Shown: positions 1 to 64,000 of the stretch, piece after piece
Layout: every line of letters begins with the position of its first letter
Position numbering within the stretch: position 1 is the first letter of the stretch
The notes under the pieces: generated by a model
Told to the model about the DNA's origin: nothing
The model's database searches: none
What the model saw: the letters and a program-made list of their open reading frames with translations, nothing else
Translations under genes and position numbers: made by a program
Source of the DNA: Ralstonia sp. NFACC01
GTDB taxonomy: Bacteria > Pseudomonadota > Gammaproteobacteria > Burkholderiales > Burkholderiaceae
Length of the DNA: 64,000 bases
NCBI RefSeq assembly: GCF_900115545.1
Contig: NZ_FOWV01000003.1
Coordinates: 496,001 to 560,000, forward strand
Reading direction: 5' to 3'

Positions 1-279
1 ATCGACCACACTGAGCACCATTTTGGTGAGGAAAACGCGTGGATGGACGCCGCGGACTTCCCCCCGCGCCACTGCCACCGCGGTGAGCACGACAACGTGC
101 TGGCGCTGTGCCGCGAGGTGCGCAAGCGCGCCGCCTCCGGCGAGATGGATCTGGGCCGGCGGCTGGTGGCGGAATTGCCAGAGTGGTTTGCCCAGCATGT
201 GGACGTGATGGACCGCATGATGACGACGTACCTGGCGCAAATGGGCAGCGCGGTGCGCAACATCGAGCACGTCGGCTGA
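1..279 (+). CDS. Hemerythrin-like protein, C-terminal part (cut by window edge)
   Basis: Frame 1 is open from the first base to TGA at 277-279, giving the last 92 residues of a protein whose start lies outside the window. The metal-ligand pattern of bacterial hemerythrins is visible in order: HFGEE (HxxxE), then HRGEH (HxxxH), then HVDVMD (HxxxxD) near the end. These ligands hold an oxygen-binding di-iron centre in the family. Whether other domains precede it (single-domain O2 carrier or sensor fusion) cannot be seen. The following gene starts 97 bases downstream. Confidence 0.75.
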   Translation: MDHTEHHFGEENAWMDAADFPPRHCHRGEHDNVLALCREVRKRAASGEMDLGRRLVAELPEWFAQHVDVMDRMMTTYLAQMGSAVRNIEHVG

Positions 280-376
280 ATCCGGGTTGTCGACCGGCGG
301 TCTGCTGCCTAGAGTCAAAGTGGCCCTGCCCGCTGGCCTTCGTTGCGCGGGCCTCCACTCCACCCTGGGAGCGCCC

Positions 377-700
377 ATGAAGATCGTCAACGATGCCTCG
401 TTTCAATCCGATGTGATCGACGCCTCGCAACGCAACCCGGTGGTGGTGTGTTTTGCCGCAGAGTGGAGCCATCCGAGCCAATCCGCCGTGGCAAGCCTCG
501 AACAGATGGAATCGAGCTACGCCGGGCGCGCCACATTCGTCACCATGGATTTCGACGAGAACCAGCACACCGCTGATCGATACGGCGTGTCGGTCATGCC
601 TGGTTTTGTGGTCTTTTCCGGTAGCCAACCGCGCGACGGGTGGTCGGGCGTGTACGCCGACACCATCCGCGAGAAGCTGGATCAGGTGATCCCGCGATAA
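377..700 (+). CDS. Thioredoxin-fold protein lacking the CxxC active site
   Basis: A protein of 107 residues, the length of a single thioredoxin domain. The usual WCGPC motif is replaced by WSHPS at residues 30-34, so both redox cysteines are serine. The loop corresponding to the cis-proline survives as VMP in GVSVMPGFVVF. The fold is supported by the beta strand PVVVCFAAEW and by length and motif spacing. A disulfide oxidoreductase role is therefore unlikely; a chaperone-like or binding role is possible but is inference. ATG 377 was chosen because it matches the thioredoxin N-terminus; an upstream in-frame ATG at 287 would add non-conserved sequence. It converges on tcdA with only 12 bases between the stops. 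Confidence 0.7.
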   Translation: MKIVNDASFQSDVIDASQRNPVVVCFAAEWSHPSQSAVASLEQMESSYAGRATFVTMDFDENQHTADRYGVSVMPGFVVFSGSQPRDGWSGVYADTIREKLDQVIPR

Positions 701-712
701 AGCAGCACGCCG

Positions 713-1615
713 TCAAACACCGGCGATCGCACGCAGCGCCGTTGACGCGGCCACCATCCCGAACACCGCCGTCACGCATACGGACGAACCAAAGCCCGCG
801 CATGCAAGGCCTTGCGGCCCCTGCGCAGGCTGCGGAGCGGGCGGCGCATTAACCACTGCAATATCCCCAGCCGCTGCAAGGTCGTCGATGCCGGCGTGGC
901 TGGACTCGACCGGCAACTCGACGGCGCACGCCTGCTGCTCGGCCTCGGGGTAGCGCAACGGCTCATCCGAGAAGACTGCATCAATACCGAAGCGTGACTT
1001 CGGGTTTTTGGGAAAGCCATGCTGGCGGCGGAGGTTGCCGCGCACCTTGGCGAGCAGCGGGTCTTGAATCGTGCGCGAGAGGTCTGTCACGCGAATGCGT
1101 GTCGGGTCCAGTTGCCCGCCTGCGGCGCCGCACGTCACCACGCGTTTGCCCGTGCGTTTGCAGAACGCGATGATGGCCGTCTTCACCTTCACCGCATCGA
1201 TCGCGTCGATCACGTAATCGAACGGGTGGCCGAGCAATGCCTCGACGTTCTCGATCGTCACGAAATCATCAATGCGGCTGATCTCGGCGCGCGGATTGAT
1301 CTGCAGGATCCGCTCGGCCATGGCGTCGACCTTGGCCATGCCATAGGCGTCGCCGAGCGCGTGGATCTGGCGGTTGGTGTTGGACACGGCGATGTGATCG
1401 AGGTCGATCAGCGTGAACTTGCCAACACCGCAGCGCGCCACCGCCTCGGCCACCCAAGACCCCACACCGCCGATGCCGATCACGCACACGTGCGCCGCCG
1501 CAAAACGCTCAAGCGCTTGCGGACCGTACAAACGGGCAACACCGCCAAACCGGCGTGCGTATTCGTCATCGAGGATGGGCGGGTGCGCAGGCGCGCTGAT
1601 TGCTACTTGGCTCAT
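713..1615 (-). CDS. tcdA: tRNA threonylcarbamoyladenosine dehydratase (TcdA/CsdL, ThiF/E1 superfamily)
   Basis: A 300-residue ThiF/MoeB-type adenylating enzyme. In bacteria TcdA cyclises t6A at position 37 of ANN-decoding tRNAs to ct6A in an ATP-dependent step. The nucleotide-binding glycine motif VIGIGGVGSWVAEA is at about residues 39-52, followed by LIDLDHIAVSNTNRQIHAL, which is typical of the E1-like fold. The C-terminus contains a hydrophobic GFGSSVCVTAVFGMVAA stretch as in CsdL. The open frame continues upstream to 2500, but ATG at 1613-1615 fits the family N-terminus, and the extra sequence would be antisense to the AsmA gene. It is divergent from that gene with 81 bases between starts. 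Confidence 0.88.
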   Translation of the reverse strand: MSQVAISAPAHPPILDDEYARRFGGVARLYGPQALERFAAAHVCVIGIGGVGSWVAEAVARCGVGKFTLIDLDHIAVSNTNRQIHALGDAYGMAKVDAMAERILQINPRAEISRIDDFVTIENVEALLGHPFDYVIDAIDAVKVKTAIIAFCKRTGKRVVTCGAAGGQLDPTRIRVTDLSRTIQDPLLAKVRGNLRRQHGFPKNPKSRFGIDAVFSDEPLRYPEAEQQACAVELPVESSHAGIDDLAAAGDIAVVNAPPAPQPAQGPQGLACAGFGSSVCVTAVFGMVAASTALRAIAGV

Positions 1616-1696
1616 GACACAATTGAATCGTGGTTGCGCCGAACTATATATCAACGTGCGCGGTCGCATTTTTGTGCCAATACCAACAAAAACACG

Positions 1697-3982
1697 ATGC
1701 GTACATCCGGCAAACTCGCCCTCGGACTGGTCATCACACCCGTCGTCATCGTGGCAGCGGCGGTCATCTTTGTGCTGACGTTCGACTGGAACCGCGCCAG
1801 GCCCTATCTGAATGATCGCGTCTCGCAAGCCATCGGGCGCCCCTTCGCCATCAATGGCGACCTGATGCTCACGTGGAAGAAGCCCGAAGGCGAATCCGGC
1901 TGGCGTGCGTATGTACCCTGGCCGCGATTGATTGCCAACGACATCACCGTCGGGAACCCGGATTGGGCCAAGCAGCCGAACGTGGCCACCATCCATCAAC
2001 TCACGTTTGTGCTGGAGGCGCTGCCGCTGCTGGCACACCGCATCGTCGTCCCGAGCGTGACACTGGACACGCCGGCCATCGCGCTGGAACGCGACAAGCA
2101 GAACCGCAACAACTGGACGTTCGATCTGACGGGCGGCGAAGGCGACAACAAGAAGCCGTCGGACTGGAAACTGGACCTCCGCGAGATCGCATTCAGCAAG
2201 GGCTCGCTGGCCCTGGACGACGACATCAAGCGCATTCACCTGACTGCGACCATCGACACCGTCGACAACCAGACCCTGTATACCGCCGCCAACGGCACGG
2301 CCATCAAGAGCGAGGACCAGCCCGCCAAGGTGCCGACTGCGTCCGGCGCGGCAGCGCCCGATACCACGGCACAGACGCCGGCCGCGCCGGATCCGCAGCA
2401 GCCTTATGGCATTGCGTGGACGGTCAAGGGCACCTACAACAACGCCGCCATCGCGGGCAGCGGCAAGGCGGGTGGTGTGCTCCGCCTGCGGGATGCACAA
2501 CGGCCCTACCCGCTGCAGGCCGATGTGACGGTCGGCAAGACACGCATTGACCTGGCCGGCACGCTCACCAACCCCGCCAGCCTGACGGCGATCGACTTAC
2601 GCCTGCACCTATCGGGCGCGAGCATGGCACAGTTGTATCCGCTGACCGGCGTGGTGCTGCCGGATACGCCGCCCTTCGACACACGCGGCCGGCTGATCGG
2701 TGAGTTGCGCAAGCAAGGATCGACGTGGCGCTATGAGAAATTCACGGGCCGCGTGGGCGGTTCCGATTTGGGCGGCACGCTGGCGTTTGCGATGCGCCAG
2801 CCCCGTCCGCAATTGACGGGCGAACTCGTTTCGCATCAATTGCTGTTCGCTGACCTCGCGCCGATCATTGGCGCCGACTCCAACGCCAGTAAGGCCAAGC
2901 GCGCCGACCCAAGCGCCGATCCGGGCGACAGCAAAACCGTGCGGCAGCCCCCCGACAAGGTGCTGCCGGTCGAGCCCTTCCGCACCGATCGCTGGAACGC
3001 CATCGATGCCGACGTGAAGTTCACCGGCGAGCGCATCGTCCACACAGCAGACCTCCCGATCAATCACCTCGTTACGCACGTCAAGCTGCAGGATGCGGTG
3101 CTTACGCTCGACCCGCTCAACTTCGGCATTGCGGGCGGCACGCTCGCCTCCAACATCCAGCTCGACGGACACGTCACGCCGATGCAGGCCCGCGCAGCGC
3201 TGGCAGCACGGCACTTCAAGATCAAGCAATTGTTCCCGAAGATCGAATCGGTGCGCGCCAGCGTGGGCGAGATCAACGGTGACGCGCGGCTCTCAGCCAC
3301 GGGCAACTCGGTGGCGGCGCTGCTCGGCTCATCCAACGGCGAGGTGAAGATTCTGGTGGAGCAAGGCACCATCAGCAAGTTCATCCTGGAAGCCATGGGG
3401 CTGAACGTGGGCAACGTGATCCTGACCAAGCTCTTTGGCGACAAGCAGGTCACCATCAACTGCGCGGCGGGCGACTTCGCCGTGAGCAATGGCCTGGCGC
3501 AGGCGCGTACGTTTGTTGTGGATACGCAGGATGCCGTCATCGACGTGACCGGCGCGACGAGCTTCAAGCAGGAGGCGCTGGACTTCACCATCCACCCGGA
3601 TTCAAAGGGGCTCCGCGTGTTTTCGCTGCGCACGCCGTTGTACGTGAAAGGCACGTACAAGCATCCGGATGTGTCGGTCAACCCGGCCGTCGTTGCGCTG
3701 CGGGCGGGCGGCGCCGTGGCATTGGCGTTGACGGCGCCGGTGGCGGCAGTATTGCCGGTGCTCGAACTCAAGCCTGCACCCGAAAGCGCCTGCGGCAAGC
3801 TGCTCGCCGATGTGCGCCAACGCCCGAGCGCGCCGCCGCCGGGCAAGACGTATCACAGCAAGAACCCGGGCCGCACGCCGGAAGGCGATTTGAAGTCGAC
3901 GCAGCCCGCCCCGGGCAAGACCGTTGCGCCCCAGCGTCCCGCAGCACCCACTTCGCGTGACCCGCTTACGACCGGCGGCTAA
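1697..3982 (+). CDS. AsmA family protein (envelope lipid-transport/assembly type)
   Basis: A 761-residue protein with an N-terminal membrane anchor (about residues 8-30, LGLVITPVVIVAAAVIFVL), then an AsmA-type N-domain (FDWNRARPYLNDRVSQAIGRP and the later WPRLIANDITVGNPDW). The C-terminal AsmA region has the characteristic GNSVAALLGSSNGEVKILVEQGTISKFILEAMGLNVGN stretch, quoted only in pieces here: SSNGEVKILVEQG then LEAMGLNVGN. Family members sit in the inner membrane with a large periplasmic beta-rich body and are linked to outer-membrane lipid homeostasis. The tail is Pro/Ala-rich and looks disordered. ATG 1697 begins the signal-anchor; the open frame extends upstream to 1019, but that part is antisense to tcdA. 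It ends 22 bases from the convergent cytochrome gene. Confidence 0.85.
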   Translation: MRTSGKLALGLVITPVVIVAAAVIFVLTFDWNRARPYLNDRVSQAIGRPFAINGDLMLTWKKPEGESGWRAYVPWPRLIANDITVGNPDWAKQPNVATIHQLTFVLEALPLLAHRIVVPSVTLDTPAIALERDKQNRNNWTFDLTGGEGDNKKPSDWKLDLREIAFSKGSLALDDDIKRIHLTATIDTVDNQTLYTAANGTAIKSEDQPAKVPTASGAAAPDTTAQTPAAPDPQQPYGIAWTVKGTYNNAAIAGSGKAGGVLRLRDAQRPYPLQADVTVGKTRIDLAGTLTNPASLTAIDLRLHLSGASMAQLYPLTGVVLPDTPPFDTRGRLIGELRKQGSTWRYEKFTGRVGGSDLGGTLAFAMRQPRPQLTGELVSHQLLFADLAPIIGADSNASKAKRADPSADPGDSKTVRQPPDKVLPVEPFRTDRWNAIDADVKFTGERIVHTADLPINHLVTHVKLQDAVLTLDPLNFGIAGGTLASNIQLDGHVTPMQARAALAARHFKIKQLFPKIESVRASVGEINGDARLSATGNSVAALLGSSNGEVKILVEQGTISKFILEAMGLNVGNVILTKLFGDKQVTINCAAGDFAVSNGLAQARTFVVDTQDAVIDVTGATSFKQEALDFTIHPDSKGLRVFSLRTPLYVKGTYKHPDVSVNPAVVALRAGGAVALALTAPVAAVLPVLELKPAPESACGKLLADVRQRPSAPPPGKTYHSKNPGRTPEGDLKSTQPAPGKTVAPQRPAAPTSRDPLTTGG

Positions 3983-4004
3983 TCCGCCGCCGGCACCATC
4001 GCCG

Positions 4005-5288
4005 CTACTTCGCTGACCGCCGCTTTGCGATGGCTTCCGCCGTCACTGCCGGCGTGGCCGGATCGCCAAACTGGCGCGTGACGTAGTTTGTGAGCGCGGC
4101 GAGTTGTTCGTTGGACAATTGAAGTCCGAAGGCCGGCATGCCGATGTGCTTGTCGCCCGCCTTGCGTTCAATGCCGAACAACATCACCTGCACGAGGTTG
4201 GTTGTGTCCCGCGTGCCGACCGTGGAGTTGTGCAGCAGCGGCGGGTAGTAGCCGTCGGGCGTGCCGCGTCCATCAGCCTGGTGACACGTGGCGCAATTGC
4301 CAAGGTACAGGCGCGCGGCGTCAATCGTGGTTTCGATGGGCTTGCCGCGCAGGGCGGTCACATCGGTGGCGGGCTTGCCCCAATCTTGTCGTGCGCGTTC
4401 AAGGTTATTGCTCACGGCTGGCACGGTGCGCAGGTATTCGGCGATGGACTGGACGTCTTGCATCGTCATCCGCGAAAAGCTGTGCTGCACCGCTTCGCCC
4501 ATCGGCCCCGCGGCTTGTGCCACGCCGGGTACGCTGCCGGTTCGCAGGTATTGCACGAGCTGCTCGGGCTTCCACGCGCCGATGCCGCTTGTGGGGTCCG
4601 ACGTGATGTTGAATGCCGTCCAGCCCGCGAGGGTTGAGCCCGCAAGATAACCGCTGCCGCGCTCGTCCAGCGCCTTCTCCTGCATGGCGAAGCCGCGCGG
4701 CGTATGGCACGTGCCGCAGTGTGCGAGGCCTTGCGTAAGGTACGCACCGCGATTCCACGTCGGGGACTTGTCATCCTTCGGGGTGTACGGCTCGCTCTTG
4801 AGGAAGACGAGGTTCCACAGCTTGAGCGGCCAGCGCATGTTCAGCGGCCAGCGGATCGTGCTCGGTGGCGGATCGTTCTGCACGGCCGTCACGCCGTTGT
4901 GGAAATACGCATAGAGATCGCGCATGTCCGCATCGCTTATCTTTGCGTACGACGGATACGGCATGGCCGGATACAGGTTGTTGCCGTCGTCGTCCACGCC
5001 CTTGCGCACGGCGCGCTCGAATTCTTCGTAGGTCCATTTGCCGATGCCGGTCTTTTCATCTGGCGTGATGTTGCTGCTGTAAATGGTGCCCAGCCTCGGA
5101 ATCTGCATCGGCAAGCCGCCGGCAAACGGCTTGCCGCCTGGCGCCGTATGACAGGCCGCACAATCCGCCGCAATGGCGAGGTATTCGCCGCGTTTGATCT
5201 GCGCAGCGTCAGCCGGCGTGTCCTTCGCCCACGCATTGGCCACCAGGCCGGTCAGCAACAGCAGCGAGAAAGAAGCGATCGTTTTCAT
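4005..5288 (-). CDS. FAD-dependent glucose dehydrogenase, cytochrome c (electron-transfer) subunit
   Basis: A 427-residue periplasmic cytochrome with signal peptide (MKTIASFSLLLLTGLVANAWA) and three heme-binding motifs, CAACH, CGTCH and CATCH, one per cytochrome c domain. It is the electron acceptor subunit for the GMC flavoprotein encoded just upstream (1 base between its stop and this start) and would pass electrons to the quinone pool or terminal oxidases. The gene order small subunit - flavoprotein - cytochrome is that of the Burkholderia cepacia FAD-glucose dehydrogenase complex. Related triheme subunits also serve gluconate, sorbitol and alcohol dehydrogenases, so the substrate assignment rests on the flavoprotein. 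Confidence 0.88.
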   Translation of the reverse strand: MKTIASFSLLLLTGLVANAWAKDTPADAAQIKRGEYLAIAADCAACHTAPGGKPFAGGLPMQIPRLGTIYSSNITPDEKTGIGKWTYEEFERAVRKGVDDDGNNLYPAMPYPSYAKISDADMRDLYAYFHNGVTAVQNDPPPSTIRWPLNMRWPLKLWNLVFLKSEPYTPKDDKSPTWNRGAYLTQGLAHCGTCHTPRGFAMQEKALDERGSGYLAGSTLAGWTAFNITSDPTSGIGAWKPEQLVQYLRTGSVPGVAQAAGPMGEAVQHSFSRMTMQDVQSIAEYLRTVPAVSNNLERARQDWGKPATDVTALRGKPIETTIDAARLYLGNCATCHQADGRGTPDGYYPPLLHNSTVGTRDTTNLVQVMLFGIERKAGDKHIGMPAFGLQLSNEQLAALTNYVTRQFGDPATPAVTAEAIAKRRSAK

Positions 5289-5289
5289 C

Positions 5290-6912
5290 TCACGCCTCCT
5301 TCTTCAGTTGATCGGCAATCCGCAGCGCCAGCGCCGCAATGGTCAGCGTCACGTTGACGGTGCCCACCGTCGGCATGGTCGAACTGCTGCTGATGAACAG
5401 GTTCGGGTGGTCAAACGTCCGGCAATCCTTGTCGACCACGGAGTCTTTCGGATCGGCACCCATGATCGTGGCGCCGGTGATGTGATTGTTGGGCGCGAAG
5501 TCGTCGTGGAATTCGACATTGGTGCCGCCCATCACCTGAGCTGCCGTCGCGTAGACCTCTCGCGTATGGACCGCGCTGCGTTTGACGTAGTCGTCGATGT
5601 GATACGTGATCTCGGGGCGTGGAATGCCGATGGCATCCACTTCCGTCGCACTCGGCACGATGCGGTTCTCGGGCAGCGGCAGGATCTCGTGAAAACTGTC
5701 GAATTGCACGTAGCGCGCAGCCTGGTCGCGGATGCGCGCATCCAGTTCGGCGGGCTTGATGAGCTTGCCTTCCTTGAAGATGCGCTGTGTCTCCTGCTCG
5801 ATGCGCGAGATGTTCGACAGGTGCAGCTTCTTGCCAGCCTGCGTGGCGCGGAAAGGCCCATCGCGAAAGCCGATCAGCGACGTCATTTCCTGCGGCCCGC
5901 GCCCCGGCCATAGCTTGCGGTCGGCATAGAAGCTCACGCCGGTGCCCGGGTGGTCCATCAGATTGCGCCCCACCATGTCGGAGCTGTTGCCCACGCCCTT
6001 CGGAAAATCCTGGCTGGTCGACATCAGCATCAGCTTGGGCGTTTCGATGCCGTTGGCGGCCAGCACGAACCACTTGCCCTCCACGCGGTGCTCGACACCT
6101 TTCGAGTCTTTGTAGCGTGCGGCCACGATGCGCTTGTTGGCGCCGACTTCGAGCTTGAAGACCACGGCGTTCTCGATCAGTCGTGCGCCGGCTTGCTCAG
6201 CTTTCTCCACATGGACGATACCGTTGTACATGGCACCGATCGGACAGATGGGCATGCAGTTGTTGTTGCCGCAGCAGGTCGGCCGGCCATCATATGGGCG
6301 GCTGTTGCGCGCCACGGGTTCGGTCACCACGTGAAAGCTCGCATCGTGCGCATTGAGCGCTTCCTTGATCGTGCGTTCATTGAACGAGAGCGGAGGCGGC
6401 GCCATGGGATACGGCTGGCTGCGCGGCGAGCCGAGGTCTTCGTCGTTCGGGCCCCATACGCCCAGTGCCGCTTCGGCCAGACCGTAATAGCGCTCCAGAT
6501 CCTGATACTGGATCGGCCAGTCGCGCGCGATGCCGTACAGGCTGCGCAGCTTGAAATCATTCGGCAAGAAGCGCCACGTCGACGCGGCCCAGTGCCACGT
6601 CGTGCCGCCCACCGCCCGGATGTACTGCGAGTTGAACTGATGCTCGCCCTTGAGCACGAGGTAGTTGTTGGGCGGCCCATATTCCGGGTGCGGCGCCCAT
6701 GGCGTCGAGGGATACGGCGCCATGAAATCCATCTTGTCGGCCTGGTTGCGGAAGCGCTCCACGATCTCCCAGCGTGGCAGGCGCGGACCCGCTTCGAGCA
6801 TCAGCACCGACTTGCCTGCACGCGCCAGCTCGTACGCTACCAACGCTCCGGCCACGCCGGAGCCCACCACCACGATATCGGCTTGTTGGCGAGTTTGTTC
6901 AGATTGGGCCAT
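5290..6912 (-). CDS. FAD-dependent glucose dehydrogenase, catalytic GMC flavoprotein subunit
   Basis: A 540-residue GMC oxidoreductase. The FAD dinucleotide-binding motif VVGSGVAGALVAYELA is at about residues 15-30. A four-cysteine cluster CCGNNNCMPIC (C213, C214, C219, C223) matches the 3Fe-4S ligands described for the B. cepacia enzyme, and the C-terminal NNHITGATIMG holds the expected catalytic histidine. As I recall it, the protein closely resembles the B. cepacia glucose dehydrogenase alpha subunit along its whole length. It oxidises glucose (C1) to gluconolactone in the periplasm. ATG 6910-6912 overlaps the TGA of the small subunit by one base, so translation is coupled. The longer open frame to 7059 lies inside the small-subunit gene. 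It has no Sec signal and is probably exported with its Tat-bearing partner. Confidence 0.88.
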   Translation of the reverse strand: MAQSEQTRQQADIVVVGSGVAGALVAYELARAGKSVLMLEAGPRLPRWEIVERFRNQADKMDFMAPYPSTPWAPHPEYGPPNNYLVLKGEHQFNSQYIRAVGGTTWHWAASTWRFLPNDFKLRSLYGIARDWPIQYQDLERYYGLAEAALGVWGPNDEDLGSPRSQPYPMAPPPLSFNERTIKEALNAHDASFHVVTEPVARNSRPYDGRPTCCGNNNCMPICPIGAMYNGIVHVEKAEQAGARLIENAVVFKLEVGANKRIVAARYKDSKGVEHRVEGKWFVLAANGIETPKLMLMSTSQDFPKGVGNSSDMVGRNLMDHPGTGVSFYADRKLWPGRGPQEMTSLIGFRDGPFRATQAGKKLHLSNISRIEQETQRIFKEGKLIKPAELDARIRDQAARYVQFDSFHEILPLPENRIVPSATEVDAIGIPRPEITYHIDDYVKRSAVHTREVYATAAQVMGGTNVEFHDDFAPNNHITGATIMGADPKDSVVDKDCRTFDHPNLFISSSSTMPTVGTVNVTLTIAALALRIADQLKKEA

Positions 6913-7397
6913 CAGGCTTGCCTCTCGACAGGGGGCTCGGCCCAGAAGCCGGGCTGGTTGGGGCAATACGTGCGGATGACTAGCGTGTCGGAGACCACGC
7001 TGTACATCAGCGCCTGCTCGTACGTGACGACATTGCCGTCGACCACGCCCAGGTACCACGCTTCCAGAATCTGCAGCGCGGTCTTCTGCTGCGCATCGGA
7101 AAGCGAGCTCGCCGCCAATGCCTGCGCCAACGGCCGCAATTGCGCCGCAAAGTCGGCGCTGGATTTGCCCAGCGCCGCCAGCAACCGCGTGCCGACGCCA
7201 CGATCCAGCGCCGGCCGCGCCGTCAGCGCCTGTGACAACGCCATGAACGCATCCAGCGATTCAGTCGGGGCCTGGGCGATCGCACGCAGCACCTGCGAAC
7301 CAGCCAGCCCGGCCGCAGCCAATGCCAGCGTGCCCTGCAGCCACTGGCGGCGAGTCAGGCCAGCGGCGGTGTCGGGAGAATGGGAACGGGGGGCCAT
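6912..7397 (-). CDS. FAD-dependent glucose dehydrogenase, small (gamma) Tat-exported subunit
   Basis: A 161-residue protein with a twin-arginine signal (LTRRQWLQGTLALAAAGLAG, residues 14-33) and the body of the gluconate-2-dehydrogenase subunit 3 / GDH gamma family (LQILEAWYLGVVDGNVVTYEQALMY). In the B. cepacia complex this subunit is required for folding and hitchhiker export of the flavoprotein, which has no signal of its own. It is first in the minus-strand operon, followed with a one-base overlap by the flavoprotein. No recognised operator was found in the 200 bases upstream, where the divergent pdxH starts. Confidence 0.87.
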   Translation of the reverse strand: MAPRSHSPDTAAGLTRRQWLQGTLALAAAGLAGSQVLRAIAQAPTESLDAFMALSQALTARPALDRGVGTRLLAALGKSSADFAAQLRPLAQALAASSLSDAQQKTALQILEAWYLGVVDGNVVTYEQALMYSVVSDTLVIRTYCPNQPGFWAEPPVERQA

Positions 7398-7601
7398 TTC
7401 GACATCCTGTTGAAATTTTTGTGGGGAACATGGCAGGCGGCGCCAGCCTGACGCCCTTGACTAGCCAATATAGGCGGCGCGGGACAGATCGCCAGCCCCC
7501 CGCCCGAAGCGCAAACCGTGCCAGCCCTTGCGCGCGAGCAAAGGACAGTTGGCAGCGTTTGTCTATACTCGGCCCGTTCGCATGCTGCTTCCGCCACGCT
7601 C

Positions 7602-8240
7602 ATGACCTCCATCGCCGATATCCGCACTGATTACGCCCGCGCTTCGCTCGACATCGCCGACGTCGACGCCAACCCCCTGCGCCAGTTCCGCCGCTGGTTC
7701 GACGAGGCCCTGAAGGCCGAGGTGGCTGAAGTCAACGCCATGACACTCGCCACGGTAGACCCGCACGGCCAGCCCGCTGCCCGCATCGTGCTGCTCAAGA
7801 ACCTGGACGAACGCGGCTTCACCTTCTTCACCAACTACGCCAGCCACAAAGGCGAAGAACTGGCGGCCAACCCGCGCGCTGCGCTGCTGTTCCACTGGAT
7901 CGGGCTGGAGCGGCAAGTACGCATCCAGGGCATCGTCGAAAAAGTGAGCGACGCCGAGAGCGATGCCTATTACCACTCGCGCCCGCTGGGCTCCCGCCTG
8001 GGCGCCTGGGCGTCCGAACAGAGCAGCGAAGTGCCTGACCGCGCCACGCTCGAAGCCCGCGAAGCCGAGTACAGCCAGCGCTTTGGCGATGCCCCGCCGC
8101 GCCCGCCGCACTGGGGCGGCTACCGTTTGCTACCGCAGCGGCTTGAATTCTGGCAAGGCCGCCCATCGCGCCTGCACGACCGGCTTGAGTACCGCAAACA
8201 GGCAGATGGCAGCTGGACGATCGTCCGCCTCGCCCCTTAG
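7602..8240 (+). CDS. pdxH: Pyridoxamine 5'-phosphate oxidase
   Basis: A 212-residue FMN enzyme converting pyridoxine/pyridoxamine 5'-phosphate to pyridoxal 5'-phosphate. Family landmarks appear in order: [21 protein letters not shown] (FMN and substrate region), [25 protein letters not shown], and the C-terminal signature [18 protein letters not shown] followed by RLHDRLEY. Full family length. ATG 7602 gives the normal N-terminus ([25 protein letters not shown]); the open frame starts earlier at 7518 without homologous sequence. A TATACT box lies about 35 bases upstream. Confidence 0.95.
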
Positions 8241-8436
8241 CCGGACGGACATACGCGCAATACGTTATTGCGCATCGCGTCATGCCGGCACGGCGCTTGC
8301 TGCCAACGGATTGACCCGGCACGCGCCCGTAAGACCCGCACAGCACAATGGGAAAGTTTGTCGTAAGCTAATGTGATCCGTTCGGGCCGCAATCCGATGG
8401 CCGTCCCGAACATTTGCACATCAGGGAGGCGTCGAC

Positions 8437-9657
8437 ATGTTTTTCCAACAGGCGATTGACCGCAAACTCGAGCAGTGGATCCAGGACATCCGCGAGTCTG
8501 CCAACCTTCCTGTACGCCTGCGGTTATGGAACGGTGACCAATACGAACTGGGCCGCTTCGAGCAGCCCCGCGTCACGCTCACCGTGCGCGAAGCGAGCGC
8601 TCTGCCGCTGCTGCTGTCCCCCACGCTCAACAACCTAGGCGAGGCGTATGTCCAGGAGAAGATCGACCTGGACGGCAAGCTGGCCGACATCATCAACGTG
8701 AGCTACGGCCTGGCTTCTGCGGCTGCGGCCCGCAGCGGCAATGCGCTGGCCCGCGTGGTGCGCCACTTCGCCCACACGAAGGAAGGTGACAAGGAATCGA
8801 TCCAGTATCACTACGACGTTTCCAACGATTTCTACAAGTTGTGGCTGGACCAGAACATGGTCTACTCCTGCGCCTACTTCGAAAACGGCGATGAAACGCT
8901 CGACGAGGCGCAGCTCAAGAAAATCGACCATATCCTCACCAAGATCCGCTTGCAGCCCGGGCAAACGCTGCTCGATATCGGCTGCGGCTGGGGCGCGCTG
9001 GTGCTGCGTGCTGCACAGAAGTACGGCGCGCGCTGCCTGGGCGTAACGCTGTCGCAAAACCAGTACGAGCTTGCCACCGAACGCGTGCGGGCGGCGGGCT
9101 TGCAAGACCAGATCGAAATCCGCATTCAGGATTACCGCGATCTCACGGGCCAGTTCGATCGCATTACGAGCGTCGGCATGTTCGAACACGTCGGTCGCAA
9201 GAACCTGCCCGGGTATTTCCGCCGCATGCACGATCTGCTGGCTGACGATGGCGTCGCCATGAACCACGGCATCACGTCGTCGGACTCGGCCGGCGGTGAA
9301 AGCTCGATGGGCGGCGGCGATTTCATCGATCGCTACGTCTTTCCGCAAGGTGAACTGCCGCACATCTCGCTGGCACTGAGCGCCGCGCAGGATGGCGGCC
9401 TGGAAGCGCTTGACGTTGAAAGCCTGCGCCGCCACTATGCGCGCACGCTCGAACACTGGGCCGAGCGTTTCGAGACCAACGGCGAGACCATCCGCGCAAT
9501 GGTGGGCGAGAAAAAATACCGCATCTGGCGCGTCTATCTGGCCGGCTGCGCGCACGCTTTCGACGCCGACGAAATCTCGATCTTCCAGACCGTGCTGCAG
9601 AAGGCCGGCAAGTCGGCGACGTCGATCCCGTGGTCGCGCCGCTATATCTACGCGTAA
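8437..9657 (+). CDS. cfa: Cyclopropane-fatty-acyl-phospholipid synthase
   Basis: A 406-residue SAM-dependent enzyme that methylenates cis double bonds of membrane phospholipid acyl chains. The SAM-binding motif LDIGCGWG is at residues 179-186. Other family sequences are YHYDVSNDFYKLWLD (126-138 region), GVTLSQNQYELA and the GMFEHVGRKN segment. The N-terminal 100 residues form the usual lipid-binding domain. AGGGAGG-like sequence precedes ATG 8437. The DUF72 gene begins four bases after the stop, so the two are probably cotranscribed. Confidence 0.93.
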   Translation: MFFQQAIDRKLEQWIQDIRESANLPVRLRLWNGDQYELGRFEQPRVTLTVREASALPLLLSPTLNNLGEAYVQEKIDLDGKLADIINVSYGLASAAAARSGNALARVVRHFAHTKEGDKESIQYHYDVSNDFYKLWLDQNMVYSCAYFENGDETLDEAQLKKIDHILTKIRLQPGQTLLDIGCGWGALVLRAAQKYGARCLGVTLSQNQYELATERVRAAGLQDQIEIRIQDYRDLTGQFDRITSVGMFEHVGRKNLPGYFRRMHDLLADDGVAMNHGITSSDSAGGESSMGGGDFIDRYVFPQGELPHISLALSAAQDGGLEALDVESLRRHYARTLEHWAERFETNGETIRAMVGEKKYRIWRVYLAGCAHAFDADEISIFQTVLQKAGKSATSIPWSRRYIYA

Positions 9658-9661
9658 CCAT

Positions 9662-10747
9662 TTGACCGCCAGTTCCCCCATCGACGATCTGTTCGGCGCG
9701 CCGCCAGGAACCACCGGCGGCGCGGCCGCCGATCCCGGCACGTCCACTCCGAAAATCAAACGTTCGCCCACCCGCCAGGGCGTGCTGCCAGCCACGGTCG
9801 CACCCGAAGTGGCCGAGCTCGCGCAACGCTTGCCGCGGGGGCTACGCATTGGCACGTCATCCTGGTCGTATCCGGGGTGGGACGGGCTGGTATATGCCGG
9901 CGAGTATTCCGATTCGATGCTCGCGCGCAAGGGCTTGGCGGCTTATGCCCAACATCCGTTGCTGCGCACGGTCAGCATCGATCGCGGTTTCTATTCGCCG
10001 ATCCCCTTGGCGGACTACGTCGCTTACGCGGCCAGCGTGCCGGAAGATTTCCGCTTTGCGGTCAAGGCCACCTCTGCCGTATGCGACGCGTGGATTCGGG
10101 AATCGGATGGACGCGGGCGCATTGCCAATCCCGCCTTCCTGAATGCTGAATTTGCGATACGCGATTTTGTCGAGCCTGCCGCTCGGGGGCTGGGAACGCG
10201 ATGCGGGCCGCTGGTGTTTCAGCTTTCGCCGCTGGGCGCACTGGCCGAAGATGCGGCCGGTTTTGTGGAACGGCTTGAGACGTTCCTGGCCGCCCTGCCG
10301 CCGCTCGATCCGCAACTCAATCCCGATGCCGTCTACGCGGTGGAATTGCGCGACGCCACGCTGCTCACGCCACGCTTGATCAAGATGCTGCGCGCAGCAG
10401 GCGTGCGTTATTGCGTCGGTCTGCATGAGCGGATGCCGGCTGTGGACCGGCAAGCCGCCGCCGTTGCTCTGCTGGATGAAGGCGCGGGCGGTCCGTTGGT
10501 GGTGCGCTGGAACCTGAACAGCCGCTATCGCTACGCGCAAGCCGAAGCGGCATACAAACCGTTCAACAAGCTCGTCGATGAAGACCCGTTCTCGCGGGAG
10601 ACGTTGGCCGAGATGGCGGTCGCCGCGCTGGCGGCCGGGCGCAAGGTGACGATCCTGGTCAGCAATAAGGCGGAAGGGTCGTCCCCGTTGTCGTGCATCA
10701 AGCTGGCCGAGGCCATCGCCGCGCGCGTGCCGGCAGACGCAGCGTAG
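9662..10747 (+). CDS. DUF72 (YecE-like) protein
   Basis: A 361-residue protein if translation begins at TTG 9662, four bases after the cfa stop. The DUF72 domain starts at RIGTSSWSYPGWDGLVYAGE (about residue 61) and continues through the typical FRFAVKATSAV and VYAVELRD segments; function in the family is unknown, with a TIM-barrel-like fold. No ATG precedes the domain in this frame, so a TTG or GTG start is required; GTG at 9782 is an alternative. The first 60 residues are low-complexity and may be disordered. Convergent with msrA. Confidence 0.75.
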   Translation: MTASSPIDDLFGAPPGTTGGAAADPGTSTPKIKRSPTRQGVLPATVAPEVAELAQRLPRGLRIGTSSWSYPGWDGLVYAGEYSDSMLARKGLAAYAQHPLLRTVSIDRGFYSPIPLADYVAYAASVPEDFRFAVKATSAVCDAWIRESDGRGRIANPAFLNAEFAIRDFVEPAARGLGTRCGPLVFQLSPLGALAEDAAGFVERLETFLAALPPLDPQLNPDAVYAVELRDATLLTPRLIKMLRAAGVRYCVGLHERMPAVDRQAAAVALLDEGAGGPLVVRWNLNSRYRYAQAEAAYKPFNKLVDEDPFSRETLAEMAVAALAAGRKVTILVSNKAEGSSPLSCIKLAEAIAARVPADAA

Positions 10748-10762
10748 CCTCGGCGCCCTCTC

Positions 10763-11323
10763 CTAGCCCTGCAAGCGGTGCGCGAACTGCTTGCGGAACT
10801 TCGCCACCTTGGGCGAGATCACGAACGCGCAATAGCCCTGGGCCGGGTGGTCGCGAAAGTAGTTCTGGTGCTCGTCTTCCGCGCGCCAGAAGGTCACCTT
10901 GCCGTCAGCGGCATCCACCAGCTCCGTCACGATGGGCGCTTCAAAGATGTCACTGGCGCTGAGTTCGGCAATGGCCGTGCGCGCCGTCGCCAATTGCTCG
11001 GGCGTTTGCGCAAAGATGGCTGAACGGTATTGCGGACCGACATCGTTGCCCTGGCGATCTACGGTGGTCGGGTCGTGGATGGCGAAGAAGATGTCGAGAA
11101 TCTCGCGATACGGAATCACGGCCGGATCGAACTTCACGGCCACCACTTCGGCATGGCCGGTATTGCCGTTGCATACGGCATGGTAACTTGGGCGATCGAC
11201 ATGGCCGCCGGCATAGCCGGAGACCACGCTTTGCACGCCTTGCACCTGCTGGAACACGGCCTCCAGGCACCAGAAGCAGCCTCCGCCCAGAACGGCGGTC
11301 TCAAGGGCGCGTTGTTCAGTCAT
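10763..11323 (-). CDS. msrA: Peptide-methionine (S)-S-oxide reductase
   Basis: A 186-residue MsrA that repairs methionine-S-sulfoxide in proteins. The catalytic motif GCFWC is at residues 15-19 with C16 the nucleophile; downstream are SGYAGGHVDRPSYHAVC and FFAIHDPTTVDRQGNDVGPQYRS, both strongly conserved in the family. The C-terminal CAFVISPKVAKFRKQF matches the usual end of the enzyme. Start at 11321-11323 has AGGAGAAT immediately upstream; the longer frame to 11416 is not conserved. Confidence 0.94.
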   Translation of the reverse strand: MTEQRALETAVLGGGCFWCLEAVFQQVQGVQSVVSGYAGGHVDRPSYHAVCNGNTGHAEVVAVKFDPAVIPYREILDIFFAIHDPTTVDRQGNDVGPQYRSAIFAQTPEQLATARTAIAELSASDIFEAPIVTELVDAADGKVTFWRAEDEHQNYFRDHPAQGYCAFVISPKVAKFRKQFAHRLQG

Positions 11324-11480
11324 TCGGATTCTCCTGTGGTTGATTGGGCTGCCATTGGTCGGCCGAAAGCACGAATCCTGACACAGGCACCACCGTGTGG
11401 CTGCAGAATCACGCAAAGCCCTACCCCGGCGCGGCCTATCGGGCGTCCGTTACAATTGAGCATTACTTTCGGTAGTTTTC

Positions 11481-12083
11481 ATGGATCAACACGGAGCCAT
11501 TCCCATGGATGCGCGCGCCCCGGAATCTTTCGCGCGCGAAGCGTCAGCACATCGACGCGCACATGGCCGCGCCACCCCGCCCGATTTTGACGCCGCGCAC
11601 TTCCGGCATGCACTGTCCCAGTTTGCCACCGGCGTGACGGTAGTCACCACGCGCTCGGAAGGTCGACCAGGTACGCCGGCGTTTGTCGGCGTAACGGCCA
11701 GCTCGTTCAATTCGGTGTCGCTCGACCCGCCGCTGGTGCTGTGGAGCCTTGGCACGCAGGCGAATTCATTTCCGCTGTTTCATGCCGGCTCGCACTACGT
11801 CATCAATATCCTGGCGGCCGAGCAGTTGGACCTGTGCAAGCGCTTCGCCACGCTCAAAGGCGACCGCTTTGCCAACATCGATTACCGCCTGAGCCCGACC
11901 GGCCTGCCGATCCTCGCGCAATCGCTGGCGTGGTTCGAGTGCCATAACCGCAGCCGATACGACGAGGGCGATCACGTCATCTTCGTGGGCGAAGTTGAGC
12001 GCTGCGGCGTGATCGACGCGGATGGCGCACCGCTGGTGTTCCATCGCGGCGCGTTTTCGTCTCTCACACGCATCGGCGACTGA
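11481..12083 (+). CDS. Flavin reductase-like FMN-binding protein
   Basis: A 200-residue protein with a flavin reductase-like domain from about residue 38 (DAAHFRHALSQFATGVTVVTT), then the signatures GVTASSFNSVSLDPPLVLWSL and HYVINILAAEQ, and a C-terminal DHVIFVGEVERC. Such proteins supply reduced FMN/FAD to two-component monooxygenases or are simple NAD(P)H:flavin oxidoreductases. No oxygenase partner is adjacent, so the physiological role is open. ATG 11481 is used; a second ATG at 11505 would trim eight residues. A TTACAAT-like box is about 30 bases upstream. Confidence 0.85.
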   Translation: MDQHGAIPMDARAPESFAREASAHRRAHGRATPPDFDAAHFRHALSQFATGVTVVTTRSEGRPGTPAFVGVTASSFNSVSLDPPLVLWSLGTQANSFPLFHAGSHYVINILAAEQLDLCKRFATLKGDRFANIDYRLSPTGLPILAQSLAWFECHNRSRYDEGDHVIFVGEVERCGVIDADGAPLVFHRGAFSSLTRIGD

Positions 12084-12095
12084 CACGCCGCCACA

Positions 12096-12302
12096 TCACG
12101 TGGAAGTGGCTGCCTTGGGCGGCGCTTCCGCGTCGATGCCCCAATCCCCAAATTCATACCAGTCGTCGCCGAGCAGTTCAGCAGGATGCTGCGTGCGGCC
12201 CGAGCCGTTGCCGCAGCCCAGGGCGTCGGTGGAGCAATACTTGTCGCAGCCCCAGCAGATGCGCTCGGGGTGCACAGGATGCAGCGGAAACTTCTTGGCC
12301 AT
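12096..12302 (-). CDS. Small cysteine-containing DUF3079 protein
   Basis: A 68-residue protein with four cysteines, in CWGCDKYCSTDALGCGNGSG (residues 16-35), resembling a small metal-binding knuckle. The sequence FPLHPVHPERICWGCD and RTQHPAELLGDDWYEFG match the DUF3079 family as I remember it, found in Burkholderiales and relatives with no assigned function. It starts with MAKKFPLHP. It lies between the flavin reductase (convergent) and the Lrp-type regulator (same strand, 89 bases apart). Confidence 0.75.
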   Translation of the reverse strand: MAKKFPLHPVHPERICWGCDKYCSTDALGCGNGSGRTQHPAELLGDDWYEFGDWGIDAEAPPKAATST

Positions 12303-12391
12303 GGCCCGCTCCGGTCGACAACACGGGGGCCACTATCTGCGCATGCTTGCAGTAGGGGATTGATTCTCGTCAGAAAGTCCAGCACTACCTT

Positions 12392-12919
12392 CTACTTTGC
12401 CTTCCCGCGCTTGCCTACCCCTCCGCCTTCCAGCGGGCGCACGCCCCGCGCTTCCATCAGCAGCGCCAGGCCGCCATCGCGATCCTTGATCGTACGCAGG
12501 ACGATATTCGAACGGATATCCATCACACCGGGTGTCTTGTACAGCCGCTCAATGATGAACTCCGAGTAGTGCTGCAGGTTGGGGGCCTGCACGCGCAGGA
12601 TGTAGTTGCAGTCCCCGGTGATGATGTAGGCGGCAACGATCTCGGGCCAACTCTGCACGGCCGCCATGAAGGTCTCGTGCCAGCCCGTCACGTCCTGGCG
12701 CATCGACACCTGCACGATGGCTTCGAGTTCCAGCCCGAGTGCCGCGCGCCCCAGCTGCGCCCGATAGCCGGTGATGGCGCCGCACTCTTCCAGCATCCGC
12801 ACACGCCGCAGGCAAGCGGACGGCGACAGCGCCACACGCTCGGCCAAATCCTGGTTGCTAATGCGGCCGTCCTCCTGCAACACCTGCAGAATGCGCAGAT
12901 CGGTGGTATCGAGTTGCAT
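12392..12919 (-). CDS. kynR: Lrp/AsnC family regulator, probable kyn operon regulator (KynR)
   Basis: A 175-residue Lrp/AsnC protein. The N-terminal winged helix-turn-helix is at about residues 4-50 (TDLRILQVLQEDGRISNQDLAERVALSPSACLRRVRMLEE in family order), followed by the RAM ligand-binding domain from about residue 65 (LEAIVQVSM, GDCNYILRVQAPNLQHYSEFI). It is divergent from kynB across about 150 AT-rich bases. In Pseudomonas the kynurenine-responsive activator KynR is the same family and the same arrangement, so regulation of kynBUA is the natural inference. The C-terminal 25 residues are basic and extend beyond the family core. Confidence 0.85.
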   Translation of the reverse strand: MQLDTTDLRILQVLQEDGRISNQDLAERVALSPSACLRRVRMLEECGAITGYRAQLGRAALGLELEAIVQVSMRQDVTGWHETFMAAVQSWPEIVAAYIITGDCNYILRVQAPNLQHYSEFIIERLYKTPGVMDIRSNIVLRTIKDRDGGLALLMEARGVRPLEGGGVGKRGKAK

Positions 12920-13067
12920 CTGTCGTCGTTCTTTGCGTGATTTCTTTGATACGTTGAATTTTATGTGAATTCATTAAGATAGCACGCACGATTATGCACA
13001 CCCATTGCGCGTGGTTTTCCCTATCATTTCGGCACGGATTCATCGAATTTTCCGCCCTGGAGCCGCC

Positions 13068-13697
13068 TTGGAACGCACTTTGTGGGACATCAGCCCCGCC
13101 CTTTCGCCCGCCACGCCCACTTGGCCCGGCGACACGCCGTTTTCGCAGGAAATTGCGTGGAAGTTGGAAGGCGACTGCCCGGTCAACGTCGGGCGCATCA
13201 CGCTCTCGCCGCACACGGGCGCGCATGCCGATGCGCCGCTCCACTACCGCGCCGACGGAGCCGCCATCGGGCAAGTGCCGCTGGATGCCTACCTTGGCCC
13301 GTGCCGCGTCATCCACTGCGTGGGTGTGGTGCGCGTCGAACCGGAACACGTGCGTGATGCGCTGACTGACACACCGCCGCGCGTGCTGCTGCGCACGTAC
13401 GCACAGATGCCGCAGACCGCGTGGGATGACCACTTTGCCGCCGTTGCGCCCGAAACCATCGCGCTGCTCGCTGCCTACGGCGTGAAGCTCATCGGCGTCG
13501 ACACCGCCTCGCTCGACCCGCAAACCTCCAAGACCATGGACGCGCACCACGCCGTCGGCAAATACGGCCTCGCCATCCTCGAAGGGCTGGTGCTCGACGA
13601 CGTGCCTGCCGGCGATTACGAACTGATCGCCCTGCCCCTCAAGTTCGCCACCCTCGATGCAAGCCCGGTGCGCGCCGTGCTCCGCAGCCTGCCCTGA
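13068..13697 (+). CDS. kynB: Kynurenine formamidase
   Basis: A 209-residue metal-dependent cyclase-like hydrolase that converts N-formylkynurenine to kynurenine plus formate, the second step of tryptophan breakdown. The metal-binding motif [12 protein letters not shown] is at about residues 46-57, and the C-terminal [17 protein letters not shown] is typical of KynB. TTG 13068 is preferred as start because [11 protein letters not shown] is the usual N-terminus and GGAG lies six bases before it; ATG 13005 upstream would add 21 residues. First gene of kynB-kynU-kynA. Confidence 0.9.
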
Positions 13698-13741
13698 TCA
13701 ATACCACGACAGAACACCAATCACTTCGCCCCCGCATTCAC

Positions 13742-14995
13742 ATGACAATCACCCGCAACTCCTGCCTCGAACGCGACGCGGCCGATCCGATCGGCTCGCT
13801 GCGCGACGCCTTTGCACTGCCCGACGGCGTGATCTATCTGGATGGCAACTCGCTCGGCGCACGCCCGAAAGCTGCCCTTGCCCGCGCGCAGGAAGTCGTC
13901 GCCAACGAATGGGGCGACGGGCTGATCCGCAGTTGGAACCAAGCCGGCTGGTTTGAGCTGCCGCGCCGCCTCGGCAACAAACTGGCGCCGCTGATTGGCG
14001 CGCGCGAAGATGAAGTCGTCGTCACCGACACCACGTCGATCAACCTGTTTAAGGTGCTTGCCGCGGCGATTCGCGTGCAGCGCGAAGACGCGCCAGACCG
14101 CAAGATCATCGTTTCGGAAACGCACAACTTCCCGACCGACCTGTACATCGCGGAAGGACTGGCCGATCTGCTGCGCGACGGCTACAAGCTGCGGCTAATC
14201 GATTCGCCGGAGGAGCTGGAAGGCGCGCTGGGTGATGACGTCGCCGTAACCATGCTTACACACGTCAACTACAAGAGCGGGCACATGTATGACATGGCGG
14301 CCGTCTCCGCGCTGGCCCACAAGCACGGCGCCCTCGCCATCTGGGATCTCGCGCATTCGGCCGGCGCGGTACCCGTGGACCTGCATGCAGGCGGCGCGGA
14401 TTACGCCATCGGCTGCACCTACAAGTATCTGAACGGCGGCCCAGGCTCGCCAGCCTTTGTGTGGGTGGCGCCGGCGCTGCGCGAACGCTTCTGGCAACCG
14501 CTGTCGGGCTGGTGGGGCCATGCGCGCCCCTTCGCGATGGAGTCGCGCTATGCCGCCGATGCCGGCATTGGCCGCTTCCTTTGCGGCACGCAGCCAATCA
14601 CGTCGATGGCGATGGTGGAATGCGGGCTCGACGTCTTCGCGCAGACGTCGATGGCCGCGCTGCGGGCCAAATCGCTCGCGCTCACCGACCTTTTCATCAC
14701 GCTGGTGGAAACGCGCTGCGCGGGCTTCCCGCTCACGCTCGTCACGCCGCGCGACCACGCCATCCGCGGCAGTCACGTCAGCTACGAGCACCCCAACGGC
14801 TATGCCGTGGTGCAGGCACTGATCGCACGAGGCGTGATCGGCGACTACCGCGAGCCGCGCATCATGCGCTTCGGCTTCACGCCGCTGTACACGAGCTTTG
14901 CCGATGTGTGGGATGCCGTGGAGGTGTTGCGCGATGTGCTGGAAACCGGCGCATGGCAATCGGCCCAATTCAACGAACGTACGCTGGTGACCTGA
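13742..14995 (+). CDS. kynU: Kynureninase
   Basis: A 417-residue PLP enzyme of aminotransferase class V that splits kynurenine into anthranilate and alanine. The PLP lysine lies in [18 protein letters not shown] (about residue 227), with [16 protein letters not shown] before it providing the aspartate that contacts the cofactor ring. Family length is about 415. It follows kynB by 44 bases and is separated from kynA by one base, so the three genes form one transcription unit producing anthranilate. No 3-hydroxylating enzyme is nearby, which favours the anthranilate branch over quinolinate synthesis. Confidence 0.95.
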
Positions 14996-14996
14996 G

Positions 14997-15872
14997 ATGT
15001 CGAACCCGAATCAACCCGCAGCATCGGGCTGCCCAATGCATGCCGCCCAGGGCGAAGGCTGGCACGACGCACAGCTCGATTTCTCGAAATCGATGAGCTA
15101 TGGCGACTACCTCGCGCTCGACCAGATCCTGAACGCACAACATCCGCGCTCACCAGATCACAACGAGATGCTGTTCATCGTCCAGCATCAGACCACCGAG
15201 CTGTGGATGAAGCTGATGCTGCACGAGTTGCGTGCCGCACGGGATTGCGTACGCAATGACAATCTGCCGCCTGCGTTCAAGATGCTGGCGCGTGTGTCGC
15301 GCATCATGGATCAGCTGGTGCAGGCGTGGAACGTGCTCGCCACGATGACGCCGCCGGAGTACTCCGCCATGCGCCCGCACCTGGGGCAATCGTCGGGCTT
15401 CCAGTCGTATCAGTACCGCGAGATCGAGTTCATTCTCGGCAACAAGAACGCGGCGATGCTCAAGCCACACGCGCACCGCACCGAGCATTACGAACAGGTC
15501 AAAGCTGCATTGGAAACGCCGTCGCTGTATGACGAAGCCGTGCGTTACATGGCGCGCCACGGCTTTGCATTCGACGCGGATTGCGTCGAGCGCGACTGGT
15601 CGCGCCCGGTCACTTACAACGCCTCGGTGGAAGCAGCGTGGCTGGAGGTCTATCGCGACCCGACGCACCATTGGGAGCTGTACGAACTGGCTGAGAAATT
15701 CGTCGATCTGGAAGACGCGTTCCGGCAATGGCGCTTCCGGCATGTGACGACGGTGGAGCGCGTGATTGGCTTCAAGCGCGGCACGGGCGGCACCGAGGGC
15801 GTCAGTTACCTACGAAAGATGCTGGATGTCGTGTTGTTTCCGGAGCTTTGGAAGCTGCGCACCGACCTTTGA
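14997..15872 (+). CDS. kynA: Tryptophan 2,3-dioxygenase
   Basis: A 291-residue heme dioxygenase that opens the indole ring of tryptophan to N-formylkynurenine. The active-site segment [16 protein letters not shown] (about residues 62-77) carries the distal histidine; the C-terminal [26 protein letters not shown] holds the proximal heme histidine and the substrate loop. The closely related enzyme from Cupriavidus metallidurans is structurally characterised. It begins one base after the kynU stop and ends 10 bases from the convergent IclR gene. Confidence 0.95.
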
Positions 15873-15882
15873 TCGACGCAGC

Positions 15883-16707
15883 TCAGGCTGGCTCGCCCAC
15901 TTGGCCGAGCCGCGCCGCAAACTCACGTAGCGCGGGAGCCAGTTCGTCTCGAATGCGCTCTGCGTCGGCGGCCGTGTAAGGCGCGCTGCAGCTCACCACG
16001 TAAGGCTCGCGCTGGCTCGGCGCGAAGAACGCCACCGCGCACGCGTGGATGGCGGGATGCCAGTCGCGCAAGGATACGGCGTAGCCATTGCGTATGCCGG
16101 CTTTCACTGCGTCATCTGCTGCGGCCCCTTCTGCCGCCCACTGCGCCGGCTGCTGCGTGCGCAATGCTTCGTACAAGCGCTCGCGCCGCGCTGCGGGCAA
16201 CGAAGCTAGATACGCCCGTCCCATCGAACTCGACAGCAGCGACAGCCGCGAGCCCACGCCCAGTCCCGACGAACCGCTCATCGAGGGGCTGTCGTGGCGG
16301 ATCGTCTCCAGATACACCATGTCCAGCCGATCGCGCTTGCCCAGCGAGATCGATACGCCAAAGCGCTGCGCAAACGCGCTCATGTGCGGCCGCGCGAGCT
16401 GGATCACGTCGCTCGAGGCCAGATAGGCGAATCCGAGCGCGAGCACACCGGCGTCGAGTCCGTATTTGCCGAGGGCCTCGTCGTAACGCAGGTAGCCGAG
16501 CGAGACCAACGTGCCGGCCAGCCGGCTGACCGTGGCTTTGGGAAAGCCCGTGCGCCGCACGAACTCCTGGTTGCCGAGCAGCGTGTCGCCCGGGCGGAAT
16601 GCGCGCAGCAGCTCCAGCCCGCGCGCCAGTGCCGTGACGAAATTCGGATCGCTCGACTCGGCGGGCGCCGTGTCGAATTCGGGGTCAGGGAGACGGGTTG
16701 TGCTCAT
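15883..16707 (-). CDS. IclR family transcriptional regulator (probable regulator of the adjacent acyl-CoA dehydrogenase)
   Basis: A 274-residue IclR protein. The winged helix region is about residues 25-90 (ALARGLELLRAFRPGD, GFPKATVSRLAGTLVSLGYL), followed by the effector domain with SRLSLLSSSMGRAYLASLPAARR and the C-terminal ACAVAFFAPSQREPYVVSCSAPY. It is divergent from a glutaryl-CoA dehydrogenase gene, and a perfect 7-5-7 palindrome sits between the two starts, so it likely controls that gene and itself. The ligand cannot be read from sequence; glutaryl-CoA or a related acid is a guess from context. Confidence 0.88.
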   Translation of the reverse strand: MSTTRLPDPEFDTAPAESSDPNFVTALARGLELLRAFRPGDTLLGNQEFVRRTGFPKATVSRLAGTLVSLGYLRYDEALGKYGLDAGVLALGFAYLASSDVIQLARPHMSAFAQRFGVSISLGKRDRLDMVYLETIRHDSPSMSGSSGLGVGSRLSLLSSSMGRAYLASLPAARRERLYEALRTQQPAQWAAEGAAADDAVKAGIRNGYAVSLRDWHPAIHACAVAFFAPSQREPYVVSCSAPYTAADAERIRDELAPALREFAARLGQVGEPA

Positions 16708-16767
16708 GGCAAAAAGCTCTGGAAATCGTCGGTGGTTGCGCTATGATAGCTCTAAATTTCGAAACTG

Positions 16768-16786
16768 TGTTCCGCATATCGGAACA
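16768..16786. promoter_or_regulatory. Perfect palindrome, probable IclR operator
   Basis: TGTTCCGCATATCGGAACA is a perfect 7-bp inverted repeat with a 5-bp spacer. It lies 23 bases upstream of the acyl-CoA dehydrogenase GTG start and about 60 bases from the IclR start. Length and symmetry fit operators bound by IclR-family dimers. No binding data are available from sequence. Confidence 0.65.
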
Positions 16787-16809
16787 ACAACGACTCGGAG
16801 ACTACCGCT

Positions 16810-18003
16810 GTGACCGCTCGCAACGCCTTCAATTGGGCCGACCCCCTGCTGCTCGACCAACAGCTGACCGACGACGAGCGCATGGTGCGCGACGCCGCCG
16901 CGTCGTATTGCCAGGACAAGCTGATGCCGCGCGTGCTGGAGTCGTTCCGGCATGAGAAAACCGACGCATCGATCTTTCGTGAGATGGGCGAGCTGGGCCT
17001 GCTGGGCCCCACGATTCCCGAGCAGTACGGCGGCCCCGGCCTGAACTACGTCAGCTACGGTCTGATCGCGCGTGAAGTCGAACGGGTGGATTCGGGCTAT
17101 CGCTCGATGATGAGCGTGCAATCGTCCCTTGTGATGGTGCCGATTTATGAATTCGGCAGCGAAGCGCAAAAGCAGAAGTACCTGCCCAAGCTGGCGACCG
17201 GCGAGTGGATCGGCTGCTTTGGTTTGACTGAGCCGAACCACGGTTCCGACCCGGCCTCGATGATCACGCGCGCCAAGAAGGTCGACGGCGGCTACTCGCT
17301 GTCGGGCGCCAAGATGTGGATCACCAATTCGCCCATCGCCGACGTGTTTGTCGTGTGGGGCAAGCTGCCGAATGACAACAGCGAGGATGAAATCCGTGGC
17401 TTCATCCTGGAGAAAGGCTGGAAGGGACTGACCGCACCAGCCATCCACGGCAAGGTCGGCCTGCGCACGTCGATCACCGGTGAAATCGTGCTGGACGAGG
17501 TGTTCGTGCCCGAAGAGAACCTGATGCCGGGCGTGCGCGGCCTGAAGGGCCCGTTCACGTGCCTGAACTCGGCGCGCTACGGCATCGCGTGGGGCGCCCT
17601 GGGCGCTGCAGAAGCTTGCTGGCACATCGCGCGCCAGTACGTACTGGATCGCAAGCAGTTCGGCCGGCCCCTCGCCGCCAACCAGCTCGTGCAGAAGAAG
17701 CTGGCCGACATGCAGACCGAAATCACGCTCGGCCTGCAAGGCTGCCTGCGTCTGGGCCGCATGAAGGACGAAGGCACTGCAGCGGTGGAAATCACGTCGA
17801 TCATGAAGCGCAACTCGTGCGGCAAATCGCTCGACATCGCCCGCGTGGCGCGCGACATGCTGGGCGGCAACGGCATCTCCGATGAGTTTGGCGTGATCCG
17901 CCACGTGGTGAATCTGGAAGTGGTGAATACGTACGAAGGCACGCACGATATCCACGCGCTGATCCTGGGCCGTGCCCAGACCGGCATCCAGGCTTTCTTC
18001 TGA
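16810..18003 (+). CDS. gcdH: Acyl-CoA dehydrogenase, probable glutaryl-CoA dehydrogenase
   Basis: A 397-residue acyl-CoA dehydrogenase. It starts with [22 protein letters not shown] and has [25 protein letters not shown] and the C-terminal [20 protein letters not shown], where the glutamate of YEGT is the expected catalytic base. The overall match is to glutaryl-CoA dehydrogenase, which oxidatively decarboxylates glutaryl-CoA to crotonyl-CoA in lysine, tryptophan and glutarate catabolism. The start is GTG 16810 with GGAG nine bases before it. It is a single gene divergent from its presumed IclR regulator; other short-chain acyl-CoA dehydrogenases share these motifs. Confidence 0.87.
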
Positions 18004-18412
18004 TTGCGCTTTGTTTTTCCGGCGAGTTGGGGCACACTCGTGCACCACTCGCCACACCCGCTGCCGCACCTCTCGCCCGTCCTGGGCACCGTTGTTCTCC
18101 TTCCCTCGCGATATACCAATTTGCAAATGACCGGGATACGCCACGCCGCATGAATCGGCGGTAGCGCGCGTCTATGCTTCGGTCCAAGTGTCGGCGGATT
18201 GTTGGGCCGCACGCCCTCACACCGATAAAACGAGCGCGCGATCCACACGCAGATTGCAGCGCCACGCGACAAAACCAATCGCGAGACAACGGTCTGGAGA
18301 ATGCCGGCGCGCGTACGCAGGCACCCGTACCGATATCAAAACCAAAACAGGGCACCTTAGGCGGACGACCAAGATCGGCCGGCGCGGAGTCCTGCCAGGA
18401 GACAAACCCACC
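18004..18412. other. Intergenic region between gcdH and the purine-type permease
   Basis: No credible reading frame of useful length was seen in these 409 bases. At 18021-18053 a long imperfect hairpin can form: GGCGAGT pairs with ACTCGCC, and inside it GCAC pairs with GTGC around an ACTC loop. It lacks a T-tract on the plus strand, so it may be a weak gcdH 3' end structure. I found no sequence resembling a guanine/adenine riboswitch core. The permease ribosome-binding site CAGGAGAC precedes 18413 by about 11 bases. Confidence 0.4.
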
Positions 18413-19795
18413 ATGGCTGAACAGTCCATTCCGTCGTCGACGGAACTTGGCGCCGCTGGCATCGCCGATGCGCGTGCCATTGATCGCTATTTCCAGATTT
18501 CTGCACGCGGCAGCACGCACAAACGCGAGGTCGTGGCTGGCATCACCACCTTCATGGCAATGGTCTATGCCGTATTTGTCGTGCCGGGCATGCTGGGCAA
18601 GGCCGGCTTTGATACCAGCGCAGTCTTCGTCGCGGTGTGTCTGACCACCGCCTTCGGTTCGCTGCTGATGGGTTTATGGGCCAAGTTGCCGATCGCTATC
18701 GGCTGCGCAATTTCGCTGACCGCGTTCATGGCCTTTGGTCTGGTGCTTGGGCAAAAGCTGACGCCAGAAGTCGCGCTGGGCGCCGTGTTCCTGATGGGTG
18801 TCGTCTTTACCGCCATCTCGGCTACGGGCGTGCGCTCCTGGATCCTGCGCAACCTGCCCTCGGGCGTGGCGCATGGCACGGGCATCGGCATCGGCCTGTT
18901 CCTGCTGCTGATCGCCTCCAACGACGTCGGTCTTGTGGTCAAAAACGCCGGCGAGGGCCTGCCTGTTGCACTGGGCCACGTCACCGCCTTCCCAGTCATG
19001 ATGTCGGTGCTGGGTCTGGCCGCTATCTTCGGCATGGAACGGCGCCGCGTGCCGGGCGGCATCCTGATCGTGATCGTCGCCATATCGATCCTGGGCCTGA
19101 TCTTTGACCCGGCCGTGAAGTTCGCCGGCGTGTTCGCCGTGCCTTCACTCGCCTCTGCAGGTCATGCCTCGCTGATCGGCGCAATGGATATCCGCGGTGC
19201 TCTCACCGCCGCCGTGCTGCCGAGCGTGCTGGCGCTCGTGATGACCGCCGTGTTCGATGCCACCGGCACGATCCGCGCCGTGGCCGGCCAAGCCGGTCTG
19301 CTCAACGACAAGGGCCACATCATCAACGGTGGCCGAGCCCTCACGGCCGATTCCATCAGCTCGATCTTCTCAGCGTTCTTCGGCGGTGCTCCGGCCGCGG
19401 CTTACATTGAGTCGACGGTTGGCGTGGCAGCAGGCGGCAAGACGGGCCTGACGGCAGTCGTGGTCGGCGTGATGTTCCTGGCGGTGATGTTCTTTTCGCC
19501 GCTGGCCGGCCTGGTGCCGTCGTACGCAACGGCCCCGGCGCTGATGTATGTCGGCCTGCTGATGCTCTCCAGCGTGAGCAAGCTGCACATGGACGACATG
19601 GTTGACGCGCTGTCCGGCCTGGTCTGCGCCGTGTTCATCGTGCTGACCTGCAACATCGTCACCGGCATCATGCTCGGCTTCAGCACGCTGGTGATCGGCC
19701 GCCTGGTGGCCGGCGAATGGCGCAAGCTGAACATCGGCACCGTGGCGATTGCCGGTGCCCTAGTGGCCTTCTACGCAGGCGGCTGGGCGATCTGA
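18413..19795 (+). CDS. NCS2-type (AzgA-like) purine permease
   Basis: A 460-residue integral membrane protein of the NCS2/AzgA branch that imports purines such as adenine, guanine or hypoxanthine by proton symport. About 12-14 hydrophobic segments are visible. The N-terminal [21 protein letters not shown] is the AzgA-type first helix, and [17 protein letters not shown] plus [20 protein letters not shown] are family signatures around the substrate site. ATG 18413 follows a good AGGAG; the open frame begins earlier at 18188 without membrane sequence. A strong hairpin terminator follows. Confidence 0.88.
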
Positions 19796-19821
19796 TCGCA
19801 CACTGAACCGTCTTCACAAAA

Positions 19822-19863
19822 AACAAACCGGCCAGACCCGAAAGGGCTGGCCGGTTTTGTTTT
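19822..19863 (+). terminator. Rho-independent terminator after the permease gene
   Basis: AACCGGCCAGACCC, a GAAA loop and GGGCTGGCCGGTT form a stem with one mismatch, followed by TTGTTTTG. It lies 26 bases after the permease stop. An A-rich left flank means it could also work on the other strand. Confidence 0.85.
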
Positions 19864-19890
19864 GCCTAGGAACCTGAACCGGTTCCAACG

Positions 19891-19919
19891 AAAAAAACGC
19901 CCGGCACAGGGCCGGGCGG
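19891..19919 (-). terminator. Rho-independent terminator of the peroxiredoxin gene
   Basis: CGCCCGGC and GCCGGGCG form an eight-base-pair stem around ACAGG. On the minus strand it is followed by an uninterrupted T-tract (seven As at 19891-19897 on plus). It lies 23 bases beyond the peroxiredoxin stop. Confidence 0.85.
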
Positions 19920-19942
19920 CAATCACACTACCAAGGAGACTG

Positions 19943-20581
19943 TCACTTGTTGGGCTGCGGCGTCAGGCGCAGATACGGCCGCACCGCCTTGTAGCCCTTC
20001 GGGAATTTCTGCTTGAGGACTTCCTCGTCCTTCAACGACGGCACGATGACCACGTCGTCGCCGTCTTGCCAGTTACCCGGTGTGGCCACGCTGTGGTTAT
20101 CGGTCAACTGCAGCGAGTCAATCACGCGCAGCACCTCATTGAAGTTGCGCCCCGTCGAAGCGGGATACGTAATTGTCAGGCGAATCTTCTTGTTCGGATC
20201 GATCACGAACAGCGAACGCACGGTAAAGGTCTCGCTCGCATTCGGATGGATCATGTCGTACAGCTGCGAGACTTTACGATCGGGGTCAGCAATGATCGGG
20301 AAGTTGACGCTGGTGTTCTGGGTCTCATTGATATCGTTGATCCAGCCCTTGTGCGACTCGACCGAATCGACCGACAGCGCAATCGCCTTGACATTGCGCT
20401 TGGTAAATTCATCCTTCAGCTTGGCGGTCAGGCCCAGTTCGGTGGTGCAGACCGGCGTGTAGTCGGCCGGGTGCGAAAAAAGCACGCCCCAGCTATTGCC
20501 CAGCCATTCATGAAACTTGATGCGGCCTTCGCTGGAATCCTGCTCGAAATCAGGGGCGATATCGCCCAAACGTAGAGACAT
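19943..20581 (-). CDS. 1-Cys peroxiredoxin (Prx6-like)
   Basis: A 212-residue peroxiredoxin that reduces hydrogen peroxide and alkyl hydroperoxides. The peroxidatic motif SHPADYTPVCTTEL is at about residues 36-49 and the single cysteine of the protein is in it, so no resolving cysteine exists. The Prx6-type C-terminal extension (GDDVVIVPSLKDEEVLKQKFPKG, read in two parts) is present. ATG 20579-20581 gives the normal start MSLRLGDIAPDF; the upstream frame to 20632 is not conserved. Transcribed alone, divergent from the ElaB-like gene. Confidence 0.93.
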   Translation of the reverse strand: MSLRLGDIAPDFEQDSSEGRIKFHEWLGNSWGVLFSHPADYTPVCTTELGLTAKLKDEFTKRNVKAIALSVDSVESHKGWINDINETQNTSVNFPIIADPDRKVSQLYDMIHPNASETFTVRSLFVIDPNKKIRLTITYPASTGRNFNEVLRVIDSLQLTDNHSVATPGNWQDGDDVVIVPSLKDEEVLKQKFPKGYKAVRPYLRLTPQPNK

Positions 20582-20863
20582 CGTGTCCTCCATACACAGA
20601 TTGGGAACCACTATAGCCAGATTGCCATCCAACCAAAACGACTATAAATTCACAACAACATCACTTTTCGTCATTAGGCGCGGCATTTGCTGACAACAGG
20701 GTGGAAGGCGTGCGCACATTGCCGGACAATGGCCGAAGCATTGATCCATCGCAGGGCGCGCGACGCGAGCGCTTGAAGTTTCGCGGCGCCCACACATATG
20801 CTAGCGAATAAGCGCGTCGACATATTGACGATTGAACTACCCCCCGACACCGAGGACCCGACC

Positions 20864-21190
20864 ATGACGAACACTTCCCCCAACCTGGCCGATTCCGTCA
20901 ATAAGGAGAAACTGATGACCGACGTGAAGACTGTACTGTCCGACGCTGAAACCCTGCTCAAACAAGCTGCGTCCACCAGCGGCGAAAAGGCCGCGGAACT
21001 GCGCGAGCGCGGTATGGGGATGCTCCGCCAAGCCAAGGAAAAAGCGCAGGACCTGCAAGACGCGGTCGTCCACAAGAGCAAGGCTGCCGCACGCGCCACC
21101 GATGACTACGTCCACGATCACCCGTGGCAAGCCGTGGGCGTGGCGGCCGGCGTGGGCCTACTGATCGGCCTGCTGCTCAACCGCAAGTAA
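20864..21190 (+). CDS. ElaB/YqjD/DUF883 family membrane-anchored protein
   Basis: A 108-residue protein with an amphipathic helical region (TDVKTVLSDAETLLKQAAST and the following KAAELRERG), then HDHPWQAVGVAAGVGLLIGLLLNRK, the C-tail membrane anchor of the DUF883 family. E. coli ElaB and YqjD are tail-anchored inner-membrane proteins linked to ribosome association and stress. ATG 20864 has GAGGA seven bases before it. It is followed after 140 bases by a YqjE-type holin-like protein and another membrane protein, mirroring the yqjD-yqjE-yqjK arrangement. Confidence 0.85.
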   Translation: MTNTSPNLADSVNKEKLMTDVKTVLSDAETLLKQAASTSGEKAAELRERGMGMLRQAKEKAQDLQDAVVHKSKAAARATDDYVHDHPWQAVGVAAGVGLLIGLLLNRK

Positions 21191-21205
21191 GCCGCAGCAC
21201 CCTGT

Positions 21206-21256
21206 CTGGCCGATGGCGCGCGCCCTGTGGATCGCGCCATCGGCCAGTTGCGTTTT
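21206..21256 (+). terminator. Strong hairpin downstream of the ElaB-like gene
   Basis: CTGGCCGATGGCGCG (21206-21220) pairs perfectly with CGCGCCATCGGCCAG (21233-21247), 15 base pairs around a 12-base loop. The downstream TTGCGTTTTA is only partly T-rich. It may terminate or attenuate transcription between the ElaB-like and YqjE-like genes. Confidence 0.6.
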
Positions 21257-21330
21257 AGCGGCTCCATTCCGGGCATGGCGCGTGCTGCGTTGGCAGCGGC
21301 GCTATCGGCTTTGCACCATTTCCACACTCC

Positions 21331-21708
21331 ATGACCGACGACACCAGCCCAAAGCTGTTCGCTTCCCTGAAGAAATTGGCCGGCACGGTCGTCTCGATGC
21401 TGCAGACGCGGCTCGAGCTGGCAAGCGTCGAACTGGCTGAAGAAAAAGAACGGCTGCTCGGCACCGCCTTCCTGGGCATGCTGGCCGTGAGCCTCATTGG
21501 CCTGTCCATCATGACGCTGACGGCGTTGGTGGTCATCCTGTGCTGGGATACGTATCGTTGGCAATCCCTTGCCGTGATGGCGGCGCTGTATGCGCTGGGT
21601 GCGGCGGCGTGCCTGTGGAAGGTACGCTCGCTGCTGCGTGACGCACCGCCGCTGTTCGAGGCCACACTGGCCGAACTCGACAAAGACCGGGAGATCCTGC
21701 GCCGATGA
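21331..21708 (+). CDS. YqjE-like membrane protein (phage-holin_3_6 / DUF1469 family)
   Basis: A 125-residue protein with an N-terminal amphipathic helix (LFASLKKLAGTVVSMLQTRLELASVELAEEKERL), quoted only partly in evidence as LETRLELA-like family region, then two membrane spans (GMLAVSLIGLSIMTLTALVVIL and SLAVMAALYALGAAACLWKV). YqjE-type proteins follow ElaB/YqjD-type genes in many proteobacteria. The holin label in databases refers to the fold; no phage genes are near, so lysis is not implied. Its stop overlaps the next gene by four bases (ATGA). Confidence 0.8.
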   Translation: MTDDTSPKLFASLKKLAGTVVSMLQTRLELASVELAEEKERLLGTAFLGMLAVSLIGLSIMTLTALVVILCWDTYRWQSLAVMAALYALGAAACLWKVRSLLRDAPPLFEATLAELDKDREILRR

Positions 21709-22232
21709 CTGACCCCACCGAACACGCACCGTCGCCCGGCACGTCCGTGAACGAACCCGCAGCGAGCGCGCGACATCATGTCCGTCCGTCACGCCGCGGT
21801 GGCGAGACACGCCTGCCACTGAGCGTTCGCAAGGAATTGCTGCTGACACGCGCCGCCCTGGAGCGCTACGACTACGCTCAAGCCCGCAACGATGTACATC
21901 GCGCCACCGGCCGCACCTTCAGCCTGGGCGGCCTCGGGGCGTTGCTGCCGAGCCTGCTCCGCCCGCTGGCGCGACCGAACAGCCTGATGCGGACGCTAGG
22001 CATTGCACGTGAATACCCGCTGGTCGGCACTGCGCTGTCACTCGCGTATGCAGGATTGCGCCGCACCGTCATCGGCCGGATCACGCGCAAGCTCGGCAAG
22101 GTGGGAATCGTGGCCGGAGCGGCCTGGTGGGGCTACAAAAAATGGCAAGAAGCACAAGCTGATCCTGCCAGCGCCCCAACTCCCGCCTCGAATATCGATC
22201 CTGACGAGATCATTCCTGGCAGCACCTCCTGA
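21705..22232 (+). CDS. Uncharacterised membrane-associated protein (third gene of the ElaB/YqjE cassette)
   Basis: A 175-residue protein overlapping the YqjE-like gene by ATGA, so translation is coupled. Residues 40-65 contain VRKELLLTRAALERYDYAQAR, which I tentatively associate with DUF3318/YqjK-like proteins; the rest is basic, with a weakly hydrophobic stretch (YPLVGTALSLAYAGLRRTVIG and IVAGAAWWGYKKW). The Pro/Ser-rich N- and C-termini look disordered. Function unknown; the context suggests a role at the inner membrane with its two neighbours. Confidence 0.65.
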   Translation: MTDPTEHAPSPGTSVNEPAASARHHVRPSRRGGETRLPLSVRKELLLTRAALERYDYAQARNDVHRATGRTFSLGGLGALLPSLLRPLARPNSLMRTLGIAREYPLVGTALSLAYAGLRRTVIGRITRKLGKVGIVAGAAWWGYKKWQEAQADPASAPTPASNIDPDEIIPGSTS

Positions 22233-22248
22233 GGGCGACACACCCACC

Positions 22249-22274
22249 AAAAAGGCCGGACAATCCGGCCTTTC
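22249..22274. terminator. Bidirectional rho-independent terminator
   Basis: AAAAGGCCGGA, loop CAA and TCCGGCCTTT form a compact stem with T-runs on both strands. It lies 17 bases after the envelope cassette and about 20 bases from the stop of the convergent small membrane protein gene. Confidence 0.85.
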
Positions 22275-22294
22275 TCGTTTGCGGCAGTGCAATA

Positions 22295-22660
22295 TCAGTG
22301 CAGCGGAATCGGATGGCGCATGCGTTCCCAGCGCCGAGCCATGTTCTGGCGCAATCCAGCGAGCCCGTGCGGCTGCTCGGGGGCGTCAACCTCGGCTCGA
22401 ACGGGCTGCGCTGCCACATCCGCTTCATGCCCGATGCGCCGCCGACCATGCCACATCAGCGCGCCGCTGGCGGTCCAGCCGATCACGAACAGCGTGTCAC
22501 CAACATGCCGAAGGGGATCGGGCGACGTGCCCGCATGGAAGATGGCGCCGAGCATATCGGGAGGCAACTCCGCGCAGATCCAGAGAAAAATGGCCGGCGC
22601 CGATGCAAAGACTCCCGGCTGCCACCACGGGTGGGCAACTTGCACATTATCGGTCTCCAT
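22295..22660 (-). CDS. Small predicted membrane protein of unknown function
   Basis: A 121-residue protein that I do not recognise. It has two hydrophobic segments, VFASAPAIFLWICAEL (about 16-31) and HVGDTLFVIGWTASGALMW (about 51-69), then an Ala/Glu/Arg-rich cytoplasmic tail with RRRIGHEAD. ATG 22658-22660 is preceded by GGAGGG at good spacing, which supports translation. It stands alone, convergent with the ElaB/YqjE cassette and divergent from fetA. Confidence 0.55.
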   Translation of the reverse strand: METDNVQVAHPWWQPGVFASAPAIFLWICAELPPDMLGAIFHAGTSPDPLRHVGDTLFVIGWTASGALMWHGRRRIGHEADVAAQPVRAEVDAPEQPHGLAGLRQNMARRWERMRHPIPLH

Positions 22661-22908
22661 GGCGCCCTCCGTCGCTTCTTCTAGTGATGTTTCGATCCTA
22701 TGTCTCGCATGCGCAAATGGCGACCCTCCCGTCGCTGAATGGCATGTCGGATTCGTCCGACATCGGCCACCCGTCAACGCTTTGAGGCTGCTCCGTTTGG
22801 GCTAAGGGCCACTCCGCATGGCACGCGGATGGCGTAACCATGCGGCGACGGCACTGCGCCTGCGCGGGTGTGTTCAGGATTACGGCGGAGGAGCGCCACA
22901 CCCGCTCA

Positions 22909-22923
22909 TATGCATAATGCATA
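22909..22923. promoter_or_regulatory. Perfect palindrome upstream of the FetA-like gene
   Basis: TATGCATAATGCATA is a perfect 7-1-7 inverted repeat. It lies about 48 bases before ATG 22971 and could be an operator or overlap a -10 element (TAATGC/CATAAT). A nine-base-pair stem (GCGGGTGTG at 22864-22872 with CACACCCGC at 22897-22905) sits just upstream of it. The regulator is not identifiable. Confidence 0.45.
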
Positions 22924-22970
22924 AAAGCGGCGCATTGATGCCGCACCGTATGCAACACACTCGCCCCACC

Positions 22971-23645
22971 ATGCTTGCCGCCACCCACCTCCAACGCCGC
23001 GACGCACGCACCGATGTCACGTTGCTGCACCCTGCCACCCTTGCTGTGCGGGCCGGTGATCGTATTGCGCTATCCGGGCCATCGGGCGCAGGCAAAAGCG
23101 TGCTGCTGCGCGCGCTGGCATTGCTCGATCCGCTCGATGGCGGGCACGTGACATGGCACGGCCAGGCGATTGGGCCGCGCGCCGTTCCGGCTTATCGCTG
23201 TCACGTGGCGTACGTGCGCCAGCGCCCTGCGCTCCTGCCCGGTACGGTGGAAGACAACCTGCACATGCCGTACCGCCTACACGCGCGGCGACACAGCGCC
23301 GGATTCGATCGCGATGCCGCCATCGCCCTGCTTGCGGGTGCCCAGCGCGACGCCAGCTTTCTCGACAAGAACGCCATCGATCTTTCCGGCGGTGAAGCGC
23401 AGATCGCAGCGCTGGTCCGCACGCTGCAGACTCGGCCGACCGTCCTGCTGCTCGACGAACCTACGGCCGCCCTTGACCCCGCCTCCGCTCGCGCCGTTGA
23501 GGCGCTGTTGCAGCATTGGTTCGCTCAGGCGCCCGAGCGGCATGCGTGGATGTGGGTGACGCACGATCCGGCGCAAGCGGAACGCATCGGCAGTCGGCAT
23601 TGGCGCATGGTTGCCGGGCAGCTCGACACGGAGCCCACGCGATGA
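22971..23645 (+). CDS. fetA: ABC transporter ATP-binding protein, FetA-like
   Basis: A 224-residue ATPase resembling E. coli FetA (YbbL), which works with FetB in iron export and peroxide resistance. Walker A GPSGAGKSVLL is at about residues 37-47, the signature is DLSGGEAQIAAL and Walker B is VLLLDEPTAALD with the H-loop in WVTHDPAQAERIG. The start is uncertain: ATG 22971 gives the normal N-terminus, but 22938, 22950 or 22917 are in frame. It overlaps fetB by ATGA, so the two subunits are coupled. Confidence 0.82.
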   Translation: MLAATHLQRRDARTDVTLLHPATLAVRAGDRIALSGPSGAGKSVLLRALALLDPLDGGHVTWHGQAIGPRAVPAYRCHVAYVRQRPALLPGTVEDNLHMPYRLHARRHSAGFDRDAAIALLAGAQRDASFLDKNAIDLSGGEAQIAALVRTLQTRPTVLLLDEPTAALDPASARAVEALLQHWFAQAPERHAWMWVTHDPAQAERIGSRHWRMVAGQLDTEPTR

Positions 23646-24451
23646 ACGGGCAGGACCTCTCGCTTTCCGCCTGGCAGGTCGGCATTGCGGCCGCGCTGAT
23701 CCTCGTGAACGGCGCGTTATCCGTCGGGCTGGGGCTTGGGCTGGAACGCCGCTTGGCGTGGGCGGCCGTGCGGACCGTCGCGCAGCTGCTGGCGGTGGGC
23801 TTCGTTCTCGAATGGGTATTCGCTCACGCGTATTGGCCGGTGGTATTGGGCATCGTGGCCGTCATGACGTTGATTGCAGGGAATGCAACCGGTAGCCGCG
23901 GCGCGCGCGGCTATTCGGGCCTGCGATGGGACGGCACGTTGTCGGTCTTCGGCAGCACTTGGCTGATCGGGGTGATCGGACTGATGGCCGTATTGCAAGC
24001 GCGGCCGTGGTACGAGCCGCAATACGCCATCCCGATCATGGGGATGATTCTGGGGAACACGCTCACCGGCGTGGGGCTTGCCCTGGAGCGCATGACCGGC
24101 GAACTCACGGCCACGCGAGACCAGGTGGAGACCATTCTTGCGCTGGGAGGCACACGCTGGGAGGCGGCGCGCAATGCCGCACGGGCGGCCGTGCGCGCCG
24201 GCATGACACCGATCATCAATCAGATGACCGTCGTGGGCGTGGTGAGCTTGCCCGGCATGATGACGGGCCAGGTGCTGGCAGGGCAATCTCCGCTGGAGGC
24301 CGTGCGCTACCAGATCGTCATCATGTTTCTACTGGCGGCGTCTTCGGGCTTGGGGACGGTCGCGGCCGTGCTGCTGGCCTATCGCCGGCTGTTCAGCCGC
24401 GAACACCAGCTGCTGAGCGCACGCATCACGCAACGCGTCGGAGCGAAATAA
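23642..24451 (+). CDS. fetB: ABC transporter permease, FetB-like
   Basis: A 269-residue integral membrane protein of the UPF0014/FetB family with about seven hydrophobic helices, e.g. WQVGIAAALILVNGALSVGLGLGLE at the N-terminus and VVGVVSLPGMMTGQVLAG near residue 195, the latter a family signature. With FetA it forms an exporter thought to act on iron. ATG 23642 lies inside the fetA stop. The Nudix gene starts one base after its stop, so it is in the same transcript. Confidence 0.88.
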   Translation: MNGQDLSLSAWQVGIAAALILVNGALSVGLGLGLERRLAWAAVRTVAQLLAVGFVLEWVFAHAYWPVVLGIVAVMTLIAGNATGSRGARGYSGLRWDGTLSVFGSTWLIGVIGLMAVLQARPWYEPQYAIPIMGMILGNTLTGVGLALERMTGELTATRDQVETILALGGTRWEAARNAARAAVRAGMTPIINQMTVVGVVSLPGMMTGQVLAGQSPLEAVRYQIVIMFLLAASSGLGTVAAVLLAYRRLFSREHQLLSARITQRVGAK

Positions 24452-24452
24452 C

Positions 24453-24914
24453 ATGCCCATCGCCCTATCCTGCGGCCTCGTGCTGCTCAACGAAGATGGC
24501 GATGTGCTCCTCGCCCACGCTACTGAAACGCGTCACTGGGACATCCCCAAAGGTGCGCCCGACCCCGGCGAGGACCACCGCGACACCGCCCTGCGCGAGA
24601 CGCGCGAGGAAACCGGTCTCGTGCTCGACAGCCACGCCCTGATCGAACTGGGCAGGTTTCCGTATCGCCGTGACAAGGAGCTGCACCTGTTCGCCACACG
24701 CGTGCGCCGCGCGGAAGTTGCACTCAACACACTGACGTGCACGTCGATGTTCAACAGCTATCACAGCGGCCGGCTCATCCCCGAGATGGATGCGTACCGC
24801 TGGGCCACCGCAGACGAGGTGCCGAAGTATGCGAGCCAATCGCTCACGCGGTTGTTTGCGCAGACGTTGACGCTGGCGAGTATTGATGCCCGCCTGGCCG
24901 AGGCCGGGCTGTAG
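24453..24914 (+). CDS. Nudix hydrolase
   Basis: A 153-residue Nudix protein. The complete Nudix box runs from G35 in KGAPDPGE through TALRETREETGL, matching GX5EX7REUXEEXGU, and provides the divalent metal site for hydrolysing nucleoside diphosphate derivatives. The substrate is not predictable. The C-terminal part (MDAYRWATADEVPKYAS) is typical of bis-5'-nucleosyl or house-cleaning Nudix enzymes. It starts one base after fetB and is probably translated from the same mRNA. Confidence 0.87.
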   Translation: MPIALSCGLVLLNEDGDVLLAHATETRHWDIPKGAPDPGEDHRDTALRETREETGLVLDSHALIELGRFPYRRDKELHLFATRVRRAEVALNTLTCTSMFNSYHSGRLIPEMDAYRWATADEVPKYASQSLTRLFAQTLTLASIDARLAEAGL

Positions 24915-24925
24915 ACGAACGGCAC

Positions 24926-25828
24926 CTAAATCGGCACATCGCCTTCAATCGTCGTGCGATGCAGCGTGCGCCGAAATTTATCCGGGCACCCTGGCGCGAA
25001 ATGGATGGTGGATCTGTTATCCCAGAACAGCATGTCGCCGGCGCGCCAGCGGTGCGTGTAGACGTTGTCGGCGCGGACGCTGTGGGCGAAGAGCTGCTCC
25101 AGCACGCTCGTGCTCTCGTCTTCCGGCAAACCCAGGATGTGCGAGGTGAAGCCTTCGTTGACGAAGAGCGCGCGCTTGCCCGTTTCCGGATGCGTGCGCA
25201 CGACGGGGTGGTCAACCGGCGGCACGGCGTCGCGCTGCGCTTGCGTGAGTGGCGGGCGCCAAGTCGACAGCGCGCGCAATCGCTCGTAACGGTACACATA
25301 CGAATGCACCGCGCGGCGGCCTTCGATAATGCGCTTGAGATCAGCGGGCAGCGTTTCGTATGCGCGGACCATGTTGGCAAACAGCGTGTCACCGCCCTCT
25401 TCCGGCAACTCGCGCATCAACAGCATCGAACCGAGGCTCGGCAGCGGCTTGTATGACAGATCCGAATGCCAGTCGCGCCCCGCATCGCCCAGACCGATCG
25501 GCTGGCCGTTCTCGACCACGTTGGAGACAACGAGGATCTCCGGGTACCCGGTCAAATGAAATTGGTTCAGCACGTGCACCTGCTGCGGCCCGAAAAGGCG
25601 GCTGAATGCCACCTGCGCCTGCGGGGTGAACTGCACATCACGGAAAACGAGCAAGCCATCGTGTGCCAGCCACGCTTGGCGGATAGCGGCGATGTCGGCG
25701 GCAGAGAGGTCCGCCGCATCGCCTAGGCCCAGGATCTCTGCACCCAGCGGTGCACCCGGCAAGCGGCGAACGTGGAACCGGGCCGTGTGAACGGCAGGTG
25801 CATCAGCGGCAAGAACAGCGTCGGACAT
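24926..25828 (-). CDS. TauD/TfdA family Fe(II)/2-oxoglutarate dioxygenase
   Basis: A 300-residue dioxygenase. The iron ligands are visible as HSD (H121, D123 in GRDWHSDLSY) and the distal histidine H290 in TLHRTTI; the following arginine region binds 2-oxoglutarate. Family members hydroxylate taurine, alkyl sulfates, 2,4-D or other small acids, and the substrate cannot be chosen from sequence; no sulfonate transporter is adjacent. ATG 25826-25828 (MSDAVLA) is preferred to an upstream TTG at 25846. It stands as a single gene. Confidence 0.87.
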   Translation of the reverse strand: MSDAVLAADAPAVHTARFHVRRLPGAPLGAEILGLGDAADLSAADIAAIRQAWLAHDGLLVFRDVQFTPQAQVAFSRLFGPQQVHVLNQFHLTGYPEILVVSNVVENGQPIGLGDAGRDWHSDLSYKPLPSLGSMLLMRELPEEGGDTLFANMVRAYETLPADLKRIIEGRRAVHSYVYRYERLRALSTWRPPLTQAQRDAVPPVDHPVVRTHPETGKRALFVNEGFTSHILGLPEDESTSVLEQLFAHSVRADNVYTHRWRAGDMLFWDNRSTIHFAPGCPDKFRRTLHRTTIEGDVPI

Positions 25829-26041
25829 GATGTAAGCGCGCAGCAATAGACGAATTCCACATTACACCGCCCGCACCCGTCGCGTGCCAACGAAGGAATG
25901 CTCAGATCGATACGCGTTCAGCCGCCGACGGTGGCGCCAGGCAGGGTGCCTTCCACCGCATAGCAGTCGATGGGGCGGGCACTATACAGACCGTTCCGCC
26001 CCCCGAAGGAAGCAATCTGCATACGCATGTCGAGCGCACGA

Positions 26042-26527
26042 CTATGCGTAGTGCACGCGCATGCGCTCCAGGCACGCGCGCACATCACCCACGACGAGGT
26101 GGCAGCTGCAAGCAATCATGAGGTTGCGCGGCAGGCCGAAATCTTCCACGGCCCAGCCGTCTGCATCGTTGCCGTTGGTGTTCGGCACCTGCCCCAAGAG
26201 TGGCACCGCCGGTACGTTGTAGCACCACACATCTTTGCCACGGGCGATGGCGTAGCCGATTTCAAAGCACGTGCCGGAATCGGGTTCATAGCCACGAAAG
26301 TCCGCTACGTTGGCAAGCACGGCGTCGGCGGAGTCGATCAGCGCGATGTTCTGGCGGTAGATTTCCGCGGCGGTCGCAGGGCCATCGGCCTGGGGCGCGA
26401 TCGTGTTATCGAGCGGATACAGGCCGATGTAGCCGAACTCCGCACACAGCGTCTTGAGCGCTTCGCCATGCGCGATGGGATCAGGACGGAAAACGTCCGG
26501 CCCAGCAAGATACAGGCGCAACGTCAT
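26042..26527 (-). CDS. Nucleoside 2-deoxyribosyltransferase family protein
   Basis: A 161-residue protein with the NDT fold: LYLAGPDVFRPD at the N-terminus, QNIALIDSADAVLANVADFRGYEPDSGTCFEIGYA carrying the aspartate and catalytic glutamate of the family (read as DSGTCFEIGYA), and a C-terminal NLMIACSC. NDTs swap bases on 2'-deoxyribonucleosides; some relatives hydrolyse nucleotides. Its ATG overlaps the ptxS stop by four bases, so it is translated with a sugar-acid regulator, an unexpected partnership. Last gene of the kgu transcript. Confidence 0.82.
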   Translation of the reverse strand: MTLRLYLAGPDVFRPDPIAHGEALKTLCAEFGYIGLYPLDNTIAPQADGPATAAEIYRQNIALIDSADAVLANVADFRGYEPDSGTCFEIGYAIARGKDVWCYNVPAVPLLGQVPNTNGNDADGWAVEDFGLPRNLMIACSCHLVVGDVRACLERMRVHYA

Positions 26528-27588
26528 GATGCCTGCTCCACCGAGCGCACCGTCGAAGCACGTTCGACCAGCGTACCCGGGAGCAACACGACTCGGGCAT
26601 CGCCGCTCACACCTTCGATGCGTTCATGCACGAATTCGACCGCCTTGTAACCGATGTCGTATGTCGGTTGCCGGATCGTGGTGATGCCGATCAACTCCGC
26701 CCACTCCGGATCATCGATCGACAGCAGCGCCGCCCGCTCCTGCCAAGCTGTGCCAAATCGCGTGCGCAGATGCCGCGCGACGACCAGCGCAACCGGCGCG
26801 TTGGCAACAAACAGCGCCAGTCGTTTTCCGCTCCGCTGGTGCACCGCCTCGATGCGTGCATCGATCTCTGCCAGCGCACGCTCGACTGAGGCCGGGTCGT
26901 TCAGGTCCAACACCACAGCCGGCTCCGCTGGCTGGCCTCGCGCTGCCATCGTCTCTCGGAAGGCGAGTTCGCGCTCACGCCGCGAACTGACCTGCTCGAA
27001 CGGCTGCACGATGAACTGGATGCAATCGAAACCTTGATCCAGCAAATGCTGCACCCCCAACCTGACGGCGTCGCGGTTATCGAGGCCCACCAGGTCAGCG
27101 TCGAACCCTTCGACCGTGCGATCCACCAGCACGGCGGGAATACCGCCGCCCCGCAGCGGACGCAACACGGCCTCTTCTGCACCGAGCGCGTTGACGATCA
27201 GCCCCTCGACCCGGTACGTCGTCAGCAACTGGACGAACCGGCGCTCCATCTCGATCTCGTTTGCGGCATGGCAGATGAGCGGCATGTAGCCAAGCGCATG
27301 GCAGGCCGCCTCCACGCCTTGCAGCACTTCGATCGTATAAGGATTGGTCAGATCGGCCACCAGCATACCGAGCAGGCGATTGCGCCCGCGCTTGAGGCCG
27401 CGTGCCATCTGGTTGGGCCGGTAGTTCAACCGCTGGATGGCGGCTTCGATGCGCTGTCGCAAATCGTCGGACAGGACTTGTGTCTCGCCATTCAGATAGC
27501 GGGACACGCTGGTCTTGCCGGTTCCCGCTTCGCGGGCTACGTCGGTGATAGTCGCAGGGCGCGAGGAGGAGGATGGGAAATCAGTCAC
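26524..27588 (-). CDS. ptxS: LacI family regulator of 2-ketogluconate genes (PtxS-like)
   Basis: A 354-residue LacI protein if translation starts at GTG 27588. The HTH is ITDVAREAGTGKTSVSRYLNG followed by the hinge RPNQMARGLKRG, and the rest is a periplasmic-binding-protein-like effector domain (NRLLGMLVADLTNPYTIEVLQGV). Position after kguD and the operator at 31807 point to PtxS, which is released from DNA by 2-ketogluconate in Pseudomonas. An alternative ATG at 27657 would add 23 residues encoded by a GCCGGA hexamer repeat (LRLRLRLRP), unlike LacI N-termini. It overlaps the NDT gene by ATGA. Confidence 0.83.
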   Translation of the reverse strand: MTDFPSSSSRPATITDVAREAGTGKTSVSRYLNGETQVLSDDLRQRIEAAIQRLNYRPNQMARGLKRGRNRLLGMLVADLTNPYTIEVLQGVEAACHALGYMPLICHAANEIEMERRFVQLLTTYRVEGLIVNALGAEEAVLRPLRGGGIPAVLVDRTVEGFDADLVGLDNRDAVRLGVQHLLDQGFDCIQFIVQPFEQVSSRRERELAFRETMAARGQPAEPAVVLDLNDPASVERALAEIDARIEAVHQRSGKRLALFVANAPVALVVARHLRTRFGTAWQERAALLSIDDPEWAELIGITTIRQPTYDIGYKAVEFVHERIEGVSGDARVVLLPGTLVERASTVRSVEQAS

Positions 27589-27620
27589 GATGCGCTTCAG
27601 AACGGGCCGTCGGCGCGGGG

Positions 27621-27645
27621 GCCGGAGCCGGAGCCGGAGCCGGAG
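27621..27645. repeat. GCCGGA hexanucleotide tandem repeat
   Basis: Four exact copies of GCCGGA run from 27621 to 27644, followed by another G. It lies between kguD and the probable GTG start of ptxS, or inside the ptxS N-terminus if ATG 27657 is used, where it encodes alternating Leu-Arg. Copy number changes of a six-base unit would keep frame. Confidence 0.8.
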
Positions 27646-27678
27646 TGCGAGGATCATAGCGCAATCCCCACGCCCCGC

Positions 27679-28653
27679 TCATGAGCCGCGGGCCCGCTCC
27701 AGCACCTGCGGATTCACGAGGTTCTCACGCAACGTTCCAGCCAGCGCCCTGACCAGGTTGTCGGCCGCGCAGCGGGCCATTGCGTGTCGTGTCTCGTGCG
27801 TTGCAGAGCCGATATGGGGCAGTGCCACCACGTTCTTCATCGCCAGCAATGGCGAGTCGGCGGGCAGCGGCTCCTGCTCGAACACGTCCAACCCCGCGCC
27901 GCGGATCGTGCCGTTGCGCAATGCATGGATGAGCGCTGCCTCGTCAACGACGGGCCCACGCGATGCATTGATCAGGATCGCACTGTGTTTCATTTTCGCC
28001 AGTTCCGCCGCGCCGATCAGGTGCTGCGTTTCGGGCGTTAGCGGCACCTGCAGGCAAACAAAATCGGCTTCGGCCAACAACGTGTCGAGCGTCACACGGC
28101 GCGCGCCGTACTGTGCTTCGGCTTCCGGATGCGGATTCCGGTTCGTGTAGAGCACATGCATCCGGAACCCGAGCGCTGCGCGGCGCGCCAATGCCGCACC
28201 GATCCGACCCAGCCCGACGATGCCGATCGTCTTGCCCTGGACGTCCGTGCCGTAAAGTTCTGGCCCGATGCTGCGCTGCCAATTCCCGGCCCTGACCCAC
28301 TCGGCAAGCTCCACGACACGCCGCGCCGACGCGAGAATCAGCGAAAACACGGTATCGGCGGTCGACTCGGTCAACACATCAGGTGTATGCGCCAGTGCAA
28401 TGCCTCGGCGCGTGAGATCAGGCACGTCGAAATTGTCATAGCCGACCGAGATCGTGGACCACGCCTTGAGCCGTGGCGCGCAGTCGAGCATCTGAGGCGT
28501 GATCTTCAGGCTCGCACCGATCGCGCCGTCGGCGTTGGCAAGCGCCTCGGTCAACGCCGCAGCACCGTCGACCTGCACGAGTTCGACATGCTGGCGCAAC
28601 TGGGCGGCCACATCATCGGGCAACGGCTTGTACGCAACGACAAGAGGTTTCAT
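27679..28653 (-). CDS. kguD: 2-ketogluconate-6-phosphate reductase (D-2-hydroxyacid dehydrogenase)
   Basis: A 324-residue D-isomer-specific 2-hydroxyacid dehydrogenase. The NAD(P)-binding motif [16 protein letters not shown] is at about residues 153-168; the catalytic Arg, Glu and His occur in [20 protein letters not shown] and [11 protein letters not shown]. In the kgu pathway it reduces 2-keto-6-phosphogluconate to 6-phosphogluconate, which enters the Entner-Doudoroff route. The start [12 protein letters not shown] at 28653 is four bases downstream of the kguT stop. Isolated, it could be called glyoxylate/2-ketogluconate reductase (GhrB-like); the operon decides. Confidence 0.87.
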
Positions 28654-28657
28654 CGGC

Positions 28658-29938
28658 TCACTTTCCAGGCATGGGGTGGGCGAGCGCGTAAGCATCACGC
28701 GGTTGCGGCTTGACGCAGAGCGTGAGGATCACGGCGGCCAACAGCGCCGCGCTCATGAATGCGTAAGATGCCAGCGGCGAGCCCGTGGCACCGTTGAGGT
28801 AGCCCACGAAGTACGAACCGACAAACGAACCGAGGGCGCCCATGCTGTTGATCAGCGCCATCGCGCCACCCGCGACGTTCTTCGGCAGCAACTCCGGCAC
28901 GATCGCGAAAAACGGGCCGTACGGCGCATACATCGCCGCGCCGGCAATGACGAGCAGCGCGTACGACATCCAGAAATGCGTGGACCCAAGCCCATACGAT
29001 GCAGCGAACGCCGCCGCGCCCACCAGCAGGAACGGCCAAACGAAGCCGCGCCGCGAGCCCAACTTGTCGGATGCCCACGACGCAGCGAGCATCGCGATGG
29101 TGGCCGCAAGATATGGCAGCGCCGACAGCCAGCCCGTCTCGACCATGCCAAGCGACGAGCCGTTCTTCACGATCGATGGCAGCCACAGCACGAAGCCATA
29201 GACGCCGATGCTCCAGCAGAAGTACTGCGCGCACAGCTTGATCACGACAGGCGAGCGGAATGCCTCGCTATAGTTGCGCATCGGCTTGATGGCCGCCTGC
29301 TCCGCCGCCAAAGCCTGTTCCAGGTCGCGCTTTTCCTGTGTGCTCAGCCACGATGCCTGCGCGGGCTTGTCCTGCACCAGACACCACCAGCACACGGCCC
29401 AGATGATGGCGGGCACGCCCTCCGCGATGAACATGTGGCGCCAGCCAAACTCGCGCACGAGGTAACCCGATACCACCGACATCCACAGCACCGTCACGGG
29501 ATTGCCGAGGATCAGAAACGTATTCGCGCGCGAGCGTTCTTGCTTGGTAAACCAGTTGCTGATGTAGATCAGCATTGCCGGCATGACGGCCGCCTCGACC
29601 ACGCCCAGCACAAACCGAATCGCCAGCAGCGAGGGAATGTCACTTACGACACCCGTCAGCGCGGCGCACAAGCCCCATAACACGAGGCTGATGAACACCA
29701 GCTTCTTCACGCTCCGGCGCTCGGCATAGATGGCGCCCGGAATCTGGAAGAAAAAGTAGCCAAGGAAGAACAGCGCACCGATCAACGACGACAGACCCTG
29801 GCTGATCCCCAGATCGTGATTGATGCCGGCCGCCGCCGCGAAACCATAGTTGGCGCGGTCGAGGTAGGCCAGGCTGTAGGTGATAAAGACGATCGGCATG
29901 ATCATCCACCAGCGCCGCGCCGCGAGTTGCGTTGCCAT
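28658..29938 (-). CDS. kguT: MFS transporter, probable 2-ketogluconate importer
   Basis: A 426-residue major facilitator of the anion:cation symporter branch, with 12 predicted helices. The N-terminus [27 protein letters not shown] is typical of phthalate/tartrate/sugar-acid permeases, and [12 protein letters not shown] is the loop motif after helix 4. Position third in kguE-kguK-kguT-kguD indicates 2-ketogluconate uptake from the periplasm. AAAGGAGACACGACC precedes the ATG. Confidence 0.87.
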
Positions 29939-29997
29939 GGTCGTGTCTCCTTTGATGGTTTGCGTCGCCCGCGAGGGACGGCAGTCGAAGCGCTGCG

Positions 29998-30987
29998 TTA
30001 CACGCTGGAAATGGGTTCCGGCACGCGCATCATGCGAGCCGGTCGCTCAAGCACATTGAGCTCGGCGCGAGTCGGCAGGCCTTCGGAATCTCCGATCACC
30101 TGGATTGCCAGCGCGCCAATACGGTTGCCGCGCGCCACGGCCAACCCGGGGGACTGCCCTTCAAGCAGCGCGCTGACAACGCCCACTGCAAAACCGTCAC
30201 CCGCGCCCACCGTATCGACGACGCGCTCCACGCGCACGCCGTCGGCGATGCCTTCTGCGCCGTCGGCGGTCCGGTAGTACGCGCCGGCAGCACCCAGCTT
30301 GATGGCAACACCACGGGCACCTTGATCGAGATAGAAGCGCGCGATATCGGACGGGCTGTCATAGCCGGTCAGTTGCTGCCCCTCGGCCAAGCCGGGCAGC
30401 ACCCAATCGGAAAGCGCCGCCAGCGCGTTCAGCGTGCTCACCATCTTCGCAGCGGACGGCCACAGCGTTGGGCGCAGATTCGGATCGAACGAGATCGAGC
30501 CACCGGCCGCGCGCACCTCTCGCGCGAGGTGGAACGCAAATTCACACGACGACGCCGAAATGGCGGGGGCCACACCCGTGAGATGCAGATGGCGAGCGCC
30601 GAGCACATAGTCGGCCACATAGTCGGCGGGGGAGAGGCGGCTGGCGGCCGAGCCTTTACGGAAGTACTCGACACGCGGATCACTACCGTCGTCGGCCCGT
30701 GACTTCAGTTGGAAGCCGGTCGGAAACTGCGGGTCCACCGCCACACATGAGGCATCTATCCGTTCGCGTGCCAGTGTTTCCAGCACGTATTCGCCAAACG
30801 AGTCCTGCCCCACCCGGCTCACATAGCCGACGCGAAAACCCAGCCGGCTCAAGCCGATGGCCACGTTCAGATCGGCACCCGCAATGCGCTTGGTGAACTG
30901 CGTGGCGTGCGCGAGCGGCCCAGGCGCCGTCGCCACGAACATCGCCATGGCTTCGCCGTAGGTGATGACATCCAACATCTGTGACAT
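29998..30987 (-). CDS. kguK: 2-ketogluconate kinase (PfkB family)
   Basis: A 329-residue PfkB sugar kinase. The first PfkB signature is in GADLNVAIGLSRLG, and the second, DTVGAGDGFAVGVV, carries the catalytic aspartate near the C-terminus. In this operon it would phosphorylate 2-ketogluconate to 2-keto-6-phosphogluconate; related proteins act on 2-keto-3-deoxygluconate (KdgK). ATG 30985-30987 has AAGGAG seven bases upstream, so the upstream part of the frame (to 31035) is not used. Confidence 0.87.
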   Translation of the reverse strand: MSQMLDVITYGEAMAMFVATAPGPLAHATQFTKRIAGADLNVAIGLSRLGFRVGYVSRVGQDSFGEYVLETLARERIDASCVAVDPQFPTGFQLKSRADDGSDPRVEYFRKGSAASRLSPADYVADYVLGARHLHLTGVAPAISASSCEFAFHLAREVRAAGGSISFDPNLRPTLWPSAAKMVSTLNALAALSDWVLPGLAEGQQLTGYDSPSDIARFYLDQGARGVAIKLGAAGAYYRTADGAEGIADGVRVERVVDTVGAGDGFAVGVVSALLEGQSPGLAVARGNRIGALAIQVIGDSEGLPTRAELNVLERPARMMRVPEPISSV

Positions 30988-31016
30988 GCGTAAGCTCCTT
31001 TGATGTCGAGCCACAG

Positions 31017-31787
31017 TCAGGCGGCCTTGAGCCACGTGACATGCCGATGCGCATCGACAGCGAGATCGACCGCGTCGAACGGAAATTCGATGCCGCGCGG
31101 AACATCACCCGGCAATGCCGCCAGCACGGCGGCGAACCGCGCATCGTTGCCCGCGGGCGCCACCGCAAAACGGCGTGCTCCCTCGCCCGCGACGCTTTTG
31201 CAATGGATGTATTCAACGTACGGAGCTAAGGCCCGTGCGCACGCCAGCGGCACTTCGCCCGACCATTCCCAGTTGCCGATGTCGAACGTCATGCCCAGCA
31301 TGTCCGCCACGCCCGCCCCTTCCAATGCGTCGAACAAACCTCGAAACTGCGCCAGCGAGCCGCCCACGGCCTGTTGACCGTTCTCAACCAGCGCCCGTGC
31401 GCGCCAGCCTTGCAGCAGTTGGGCCAGCACGCCTGCTGAGGCATCGCCTGAAAAACCGCCAAGCTGAAACTTCACGATGCGCGCGCCCAGACTTTGCGCT
31501 TCGAGCAGCGCGCCCCGGATAGCGACCGCGTCCAGAGCACCGTCGTTCGTGTACAGCGTGGCCGGCGTCGAATAGACCGCCCAGAGACCATGCGCGGCAA
31601 TCAGCCGACCCAAGGCAGCGAGAAGCGTTGTCGATACCGTCCCATCGAGCCCCGCGGGCAACAGTTCACGCCGCACTTCGAAACCGGCTGCACCCACCGA
31701 CGCGGCTACGGGAACATAAGCGTGATGCCCCTGCTCAAGCACCTGAGCGGCGCCAAACGCGCTTGCCACGATCACGATATCTGCCAT
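31017..31787 (-). CDS. kguE: KguE-like sugar phosphate isomerase/epimerase
   Basis: A 256-residue TIM-barrel protein of the AP-endonuclease-2 / hydroxypyruvate isomerase-like superfamily. Visible features include DMLGMTFDIGNWEWSG and the C-terminal EFPFDAVDLA; family metal ligands would be among these acidic residues and the conserved histidines. KguE is the first gene of the Pseudomonas 2-ketogluconate operon; its exact reaction is not established. It starts 19 bases after a PtxS-like operator and is followed by kguK after 29 bases. Confidence 0.8.
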   Translation of the reverse strand: MADIVIVASAFGAAQVLEQGHHAYVPVAASVGAAGFEVRRELLPAGLDGTVSTTLLAALGRLIAAHGLWAVYSTPATLYTNDGALDAVAIRGALLEAQSLGARIVKFQLGGFSGDASAGVLAQLLQGWRARALVENGQQAVGGSLAQFRGLFDALEGAGVADMLGMTFDIGNWEWSGEVPLACARALAPYVEYIHCKSVAGEGARRFAVAPAGNDARFAAVLAALPGDVPRGIEFPFDAVDLAVDAHRHVTWLKAA

Positions 31788-31806
31788 TTGTGCACTTTTC
31801 TCTGCA

Positions 31807-31820
31807 TGGAACCGGTTCCA
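31807..31820. promoter_or_regulatory. PtxS-like operator in front of kguE
   Basis: TGGAACCGGTTCCA is a perfect 14-bp palindrome 19 bases upstream of the kguE start. It differs from the Pseudomonas PtxS operator as I recall it (TGAAACCGGTTTCA) only by symmetric A-to-G changes, and has the central CG pair typical of LacI-family sites. Repression by PtxS, relieved by 2-ketogluconate, is the expected control. Confidence 0.8.
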
Positions 31821-32020
31821 ATAGAGGATATGGTGGTGGTTGGTAGCTATGAGCGCTATAGAGGAAATCCCTAGCGGCGCCGGCAGAATGCGACGCGCCG
31901 GCCATATGACCGGCCGTAATCAAGGGGATGCGCTAAGGGAAAATCGCAGCGTGCTATCGATGTGGGGAGCTGCGTCCACGCAGAGCGCGAGGAGATGAAG
32001 TTGGCCGGGAGGACAACCAA

Positions 32021-32053
32021 ACAAAAAGGGCCGACAGTTGCCTGTCAGCCCTT
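32021..32053 (-). terminator. Terminator of the tRNA-Lys gene
   Basis: On the plus strand AAGGGCCGACAG, loop TTGC and CTGTCAGCCCTT pair with one C/A mismatch. On the minus strand the stem is followed by TTTTTGT, so it ends transcription of the tRNA about eight bases after its CCA. Confidence 0.85.
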
Positions 32054-32060
32054 CGAATTT

Positions 32061-32136
32061 TGGTGGGTCCTGCGGGATTCGAACCCGCGACCAATAGATT
32101 AAAAGTCTACTGCTCTACCGACTGAGCTAAAGACCC
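32061..32136 (-). tRNA. tRNA-Lys (anticodon TTT)
   Basis: The reverse complement folds as a 76-nt tRNA with encoded CCA. The acceptor GGGTCTT pairs with AGGACCC (one G-T pair), the D arm is GCTC-AGTCGGTA-GAGC, the anticodon loop is CTTTTAA with anticodon TTT, and the T arm is GCGGG-TTCGAAT-CCCGC. It stands alone, with its own terminator at 32021-32053. Confidence 0.97.
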
Positions 32137-32188
32137 CAAAGACCGCGATTATAGGAAGATATCGGCGATTCTGTCAACGCCCATCAGA

Positions 32189-33304
32189 TCAAACCAGACG
32201 CTCCATCCGCCACATCTGATAGCGGAACGCCAGCACCGCGCCGATCACGATCCCGGCCAGCGCGATGAACGAGCCAATTGCCAGCGTCGACACGCCCGAC
32301 AGCCCCTGCCCGATCGTGCAACCGAGCGCCGTGACGCCGCCAATGCCCATCAGGACGCCGCCAATGATGTGGTTGCCCGTGTCCTCGGCATTGGCAAAGC
32401 CCTCCCAGCGGAACGAGCGCGTGCCCAGTGCCACCGCCGCCGAGCCGGCAATCACGCCCAACACGCTCACGATGCCGACTGTCAGCACCTTCGACGTATC
32501 GCTGAAGAACATCAGCCACTCCAGCGTGTACGACACCGGCGCCACGAAGCTCAGCGCTTCCATGCGGCCGCTGTTGGTCGCCACGAACGCTTCCTGCAGC
32601 GTGTTCGGATCTTCCTGTACGTAACCGAGATGCCCCGACACGTACCACATGCCGACGATGATGAGGCCAACGCCGATGCCTCCCAGCAGGTTGTCACCGG
32701 TGCGGAAATCGCGCGCGAGTAGCGCCCACAGCGACAGCGCCCCGCCGATCACCAGTGCCAGCACCAGACGCAGCATGCGCACATCGGCAGAGAACGCGTG
32801 GCCCAGCACGCTCGGTAGATCCTGCGACGTCGGCAGCGCAATGGCTACGCTGTCCACCGTGGCCACACGCACCACGCCAAAGACGCCCTTGAGCGTCATG
32901 TACGCCGCCAGCCCCAGAAACACAAAGACGACGACCGACTTCAGATTGCCGCCGCCAATGCGCACCAGCGTCTTGCTGCCGCAGCCCGAGCCCAGCACCA
33001 TGCCGAAACCGAAGAGCAGGCCGCCCACCAGCGACGACAGCCAAAGCAGCTTGCTCGCCGTGTAGATCGTCTTGCTCGTATCGATCAGGCCAAGCCAGCT
33101 CAGGCAGCCCGTGCCGATCATGGCCACGCCGATGGCCAGCGCCCACATGCGCAGCCTGTTCCAGTCGCCGATATTGACGACGTCGGACACCGCGCCCATC
33201 GTGCAGAAGTGCGTGCGCTGAAGGATCGCGCCAAACACAAACGTAAGCGCAAACGTGGCCCACAGCACCGTGTGGGACAACGCGTTGAGGTCAATATCGG
33301 GCAT
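32189..33304 (-). CDS. YeeE/YedE family membrane transporter (sulfur-related)
   Basis: A 371-residue polytopic membrane protein of the YeeE/YedE (DUF395) family, whose members import thiosulfate or other sulfur compounds. The paired family motifs with cysteine appear at LQRTHFCTMGAVSD (about 29-42), VLGSGCGSKTLVRIGGGN (about 103-120) and ALGCTIGQGLSGVS near the C-terminus. About nine to ten membrane spans are visible. It ends 52 bases from the tRNA and is separated from queC by six bases, so the two may be cotranscribed. Confidence 0.88.
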   Translation of the reverse strand: MPDIDLNALSHTVLWATFALTFVFGAILQRTHFCTMGAVSDVVNIGDWNRLRMWALAIGVAMIGTGCLSWLGLIDTSKTIYTASKLLWLSSLVGGLLFGFGMVLGSGCGSKTLVRIGGGNLKSVVVFVFLGLAAYMTLKGVFGVVRVATVDSVAIALPTSQDLPSVLGHAFSADVRMLRLVLALVIGGALSLWALLARDFRTGDNLLGGIGVGLIIVGMWYVSGHLGYVQEDPNTLQEAFVATNSGRMEALSFVAPVSYTLEWLMFFSDTSKVLTVGIVSVLGVIAGSAAVALGTRSFRWEGFANAEDTGNHIIGGVLMGIGGVTALGCTIGQGLSGVSTLAIGSFIALAGIVIGAVLAFRYQMWRMERLV

Positions 33305-33310
33305 GGTTCG

Positions 33311-33985
33311 TCAGGCGTAGCGGGTGGGGTCGGGCACGCCAGCGGCGTCAAACCCGGCCTTGCGGATGCGGCACGAATCGCACACGCCGCACGCGCGGCC
33401 GTCGTCGTCGGCCTTGTAGCACGACACGGTCAGGCCGTAGTCCACGCCCAGCCGCACGCCGGCCTGGATGATTTCCGCCTTGGTCATGTTGATGATGGGT
33501 GCGTTCACGCGGATGCGCTCGCCTTCCACGCCGGCCTTCGTCGCCAGATTGGCTAGCGCTTCATAGGCGGCAACGTATTCGGGACGGCAATCCGGATAGC
33601 CGGAGTAGTCCACGGCATTCGCGCCAAAGAACAGGTCACGTGCGCCCATCGCCTCGGCCCAGCCGAGCGCCAGCGACAGCATGATCGTGTTGCGCGCCGG
33701 CACATACGTGATCGGGATGCCCGATTGCGCACCGTCGGTCGGCACGTCAAGCGCATCGTCCGTCAACGCCGAGCCACCGAACTTACGCAAGTCCAAATCG
33801 ACGATTTCATGGCGCACTGCGCCCAGCGTCGCCGCCACTTTCTTGGCCGCTTCCAACTCGGACGAGTGGCGTTGGCCGTAACGCATCGACAGCGCGTAAG
33901 TCTCAAAGCCGTCGGCATTGGCCATGGCGAGCACGGTGGCAGAGTCCAGCCCGCCGGAGAGCAGGACGATGGCGCGTTTTTTCAT
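33311..33985 (-). CDS. queC: 7-cyano-7-deazaguanine synthase
   Basis: A 224-residue ATP-dependent enzyme that turns 7-carboxy-7-deazaguanine into preQ0 in queuosine synthesis. The PP-loop [10 protein letters not shown] is at residues 9-18, and the C-terminal [18 protein letters not shown] contains the four zinc-binding cysteines. ATG 33983-33985 gives [12 protein letters not shown]; the frame extends seven residues further without need. It lies between the YedE transporter and the Tol-Pal operon; queD and queE are not in the window's visible neighbourhood. Confidence 0.94.
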
Positions 33986-34086
33986 GGGTGAAGCCTTGCA
34001 AAGCAAATCGGGAAGGCCCGCATTTTAGCGTGCCGCCGCCCAGCTTGCGCCCGACGCGGCATATGCCCGCCATTCGGCGCCCCATG

Positions 34087-34119
34087 AAAAACGCCCGCCG
34101 GTGCAGCCACGGGCGGGCG
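34087..34119 (-). terminator. Terminator of the Tol-Pal operon (after cpoB)
   Basis: CGCCCGCC (34092-34099) pairs with GGCGGGCG (34112-34119) around a 12-base loop, and the minus strand then reads GTTTTTC. It lies about 30 bases beyond the cpoB stop. Confidence 0.8.
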
Positions 34120-34147
34120 CTGGTCCACATGCTGGGCGGCTTGCCGA

Positions 34148-34933
34148 TCAGCGCATCGTCTTCAGACGGCTTTGGGCGGTCTTGGCCTGCTCGGTACCGG
34201 GATACTGCGAGGCCACCGTTTCGAGCGTCTTGCGTGCAGCCGCCTTCTGGCCCGACTCGCCTTGGTTGGTCGCCACCTGCAGCAGCGCATCGGGCGCCTT
34301 CGGATGCTGCGGATTAGTGCGGGCCATGTTCTCCAGCACGTAGCTCGAGCCCTTGTAGTCGCGCTGCGCATAGAGCGCGTTGCCCAGCCAGAACTGCGCC
34401 AGCGGCAGATACGGGCTTTGCGGATACTTCTTCACGAACGCCGAGAACTGATTGCCCGCGCCCTTGAAGTCGCCGCCCTGGAACGCCTTGAGCGCAGCAT
34501 CGTATTCCGGCTTCTCGTTCGGCTGGACCATGCCTTCGCGACCATCCACCGTTGCTTGCTGCGGCTCGAACTTCTTCAGGCGCGCATCTAGGTCAGAGTA
34601 GTAATCCTTTTGTTGCTTGGTCAGCGTATCGACGCTGTTCTGCAACACTTCGTTCTGCCCGCGCAGGCGCGCCACTTCGGATTTGAGCGTCTCGATCTGG
34701 TTTTGTGCGTCGATCAGGTTCTTGCTGTTCTGATCGATGCGCTGGGCCGCCGTCGACTGGAAGTTGTTGAACTTGTCGCGCATGTCGATGATGGCGCGGC
34801 GCGCCTCATCGTCGTCAAACACCCCCGCTGCCGCCGGGCCGGCCATGGTGAGGGCGCCACCCGCGACGAGCGTCGCCATCAGGATGGCCCGACGCGTGGC
34901 CCCATAAGCGCGCTGTTTCATCATCGTATTCAT
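34148..34933 (-). CDS. cpoB: Cell division coordinator CpoB (YbgF)
   Basis: A 261-residue periplasmic protein with signal peptide ending near AGPAAA (about residue 36). A coiled-coil trimerisation region follows (QNSKNLIDAQNQIETLKSEV, then LRGQNEVLQNSVDTL), and the C-terminal half has TPR-like repeats (YDAALKAFQGGDFKGAGNQF and LPLAQFWLGNALYAQRDYKG). CpoB links peptidoglycan synthesis to Tol-driven outer-membrane constriction. Last gene of the Tol-Pal operon, 68 bases after pal. Confidence 0.92.
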   Translation of the reverse strand: MNTMMKQRAYGATRRAILMATLVAGGALTMAGPAAAGVFDDDEARRAIIDMRDKFNNFQSTAAQRIDQNSKNLIDAQNQIETLKSEVARLRGQNEVLQNSVDTLTKQQKDYYSDLDARLKKFEPQQATVDGREGMVQPNEKPEYDAALKAFQGGDFKGAGNQFSAFVKKYPQSPYLPLAQFWLGNALYAQRDYKGSSYVLENMARTNPQHPKAPDALLQVATNQGESGQKAAARKTLETVASQYPGTEQAKTAQSRLKTMR

Positions 34934-35001
34934 GTGATTGCCAACGTAAGAACGCCGGCCGCAACCTCGCAGCCGGCGCGTTCCACTTCAAACCATACCG
35001 A

Positions 35002-35523
35002 TTAGTAGACGATGTCGGCGCGGCGGTTCTGTGCCCACGAGTCTTCGTCGTGGCCGGTCGCTTGCGGCTTTTCCTTGCCCAGGCTCACGGCTTCCATCTG
35101 GCTGTCAGGCACGCCCATGGACGACAGGGCGCGACGCACGGCCTCGGCACGCTTCTGGCCCAGTGCGAGGTTGTATTCGCTGGTGCCGCGCTCGTCGGTG
35201 TTGCCCTGGATCAGGACCTTACGCTGGTTGTGCGACTGTAGGTAGCGCGAGTGCTGGCCCAGGAGGCCTTGGTACTCCGACTTGACCGAGTAGCTGTCGA
35301 AATCGAAGTAAATGCTGCGCTTGGCCAGCGGGCTGTTCGGGTCGGTCAGTTCGTCGCGGCCCACGTCCACCGGGGTCACCGTACGGGCATCAGCGCCCGT
35401 GCCAGCAGCACCGCCCGTACCGTTCTTGGCGGTGTCATCGAGCTTCACGCCCGAGCTGCAAGCGCCCAGGGCCAGCAGCGCGGCAATGGCTGCGAGTTTG
35501 ATCATGGTTTGGGACTTCGACAT
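35002..35523 (-). CDS. pal: Peptidoglycan-associated lipoprotein Pal
   Basis: A 173-residue outer-membrane lipoprotein. The lipobox is LALGAC with C21 as the lipidated residue (LLALGACSSG). The OmpA-like domain holds IYFDFDSYSVK and the peptidoglycan-binding HNQRKVLIQGNTDERGTSEYN region. Pal ties the outer membrane to the cell wall and to TolB during division. It is 29 bases downstream of tolB. Confidence 0.96.
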   Translation of the reverse strand: MSKSQTMIKLAAIAALLALGACSSGVKLDDTAKNGTGGAAGTGADARTVTPVDVGRDELTDPNSPLAKRSIYFDFDSYSVKSEYQGLLGQHSRYLQSHNQRKVLIQGNTDERGTSEYNLALGQKRAEAVRRALSSMGVPDSQMEAVSLGKEKPQATGHDEDSWAQNRRADIVY

Positions 35524-35552
35524 GTCCGATTTCTCCTAGTGGAACAGCTTCG

Positions 35553-36851
35553 TTATTGCATGAAAGGACCCCACGCCGGCTCACGAACTTCGCCGGCCTG
35601 GAGGGAAAGAACCTGACGCGTACGGCCATCGGTCGACACCGCGGCCAACACCGATTTGCCGCCAACGCGCGTGGCATACAGGATGAACTTGCCGTTGGCC
35701 GCAAAGCTCGGCGATTCGTCGTTCGAGGTGTCCGTCAGCGCGTTCACATCGCCGTTGGACAAGTCCTGCGTGTACAGGCGGAAGGCACCCCCCACGCGCG
35801 AGATGTACGCGAGCAGCTTGCCGTCCGGCGACACACGCGGGCTCGTGTTGTAGCTGCCCTTGAACGTCACGCGTTGCGCACCGCCCGACTCCTCTCCGTC
35901 AACCGACATGCGATAGATCTGCGGAGCACCACCACGGTCGCTCGTAAAGTAGATATAACGGCCATCCGGCGAGAACGACGGCTCGGTATCGATCGCGCTG
36001 CTGCGGCTCAGGCGGCGCAGGCCCGAGCCATCGGCGTTGACCAGGTAGACCTGCGTATTGCCATCGCGCGAGAGCGACACCGCCACGTGGCGGCCATCCG
36101 GCGACCAAGCCGGCGCCGAGTTGTTGCCCTTCTGGTTCGAAATGACCGTGCGGCGGCCTGCCACCAGGTCATGCACGTACACCACCGGCTTCTTGCTCTC
36201 GAACGACACATACGCGACCTTGGTGCCGTCCGGCGACCACGACGGCGAAATGATCGGCTCATTGCTCGTCAACGCGATCTGCGGGTTGGCGCCGTCCGAA
36301 TCGGAAATCTGCAGCTGGAACCGGCGGCCGACCTTGGACACGTACGACAGGCGCGTCGCAAAAACGCCGCGCTCGCCAATCAGCTTCTGATAGATGTAAT
36401 CGGCAATTTCGTGTGCAGCCAGGCGCAATTGGCCAGGGCCACGCGTAAGCGACAGGCCGCCCAGGCTTTCGCCCTTTGCGGTGTCGTACAGGCGGAAGCG
36501 GATTTCGTAGCGATCGCCGTTGCGGGTCACGGTGCCGCCCACGAAGGCTGCGGCCCCCTTGGACTTCCAGGCACCCAGGTCAGGCGCCGGGCTTTCCGGC
36601 ACGACCGCCCCGGCCACATCGACGTTTGAGAAGCGGCCGCTGCGCACCAGGTCTGCCCGGACGATGGCCGAGAGGTTTTGCGGAGCCTGTGCCTCGCCCT
36701 GGAAGTTGGCGATCGCGATCGGGTACTGGCTGGCGCCAACGCCCGAGATCTCCACGTTGAGCTGGGCATGGGCCACGCCGGCGCTTGCCGCGGTCAGCAA
36801 CAACGCCTGCGCCGCGCGTCGAAACATCGGGATCCACATCGTTCGCATCAT
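35553..36851 (-). CDS. tolB: Tol-Pal system protein TolB
   Basis: A 432-residue periplasmic protein with signal peptide ending at GVAHA, an N-terminal domain and a six-bladed beta-propeller with repeated WSPDG/FSPDG blades ([60 protein letters not shown]). It contacts Pal and TolA. The start is uncertain: ATG at 36851 has AGGGA at suitable spacing, while ATGs at 36857, 36848 and 36839 are in frame. Confidence 0.94.
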
Positions 36852-36924
36852 GTTCATCTTCCCTACTATCAAATCCGGAATCTGAGTACCGTCGGCCGGC
36901 GCCGCCTGCGCGAGCACCGACCCG

Positions 36925-37953
36925 TTATTCCTTTGGCCGGAACGTCAGGATGACGCTCGACGGCGCTTTGCCATTGGTATCGCGTGGCAGCGGGTCAGAA
37001 CGCTCGACCGCGCGCATGACAGCCTCGTCATAGGCGCCGTTGCCGCTCGATTTGGTCAGGCGCTTGGACAAGATCGAACCGTCTGGCGCCATCTGCACCG
37101 ACACGACCGCCGACGGGTTGCCATTGACGGCCGAAGGATCGAACAGGATGTTCGGCTTGACCTTGGCCCGCACACGCTCGGCATACCCTGCCGATGCTGT
37201 ACCGCCCGTGCCCTGGGCATTGCCAACACCACCGCCGGAGCCCGCCACCGTGCCAGTCGCGCCCGCCCCCGCCATTGCGCGCAACCGATCCAGTTGGGCC
37301 TGACGCTGTGCATTGGCACGCGATTCATTCGCCTTACGCTCGGCATCGGCCTTGGCCTTGGCTTCTGCGGCAGCCTTGGCTTTCAATTCCTTCTGCTTCG
37401 CTTCGGCTTCCGCCTTGGCCTTGGCTTCGGCCTGGGCTTGCAGTTGCGCATTCTTGCGAGCCTGCGCCGCGTCGGCAGCAGCCTTTTCAGCCGCTTTTTC
37501 CTTGGCCTGCTGTTCGGCCAAGGCCTTGCGTTGGAGTTCCGCCTGACGGGCTTGTTGCTCTTCCTTCAGACGGGCCTGACGCTGTGCTTCGGCGCGGTCT
37601 TGCGCGGCGCGCCGGGCGAGCTCGGCCTCACGGGCCGCCGCAGCCTCCTGCTCACGCTTGCGCTTCTGCTGCTCAAGCGCGATATCGGCTTCCTCTTCCA
37701 CCTTGGCCGGCGGTGCTTTGATCACCGGTTCCGGCTTGACCTCAGGCACCGGGGCGGACTGCTGCACGGCCTGCTGAACCGCCGCCTCGTCCCACAACTC
37801 GGCCTCTTCGCCGCGCGGGGTGCTGCTCTGCCACTGCACGCCAAAGTACAGAAAGATGAGCAGCAGAATGTGTGTCAGGACCGCCAGCCCGAACGCGCGC
37901 AGCGTGCCGCGCTCGCGAACAGGCTCGTAACGGTGCAACGACGTCGTAGCCAT
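36925..37953 (-). CDS. tolA: Cell envelope integrity protein TolA
   Basis: A 342-residue protein with an N-terminal inner-membrane helix ([20 protein letters not shown], about 20-39), a long Ala/Lys/Glu/Gln helical stalk rich in [12 protein letters not shown]-type repeats (about 90-225), and a C-terminal domain in the TonB/TolA fold ([20 protein letters not shown]). It transmits proton-motive-force energy from TolQR across the periplasm to TolB-Pal. It follows tolR by 37 bases. Confidence 0.95.
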
Positions 37954-37990
37954 GACGATCAGGTTGCCTCGCCCGGATTCTTCAACGTGC

Positions 37991-38425
37991 TCATGACGAT
38001 TTCACCATCAGGCCGACGCGCTTCACGCCATCGCCCTTGAGCACGCTCATCACGGTCAGCACGCGGTCGTACTGGACCGACTTGTCGGCGGCAATCACGA
38101 CGGGCTGATCGGGGTTTTCGTCAGTGCGCTGCTTCACAAATGCGCGCAGCTCGTTGTTGTTGGCGAGCTTCTGCTCGATTGCTCCCGAACCTGTTTTGAC
38201 GCGAGCAAGGATCGTGCCGTCACCCTTGATGGTCACGACGATGGGTGGCTGGGTCTGCTGCGGCGTGGCGTTGGCCACCGACGGCAGATTGACCACCCCC
38301 GGGTTCACCACGGGCGCCGCCACCATGAAGATGACCAGCAGCACCAACATCACGTCGATGTACGGAACGACGTTGATGTCGGCCTTGGCCCGTCGGGCGC
38401 GGCGCGTTCGCTGGATGGTAGCCAT
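37991..38425 (-). CDS. tolR: Tol-Pal motor protein TolR
   Basis: A 144-residue ExbD/TolR protein with one membrane helix containing the proton-path aspartate (NVVPYIDVMLVLLVIFMVAAP, D at about residue 24), and a periplasmic C-terminal domain with PVVIAADKSVQYDRVLTVM. With TolQ it forms the proton-driven motor. It starts 12 bases after the tolQ stop. Confidence 0.95.
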   Translation of the reverse strand: MATIQRTRRARRAKADINVVPYIDVMLVLLVIFMVAAPVVNPGVVNLPSVANATPQQTQPPIVVTIKGDGTILARVKTGSGAIEQKLANNNELRAFVKQRTDENPDQPVVIAADKSVQYDRVLTVMSVLKGDGVKRVGLMVKSS

Positions 38426-38437
38426 GAGCGCGGCTCC

Positions 38438-39130
38438 TTAGCGCGTCTGGCGCTGGAGGATGTTCGAGAACTCTTCCATAAAGCTCTCGAAGCGGTTGGC
38501 CAGGCGGTCCATCTCGGTGGCGTAGCGGTTGTAGGCAATCACCGCCGGAATGGCCGCAAACAGGCCGATGGCCGTGGCGACCAGCGCTTCGGCAATACCA
38601 GGCGCCACGGCCGATAGCGTGGCCTGCTGCACGTTGGACAGGCCGCGGAAGGCGTTCATGATCCCCCATACGGTACCGAACAGGCCGATATACGGACTGA
38701 CCGAGCCAACCGACGCCAGGAATGGCAGGTGAGATTCAAGCGAATCCATCTCGCGCTGGTAGGCCGCACGCATGGCACGGCGCGAGGCATCGAGAATGGC
38801 GCTCGGATCGCCGCCGCCGCGCTGCAGCTCGCGCGCCTTGAGGTATTCGCGCATGCCGGCTTCAAAGATGCGCTCCAGCGCACCGGTCGTGTGGCGGTTG
38901 TTGGCAGCGCTCTGATACAGCGCCTGCAGGTCGCCGCCGGCCCAGAAATCGCGCTCGAACGATTCGGTCTGGCTGCGCGCGGCGCGCAAGGCAAAGGCTT
39001 TGCGGAAGATGTACGTCCAGGAGAACAGCGACATCACCAGCAGCAGGCCCATGACGAATTGGACCAGGAGGCTGGCGTGCAGCACCAGCGAGACGATCGA
39101 CAGATCTTGTGTGACCTCGACGGGATTCAT
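38438..39130 (-). CDS. tolQ: Tol-Pal motor protein TolQ
   Basis: A 230-residue MotA/TolQ/ExbB family channel protein with three membrane helices (LLVQFVMGLLLVMSLFSWTYI; VSPYIGLFGTVWGIMNAF; VATAIGLFAAIPAVIAYN). The start MNPVEVTQDL at 39130 overlaps the ybgC stop by four bases, showing translational coupling; the frame extends further upstream to 39202 but that lies inside ybgC. Confidence 0.95.
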   Translation of the reverse strand: MNPVEVTQDLSIVSLVLHASLLVQFVMGLLLVMSLFSWTYIFRKAFALRAARSQTESFERDFWAGGDLQALYQSAANNRHTTGALERIFEAGMREYLKARELQRGGGDPSAILDASRRAMRAAYQREMDSLESHLPFLASVGSVSPYIGLFGTVWGIMNAFRGLSNVQQATLSAVAPGIAEALVATAIGLFAAIPAVIAYNRYATEMDRLANRFESFMEEFSNILQRQTR

Positions 39131-39531
39131 GCGGCGGCTTTGATGGTTGCGAGTACGGGAGCGGGAATCGGGGTCGGCCGGAAAGTGAGCCGGTCTACAC
39201 ATCCAACACGAATCGTGCCTGATGCGAGCAAAACGTCGCCGCGCCAGCCTTCTTGGGCGAATTGGACCGACGCGGAGCCGACCCGTTCCATACGCGAACG
39301 GATCTGCAGCAGGTCATCCAGGCGTGCTGGCGCGCGGTAGTCCACGGCGGTGCTACGCACCACGAAAATGGCCCCGGTCGTGTCGGCCAGCGCCTGCTGG
39401 TCGACCCCCAGTGCGCGCAGCCACTCAGTGCGTGCGCGCTCAAAAAATTTCAAATAGTTGGCGTAAAACACCACGCCACCCGCGTCGGTATCTTCCCAAT
39501 ACACACGCAGGTTCCAGTCAAAAGAAGCCAT
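39127..39531 (-). CDS. ybgC: Tol-Pal associated acyl-CoA thioesterase YbgC
   Basis: A 134-residue hot-dog fold thioesterase acting on short acyl-CoA. The catalytic aspartate is in YWEDTDAGGVVFYANYLKFFE, the 4-hydroxybenzoyl-CoA thioesterase-type motif. It is the first gene of the ybgC-tolQ-tolR-tolA-tolB-pal-cpoB operon and overlaps tolQ by four bases. Confidence 0.94.
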   Translation of the reverse strand: MASFDWNLRVYWEDTDAGGVVFYANYLKFFERARTEWLRALGVDQQALADTTGAIFVVRSTAVDYRAPARLDDLLQIRSRMERVGSASVQFAQEGWRGDVLLASGTIRVGCVDRLTFRPTPIPAPVLATIKAAA

Positions 39532-39600
39532 CGGGTAATTTTACCAACACGCAAGTGACGGCCAGCCATCCACCGACCGGCCGAGGGCTTGCGCTGGAAT

Positions 39601-40353
39601 TCAGGCCATGCCTCGCGTCACGCTGGTGGCCGAGAATGACTGGCAAACGGGCATCAGCTCCATCGCGTTGACATTGAAGTGCGCGGGAAGCGCCGCCATC
39701 CAGTAGACGGCCTCGGCGATGTCGTCGGCGGTCAACGCTTCCGTGCCCTCGTAGACCTTCTCCACGCGGGCATCGTCGCCCTTGAAACGCACGTTGGAAA
39801 ACTCCGTACCGGAGCAAAGGCCTGGCTCGACGTTCGATACACGTACGCGGGTACCGGTCAGGTCTGCACGCAAATTCAACGAAAACTGGCGCACGAACGC
39901 TTTGGTAGCGCCATACACGTTGCCGCCCGGGTACGGGTACGTCCCGGCGATCGAGCCAATATTGATGATGTGACCACGATTGCGTTCGACCATGGCCGGA
40001 AGCAACGCACGCGTCATATGCACCAGCCCGGAGCAATTGGTGCCGATCATGCGGTCCCAATCGGTCAGGTCAGCACGCTGGGCGGGTTCGAGGCCCAGCG
40101 CCAGACCGGCGTTGTTGACCAGCACGTCGACTTCGCGCCACCCCTCGGGCAGCGTACCCGGCAGCGCAGCAACGGCGTCGGCATCCAGCACGTCCAGCAC
40201 GAACGGCAGCACGGCGTCGCCCAATTCAGCCTTGAGCGCATCAAGGCGGTCCTGGCGGCGGCCTGCCGCGATCACACGATGGCCTTCTCGCACAAAACGC
40301 CGCGCGATGGCCGCGCCGAACCCAGCCGTTGCGCCGGTCACGAATACGATCAT
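39601..40353 (-). CDS. ydfG: Short-chain dehydrogenase, YdfG-like 3-hydroxy acid dehydrogenase
   Basis: A 250-residue classical SDR. The cofactor motif TGATAGFGAAIARRF is at the N-terminus, NNAG at about residue 83, and the catalytic Ser-Tyr-Lys set in NIGSIAGTYPYPGGNVYGATKAF. The overall sequence matches E. coli YdfG (NADP-dependent 3-hydroxyacid / malonic semialdehyde reductase), including VEPGLCSGTEFSNVRFKGD near residue 180. It is monocistronic, 69 bases downstream of the ybgC start on the same strand. Confidence 0.85.
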   Translation of the reverse strand: MIVFVTGATAGFGAAIARRFVREGHRVIAAGRRQDRLDALKAELGDAVLPFVLDVLDADAVAALPGTLPEGWREVDVLVNNAGLALGLEPAQRADLTDWDRMIGTNCSGLVHMTRALLPAMVERNRGHIINIGSIAGTYPYPGGNVYGATKAFVRQFSLNLRADLTGTRVRVSNVEPGLCSGTEFSNVRFKGDDARVEKVYEGTEALTADDIAEAVYWMAALPAHFNVNAMELMPVCQSFSATSVTRGMA

Positions 40354-40755
40354 GGAAGTGTCTCCGGGCCTGAAAAAACGAAAGGTCAGAGTTTACCTGA
40401 AGCGTTGTGTGGTATTGCACCGCAATGTGCGCGTCGGCACGCCCGCTTCTTGCAGCGGCCATGGGGCTGTCGTACACTCGCGGGCAACCATTCCACCTTG
40501 CGCGACTGGCGAATCCTGAAGCTGCTTTGAGCGGCTTCGACATGTGGGCAGCGACCACGAGGAAGCGCAAGGTTTCTGGCGTCATGCACAACGGCGCCTG
40601 CCGCTCGCCTGGGCAGCGAATGGGAAGCACAGGGTGACTTGGACACCCGCTGCAATCGGCCAACCCCGAGCGCAGTCGTTCAAGCCGCGCGCATGTTTCC
40701 CCACGCCTCGCCCGATCTCCGCCATTTCCGTTTCGTTTCAGACCAGACACTCGCC
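40354..40755. other. Intergenic region upstream of glyA
   Basis: These 402 bases separate the divergent SDR gene and glyA. Open frames here are short and overlapping without family similarity, so I call no gene. An inverted repeat ATTGCACCGCAAT lies at 40414-40426 and a small hairpin GGGTG-ACTTGGA-CACCC at 40632-40648. I saw nothing resembling the conserved cores of a glycine riboswitch. Confidence 0.4.
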
Positions 40756-42003
40756 ATGTTCGAACGCAGCCGCTATACGATCGACCAGATCGATCCCGAA
40801 ATCTTTGCCGCCATCCAGAAGGAAAATCAGCGTCAGGAAGACCACATCGAGCTAATTGCCTCCGAGAACTACACCTCCCCGGCCGTGATGGCCGCGCAGG
40901 GCTCGCAACTGACCAACAAGTACGCCGAGGGCTATCCCGGCAAGCGTTACTACGGCGGTTGCGAATATGTGGACGTGGTGGAACAGCTCGCCATCGACCG
41001 CGTGAAGCAGCTCTTTGGCGCGGAAGCCGCCAACGTGCAGCCGAACTCGGGCTCGCAGGCCAACCAGGGCGTGTTCTTCGCCGTGCTCAAGCCGGGCGAC
41101 ACGATCATGGGCATGAGCCTGGCCGAAGGCGGCCACCTGACGCACGGCATGGCGCTCAACATGAGCGGCAAGTGGTTCAACGTTGTGAGCTACGGCCTGA
41201 ACGCGCAGGAAGACATCGATTACGACGCGCTCGAAGCCCTGGCGCAAGAGAAGAAGCCGAAGCTGATCATCGCGGGCGCATCGGCATTTGCGCTGCGCAT
41301 CGATTTCGAGCGCATCGGCAAGATCGCCAAGTCGATCGGCGCGTACTTCATGGTGGACATGGCGCACTACGCCGGCCTGATCGCCGCTGGTGTGTACCCG
41401 AACCCGGTGCCGCACGCAGACTTTGTCACGACGACCACGCACAAGAGCCTGCGCGGCCCGCGCGGCGGCGTGATCCTGATGAAGGCTGAACACGAAAAGG
41501 CCATCAACTCGGCGATCTTCCCGGGTATCCAGGGCGGCCCGCTGATGCACGTGATCGCCGGCAAGGCAGTGGCGTTCAAGGAAGCCCTGTCGCCGGAGTT
41601 CAAGGCTTATCAGCAACAGGTCGTGAAAAACGCTGCCGCCATGGCCGAAACGCTGATGGCCCGTGGCCTGCGTATCGTGTCGGGCCGCACCGAAAGCCAC
41701 GTGATGCTGGTCGATCTGCGCGCCAAGAAAATCACCGGTAAGGAAGCTGAGAAGGTGCTGGGTGACGCACACATCACCGTCAATAAGAACGCGATTCCGA
41801 ATGACCCGGAAAAGCCGTTCGTGACGTCGGGCGTGCGCCTGGGTTCGCCGGCCATGACCACGCGTGGCTTTAAGGAAGCGGAGGCCGTGAAGGTCGCCCA
41901 CCTGATCGCCGATGTGCTGGACAATCCGCACGACGAAGCGAACATCGCCGCCGTGCGCGCCAAGGTGGCCGAGCTGACCAAGCAGTTCCCGGTCTACGCC
42001 TAA
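40756..42003 (+). CDS. glyA: Serine hydroxymethyltransferase
   Basis: A 415-residue PLP enzyme interconverting serine and glycine with tetrahydrofolate, the main source of one-carbon units. The PLP lysine is in [14 protein letters not shown] (about residue 229), with [18 protein letters not shown] near the N-terminus and the NSGSQANQG motif. ATG 40756 gives the normal start [17 protein letters not shown]; the longer frame from 40639 is not conserved. nrdR follows after 125 bases. Confidence 0.97.
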
Positions 42004-42128
42004 GGCATCCGCCGATGGCCGGATCTTCCGGCCACGTAGTACCCTGCCGCGATGCGCCTGCCCAGGCCATCGCGGCGTTGTTCTTTTAGCGCAGTGCGTT
42101 CTTTGAGGTTGCCGAGGAGACCACCGGC

Positions 42129-42593
42129 ATGAAATGCCCCTTTTGCGGCCACGCGGCCACCCAGGTGATTGATACCCGCATGTCGGAAGAAGGCGACACC
42201 GTGCGCCGCCGCCGTCGTTGCGAATCCTGCGACCGCCGCTTCACGACCTACGAACGTATCGAGCTGTTCTTTCCGGCCGTCGTCAAAAAGAACGGCAGCC
42301 GCGTCGACTATGACCGCAACAAGGTCAAGGATTCCATGCGGCTGGCGCTGCGCAAGCGCCCCGTATCCGCCGAGGCCATCGACGAGGCCATCGCCCGCAT
42401 CGAAGAAAAACTCCTCAGCCACGGCGAGAAGGAAATCGGCAGTGACCGCGTGGGCGAGCTCGTGATGCGCGAACTCAAGCGGCTGGACAAGATCGGGTAC
42501 ATCCGGTTTGCGTCGGTGTATCGGAGTTTTGAGGATCTGGCAGAGTTTCGGGACGTGTTGGATGAGGTTGCGGCGACGAATGTGCGGAAATAG
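42129..42593 (+). CDS. nrdR: Transcriptional repressor NrdR
   Basis: A 154-residue repressor of ribonucleotide reductase genes. The N-terminal zinc ribbon is [15 protein letters not shown] plus [16 protein letters not shown] (residues 3-51), followed by the ATP-cone domain ([20 protein letters not shown]). It senses ATP/dATP and binds NrdR boxes. GAGGAGA precedes the ATG. It is followed by a bidirectional terminator. Confidence 0.97.
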
Positions 42594-42594
42594 A

Positions 42595-42620
42595 AAAGGG
42601 CCCAGATGGGCCCTTTCTTG
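42595..42620. terminator. Bidirectional terminator between nrdR and pilE
   Basis: AAAGGGCCC, loop AGAT and GGGCCCTTT form a nine-base-pair perfect stem. The plus strand continues TTTCTTGTTTTC and the minus strand also has a T-run (CCCTTTTC). It sits between the convergent nrdR and pilE genes. Confidence 0.9.
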
Positions 42621-42627
42621 TTTTCTG

Positions 42628-43110
42628 TTACCAACACTGTGCTGACGTGGTACCCGCAGCCATGTTGGCGTTGCCTTGCACGCCGAGTTGGTTGATGGTG
42701 TATGTCCCACACGCATCGGCCGTCTGCGGACTGACCGGAACAGCGGAAGCGGAATAGCCGGGCGCTGCAGCACCACTCGCGCCGGCCGTGCCCGTTACCG
42801 CAACATTGAGCTGATAGTACGACTGCGTGCCAGACTGAATGGCGAACGGAAAACTCGCCGCCGCATAGCCGAGTGAAGCGGGTGACGCAGCGTAGTTATT
42901 CTGCAGCGTAAAAAACCGCTCCTGACGCACTGCCAAATCCAGCAGTGCGGTCTTCGCGTCTGCCCGGTGCGATTTGAGGATGTATTGCTGGTACGACGGA
43001 TAGGCAATACGGGCCAGGATGGCGATGATCGCTACCGTGATCATCAATTCCATCAGTGAGAAACCGCCTTCGCTACGCGACAGGGCAGACGTTGCATTTC
43101 GGCTCATCAT
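42628..43110 (-). CDS. pilE: Type IV minor pilin PilE
   Basis: A 160-residue type IV prepilin. The leader ends SRSEGG and cleavage would give mature FSLMELMITVAIIAILA with Glu at position 5 and the hydrophobic assembly helix. The C-terminus has a cysteine pair (DACGTY and QCW) framing the usual disulfide loop. It is the last gene of the fimT-pilV-pilW-pilX-pilY1-pilE operon; its ATG at 43110 overlaps the pilY1 stop (TAATG), with a second ATG directly after it. Confidence 0.9.
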   Translation of the reverse strand: MMSRNATSALSRSEGGFSLMELMITVAIIAILARIAYPSYQQYILKSHRADAKTALLDLAVRQERFFTLQNNYAASPASLGYAAASFPFAIQSGTQSYYQLNVAVTGTAGASGAAAPGYSASAVPVSPQTADACGTYTINQLGVQGNANMAAGTTSAQCW

Positions 43111-46100
43111 TAGCGTAGCTTGGTCCAAGTCATGCGCGAGCCGACACCAGCTGCGCTCGGGTTGATCTGGTTCACAGTACCTGTTCCGCTCACAGTTTGC
43201 TGCACCAGATACGGCAGCTTGTTGGCGGTCACGATAGACGGTGTGCCGGTACCACTCAAACCGATACCGCTGACAATGCCGCCGTTGAGAGTCGGGAAGT
43301 TATTGTTGTTGTCACCGAAGAACGAGGCAGTGCCCGCCCCACCCGATGCGACAGAGATCGCCATGGTGTAGCCAGACGCAGGCGTCGAGGTACAGGACAA
43401 AACCTGTTGGGTTCCTGGCACCGTAGTGTTGACGATGAACATGCCATAGGCCAGCGTTGGGTTATAAACCACCTGCTCATAGTTGGTGACCGCGCTCGAA
43501 CCAGAGCCCGTGGTGGTGCTTGGCAACGCGAGCTTCCAGCCGAACTGGGTATTGGCAGTACTGCTGGTGCCACACGTTGTCGAACCCACCCAGCACACCT
43601 TGTTGTTGCTCACAGTCCGGTACGACGGCGTCGTGCCCGAGCTGACCGAGGTGTTCGTAATGCTCTGCGTCTGCAGAGTCGACGCAGTCACTGTCTGCGG
43701 GCCCGTCAGAGTTGCATAAACCTCAGCCGCCGGTGCGATCGCGTTCCAAGCGTTCATGTTCCAGTCCCAGACACCATACAGAGACTGCGCAGTGTTGCTG
43801 GAATAGGCGGCAGCGCTGGTCTGCGTTACGGGGAAAGCCTGACCCGTGCCGAAGCTGACGAGCACACGCGGCGCGCCCGTGCCGCTACCCGGGATGGCGG
43901 CGACCGCCACCTTGCTGGTAATCGGTTGACCGGCCGGCGTTGAGAACAGCGGCGCGCTGGAAACGCTCCACGATGCAGGATTTTGCGACGTCAGATCGAA
44001 ACGCCAGACGTTGCCGAACGCATCGCCTGCGTACACGTAGTCGGTAATGTGGTCGCCATCAAGATCCGCTGGCGTTACATAGGCGATGCCGTTCTTGTTG
44101 TTCGCTTTCAGGGGGTCCTTGCTCGGACCGTAGCCAGTGTCGAGGTAGTAGAAGGATGTGGTTCCATCGCTTGCCACCAGCATGATGTACAGACCTGCGC
44201 CACCGCTCGAGCTATTCAAACCATTTCCGAACAGCACCGCCCAATTGCCATTGTGGAGACGCCGGATCACTGGGGTCCCGTAGGTGTTACCAAGATAGCT
44301 GGCACAACCGGCGACGTTGGTGCACTTGAGGTTGGCGGACGACCATTCGCCGATAACCAGCGAGCTGGCGTTGCTCTCACTAAAGTTCGCGGGATTAGTG
44401 ATATCAAGGGCATAAAGAGCGCCCGTGCCTACGCTCGTGTTGTCCGCAATCGCCCCGGCGGCATTGCCACCACCACCCAGCCCACCGACCAGCCACGTAT
44501 GCCAGGCATTGTTGTAGTAAAGCTCGCCTGTACCGGGAGTCGCATCCACATACAGATTGTGGGCATACGACGGGGAGCTGAAATCCAGTTTGCCGTTGGT
44601 GTTGTAGATGGTGTTCAGGGCCGCCGCCGGCATGTAGGCAAGAACTTCCTTCCCGTCGTTCGGTGTCGTCGCCGTGGTGAACTTGCCGTTGGCATCGTAG
44701 CCCCCAGCACGGAAACCATGCAGCATGCCGTCATTGGCGCCCACGTACACAACATTGGCACGCTGAGCATTATTGGTCTTGAAGACGGCATAGCTACCGG
44801 CAGGTTCGGACGGTGTTGCCGACGAGTAAAGAGAATCCACCCAAGGCCCGGTATACGGTGCCGATGGCGCACCGACCCAGGTCGGGCTGGAATTCATAAT
44901 GTCGCCCATCACGCCAGTACGGGAGCGGAATGACCCACCATTGGCGACTTCATTGGTGCGATCACCGCGCAAATAAGCCTGGCGAGGGCTGCTTGCACCA
45001 CTGGCTGAGGCGCTGTCTAACGCAGACTTTTGCGCAGACGTAAGGTTTGACCATTGGAACGGAATGCCGCTGGTGCCATTCCACGTCAAAATGTTCCGCG
45101 CTGACGGGGCCTGCGCCGTCACAGTCGACGTAGAGCTGATAGCCGGGCATGCCCCGCCGGTCAGGGTGCAACTGGCATTCCAGTTGGCATTGGTCGCGAT
45201 GGAGACAATGCCCGTGGTCGGGTCCATCACTAGGTTCTGCGCGGTCAGCTCCCCCCACCAGTTCGTCGGATGGTAGTAGGCCAGATACACCTGCGTCCCA
45301 GCCTCCACGCGAGCCGATTGCTGCACGTTGGTACCCGCCGAACTGTTCGCCTGCCCGACTGGCGCAGCCTTGAAACAAGTAATTTCGTGCACGTTGCTGC
45401 CCCCGCCCGTACCGGCTGAGAAGCCGAAGCGGAATGACGCAGGCAACGGCCCATTCGACGCGGTAATGCTCTGGTTTGTGATCACAGGCTGGGCCGTGCC
45501 GCCATTCACGCTATATGAGAGGCTCAGCAGACCGTCTTGCGTGATGCTCAGCGCGTAGGTGATGGGCGTCGCGTTCCCGCGCACCGCCTTGCTTCCGCCG
45601 GCCGAGTTTTTCCCAGCAGCCTCCTGGCTGTACAGGGTCACGTTGCTGCCAAGCGTATCGCCCGAAATGTAGTTGTAGTTGTAGGTCAGCTTGTCGTTGG
45701 TTTTAGCGCCATTTTTGATGCTGGCGCCGGTCGAGTCTGTCTGCGTCGTGCCACTAAAGTTATAGAGATTGCCTGCAGCACAGGTTTTTTGCACGGCGCT
45801 CATCTGCGACGTCGCATTTAGGCCGGAAGGATAGTACTTGGGGTAAGTCGCCGACAGGTTCGCCCAGTTGGTATTGCCCGCGCCTCGCAAGCTGATGCGA
45901 TTGGGGATCGCGCCGACACCAGAGTTCGTGTTGTCCCCGGCGTTCGAAAAGTTGCCAAACTCGTCGATCCCCAGGCCGATATAACCACCCTGTACACCGT
46001 CGTACGTGGGGTTGCCGTTGGAACAGCTGTAACCGAGACTCCCCCCCAGCGCACCGACTGTCGCCGGTTTTGAGCCGTCGGCGAGAAAAAAGCTGATACC

Positions 46101-46535
46101 GTCCGCCCCAGACGCTTGGCCTGCGGCATTGTTGTAAGCGTTACCGCCGTAGGTCACCGTAGTGAACGTCACCTGAAGACCTTGATTGGTCGGGAAGGTG
46201 AAGTTAGAGACCACGGCACCCGTCTGGTTGTTACCGTTGCTACCGTTGGCAGTCGTATCACCGTTGGTCAAACGTAGAGCGCCCGAACCTACTGCATCCG
46301 GGAGCGTACCAGTGACACCGCCCACCAGGGTCGTACCACTGTAATAGCTGAGACCCGAACACGCCGGAATTGTGCCGCTGCCATTGCCCGCAGTCAGGCA
46401 GGCACCATTAAGGGCCTTCCAATTATACGAAGACGAGGCGCCCGTCAACGTGTCGCTGATCACCAACTGCGCCCTGGCAACCCCCGGCAGCAGCGCAGCG
46501 GTTGCCAGCAAACCCACCCGTTGAATTGTTTTCAT
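43110..46535 (-). CDS. pilY1: PilY1-type pilus tip adhesin with an N-terminal L-type lectin-like domain
   Basis: A 1141-residue secreted protein with signal peptide MKTIQRVGLLATAALLPGVARA. Residues about 27-390 resemble an L-type lectin: ADGISFFLADG (144-154), GLGIDEFGNFSN (187-198) and FRFGFSAGTGGGSNVHEI (368-385). From about 405 on it is PilY1-like: GVMGDIMNSSPTWVG, VVYVGANDGMLHGF (594-607), ALYALDITNP, and the calcium loop DLDGDHITD (D823, D825, D827, D831) followed by YVYAGDAFGNVWRFDL in the propeller. PilY1 primes pilus assembly, counters retraction and can act as adhesin. ATG 46535 sits in the pilX stop (TGATG); GTG 46538 is one codon earlier. The lectin assignment is motif-based inference. 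Confidence 0.88.
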   Translation of the reverse strand: MKTIQRVGLLATAALLPGVARAQLVISDTLTGASSSYNWKALNGACLTAGNGSGTIPACSGLSYYSGTTLVGGVTGTLPDAVGSGALRLTNGDTTANGSNGNNQTGAVVSNFTFPTNQGLQVTFTTVTYGGNAYNNAAGQASGADGISFFLADGSKPATVGALGGSLGYSCSNGNPTYDGVQGGYIGLGIDEFGNFSNAGDNTNSGVGAIPNRISLRGAGNTNWANLSATYPKYYPSGLNATSQMSAVQKTCAAGNLYNFSGTTQTDSTGASIKNGAKTNDKLTYNYNYISGDTLGSNVTLYSQEAAGKNSAGGSKAVRGNATPITYALSITQDGLLSLSYSVNGGTAQPVITNQSITASNGPLPASFRFGFSAGTGGGSNVHEITCFKAAPVGQANSSAGTNVQQSARVEAGTQVYLAYYHPTNWWGELTAQNLVMDPTTGIVSIATNANWNASCTLTGGACPAISSTSTVTAQAPSARNILTWNGTSGIPFQWSNLTSAQKSALDSASASGASSPRQAYLRGDRTNEVANGGSFRSRTGVMGDIMNSSPTWVGAPSAPYTGPWVDSLYSSATPSEPAGSYAVFKTNNAQRANVVYVGANDGMLHGFRAGGYDANGKFTTATTPNDGKEVLAYMPAAALNTIYNTNGKLDFSSPSYAHNLYVDATPGTGELYYNNAWHTWLVGGLGGGGNAAGAIADNTSVGTGALYALDITNPANFSESNASSLVIGEWSSANLKCTNVAGCASYLGNTYGTPVIRRLHNGNWAVLFGNGLNSSSGGAGLYIMLVASDGTTSFYYLDTGYGPSKDPLKANNKNGIAYVTPADLDGDHITDYVYAGDAFGNVWRFDLTSQNPASWSVSSAPLFSTPAGQPITSKVAVAAIPGSGTGAPRVLVSFGTGQAFPVTQTSAAAYSSNTAQSLYGVWDWNMNAWNAIAPAAEVYATLTGPQTVTASTLQTQSITNTSVSSGTTPSYRTVSNNKVCWVGSTTCGTSSTANTQFGWKLALPSTTTGSGSSAVTNYEQVVYNPTLAYGMFIVNTTVPGTQQVLSCTSTPASGYTMAISVASGGAGTASFFGDNNNNFPTLNGGIVSGIGLSGTGTPSIVTANKLPYLVQQTVSGTGTVNQINPSAAGVGSRMTWTKLR

Positions 46536-47125
46536 CACTGTTGTCCCAGATCTTTGGCGCCAGAACTGATGCGATAGGTGCTCTGCACCACTGCTGCTGT
46601 CGTCGCATCACCGCCAAAGCCATAGGCGGTGACTTGGTAAAGCTGTGCGAGCCCGTTCGGGCTCATACCGATGTAGTTGATGTACAAGCCTGGGACACCT
46701 GCGTAGTTGATATCCCCCGCCGGAGAGCTCGCACCGGCCATGCCTCCCCCGCCATTCGCCGTCATGGAAGGCGGCAGATAGGTTGAACCAACGCCCCACG
46801 GCAAAGTGGAAGGAGACGCCAGAGCGGTGTTGCACACCCGCATATTCGCAAGCGTGTTGCCGTTGTTTACACCCGAGCACGCGATGCCACTCGAGCCGTT
46901 GCCCTGCCCCAGCCACCATTCGCCGTACTGAAGGGCGCTCTGTGCTGCCTCAAGGGCACGCTGCTTATCGCGCGTATTGGCCGCAATCTTCTCTTGCAAG
47001 CCAAAGCTACGAAACATGCCAATAGCAAACAGCGTGAGAACCACCAACAGCAGCAGTCCAACAACGAGGGTGTACCCGCGGTCGGCGCGATTTGGCAGCT
47101 TGGGAAAACGCATGGTGGTGCTCAT
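46535..47125 (-). CDS. pilX: Type IV minor pilin PilX
   Basis: A 196-residue PilX/GspK-like minor pilin. The prepilin site is NRADRG then YTLVVGLLLLVVLTLFAIGMF, a mature helix without Glu5, as is usual for PilX. The following KIAANTRDKQRALEAAQSALQYGE is the family helix continuation. ATG 47125 overlaps the pilW stop (ATGA) and its own stop overlaps pilY1, so the set is translationally coupled. Confidence 0.87.
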   Translation of the reverse strand: MSTTMRFPKLPNRADRGYTLVVGLLLLVVLTLFAIGMFRSFGLQEKIAANTRDKQRALEAAQSALQYGEWWLGQGNGSSGIACSGVNNGNTLANMRVCNTALASPSTLPWGVGSTYLPPSMTANGGGGMAGASSPAGDINYAGVPGLYINYIGMSPNGLAQLYQVTAYGFGGDATTAAVVQSTYRISSGAKDLGQQ

Positions 47126-47865
47126 GACTGATTCTTCAGGCTGATGTTCTGCACCCACGTTGTGCTCTGCGCCTGCCCAACTTGGTTACCAAACTGTGTC
47201 GAAAAAGTGAGCTTGACCTGAACGGTATGGACTTGCGACCAATAGCCGGACGCCGCCACCTGTGCGGCAGTCAGATAAGAATCGTCATAGCCGTTGGTGT
47301 TGGTATCGGTGCCATACAGTACGCTCAGTCCGGTGACCCCACTCACCAGCGGTACCGTGGTCGTTACACCGCTGGACACAAGCGTCATCGCGCATTGCAG
47401 TTCGTTGTTGGCATTGACGGACAACGTGTTGATGTAGACCTGCTGAGCGCCGCTCGTGTTGGTCTGGCCCAAGCAGTTCATGGTGCCGTCGCCGCTGGCA
47501 GTCGCAAACTGCGTTGTTACCGTATCGGTACCTGCAGTGGCACCCGACGTACCTGAAATCACCTGGCCGGCGGCCAGCGAGCCATTCGCCGGGAATGCCG
47601 ATAGGGCCGTGTTGACTGTCGGGTTGGGGAAATACCCCGCCTGCTGTACAACATTGGTAAAGATGGTCAGCGCCAGTCGCTCATTGTCTTGCAACTGCGC
47701 AAGCTGATCCTGGCTCGTGAAGCTCTTCTGCATGTTCACGAATACAACCACCACGCCAGTCATGATGAACAGCGCGATGACCATGGCGATCAATATCTCG
47801 ACTAGGCTTGTACCGCCCTGGTTGCGAGCCGGTCGCATCCGGTGAGTCATCGAATTGGCGCTCAT
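47122..47865 (-). CDS. pilW: Type IV minor pilin PilW
   Basis: A 247-residue PilW protein. The leader ends ARNQGG and the mature helix is TSLVEILIAMVIALFIMTGVV with Glu5; the following DQLAQLQDNERLALTIFTNVVQQAGYF is a PilW signature. The C-terminal part is a beta-rich globular domain. It overlaps both pilV (upstream) and pilX (downstream) by ATGA. Confidence 0.9.
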   Translation of the reverse strand: MSANSMTHRMRPARNQGGTSLVEILIAMVIALFIMTGVVVVFVNMQKSFTSQDQLAQLQDNERLALTIFTNVVQQAGYFPNPTVNTALSAFPANGSLAAGQVISGTSGATAGTDTVTTQFATASGDGTMNCLGQTNTSGAQQVYINTLSVNANNELQCAMTLVSSGVTTTVPLVSGVTGLSVLYGTDTNTNGYDDSYLTAAQVAASGYWSQVHTVQVKLTFSTQFGNQVGQAQSTTWVQNISLKNQS

Positions 47866-48419
47866 GGCTGGACGTAGACCGTAAAGCTCTGGGTGGACGC
47901 CGTGACCACCCCAGACGCTGCCGTTGTGCTGTTGACCGCGACGTACTTTTCATTCCAGCTCACCGTGATATTGCAGCTCACTGGCACACCTGTTGCCGTC
48001 GTGCAGTTGACCGTGGCCGAATAGCCTGGGAAGTTCGCGTTCATCGTGCTGGCCCATTGCTGGACATCGTAAGCAGCCAATTGAGCCGGGGTGCAGGACT
48101 TCCCCGAAAGGCAAGCGCCCGCGGTCAGTGTCTGGTTCAACACATTCGAACTGTCTGTGATAGTCGTGCCCGTCACACTAAACGTCGCCGGGGCGGTACC
48201 TCCTGCAGCCCAGAAAGCGCTATTTCCGTGCATTGCCGCTGCCAGGCTTTCGGTCTGCAGCGCCACGAGCGAACGTACGCGCGAGATCTGCGTATTGCCC
48301 ACTGCCGCCGCCTGAATTTTCGCCAAACCCAACAGGCCTACGCCGACCACCACCATCGTGATAAGCGCCTCAATCAACGAAAAACCGGCGGCTTCACGGC
48401 GCTTCATACTCAGTTGCAT
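47862..48419 (-). CDS. pilV: Type IV minor pilin PilV
   Basis: A 185-residue PilV protein with leader MQLSMKRREAAG and mature FSLIEALITMVVVGVGLLGLA carrying Glu5, then the family sequence KIQAAAVGNTQISRVRSLVALQ. The globular part has four cysteines. ATG 48419 overlaps the fimT end by 10 bases and has AAGGGG upstream; ATG 48407 is an alternative giving a shorter leader. Confidence 0.88.
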   Translation of the reverse strand: MQLSMKRREAAGFSLIEALITMVVVGVGLLGLAKIQAAAVGNTQISRVRSLVALQTESLAAAMHGNSAFWAAGGTAPATFSVTGTTITDSSNVLNQTLTAGACLSGKSCTPAQLAAYDVQQWASTMNANFPGYSATVNCTTATGVPVSCNITVSWNEKYVAVNSTTAASGVVTASTQSFTVYVQP

Positions 48420-49009
48420 GAGCCGGACCCCTTCGTCTGTACGACTTGCCGACCGACAATGTTGATCGCCACGCAACGGGTCGCACTGTCATTCACAGGC
48501 GCCGCGGTATGCAACGTCATCGTGACAGTGCCATTGGCCAAATTGGTCGCGAAGCCATCGCGGTTATATGTCACCGCTGAAGCCGCCGGACTCGGCCTAA
48601 ACGTATCGCCGCTCGGAAGAGCGGCACGCACACGCAGCGGTACATCGTTGGTGGAATCCGTCGTACCTGAGCCGTTGACATCATTGAAGACGATCCAGCC
48701 GACTTCCCAATTACTCGTATTGGTCGTGTTGCATGCGGTGCCGTTGGATGACGGACAAAGGCTCACCGGCTGTCCACGCTTGATCGCCTCGCTGCGGGCG
48801 AATTGCAGATCATTCACCAGAGAATTGGCTTCGGCCTGCAACCGCGTCCGCTGTGTCAGCCCGACATACGATGGTGTCGCGATTACCGCAAGAACCGCTA
48901 CGATCGCCAGCGTCACCATCAGTTCAACCAGCGAGATGCCTCGGATGCGGTTCGAACGAATGCAACCGGCGCGCCCCCGCACGCCGCTTTCCCCATTCGG
49001 GTACGACAT
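48410..49009 (-). CDS. fimT: Type IV minor pilin FimT/FimU (GspH-like)
   Basis: A 199-residue minor pilin starting MSYPNGESGVRGRAGCIRSNRIRG, with mature ISLVELMVTLAIVAVLAVIATPSY carrying Glu5. The GspH/FimT core follows: EANSLVNDLQFARSEAIKRGQPVSLC and EVGWIVFNDVNG. It is the first gene of the minor-pilin operon. ATG 49007-49009 was chosen because it gives a plausible, if long, 24-residue leader; FimT of related species may bind DNA, which cannot be judged here. Confidence 0.87.
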   Translation of the reverse strand: MSYPNGESGVRGRAGCIRSNRIRGISLVELMVTLAIVAVLAVIATPSYVGLTQRTRLQAEANSLVNDLQFARSEAIKRGQPVSLCPSSNGTACNTTNTSNWEVGWIVFNDVNGSGTTDSTNDVPLRVRAALPSGDTFRPSPAASAVTYNRDGFATNLANGTVTMTLHTAAPVNDSATRCVAINIVGRQVVQTKGSGSCN

Positions 49010-49583
49010 ATCTGTATCAATTTGGCTGTGACACGACACGTTGTCAGCGCGAACGCCAACGACTTCGCCACGCCGCGTCCGTCGGCATTGAGACCAACGG
49101 TTGCGTGACGATTGAAATTGATGCGCGGTAAGGTGATTGCGGACCGCTGCCGCCATATCAGTCTAGGAAACGGCTGACTAGAAACCCGCATCGCCCAATG
49201 GGCGAAATCCCGTTAAGCATGACTCGAACCCCCGACTATTGTTTTATGCGGCAGTCACGACGCAATCGATTTCGCGCGCTGCCGATTCGAAACTGATTTG
49301 AGTTCTTCTACGCTGGCTCGCGTCCGACCCCCGTGAACGCGCCATCTGCTGGCCAAAAACGCCTAGGCAGATGCAACCCCGGAATAGTGGGGAATTAGTC
49401 AAAAAGTGTCAACAACCCCCTCCTTCAACCGCAAGATTGGGAAGGCGCATGTTGGCGAAAAACCAACGATCCGCCACATCACGGAATCCCGGACGCTCAA
49501 TTCTCGAGAGGGTATTGACGAGATATGACAGTTATACGGCCCACTTCGCACTAACTTGAACGGCTGACCAGTACCAGCCGATC
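49010..49583. other. Divergent intergenic region between the two minor-pilin operons
   Basis: 574 bases with no credible gene; short frames here show no pilin helix or family motif. It must hold the promoters of both operons. Visible elements are a small hairpin CGCCC-AAT-GGGCG (49192-49204) and TTGACG at 49514-49519 with TATACG at 49533-49538, whose 13-base spacing is too short for a standard sigma-70 promoter. I found no convincing sigma-54 site. Confidence 0.4.
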
Positions 49584-49775
49584 ATGCCTGTCCGCCCGCA
49601 CGTTACCCACCAACACGGCGTCATCCTGCTCGAGGCCCTTGTGGCCTTGGCCGTCCTCTCCCTGGCCGCTGCAGCCATGTTCCGCGCGCTCGATTATCTA
49701 GAGGCCTCCAGCCAAGCCGCCCGCGCGTTAGCAGCTGAGGCCCGCGCTCAAACCAACCAGATGGAAACCCGCTGA
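49584..49775 (+). CDS. Short PilV/GspI-like prepilin (helix-only)
   Basis: A 63-residue protein. The leader MPVRPHVTHQHG is followed by the mature helix VILLEALVALAVLSLAAAA with Glu5, then an amphipathic helix (RALDYLEASSQAARALAAEA) and a stop at 49773. It therefore lacks the globular domain of PilV (185 residues in the other operon). One base separates its stop from the PilW-like ATG. No downstream continuation in another frame was noticed, so it looks genuinely short rather than frameshifted. It heads the plus-strand operon. Confidence 0.7.
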   Translation: MPVRPHVTHQHGVILLEALVALAVLSLAAAAMFRALDYLEASSQAARALAAEARAQTNQMETR

Positions 49776-49776
49776 G

Positions 49777-50706
49777 ATGCCGCGCCCGCTCCCACGGCAT
49801 ACGCGAGGCGCGTCGCTGGTCGAACTGTTGGTCGGCATGGTCATCGCCTTGATGGTGTTGGCAATCGCATTGCAATTAATGCTGATCGCCCGGGCACATT
49901 ACCAGCGGTTGGCCGACGAAGCCCTCATTGAGGATCGCGGAATGCGTGCATTGGAGTTGATTGGCAAGGCGGTACGCCAAGCGGGGTGGATTACTGACAC
50001 GCCCACCGCTTCCGCCGTCCGTCGCTGGGCGGAGGCAACATCGCCATTGTCACTTGTCGGAGCGGACGACTGCGGCCAGCCAAAGAAAACTGTCGAACTG
50101 GAATGCGGTCCGCACGGAGTACAACACAGTGACGCATTGCTCGTCCGCTTCTCGGGCCGCAACCACCTGTCACCAACCCCCGACGAATCTGACGGCGCCA
50201 CGCTGGACTGCGACAACTACGGCGTACGAGAGCGTGGTGGAACGGAAGCCGATCCGCGCTTGGGAAGCATGTTGCTGTTCATCTCCGTCAGCACTGACGC
50301 CGAGCAGGCTCCGCGACTCATGTGCCGATCCTTGTCACGCAACAGTGGCGATGCCCTTGTTGCGGTGAACGCGAGCGAAGTCGTACGTGGAGTCGAGACG
50401 CTACAACTGCTGTACACGCTTGCACCCACATCGCAAGCCGAAACCGTATCCGCGCGGACCATGGCGGCCACAGATTGGTACCGCGTAGAGCAAGTCCATG
50501 TTGCCATCGTGGTACGCGGCGACTGGTATTCGCTCAGACCGTCAACACCAGACAATATCGCCCTATTCCCCGCATTTGAGTCCGTACTAGGCGCAAGCCC
50601 AGAAGACCTGTCCTTCCAGCCTGAAGATCCGCGCCGTAACCGCGCCCTCTTCACCGCCACGTTCGCCGTACGCAACCCACTCCGCTGCGAGGTCGACGCA
50701 TGCTGA
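49777..50706 (+). CDS. PilW-like minor pilin of the second operon
   Basis: A 309-residue PilW-like protein, longer than the canonical copy. The leader MPRPLPRHTRG is followed by ASLVELLVGMVIALMVLAIALQ with Glu5 and then DEALIEDRGMRALELIGKAVRQAGW, the PilW helix signature. A cysteine-containing globular domain follows (DDCGQPKKTVELECGPHG; DCDNYG; MCRSLSRNSGDALV). It overlaps the next gene by seven bases. Confidence 0.8.
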   Translation: MPRPLPRHTRGASLVELLVGMVIALMVLAIALQLMLIARAHYQRLADEALIEDRGMRALELIGKAVRQAGWITDTPTASAVRRWAEATSPLSLVGADDCGQPKKTVELECGPHGVQHSDALLVRFSGRNHLSPTPDESDGATLDCDNYGVRERGGTEADPRLGSMLLFISVSTDAEQAPRLMCRSLSRNSGDALVAVNASEVVRGVETLQLLYTLAPTSQAETVSARTMAATDWYRVEQVHVAIVVRGDWYSLRPSTPDNIALFPAFESVLGASPEDLSFQPEDPRRNRALFTATFAVRNPLRCEVDAC

Positions 50707-51314
50707 TCCAACAAACAAGCGTGCGCGGCTTCTCGATCATCGCAGTGACAGGCATGCTGATCATCATCAGCTTGCTGACGGTTACGGCCTTGCAACTCGT
50801 GCAAGACAACCTCCGCCGTACCGGTATGTCTGCAGACTATGCGATCGCTTTGCACGCGGCCGAGACTGCATTTGGCGCGGCCGAATGCGAACTTGCAGTG
50901 GCGACCGGTACACCAATCCGCAGAAACTGCCCCGTCACAATGGATGCGGCGCGCATTGCGGCACTTGATCCCGTGACTTTGGCTGGCTTTGTTCCCGGCA
51001 TCTGTGGGCAAGGCACCGAAGCCGGCCTGTGCTGGCCACTGCAGGGGCAATCGGCGTCGAAGCTCGCCAATCTGGTCCAGAGCGGTTCGCGCAGTGTGAC
51101 GCTCACAACCGCTGCGCAGCGTGACGGACTCAGCGCAACGCCGGCTCGCTATGTCATCGAGCCGATTCCTGACGCATTGCCGGGCCAGTGGCTACAAGCC
51201 GGCGCGGGGCGCCCGCCTTCGCTATTTAGGATTACAGCCGCAGGCTTTGGCATCAACCCGCAGATCAATGTGCTGCTGCAAACCGTTTTTCGCCCACGGG
51301 CAAACGAGCCATGA
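50700..51314 (+). CDS. PilX-like minor pilin of the second operon
   Basis: A 204-residue protein with leader MLIQQTSVRG and mature FSIIAVTGMLIIISLLTVTALQLVQDN, lacking Glu5 as PilX does. The segment MSADYAIALHAAETAFGAAECE corresponds to the AAQ/AAE-containing helix of PilX/GspK proteins. It overlaps both neighbours (seven bases with the PilW-like gene, four bases ATGA with the PilY1-like gene). Confidence 0.78.
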   Translation: MLIQQTSVRGFSIIAVTGMLIIISLLTVTALQLVQDNLRRTGMSADYAIALHAAETAFGAAECELAVATGTPIRRNCPVTMDAARIAALDPVTLAGFVPGICGQGTEAGLCWPLQGQSASKLANLVQSGSRSVTLTTAAQRDGLSATPARYVIEPIPDALPGQWLQAGAGRPPSLFRITAAGFGINPQINVLLQTVFRPRANEP

Positions 51315-53119
51315 AAGCATGTCAAATCTGTGTAGGGATCGTCATAGCGCAGGTCAGTTCAACGCTTGCCGCCACGGGCAGCAATCCCGCCGGTCAGCTG
51401 CCGACTCACATTGTCGTCGCGCCCGGCGCTGACCCTTGGAGCGGCAAACTCCGTGGGATGCAGTTTCTGCCCACACTCGGCACGCTCGATGCCCCGGCAC
51501 CGCCGGATCTTTGGGAGGCGAGCCGCCAGCTCCATGATGTCTCACCAGATGCGAGACAGCTGTGGACGTTTCATCGCAGTCAATCCGGCGTTCGCACGCC
51601 AGTCCGGCTGCGTTGGGCAACCCTATCGCCTGACCAGCAGACCGAAATTGCCACAAGCGACGAGCTTGGTACCCGACGCGTCGATTATCTGCGTGGCGTA
51701 CGGCAGCAGGAGCACGACGATCCCACGCTGCGGCCCCGCAAATCCGTGCTAGGCGCAATGCGGGGCGCACGCGTGCAATTGCTCGGCCCGCCGGGCTTCG
51801 CTCTCGATGCAAGTCACGAACCATTTCGCCAGCAGCACGCGCGCCGCCCATGGATGGTCTACATCGGCGCGAACGACGGCATGTTGCATGGCTTCGATGC
51901 GCTAAGCGGTATAGAGCGCTTCGCCGTCATCCCCGACGCCGCCCTGCCCACGGCTGTGCGCAATATCTCTCTCGGGCAACCGGTACCGGCGCCAATCTGC
52001 AGCCGACCCTTCGCAGCCGATGCGCTAGTCGGAAAGCAATGGCGGTCACTACTCGCTTGCCCAAATGGTGAAATGGGGTCGGGCATGTTTTTGGTAGACG
52101 TCACCGATCCGACCTCGTCCACGCCGCCACCCATGCTGGCCTATGACGCGAGCAACGATCCCAGTGTCGGCCACATGGCAGGCCCCATCCCTATCGTCCC
52201 CGTTAACAACGGCGGCGACGGACAACGCCGCTGGTTTGCCATCAGCGGTAATGGCGAAGGCAGCGAGCATGCGGAAAGCCGCCTGTTGCTCCTAGCGCTG
52301 GACCAACCCGGCACAGCTCTGTCGATCCAAGTGCCTCCAGTTGCCAGTCGGGGGGGCCTTGGAGCCCCTGCGGTGGCACTCGGGCCGCACGGAACAGCCA
52401 CCTTCGCTTACGTCGCGGACACGCATGGCCAACTCTGGCGCTTCGACCTGACGGGCGCGCCGCCTTGGTCGCACGCGCTGGGATTCAACGATACCGAGCG
52501 CCGCACGCCATTCTTCAAGGCCACCTCACGCGGCGGCTCCATCCAGCGCATTCTGAGTCCGATCCTCCTGGCGTCCACCGCTGGCGGTCCACTGCTTGTT
52601 TTCACCGCGGTCGGTACCGACGGGCATGCCACGCTGTATGGCGTCGCAGATACAAACATGTCTCGACGCAATCTATCGCGCGACAGCTTCGAAGGCTTGA
52701 GTACCAGCGAAGTATTAGATGGCGTGGTCATCAAGCCGGGAAGTAACAGCGTCGCAGGCTGGCGCATCGATCTGCCCACTGGCCAAAGGCCAGACGACCT
52801 GACCGCAGCCGGTCTGAACAGTTTGCTGCTCACCACACGCGACGCTACCGACCGGGAACGTACCTATCTGTTGGACGCGAAAACCGGCCTCCCCGTGAGC
52901 AAAGATGGGCGAACAGGCCGGGTTGTCCTCGGCGCACCGCTCATTACCGTACATAGCGCTCCGCCCGCCGAGACGCCTCGCGGTGGCGCCACGCAGGCGA
53001 CACACACCGTCCTGTGGCAACTGGATGGCGAACGTGTCCAGCAACTGGAATCGCGCACATACACGCGCCAACTCGGCCGACTCAGCTGGCGCGAAGTGAC
53101 CGAAGCCGGGGCACGCTGA
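51311..53119 (+). CDS. Short PilY1-like protein without lectin domain or canonical calcium loop
   Basis: A 602-residue protein with signal-like N-terminus (ICVGIVIAQVSSTLAA). It matches only the C-terminal part of PilY1: WMVYIGANDGMLHGFDALSG (181-200), MFLVDVTDP and FAYVADTHGQLWRFDL (365-380). The loop that in the canonical copy is DLDGDHITD reads LGPHGTATF here, so the calcium ligands are gone. The long N-terminal domain of PilY1 is absent. It overlaps the PilX-like gene by ATGA and the PilE-like gene by one base. It may be a minimal tip protein or a relic; intact length and coupling favour function. Confidence 0.8.
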   Translation: MKACQICVGIVIAQVSSTLAATGSNPAGQLPTHIVVAPGADPWSGKLRGMQFLPTLGTLDAPAPPDLWEASRQLHDVSPDARQLWTFHRSQSGVRTPVRLRWATLSPDQQTEIATSDELGTRRVDYLRGVRQQEHDDPTLRPRKSVLGAMRGARVQLLGPPGFALDASHEPFRQQHARRPWMVYIGANDGMLHGFDALSGIERFAVIPDAALPTAVRNISLGQPVPAPICSRPFAADALVGKQWRSLLACPNGEMGSGMFLVDVTDPTSSTPPPMLAYDASNDPSVGHMAGPIPIVPVNNGGDGQRRWFAISGNGEGSEHAESRLLLLALDQPGTALSIQVPPVASRGGLGAPAVALGPHGTATFAYVADTHGQLWRFDLTGAPPWSHALGFNDTERRTPFFKATSRGGSIQRILSPILLASTAGGPLLVFTAVGTDGHATLYGVADTNMSRRNLSRDSFEGLSTSEVLDGVVIKPGSNSVAGWRIDLPTGQRPDDLTAAGLNSLLLTTRDATDRERTYLLDAKTGLPVSKDGRTGRVVLGAPLITVHSAPPAETPRGGATQATHTVLWQLDGERVQQLESRTYTRQLGRLSWREVTEAGAR

Positions 53120-53517
53120 TGCGTCCCACGCGTGCATTCACCTTGGTCGAGTTGATGACAGTGCTTGTCGTCGTGGGGTTGCTAGCTTTTTTCGCGACAT
53201 CAAGCTGGTCTGCGTATTGGCAGCGTGCACATCGCGTCAGCGCGGGCGGCGCCTTAATCGGTGCCCTATCGCAACTGGAACTCCGGCGTGCGCGCACAGG
53301 TACGTACGATGGGGAGTCACCATTTCACGGCCCGGTCCCGCATGCGGGCGGTTACTCCATCCGCCCCCAGGCGTGCTCCAGCGCGGGTATAGAGCGGCCG
53401 AAGACTCAATGTATTGAAGTGGTCGCCGTTCCGGATAGAGCAGATGCCTCCTGCGGCAGGCTCGTTCTACGAAGCACCGGCGAACGCGAACCGCGCGACG
53501 CGGCATGTTGGCCATAA
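53119..53517 (+). CDS. PilE-like minor pilin of the second operon
   Basis: A 132-residue prepilin starting MRPTRA, with FTLVELMTVLVVVGLLAFFA following and Glu5 present. The residue before the predicted cleavage is Ala rather than Gly. After the helix it shows AHRVSAGGALIGALSQLELRRARTGTYDG, the PilE pattern, and four cysteines near the C-terminus ending in ACWP, comparable to QCW of the canonical PilE. ATG 53119 shares a base with the PilY1-like stop (TGATG). Confidence 0.78.
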   Translation: MRPTRAFTLVELMTVLVVVGLLAFFATSSWSAYWQRAHRVSAGGALIGALSQLELRRARTGTYDGESPFHGPVPHAGGYSIRPQACSSAGIERPKTQCIEVVAVPDRADASCGRLVLRSTGEREPRDAACWP

Positions 53518-54065
53518 CACTACCAATGCTAGCCACCCGGAAAGCAGGCGTGACCCTCTTGGAATTGGTGATCGTGCTTGCCATCCTCACTTTACTGGCC
53601 GTGATGGCAGTGCCATCGACCATCGACCGCTGGCAGCGCGAGACCGTGACGCTTCTCGCCGAACGCTTGGCCAGTACGATATCGCTCGCTCAGCGCACGG
53701 CTCAGCATCGACATCTTCAGACAGAAATCGCCCCTCGAAACGCCTCAACAGGCTGGGCTAGCGGGTGGGAACTGACAGTATTGGGAACGACAAGTACGCC
53801 CGGCGCAGCTACCGCGTCGGAGAGAGAAATCATGGTGTCCGTGCCATTGCCTACGGTGCCTGCGGTCCGGCTCAGCGTGCCTCGCGGCACGCTTTCCTAC
53901 GAGGCTGTGGGATACTCACGGATGACCGAAGTCACCGGCAACACAGTGACGATCTCTAGCGGACGCCATACGCGTCTAGTACGGATCAACACAGTTGGCC
54001 GCCCCCGAATCTGTGACCCAGATACGGACCGCAACAGTTGCCGAGCTTCCAATACTGATCCGTAA
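53505..54065 (+). CDS. FimT/GspH-like minor pilin of the second operon
   Basis: A 186-residue prepilin. From ATG 53505 the leader is MLAITLPMLATRKAG; ATG 53526 (MLATRKAG) is an equally possible start. The mature helix VTLLELVIVLAILTLLAVMAVPST has Glu5, and the region LLAERLASTISLAQRTAQHRHL is the GspH/FimT continuation. It overlaps the PilE-like gene by 13 bases if 53505 is used. Last gene of the second operon; ribD starts 18 bases later on the same strand. Confidence 0.75.
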   Translation: MLAITLPMLATRKAGVTLLELVIVLAILTLLAVMAVPSTIDRWQRETVTLLAERLASTISLAQRTAQHRHLQTEIAPRNASTGWASGWELTVLGTTSTPGAATASEREIMVSVPLPTVPAVRLSVPRGTLSYEAVGYSRMTEVTGNTVTISSGRHTRLVRINTVGRPRICDPDTDRNSCRASNTDP

Positions 54066-54083
54066 CCAGGCCGCATTACACCC

Positions 54084-55196
54084 ATGTTCTCCGACTTCGA
54101 CCACGCCATGATGCAGCGCGCCCTGGCGCTGGCCGAGAAGGGCTTGTTCACCACGACGCCCAACCCGCGCGTCGGATGCGTGATCGTGCGTGACGACACC
54201 GTCATCGGCGAAGGTCATACGCAACCCGCCGGCCAAGACCACGCTGAAATCCAGGCCATCAAGGATGCACAGTCGCGCGGCCAGGACGTGCGTGGCGCCA
54301 CCGCCTATGTGACGTTGGAGCCTTGCAGCCACTTTGGCCGCACCCCACCCTGTGCAGACCGACTGGTCGAAGCCGGTATTGCGCGCGTAGTCGCGGCCAT
54401 GGAAGACCCGAACCCCGCGGTTTCCGGTCGTGGCTTGCAGAAGCTGCGAGACGCCGGCGTCGACGTGCGTTGCGGTCTTCTGGAACGCGAGGCGCGCGAG
54501 CTGAACATCGGTTTCGTTTCGCGCATGACGCGCGGCACGCCGTGGGTGCGCGTGAAGGTCGGTGCATCGCTGGACGGCCGCACCGCGCTGGACAACGGCA
54601 TCAGCCAGTGGATTACCGAAACCGAAGCACGCAACGACGGCCACCGCTGGCGCGCACGCGCCTGCGCCATCCTCACCGGCATTGGCACGGTCCGCGAAGA
54701 CAATCCGCGACTGACCGTGCGCGCCGTCAATACCCCGCGCCAGCCGCGGCGTGTGCTGATCGACTCGGCGCTGGACGTGCCGCTCGACGCGCACATCCTC
54801 ACCGCAGATGGCCACCACGAGCCGACGCTGATTTTTGCCGCCCAGCCCGAAGCCGGCCGCATGCGTGCGTTGAGCGAGCGCGGCGCGGAGGTCATCCTCC
54901 TGCCCAACGCCGCTGGAAAGGTCGACCTGGCCGCGGTCCTGCGCGAGCTGGGCCGCCGCGAAATCAACGAGCTGCACGTCGAGGCCGGCTTCAAGCTCAA
55001 CGGCTCGCTGCTACGCGAAGGGCTGGTGGACGAGATCCTCGTCTATCTGGCGCCCAAGGTGCTCGGCGCGGGCCAGGGCATGTTCAATATGGGGCCGCTG
55101 CAGACGCTGGAAGGCGCGGCCGAATTCTTCTTTCACGACATCTCGCGCATCGGGGGCGACCTCCGCATCCTCGCGCGCCGCAACCCCACGGATTGA
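54084..55196 (+). CDS. ribD: Riboflavin biosynthesis deaminase/reductase RibD
   Basis: A 370-residue bifunctional enzyme. The N-terminal deaminase has the zinc motif HAEIQAI and TLEPCSHFGRTPPCAD; the C-terminal reductase begins near residue 150 (PWVRVKVGASLDGRTAL) and ends with VDEILVYLAPKVLG. It performs the two steps after GTP cyclohydrolase II. First of ribD-ribE-ribBA-ribH-nusB; the ribE ATG follows six bases after its stop. Confidence 0.95.
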   Translation: MFSDFDHAMMQRALALAEKGLFTTTPNPRVGCVIVRDDTVIGEGHTQPAGQDHAEIQAIKDAQSRGQDVRGATAYVTLEPCSHFGRTPPCADRLVEAGIARVVAAMEDPNPAVSGRGLQKLRDAGVDVRCGLLEREARELNIGFVSRMTRGTPWVRVKVGASLDGRTALDNGISQWITETEARNDGHRWRARACAILTGIGTVREDNPRLTVRAVNTPRQPRRVLIDSALDVPLDAHILTADGHHEPTLIFAAQPEAGRMRALSERGAEVILLPNAAGKVDLAAVLRELGRREINELHVEAGFKLNGSLLREGLVDEILVYLAPKVLGAGQGMFNMGPLQTLEGAAEFFFHDISRIGGDLRILARRNPTD

Positions 55197-55202
55197 TTGC
55201 TT

Positions 55203-55859
55203 ATGTTCACCGGAATCGTCGCCGCAGTTGGCCGCATTGAAACCGTCTCGCCGCTTGGCGACAACGCCGATGCAGGCGTGCGCCTGTCCATCGACTCGGG
55301 CGGCCTGCCGCTCGCGGACGTGGCGTTGGGCGATTCGATCGCTATCCAGGGTGCGTGCATGACGGTCGTCGCCAAAACCGAGAACCGCTTCGACGTGGAT
55401 GTGTCGCGCGAATCGCTGTCCAAAACGGTCGGACTGGAACGCCCGGGTGAGGTGAATCTGGAGAAGGCCCTGCGCCTGGCCGATCACATCGGCGGGCACC
55501 TCGTATCCGGCCACGTGGACGGTCTGGGCACGGTCACGCATTTCGCGCCGGTCAACGAATCACACGAACTGCGTGTGCGGGCGCCGGCGGAGCTGGGCAA
55601 ATATCTCGCCTACAAGGGCTCCGTGGTGGTCAACGGCGTGTCGCTCACGGTCAATACCGTCCGGGACGACGCCGACGGCTGCGAGTTCTCGATCAATTTG
55701 ATCCCGCACACCGTGGCGGTCACCACGCTCAAGCACTTAAAGGCCGGCAGTCAAGTCAACCTGGAGATCGACCTGATCGCCCGGTACGTGGAACGCATGC
55801 TGACCCACGCCGCCATCGGCGGCCTGCCCGTGGGCACCCAACCTCTGGCAGCCGTTTGA
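55203..55859 (+). CDS. ribE: Riboflavin synthase alpha chain
   Basis: A 218-residue enzyme dismutating two lumazine molecules to riboflavin. The characteristic start MFTGIV and two lumazine-binding repeats (GACMTVVAKTENRFDVDVSRESL and NGVSLTVNTV) are visible, with HIGGHLVSGHVDG between. ATG 55203 is preferred to TTG 55197. It has the full family length. Confidence 0.95.
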   Translation: MFTGIVAAVGRIETVSPLGDNADAGVRLSIDSGGLPLADVALGDSIAIQGACMTVVAKTENRFDVDVSRESLSKTVGLERPGEVNLEKALRLADHIGGHLVSGHVDGLGTVTHFAPVNESHELRVRAPAELGKYLAYKGSVVVNGVSLTVNTVRDDADGCEFSINLIPHTVAVTTLKHLKAGSQVNLEIDLIARYVERMLTHAAIGGLPVGTQPLAAV

Positions 55860-55986
55860 ACCGCTGGCCCCACTGGCTTGGGGCCGCCTTGGCGTACAAT
55901 AGCGGGCTTCCCATTTACGCAGTCGCACGGCCCCCGAAATTACGGATTTACGGGAGTTGGCCGGCGGCGCGCACCCCTGCTACGCC

Positions 55987-57126
55987 ATGTCGATCGCCAC
56001 AGTCGAAGAAATCATTGCCGAAATCCGCGCCGGCCGGATGGTCATCCTGGTCGACGAGGAAGACCGTGAGAACGAAGGCGACCTGATCCTGGCGAGTGAT
56101 TTCGTCACGCCGGAAGCCATCAACTTCATGGTCACGCACGCGCGCGGCCTGGTGTGCCTGACGCTCACCGAAGAGCATTGCGATCAGCTCGACCTCCCAA
56201 TGATGGCCAGCCGCAACGGTACGCAGTTCGGCACCAATTTCACCGTGTCGATCGAAGCGGCCGAAGGCGTAACCACCGGTATTTCCGCGGCCGACCGCGC
56301 ACGCACCATTCAGGTAGCCGCCGCCAAGAACGCCAAACCGTCTGACTTGGTGAATCCGGGGCACATCTTCCCGCTGCGGGCTCAAAAGGGCGGCGTGCTG
56401 ATGCGCGCCGGCCACACCGAAGCCGGTTGCGACCTGACCGCGATGGCTGGCTTGACCCCCGCCGCCGTGATCTGCGAAATCCTGAAGGACGACGGCACCA
56501 TGGCGCGCTTGCCAGACCTGGTGGAGTTCGCCAAGAAACATGGTTTGAAGATCGGCACGATTGCCGACATGATCCAATACCGAAGCCGCACCGAGAGCAT
56601 CGTCGAGCGCGTCGGCGAGCGCACGATGGAGACGCAGTTCGGCACATTCCACGCCGTCGCCTTCCGCGATCGGGCAGCCGGCCGCGCCCATCTGGCGCTG
56701 GTCAAGGGCACGCCCACGCCGGACACCGAGACGCTGGTGCGCGTGCATGAGCCCCTCTCGGTGCTCGACCTGCTCGAGTGCCAGCGCACGACACACTCGT
56801 GGAGCGTGCCCGCCGCCCTGCGCGCCGTCCAAGCCGCCCCGACCGGCGTGGTCGTGCTGCTCAATTGTGGCGATTCGGCTGACCGGCTCTTCACCCAGTT
56901 CTCCGCGCTGGACGCGCCGCATGAGCGTCCGCGCACCAAACCCGATCCGCGCATCTACGGTATCGGCGCGCAGATCCTGAAGGAGGTGGGCGTCGGCAAG
57001 ATGCGTGTGCTGGCCTCGCCGCTCAAGCTGCCCAGCATGGTCGGCTACGATCTGGAGGTCACGGCGTACCAATCGATGGCGGATGCGCCGGACGTCACTT
57101 CCGCATCGTCCGCTGCCACACATTGA
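55987..57126 (+). CDS. ribBA: DHBP synthase with degenerate GTP cyclohydrolase II domain (RibBA)
   Basis: A 379-residue two-domain protein. The N-terminal RibB domain (1-205) is intact, with [23 protein letters not shown] and GHTEAGCDL, and makes 3,4-dihydroxy-2-butanone 4-phosphate. The C-terminal RibA-like domain lacks the zinc cysteines: where active enzymes have SECLTGD and RCDCG, this protein reads EPLSVLD and TTHSW. A RibBX-type protein with an inactive second domain is therefore likely, and a separate ribA would be needed elsewhere. TACAAT at 55895-55900 may be its -10 box. Confidence 0.92.
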
Positions 57127-57136
57127 TTTTTTCCGC

Positions 57137-57154
57137 CGGCAGCCTAGGCTGCCG
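57137..57154. other. 18-bp perfect palindrome between ribBA and ribH
   Basis: CGGCAGCCTAGGCTGCCG lies 10 bases after the ribBA stop, and TTTCTTTTTT follows at 57162-57171. The fold would be a hairpin with a short loop and a T-run ten bases downstream, a poor but possible attenuator between ribBA and ribH. Confidence 0.5.
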
Positions 57155-57206
57155 CCCCAGCTTTCTTTTTTGACGTTGCCTCACCGGCACCCAACCGGAA
57201 TACACC

Positions 57207-57707
57207 ATGGACCACGGCTTCTACCCGACCAATCTCAACGGCGAAGGCCTGCGCATCGGCATCGTCCAGGCGCGTTTCAACGAGCCCGTGTGCGAAGCGC
57301 TGCGCGAAGCCTGCGTCGCTGAACTCGAACAACTCGGCGTGGCCGGCGAAGACGTGCTGCTGGTGACCGTGCCGGGCGCGCTGGAAGTCCCGCTGGCCCT
57401 GCAGAAGATGGCCGAATCGGGCCAGTTCGACGCGCTGATCGCGCTGGGCGCAGTCATCCGCGGTGAGACGTACCACTTCGAGTTGGTGTCCAATGAATCG
57501 GGCGCCGGCATCACGCGCGTGGGCCTGGACTTCAACATCGCCATCGCCAACGGCATCCTGACCACCGACACCGACGCACAGGCCCACGCCCGCACCCGCG
57601 AAAAGGGTCGCGACTGCGCCCGCACCGCCGTCGAAATGGCCAACCTGACCAACGACCTCGACGGTCTGCAGGATCACGGCCAGGACGACGACGGCGAGAA
57701 TGAATAA
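57207..57707 (+). CDS. ribH: 6,7-dimethyl-8-ribityllumazine synthase
   Basis: A 166-residue lumazine synthase. Landmarks are [13 protein letters not shown] at the N-terminus, [25 protein letters not shown] and the catalytic segment near [14 protein letters not shown]. It condenses the RibB product with the RibD product. The C-terminal acidic tail (QDDDGENE) is an extension. nusB starts 27 bases later. Confidence 0.95.
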
Positions 57708-57734
57708 GCGCTTCCTCGCGCAAAGGCTTTTCCC

Positions 57735-58202
57735 ATGACGCAAGACAATTCCCAAGCCAAGACCAAGGCGCCCGCTAAGAGTGCGCGCCGCCGTGCGCGC
57801 GAACTGGCGCTGCAAGGTCTGTATCAATGGCTGCTCAATCGCAACGACCCGGGCGTGGTCGAAGCGCATCTGCAGGACGCGCAAGGCTTCAACAAGGCCG
57901 ACCGCGCGCACTTCGACGCGCTGCTGCACGGCGCCATCCGCGAAGAATCCACGCTGACCGAGGCGTTCACGCCGTACCTGGATCGCCCGGTTGCCGAACT
58001 GTCACCGGTCGAACGTGCCGCCCTGCTGGTCGGCGCGTACGAGCTGGTGCACTGCGTGGACATCCCGTACAAGGTCGTGATCAACGAGGCGGTTGAACTG
58101 ACCAAGACCTTCGGCGGCGTGGAAGGCTACAAGTACGTCAACGGCGTGCTGGACAAGCTGGCTGCGCAAGTGCGCGCAGTCGAGGTCGCTGCCCGCCGGT
58201 GA
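57735..58202 (+). CDS. nusB: Transcription antitermination factor NusB
   Basis: A 155-residue NusB. The basic N-terminal region [21 protein letters not shown] and the C-terminal [32 protein letters not shown] match the family; NusB pairs with NusE in rRNA antitermination. Placement after ribH is standard in proteobacteria. The first 15 residues are a Lys/Gln/Ala-rich extension. Confidence 0.96.
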
Positions 58203-58245
58203 TTCGGCGTCTGCTCTTCGCTTTACCTTTTCACTTCGTTTCAAG

Positions 58246-59430
58246 ATGGACGCCCACCGCCTGCAGACAGCCGCCCGGCTGGCCAATATCCGCGCCTTTC
58301 ACGTGATGGAGTTGGCCAAGCAGGCCCGTGAGCTGGAACTGGCGGGACGCAGCATCATCCACATGGGCATCGGCGAGCCCGACTTCACCGCCGCCGAACC
58401 GGTCGTGCAGGCCGCCGCCGATGCCATGCGGCGTGGCGTCACGCAGTACACCGGCGCCTTGGGTATCCGCCCACTGCGCCACGCCATCGCCCGCTACTAC
58501 CAGACCACTTACGGCCTCGACATTGCGCCCGAGCGCATCATCGTCACGGCGGGTGCGTCGGCAGCGCTGCTGCTGGCGTGTGCGGTGCTAGTGGAGATTG
58601 GCGGCGAAGTCCTGATGCCTGATCCGAGCTATCCGTGCAACCGTCACTTCGTGGCTGCCTTCAATGGCGAGGCGAAGCTGGTGCCGTCGGGGCCGGAAGA
58701 ACGCTTCCAGTTGACGGCAGCCCAGGTCGAAGCGCACTGGGGGGAACGCACGCAGGGCGTGTTGCTGGCCTCCCCATCCAACCCGACGGGCACGTCGATC
58801 CTTCCGGATGAGCTGCAGCGCATCGTGCAGACGGTACGCGCGCGAGGCGGATTTTCGATCGTTGACGAGATCTACCAAGGCCTGTCGTACGACCAGGCGC
58901 CGGTCTCGGCACTGTCGTTCGGCGATGATGTCGTCACGATCAATAGTTTTTCCAAGTATTTCAACATGACCGGCTGGCGGCTCGGCTGGCTAGTGGCCCC
59001 CGCCGAACTGGTGCCCGAGTTCGAGAAAGTCGCGCAGAATCTGTTCATCTGCGCGTCAGCGGTGGCGCAGTACGCGGCGCTCGCGTGCTTTGAGCCGGAA
59101 GCGCTGGCGATCTACGAACAGCGCAAGGCCGAATTCCGTCGCCGCCGCGATTTCATCGTGCCGGCGCTGGAGTCGCTCGGCTTCAAGGTACCGGTCAAGC
59201 CGGATGGGGCGTTCTATGTTTACGCCGATTGCCGTGGCGTAAACCACCCGCACGCCGCCAATGCCGACGCCCTCACCCAGTCGATGCTGCATGACGCCGG
59301 CGTGGTGCTCGTGCCTGGCCTGGATTTTGGTCCGCACACGGCGCAGCACTACATCCGACTGTCGTACGCCACATCGATGGCGCATCTGGAAGAAGCGGTC
59401 ACAAGGTTGGGCAAGCTGTTCGGCCCGTAA
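58246..59430 (+). CDS. Class I/II PLP aminotransferase
   Basis: A 394-residue fold-type I aminotransferase. The PLP lysine is in NSFSKYFNMTGWRLGW (about residue 241), with MGIGEPDFTAAEPV at the N-terminus and the NPTG loop in SPSNPTGTSILP. The specific substrate (aspartate, alanine-type or N-succinyldiaminopimelate-type) cannot be decided from sequence. It follows nusB by 43 bases, and a bidirectional terminator follows it. Confidence 0.85.
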   Translation: MDAHRLQTAARLANIRAFHVMELAKQARELELAGRSIIHMGIGEPDFTAAEPVVQAAADAMRRGVTQYTGALGIRPLRHAIARYYQTTYGLDIAPERIIVTAGASAALLLACAVLVEIGGEVLMPDPSYPCNRHFVAAFNGEAKLVPSGPEERFQLTAAQVEAHWGERTQGVLLASPSNPTGTSILPDELQRIVQTVRARGGFSIVDEIYQGLSYDQAPVSALSFGDDVVTINSFSKYFNMTGWRLGWLVAPAELVPEFEKVAQNLFICASAVAQYAALACFEPEALAIYEQRKAEFRRRRDFIVPALESLGFKVPVKPDGAFYVYADCRGVNHPHAANADALTQSMLHDAGVVLVPGLDFGPHTAQHYIRLSYATSMAHLEEAVTRLGKLFGP

Positions 59431-59454
59431 AGCCCCCTTACGCCTCGCCCAGAC

Positions 59455-59486
59455 AAGAAAGGCCGTCCCTAAGGACGGCCTTTCTT
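59455..59486. terminator. Bidirectional terminator between the aminotransferase and the lytic transglycosylase
   Basis: AAGAAAGGCCGTCC, loop CTAA and GGACGGCCTTTCTT form a perfect 14-base-pair stem with T-rich ends on both strands. It lies between the two convergent stops. Confidence 0.92.
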
Positions 59487-59510
59487 ATATAGCGCAGCGA
59501 AGCAAGTCGA

Positions 59511-60698
59511 TCAGGCCTGGCCTTGGGACTTGTCGTCCAGCCGTGCCTCTTCCTGCTGACCCGCAGCCGGTTGTTTGTCGGCCGGCTTGGCGGCTTGCGT
59601 CTTCGCATCGGCCTGCGTCACAGGCGTTGCCGTCGCGACCGGCTTCACCGGTTCGCGCTCCGACGCCGCCGTCATGGGCGAACGATGTCCCGTCGCCACC
59701 ATGCGGAGTCGCGAACGCTCTTGCAGCACCTTGCCGCCGTAGCCGCCGTCACCTTGCGTGACCGCACCGACATACAGCTTCAGGCCACCTTCGATCGAAC
59801 CTGCGCGCGCGATGCAATCCTTCAGCACGAGCGCACCGACCTTGATGTTGGCGTACGGGTTGAGCGCGGCACCAACACCGCCCATCACCTCGTACTTGTC
59901 CTGGTGGACCTTGGTCATGACCTGCATCAGGCCCTGCGCACCCATACCGCTTTCGGCGAACGGGTTAAAGCTGGACTCGATCGCCATCACGCCCAGGATG
60001 AGCAGTGGATCCAGGCCGACTTCCTTGCCGGTCTGGTAGGCCGCCTTCACCAACTGGCCAGTGGCAGTGGCCGCCACGCGGTATTTGCGGGCGATGTATT
60101 CCGCCACGGCAGCCTGCTCTCGCGGGGTACCGGTGGTTGCCGACTCACGCGCGTCGCGGACGACTTGCGCGTTCGGAATCTGCGCAGCCAACTCGGCCAC
60201 AGACGGCACCTTGGATAGCGTGTCCCAACCAGCAGCCGCGACCGTGCCGCCTTGGGCCGTAGCCGGGGCCACAGCCTGGGCGGCGCCCGTACCGGCAGAC
60301 GGCGCAGTCGGCGCAAAAGCTACCGGCTGGACGCCCGCCGCAATCGCGGGTGACGGATTGGCCAAGGCGACACTGGTGTCGATACCCGGCGTGAAATGCA
60401 GCACGCGTTGAGCGACCGTGGCACGCCACTCGCTGTTGAGCGAGAGTGCAACTGCGGCGGCCACCGCCAGCAAGCCGATGCTGTTGAGCACGACATGCCC
60501 GCTGCGGAAAACCAGCAGTACGCCAGGATGCAACTCATTGCGGGACGCGGCAGCGCCCCCTGCGTTCAACTCCATGCGCAGCTTACGAGGCAGCGCAACT
60601 TGACCTGCACGCGCGAGGCGGCGGCCAACCGGGGCTACGAGCCGGCGTTGCAGCGCCGATCCGATCCCGGAAGAATGAAGGGTTTTCCAACCGTTCAT
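59511..60698 (-). CDS. Lytic transglycosylase domain protein, membrane-anchored
   Basis: A 395-residue protein. A membrane anchor at about residues 69-86 (VVLNSIGLLAVAAAVALSL) follows a basic N-terminus. An Ala/Pro-rich linker precedes the SLT domain at about residues 220-330: GLDPLLILGVMAIESSFNPFAESGMGAQGLMQVM, seen here as the catalytic segment AIESSFNPFAESG with its glutamate, and GLMQVMTKVHQDK. Such enzymes cleave peptidoglycan to 1,6-anhydro products. The C-terminal tail is Lys/Ala/Pro/Gln-rich and probably disordered. Confidence 0.85.
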   Translation of the reverse strand: MNGWKTLHSSGIGSALQRRLVAPVGRRLARAGQVALPRKLRMELNAGGAAASRNELHPGVLLVFRSGHVVLNSIGLLAVAAAVALSLNSEWRATVAQRVLHFTPGIDTSVALANPSPAIAAGVQPVAFAPTAPSAGTGAAQAVAPATAQGGTVAAAGWDTLSKVPSVAELAAQIPNAQVVRDARESATTGTPREQAAVAEYIARKYRVAATATGQLVKAAYQTGKEVGLDPLLILGVMAIESSFNPFAESGMGAQGLMQVMTKVHQDKYEVMGGVGAALNPYANIKVGALVLKDCIARAGSIEGGLKLYVGAVTQGDGGYGGKVLQERSRLRMVATGHRSPMTAASEREPVKPVATATPVTQADAKTQAAKPADKQPAAGQQEEARLDDKSQGQA

Positions 60699-61236
60699 AC
60701 TTACCTCCGTCCGCTGCGCAGATCCGGTAGACGCCTTTCTTTTGCCTGGCGCCGTGCGTTTCGAATCGCAACGGTTTTTAGTAAGGATGCCGCGCTGTTG
60801 CAGTCAGCCGGCATCTGTTGGGGGCACTCCCCTAGTGCCCAGAGAAATGCGGGGCGTGTCCTTGGGGAGGTCACGTCCCGCAGCGATGCTGATGTGCTCT
60901 GGTGTCGCCCCTCATACGTCGAAGAGTTAGGCGAAGGCATTAGCCGAATACATGTTGCATTGCAACAATTACCAGATCGGATTGGATTGTAGGAAGCGCG
61001 TTATTCCAAGTCAATCATAAAGAAGTGAGTTTTCATATCTAAAAGTTATGATTTAACCTGCATTGTTGGGACTAGCTGACCTGCGATGCGTTCTGTCATC
61101 AGGGAGCCATGGGGTTTTGGCCGTACAATCGCGGCCACCCTGCCTACACCAAAAAAATGTCTCCCGGACGACCGTTCGGAGGGCCAGCCCCTCCACGTGA
61201 TAGGCGATCCACCTTACCTTTGGTTACAAAATCTCC
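60699..61236. other. Long divergent intergenic region (lytic transglycosylase / ubiD)
   Basis: 538 bases without a credible gene; from 60985 to 61075 it is unusually AT-rich for this chromosome. It holds a hairpin GGGCACT-CCCCT-AGTGCCC at 60822-60840, a 7-1-7 palindrome at 60953-60967, and a TACAAT box at 61124-61129 upstream of ubiD. A 5' leader is likely for one or both genes, but I recognise no riboswitch class. Confidence 0.5.
60953..60967. promoter_or_regulatory. Perfect palindrome, candidate operator
   Basis: TGTTGCATTGCAACA is a perfect 7-1-7 inverted repeat in the AT-rich part of the divergent region, 254 bases before the transglycosylase start and 270 before ubiD. The cognate regulator is unknown. 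Confidence 0.45.
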
Positions 61237-62748
61237 ATGCAATACAGAGACTTACGTGACTTTCTCGCCCAGCTCGAGCGCACGGGTGAACTGCGCCGCG
61301 TGCGCCAGCCGGTGTCGCCGCGCCTGGAAATGACCGAAGTCTGTGACCGCCTGCTGCGCGCCGAAGGCCCGGCGGTCGTCTTTGAGCAACCGGTGGACGG
61401 CGCGCAGAAGTACGACATGCCGGTGCTGGCTAACCTGTTTGGCACCACGCGTCGCGTGGCGCTGGGCATGGGCGCGGAGTCGCTCGAAGAACTGCGGGAC
61501 GTCGGTCGCCTGCTCTCGGCGTTGAAAGAGCCCGAACCGCCGCGCGGCCTGCGTGAAGCCGGCAAGCTGTGGACGATGGCCAAGGCCGTGTGGGATATGG
61601 CACCGCGCAAGGTGTCGTCGCCGGCGTGCCAGGAGATCGTATGGGAAGGGAATGACGTTGACCTCTCGCGCATTCCCGTACAAATGTGCTGGCCTGGCGA
61701 TGCAGCGCCGCTCGTCACATGGGGGCTGGTCATCACGCGCGGGCCGCACAAGAAGCGGCAAAACCTTGGCATTTACCGGCAGCAGGTCATCAGTCGCAAC
61801 CAGGTCATCATGCGTTGGCTGGCGCACCGGGGTGGCGCGCTGGATTTCCGTGAGCACGCCATCGCCAATCCGGGTCAGCCGTTTCCGATTGCGGTCGCGC
61901 TGGGCGCCGACCCGGCCACCATTCTTGGCGCGGTAACGCCGGTGCCGGATACGCTCTCTGAGTATCAGTTTGCCGGGCTGCTGCGCGGCAGCCGGACTGA
62001 GCTTGCGACATGCCTGACGCCTTCGCTGGCGCAGGCACAACTGCAAGTGCCGGCCGGCGCGGAGATCATCCTGGAAGGCCACATCCAGCCGGATCCAACA
62101 CACCCGAGCGGCTACCAGCACGCGCTCGAAGGCCCCTTCGGCGATCACACCGGCTATTACAACGAGCAGGACTGGTTCCCCGTGTTCACGGTCGAGCGCA
62201 TCACGATGCGCCGCGACCCCATCTATCACTCTACGTATACAGGCAAGCCGCCCGATGAGCCGGCCGTGCTCGGCGTGGCGCTCAATGAAGTGTTCGTGCC
62301 GCTGCTGCAGAAGCAGTTTCCGGAGATTGCCGATTTCTATCTGCCGCCCGAGGGCTGCAGCTACCGCATGGCTCTAGTCAGCATGAAGAAGCAATATGCC
62401 GGCCACGCCAAGCGCGTAATGTTTGGCGTGTGGAGCTTCCTGCGGCAGTTCATGTATACGAAGTTCATCGTGGTGGTGGACGACGACGTGAACCTGCGCG
62501 ACTGGAAGGAAGTGATCTGGGCGATCACCACTCGCGTGGATCCGGCGCGCGACACGGTCATGGTTGAGAACACGCCGATCGACTACCTCGATTTCGCCTC
62601 CCCGGTGTCAGGCCTGGGCTCCAAGATGGGCATCGATGCCACCAACAAATGGCCTGGCGAAACCACCCGCGAATGGGGCCAGCCCATCGTCATGGATGCC
62701 GCCGTCAAGGCCAAGGTCGACACCATGTGGGACACGCTCTTCCAATAA
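61237..62748 (+). CDS. ubiD: 4-hydroxy-3-polyprenylbenzoate decarboxylase (UbiD family)
   Basis: A 503-residue UbiD. Landmarks in order are [53 protein letters not shown] (prFMN region), and the C-terminal [18 protein letters not shown]. It removes the carboxyl group from the ubiquinone precursor and requires prenylated FMN from UbiX. Length and sequence fit the canonical UbiD. A promoter-like TACAAT is at 61124-61129. Confidence 0.95.
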
Positions 62749-62777
62749 CCACAAGGCCCGGCGGCTCAGTCTGCGAG

Positions 62778-62791
62778 CGAACGATCGTTCG
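62778..62791. promoter_or_regulatory. Palindrome upstream of the gabD-like gene
   Basis: CGAACGATCGTTCG is a perfect 14-bp palindrome 87 bases before the dehydrogenase start. Such sites are typical of TetR-family regulators, though none is encoded nearby. Confidence 0.45.
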
Positions 62792-62827
62792 GTTATTCTT
62801 AGCGAGTTAAGCGACTGCTGCATCTAA

Positions 62828-62866
62828 AAGGCGGGCCCTCTTTGTCGACTGGGCCCGCCTTCCTTA
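62828..62866 (+). terminator. Hairpin between ubiD and the gabD-like gene
   Basis: AAGGCGGGCCC (62828-62838) pairs perfectly with GGGCCCGCCTT (62851-62861) around a 12-base loop, followed by CCTTAT. It could terminate ubiD transcription, but it also ends only 16 bases before the next start codon and may fold in that gene's leader. Confidence 0.6.
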
Positions 62867-62877
62867 TGGAAAACGCC

Positions 62878-64000
62878 ATGGCCGAAGCACTCGACTCATC
62901 ACGCACCGCCGCCAACGCGCTGGAGCGCATCACAGACCGCACCCTCGTCAAAACGCAGTCCTATGTCGACGGCGCCTGGGTGGACGCGGCAGACGGCGCG
63001 ACCTTCCCTGTCTACGACCCAGCCACCAACGCACACCTGACCGACGTCGCCAACCTCGGGCATGCAGAAACGCTGCGCGCGATCGACGCGGCCAACGCGG
63101 CGTGGCCTGCGTGGCGCGAGCTGACTGGGAAGGAGCGCGCAGCGCTGATGCGCCGCTGGTTCGACCTGCTGATTGCCAACGCCGACGACCTCGCCGCACT
63201 GATGACGGCAGAGCAAGGCAAGCCGCTGGCCGAAGCCAAGGGCGAGATCGTCTATGGCGCATCGTTCATCGAGTGGTTTGCCGAAGAAGCCAAGCGCATC
63301 TCGGGCGACGTGATGGCCAGCACCTGGCGCGACAAGCGCATGGTCGTGTTGAAGCAGCCGGTGGGCGTGTGCGCCTCCATCACGCCGTGGAACTTCCCGC
63401 TGGCGATGATCACCCGCAAGGTTGCGCCGGCCATGGCGGCAGGTTGCACCATCGTCATCAAGCCGGCTGAACAGACGCCGCTGTCTGCGCTGGCGATGGC
63501 CGAACTGGCGCACCGCGCGGGCATTCCCAAGGGCGTGGTCAACGTGGTGACGGGCGATGCGGACCGCTCGATCGCCATCGGTAAAGCCCTGTGCGAATCG
63601 CCGATCGTGCGGCATCTGTCGTTCACGGGCTCGACGCCGGTGGGCCGCATCCTGATGCAGCAGTGCTCGCCGACGGTGAAGAAGGTAGCGTTGGAACTTG
63701 GCGGCCATGCGCCGTTCATCGTGTTCGACGACGCCGATATCGATGCCGCCGTTGAGGGCGCGGTGCAGTCGAAGTACCGCAATGCCGGCCAGACGTGCGT
63801 GTGTACGAACCGTTTCTACGTGCATGCCTCGGTGTACGACGTGTTTGTCGAGAAGCTCTCGGCCAAGGTGCGCGGCATCAAAGTCGGCAACGGCTTCGAG
63901 TCGGGCGTGGTGCAAGGCCCGCTGATCGACGATCAGGCCGTGGAGAAAGTGCAGCGCCACATTGACGACGCGACGCTGAAAGGCGCGCGCCTGACCGCCG
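62878..64000 (+). CDS. gabD: NAD(P)-dependent succinate-semialdehyde dehydrogenase, N-terminal part (cut by window edge)
   Basis: An aldehyde dehydrogenase open from ATG 62878 to the window end (374 codons seen). TPWNFPLAMITRKVAPA, SFTGSTPVGRILMQQ, the catalytic-glutamate motif LELGGHAPFIVFDDAD and the nucleophile region NAGQTCVCTNRFYVH are all present and are typical of GabD-type succinate-semialdehyde dehydrogenases. ATG 62878 is chosen because TGGAAAA lies seven bases before it; ATG 62866 is in frame 12 bases upstream. The downstream end and neighbours are unknown. Confidence 0.88.
   Translation, partial: MAEALDSSRTAANALERITDRTLVKTQSYVDGAWVDAADGATFPVYDPATNAHLTDVANLGHAETLRAIDAANAAWPAWRELTGKERAALMRRWFDLLIANADDLAALMTAEQGKPLAEAKGEIVYGASFIEWFAEEAKRISGDVMASTWRDKRMVVLKQPVGVCASITPWNFPLAMITRKVAPAMAAGCTIVIKPAEQTPLSALAMAELAHRAGIPKGVVNVVTGDADRSIAIGKALCESPIVRHLSFTGSTPVGRILMQQCSPTVKKVALELGGHAPFIVFDDADIDAAVEGAVQSKYRNAGQTCVCTNRFYVHASVYDVFVEKLSAKVRGIKVGNGFESGVVQGPLIDDQAVEKVQRHIDDATLKGARLTA

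What the first reader, a model, noticed from the sequence alone, without database searches (positions are those of the whole stretch)
49584..54065. Second, divergent minor-pilin operon with reduced members
Six coupled plus-strand genes encode PilV-, PilW-, PilX-, PilY1-, PilE- and FimT/GspH-like proteins, back-to-back with the canonical fimT-pilV-pilW-pilX-pilY1-pilE operon and in the same internal V-W-X-Y1-E order. Each member is recognisable, yet several are shortened or changed. Seen: prepilin helices with Glu5 in four of the five pilins, and overlapping starts throughout. Inference: a separate priming complex for the same or another pilus, possibly building a shorter tip.
Basis: partly seen in the sequence, partly recalled or inferred. 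Interest (0 to 1): 0.75.

Follow-up and report, generated by a model that had tools for sequence, protein, structure and literature searches.

The report
Stripped-down second pilus-tip operon
These bacteria carry a second, slimmed-down set of genes for the tip of a grappling-hook-like pilus, and in some relatives the large tip protein has shrunk to a short end piece fused to its neighbour, which hints at the part that pilus building cannot do without.

Summary
In detail: six plus-strand genes (49584-54065) encode PilV-, PilW-, PilX-, PilY1-, PilE- and FimT-like proteins, divergent from a full-size operon (A). The genus is Ralstonia. This "operon B" lies at the same place, in open frame, in 16 of 16 genus genomes, under purifying selection where tested. 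It is reduced: PilV is a bare helix (51-54 aa mature) in all 16, and PilY1 is about 600 aa.

In 7 of the 16, pilY1 is gone, but PilX carries a C-terminal tail homologous to the end of PilY1 (core LGRLSWREL), joined by a fast-evolving linker. Operons A and B have been exchanged between species as separate cassettes. In a survey of 80 PilX loci of the order, Trp-bearing PilX tails occurred in 9 of 22 loci without a downstream pilY1 and 0 of 58 with one. Nine of 32 genomes checked have no detectable PilY1; all nine have tailed PilX and a PilQ match.

Best reading: operon B primes and caps type IVa pili with a small tip, and what is kept of PilY1 is the end strand that published models place in PilX's sheet. 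That step is inferred; I could not model it. Paralogous minor-pilin/PilY1 sets are known; I did not find the fusions or cassette exchange in the papers searched, but one directly relevant preprint was not readable.

The parts
49510..49541 (+). Conserved element 43-74 bases upstream of V2, possible regulatory site
   Evidence: Recognisable by eye in 15 of 16 genus genomes; exact to the pattern in 7 genomes; one copy in this genome at up to 3 mismatches. No sigma-70 match in 49100-54200.
49584..49775 (+). V2: PilV-like helix-only prepilin, 63 aa, about 51 aa mature
   Evidence: N_methyl over cut-off; mature 51-54 aa in 16 of 16
49777..50706 (+). W2: PilW-like minor pilin, 309 aa
   Evidence: PF16074 and N_methyl
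50700..51314 (+). X2: PilX-like minor pilin without Glu5, 204 aa, untailed here
   Evidence: PF13681; tailed in 7 of 16 relatives
51311..53119 (+). Y2: reduced PilY1, 602 aa, propeller matched, no other Pfam domain
   Evidence: PF05567; aligns with solved PilY1 3hx6, E 2e-26; present in 9 of 16
52946..53116 (+). C-terminal end of Y2, the stretch homologous to the PilX tail of 7 relatives (core LGRLSWRE)
   Evidence: Alignment; profile of Y2 ends scores 32-60 bits on the seven tails
53119..53517 (+). E2: PilE-like minor pilin, 132 aa
   Evidence: N_methyl over cut-off; ComP_DUS below cut-off
53505..54065 (+). T2: FimT/GspH-like minor pilin, 186 aa, ending in a GRxR motif
   Evidence: PF12019; GRxR in 16 of 16
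42628..49156 (-). Operon A: fimT-pilV-pilW-pilX-pilY1-pilE, divergent neighbour (outer limits as listed open frames)
   Evidence: replaced by other types in relatives
42129..42593 (+). nrdR, conserved flank of the interval
54084..55196 (+). ribD, conserved flank of the interval

Best explanation
Operon B encodes a second, compact tip/priming complex for type IVa pili, descended from a compact operon kept on the ribD side of the nrdR-ribD interval. FimT, PilV, PilW and PilX would form the cap, Glu5-less PilX on top, and the C-terminal strand of PilY1 (LGRLSWRE) would add to PilX's sheet and lock it. Shown: the genes, their conservation and reduction, the fusion of the PilY1 end to PilX in 7 of 16 relatives, the selection pattern on that tail, and the cassette exchange. 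Inferred: that the complex primes pili, that the tail is the strand that completes PilX, and that the tip carries little or no adhesin. The window's genome is at the intermediate stage, with a ~600-aa PilY1 still separate.
For: Same place and open in 16 of 16 genus genomes; dN/dS 0.15-0.40. Fused PilX: linker 0.85, tail core 0.15. Tail homology 32-60 bits against at most 1.8 for shuffles. Fusions form one clade with Y2-bearing G007 as sister. A and B exchanged separately. Order survey: Trp tails 9 of 22 without PilY1 downstream, 0 of 58 with it. Ten of ten genomes with untailed, PilY1-less PilX have PilY1 elsewhere; nine genomes without detectable PilY1 all have tailed PilX and PilQ matches. 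Published models put a C-terminal PilY1 strand in the PilX sheet (PMC11046646, passages; PMC13190605, section 2.2).
Against: No structure was obtained for any of these proteins. No expression or phenotype data. The survey test is not corrected for relatedness. Two of the 11 long tails in PilY1-less loci lack Trp (L200, L235), and the f41 and f28 tails match the LGRLSWRE core only loosely. Outside the order no short GRxxWRE-type tail was seen in 60 loci. The 7 fusion genomes still have a PilY1 in operon A, which could act in trans.
Confidence: 0.6

Rival explanations
1. Operon B is a DNA-uptake tip: FimT2 binds DNA through its C-terminal GRxR motif, PilY1's adhesin part is dispensable, and the operon serves natural transformation rather than attachment. 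This could also be true together with the best explanation.
For: T2 ends in GRxR in 16 of 16; it is the only one of the four GspH-family members of this genome with the motif. G-[R/K]-X-[R/K] is needed for DNA binding in several FimTs (PMC12040237 and PMC8897410, passages). In Kingella, transformation persists at about 2% without PilC1/PilC2 but is lost without fimTpilVWXE (PMC12607826, passages). R. solanacearum transforms through type IV pili (PMC7056806, passages).
Against: GRxR also ends FimT in unreduced operons of relatives (G003 operon A, both sets of G019 and G017), so it is not tied to the reduction. The PMC8897410 authors took orphan genes as FimT and operon genes as FimU. E2's ComP_DUS hit is below cut-off.
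Confidence: 0.25
2. Operon B is a redundant spare or dosage set: it raises the amount of priming complex for the same pilus and has no tip property of its own.
For: In M. xanthus either of two sets suffices for pili (PMC13190605, passages). In Vibrio cholerae the minor:major pilin ratio sets pilus activity (PMC13249403, passages). Operon A is present next to B in all 16 genomes.
Against: A plain spare would not be expected to keep a helix-only PilV in 16 of 16 or to lose pilY1 while keeping its end under constraint.
Confidence: 0.2
3. Operon B is a decaying duplicate, and the PilX tails are accidental leftovers of a deletion.
For: Members are shortened, and pilY1 has been lost in 7 of 16 relatives.
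Against: No broken frame seen in 16 genomes; purifying selection on every operon B gene tested, strongest on the tail core; similar tails in other genera; conserved upstream element.
Confidence: 0.04

Closest known systems
Myxococcus xanthus minor pilin/PilY1 clusters 1-3 (PMC7541494, PMC13190605)
   Same: Several paralogous sets of minor pilins with PilY1 in one genome, read as tips with different properties; modelled beta-strand addition between the PilY1 C-terminus and PilX (passages and section 2.2).
   Different: Those sets each keep a PilY1; no helix-only PilV, PilX-PilY1 tail fusion or cassette exchange was seen in the passages read.
Xylella fastidiosa paralogous minor-pilin sets (PMC9956873)
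   Same: Two operonic sets of pilEVWX/fimT/pilY1 paralogues with differing effects on twitching and transformation (passages).
   Different: No reduced PilY1 or fusion is described in the passages read.
Pseudomonas aeruginosa PilY1 (3hx6)
   Same: Y2 residues 120-383 align with the solved C-terminal part, E 2e-26.
   Different: Y2 is 602 aa; the alignment shows no DxNxDGxxD-type calcium motif, and none of 9 Y2s has one.
Vibrio cholerae competence pilus minor pilins FimT-PilV-PilW-PilX (PMC12040237, PMC13249403)
   Same: A core of four minor pilins with a G-[R/K]-X-[R/K] FimT (passages); no PilY1 is named as a component in the passages seen.
   Different: Whether its PilX has a comparable tail was not checked here.
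Ellison et al. 2026 preprint on beta-strand complementation in tip initiation complexes
   Same: By its title, the mechanism I infer. Only the reference entry and a one-sentence citation were seen.
   Different: Not readable here; it may already describe PilY1-free, self-complemented cases.

Membership tests
Type IVa minor-pilin/PilY1 priming set | Prepilin signal and hydrophobic helix in the pilins, Glu5 absent only in PilX | tested here: met
   N_methyl over cut-off in V, W, E, T; X2 has G|FSIIA.. without Glu5 and no N_methyl hit
Type IVa minor-pilin/PilY1 priming set | PilY1 propeller protein encoded with the pilins | tested here: met
   PF05567 37.3 bits against cut-off 28.1; not met in 7 of 16 relatives
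Type IVa minor-pilin/PilY1 priming set | Type IV pilus secretin PilQ in the same genome | tested here: met
   G000 PilQ 524 bits
Type IVa minor-pilin/PilY1 priming set | Complex primes pilus extension and sits at the tip | not testable with these tools
   needs mutants and microscopy
Full PilY1 adhesin | Large N-terminal region before the propeller | tested here: not met
   Y2 602 aa against 1142 aa in operon A; only the propeller family matched
Full PilY1 adhesin | Conserved C-terminal end with Trp (GRxxWRE type) | tested here: met
   Y2 ends LGRLSWREVTEAGAR; Trp in the last 30 residues of 58 of 58 surveyed PilY1s in the order
DNA-binding FimT (competence) | C-terminal GRxR motif | tested here: met
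   16 of 16 T2
DNA-binding FimT (competence) | Gene outside minor-pilin operons, as used for high-confidence FimT in PMC8897410 | tested here: not met
   T2 is the last gene of operon B
DNA-binding FimT (competence) | Binds DNA | not testable with these tools
   needs purified protein
PilX self-complemented by a PilY1 tail (proposed) | Tail homologous to the PilY1 C-terminus | tested here: met
   In 7 Ralstonia relatives, 32-60 bits; three g11 tails about 13 bits. Not present in the window's own X2.
PilX self-complemented by a PilY1 tail (proposed) | Tail strand pairs with the PilX sheet | not tested

The most novel reading that the evidence does not exclude
Tailed PilX is a self-complemented tip pilin: evolution has more than once, and in Ralstonia in a single traceable event, discarded PilY1 except for the C-terminal strand that PilX needs to fold and to license pilus assembly. 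PilY1's essential role in assembly would then be that strand alone, and the rest of PilY1 an exchangeable payload at the tip.
Probability: 0.45. Interest if true: 0.82.

Novelty: new variant of a known kind. Interest (0 to 1): 0.62.

Why it matters
Why PilY1, an adhesin, is also involved in starting many type IV pili is an open question, and the strand-addition answer rests, in what I could read, on structure models. Natural PilX-PilY1-tail fusions make it directly testable: one chain with the strand in cis and no adhesin body. The paired, separately exchanged operons between nrdR and ribD also offer a tractable case of pilus tips being swapped between species.

Tried and rejected
Rejected: decay. 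Rejected: pseudopilins of a type II system, because PilW, PilX and PilY1 families are matched; a separate GspH-family gene lies on contig C21 with further prepilins (the T2SS label is my inference). Left open: loss of the calcium site. None of 9 Y2s has the motif, but several full-size PilY1s also lack it by the same pattern, so it does not discriminate. GRxR lost weight once unreduced relatives also showed it. The sigma-70 scan found nothing. The NCBIfam scan gave no equivalog over its cut-off. The A1 profile missed the g11 tails, which I found by reading.

Survey limits. One search lists 86 rows; 80 were fetched and classified. The six dropped are the window genome's own two, G397, G486:C18, G326 and G545. 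One search lists 114 rows, 111 outside the order; I fetched 60 of the 111: the 30 best, then a hand-picked spread. Of these 60, 55 had PilY1 downstream, 1 of the 55 with a tail of 18 or more residues (29 aa, no Trp); 5 had none found: L252 and L255 untailed, L273 cut by a contig end, L302 with 18 residues and no Trp, and L286 with a 468-residue extension.

My working notes use some of these names.

Full report
What is there. The six genes are at the stated coordinates and in frame. I call them operon B: V2, W2, X2, Y2, E2, T2. Pfam gives PilW, PilX, PilY1 and GspH/FimT over their cut-offs, and the prepilin signature for V2, W2, E2 and T2. X2 lacks Glu5, as PilX proteins do (PMC7541494, passages). 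Four of the five junctions overlap; V2 and W2 are one base apart. Operon A lies divergently upstream with a 1142-aa PilY1. A third PilY1 set lies on another contig.

Which organism. The nearest named relatives are Ralstonia sp. SET104, R. soli and Ralstonia sp. UNC404CL21Col. The species of the window is not identified.

Conservation. The genus group holds 16 genomes including this one. In all 16, V2, W2, X2, E2 and T2 homologues lie in the same order between operon A (in part cut by contig ends in G001 and G014) and ribD. Mature V2 is 51-54 aa in all 16, so a helix-only pilin is a stable part of the set; in the compact operons of five g3 genomes the V gene is 132-152 aa as listed. Median pairwise dN/dS is 0.15-0.40 for operon B genes against about 0.02 for ribD (10 pairs among five fusion genomes and 3 pairs among three Y2 genomes).

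Reduction of PilY1. Nine of 16 have a Y2 of about 600 aa. Seven (G004, G005, G008, G009, G010, G012, G014) have no Y2; there PilX runs on for about 60 residues, the last ~45 of which align well with the end of Y2. A profile of the nine Y2 ends scores 32-60 bits on the seven tails, at most 1.8 on shuffled tails, and below zero on the seven of nine untailed X2 ends that were reported. Selection differs along the fused PilX: dN/dS 0.20 in the helix, 0.32 in the body, 0.85 in the linker, 0.48 in the tail and 0.15 in the tail core (five genomes). The fusions form one clade (support 1.0) with Y2-bearing G007 as sister, so one deletion event explains them.

Cassette exchange. The operon B tree disagrees with the ribD tree: G008 (fusion) and G011 (Y2) are sisters by ribD, and so are G010 (fusion) and G015 (Y2). 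Pairwise blastn shows the boundaries. G010 and G015 match at 93.5% on the ribD side and 90.2% through operon A and beyond, with operon B replaced between. G008 and G011 match at 97% on both flanks with nearly everything between replaced. G009 and G008 share operon B and ribD at 93.6% but differ in operon A. The window shares operon A with G005 (87.3%) and operon B with G011 (88.2%). By my grouping, operon A has types a, b, c and d, and a, b and c each occur with both the Y2 and the fusion form of B; d is G003 alone.

Outside the genus. I read six g3 genomes (L094-L099), chosen from the hits. Five show glyA, nrdR, a full operon, a compact operon with a PilY1 of 549-705 aa, then ribD; the sixth (L096) runs off the stretch. 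G017 and G019 have similar tandem arrays before ribD. So operon B descends from an older compact operon. Three g11 genomes have V-W-X-E-T without PilY1 and a PilX ending GRLSWREITTWDEM.... Four genomes of f8 genus g78 have a PilX with a long linker ending in ..GWREI(A/G)NW.., then E, T and ribD. PilY1s of two other f8 genomes end AGR(V/L)SWRELQNY..M, so the g78 and g11 tails resemble a PilY1 end with its extension, which the Ralstonia tails lack. I read this as at least two separate captures. In 299 family genomes, a PilX match reaching through the whole Ralstonia-type tail was seen only in the seven fusion genomes.

Survey. PF13681 matched in 72 of 250 genomes of the order, 86 rows. Of the 80 loci classified (68 genomes), 58 had PilY1 downstream and 22 did not. 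Tails of 18 or more residues: 1 of 58 (a Ser/Thr repeat without Trp) against 11 of 22. Also with Trp: 0 of 58 against 9 of 22, Fisher p 2e-6, not corrected for relatedness. The nine lie in five genera of three families. All 58 PilY1s have Trp in their last 30 residues. In 32 chosen genomes checked for PilY1, the 10 with untailed, PilY1-less PilX all have PilY1 elsewhere. Nine have none detected: three g11, five f41 and G472. All nine have tailed PilX, though G579's tail and one of G492's two have no Trp. All nine have PilQ matches; in G492 and G459 these are in pieces below the cut-off. Against a simple rule, the tailed Ralstonia, g78 and f28 genomes do have a PilY1 elsewhere. Outside the order, 60 of 111 rows were read: no short tail of this kind, though one PilX (L286) has a 468-residue extension ending TLSWMEMTL; 52 of 53 complete PilY1s have Trp in the last 30 residues.

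Mechanism. In M. [quoted passage not shown] The piece kept in the fusions is that end. The simplest reading is that PilX needs the strand, and that a lineage can lose the adhesin body if the strand is kept in cis or a PilY1 is supplied from elsewhere. This is inference; no model could be made here.

What it is for. A tip with little adhesin is most likely. DNA uptake is a fair rival: T2 ends in GRxR in 16 of 16 and alone among this genome's four GspH-family members; the motif matters for DNA binding in several FimTs (PMC12040237 and PMC8897410, passages), and R. solanacearum transforms through its type IV pili (PMC7056806, passages). But the motif also occurs in unreduced operons of relatives.

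Novelty. Paralogous minor-pilin/PilY1 sets are known (PMC7541494, PMC9956873). I ran ten paper searches; in their listings and the passages I read I saw no PilX-PilY1 tail fusion and no operon B in Ralstonia. The library holds no preprints, and Ellison et al. 2026 may already cover part of this.

Noticed in passing
L046:5801-12236 (G000 contig C3): A third set in the same genome: PilE-, FimT-, PilW-like pilins and a 1190-aa PilY1.
   Followed up: partly
window 49510-49541: A 32-base element upstream of V2, recognisable in 15 of 16 genus genomes and single-copy in this genome; function unknown.
   Followed up: partly
L043 (G017): Three minor-pilin/PilY1 sets in tandem before ribD.
   Followed up: no
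window 53119-53140 (E2 start): E2's prepilin cleavage site has Ala rather than Gly before the mature end; many relatives do too.
   Followed up: no
L286 (G783): A PilX frame with a 468-residue C-terminal extension ending TLSWMEMTL, possibly a larger PilX-PilY1-like fusion outside the order.
   Followed up: partly
window 42594-54083 and relatives: The nrdR-ribD interval behaves as an exchange hotspot: flanks 97% identical in G008 and G011, content replaced.
   Followed up: partly
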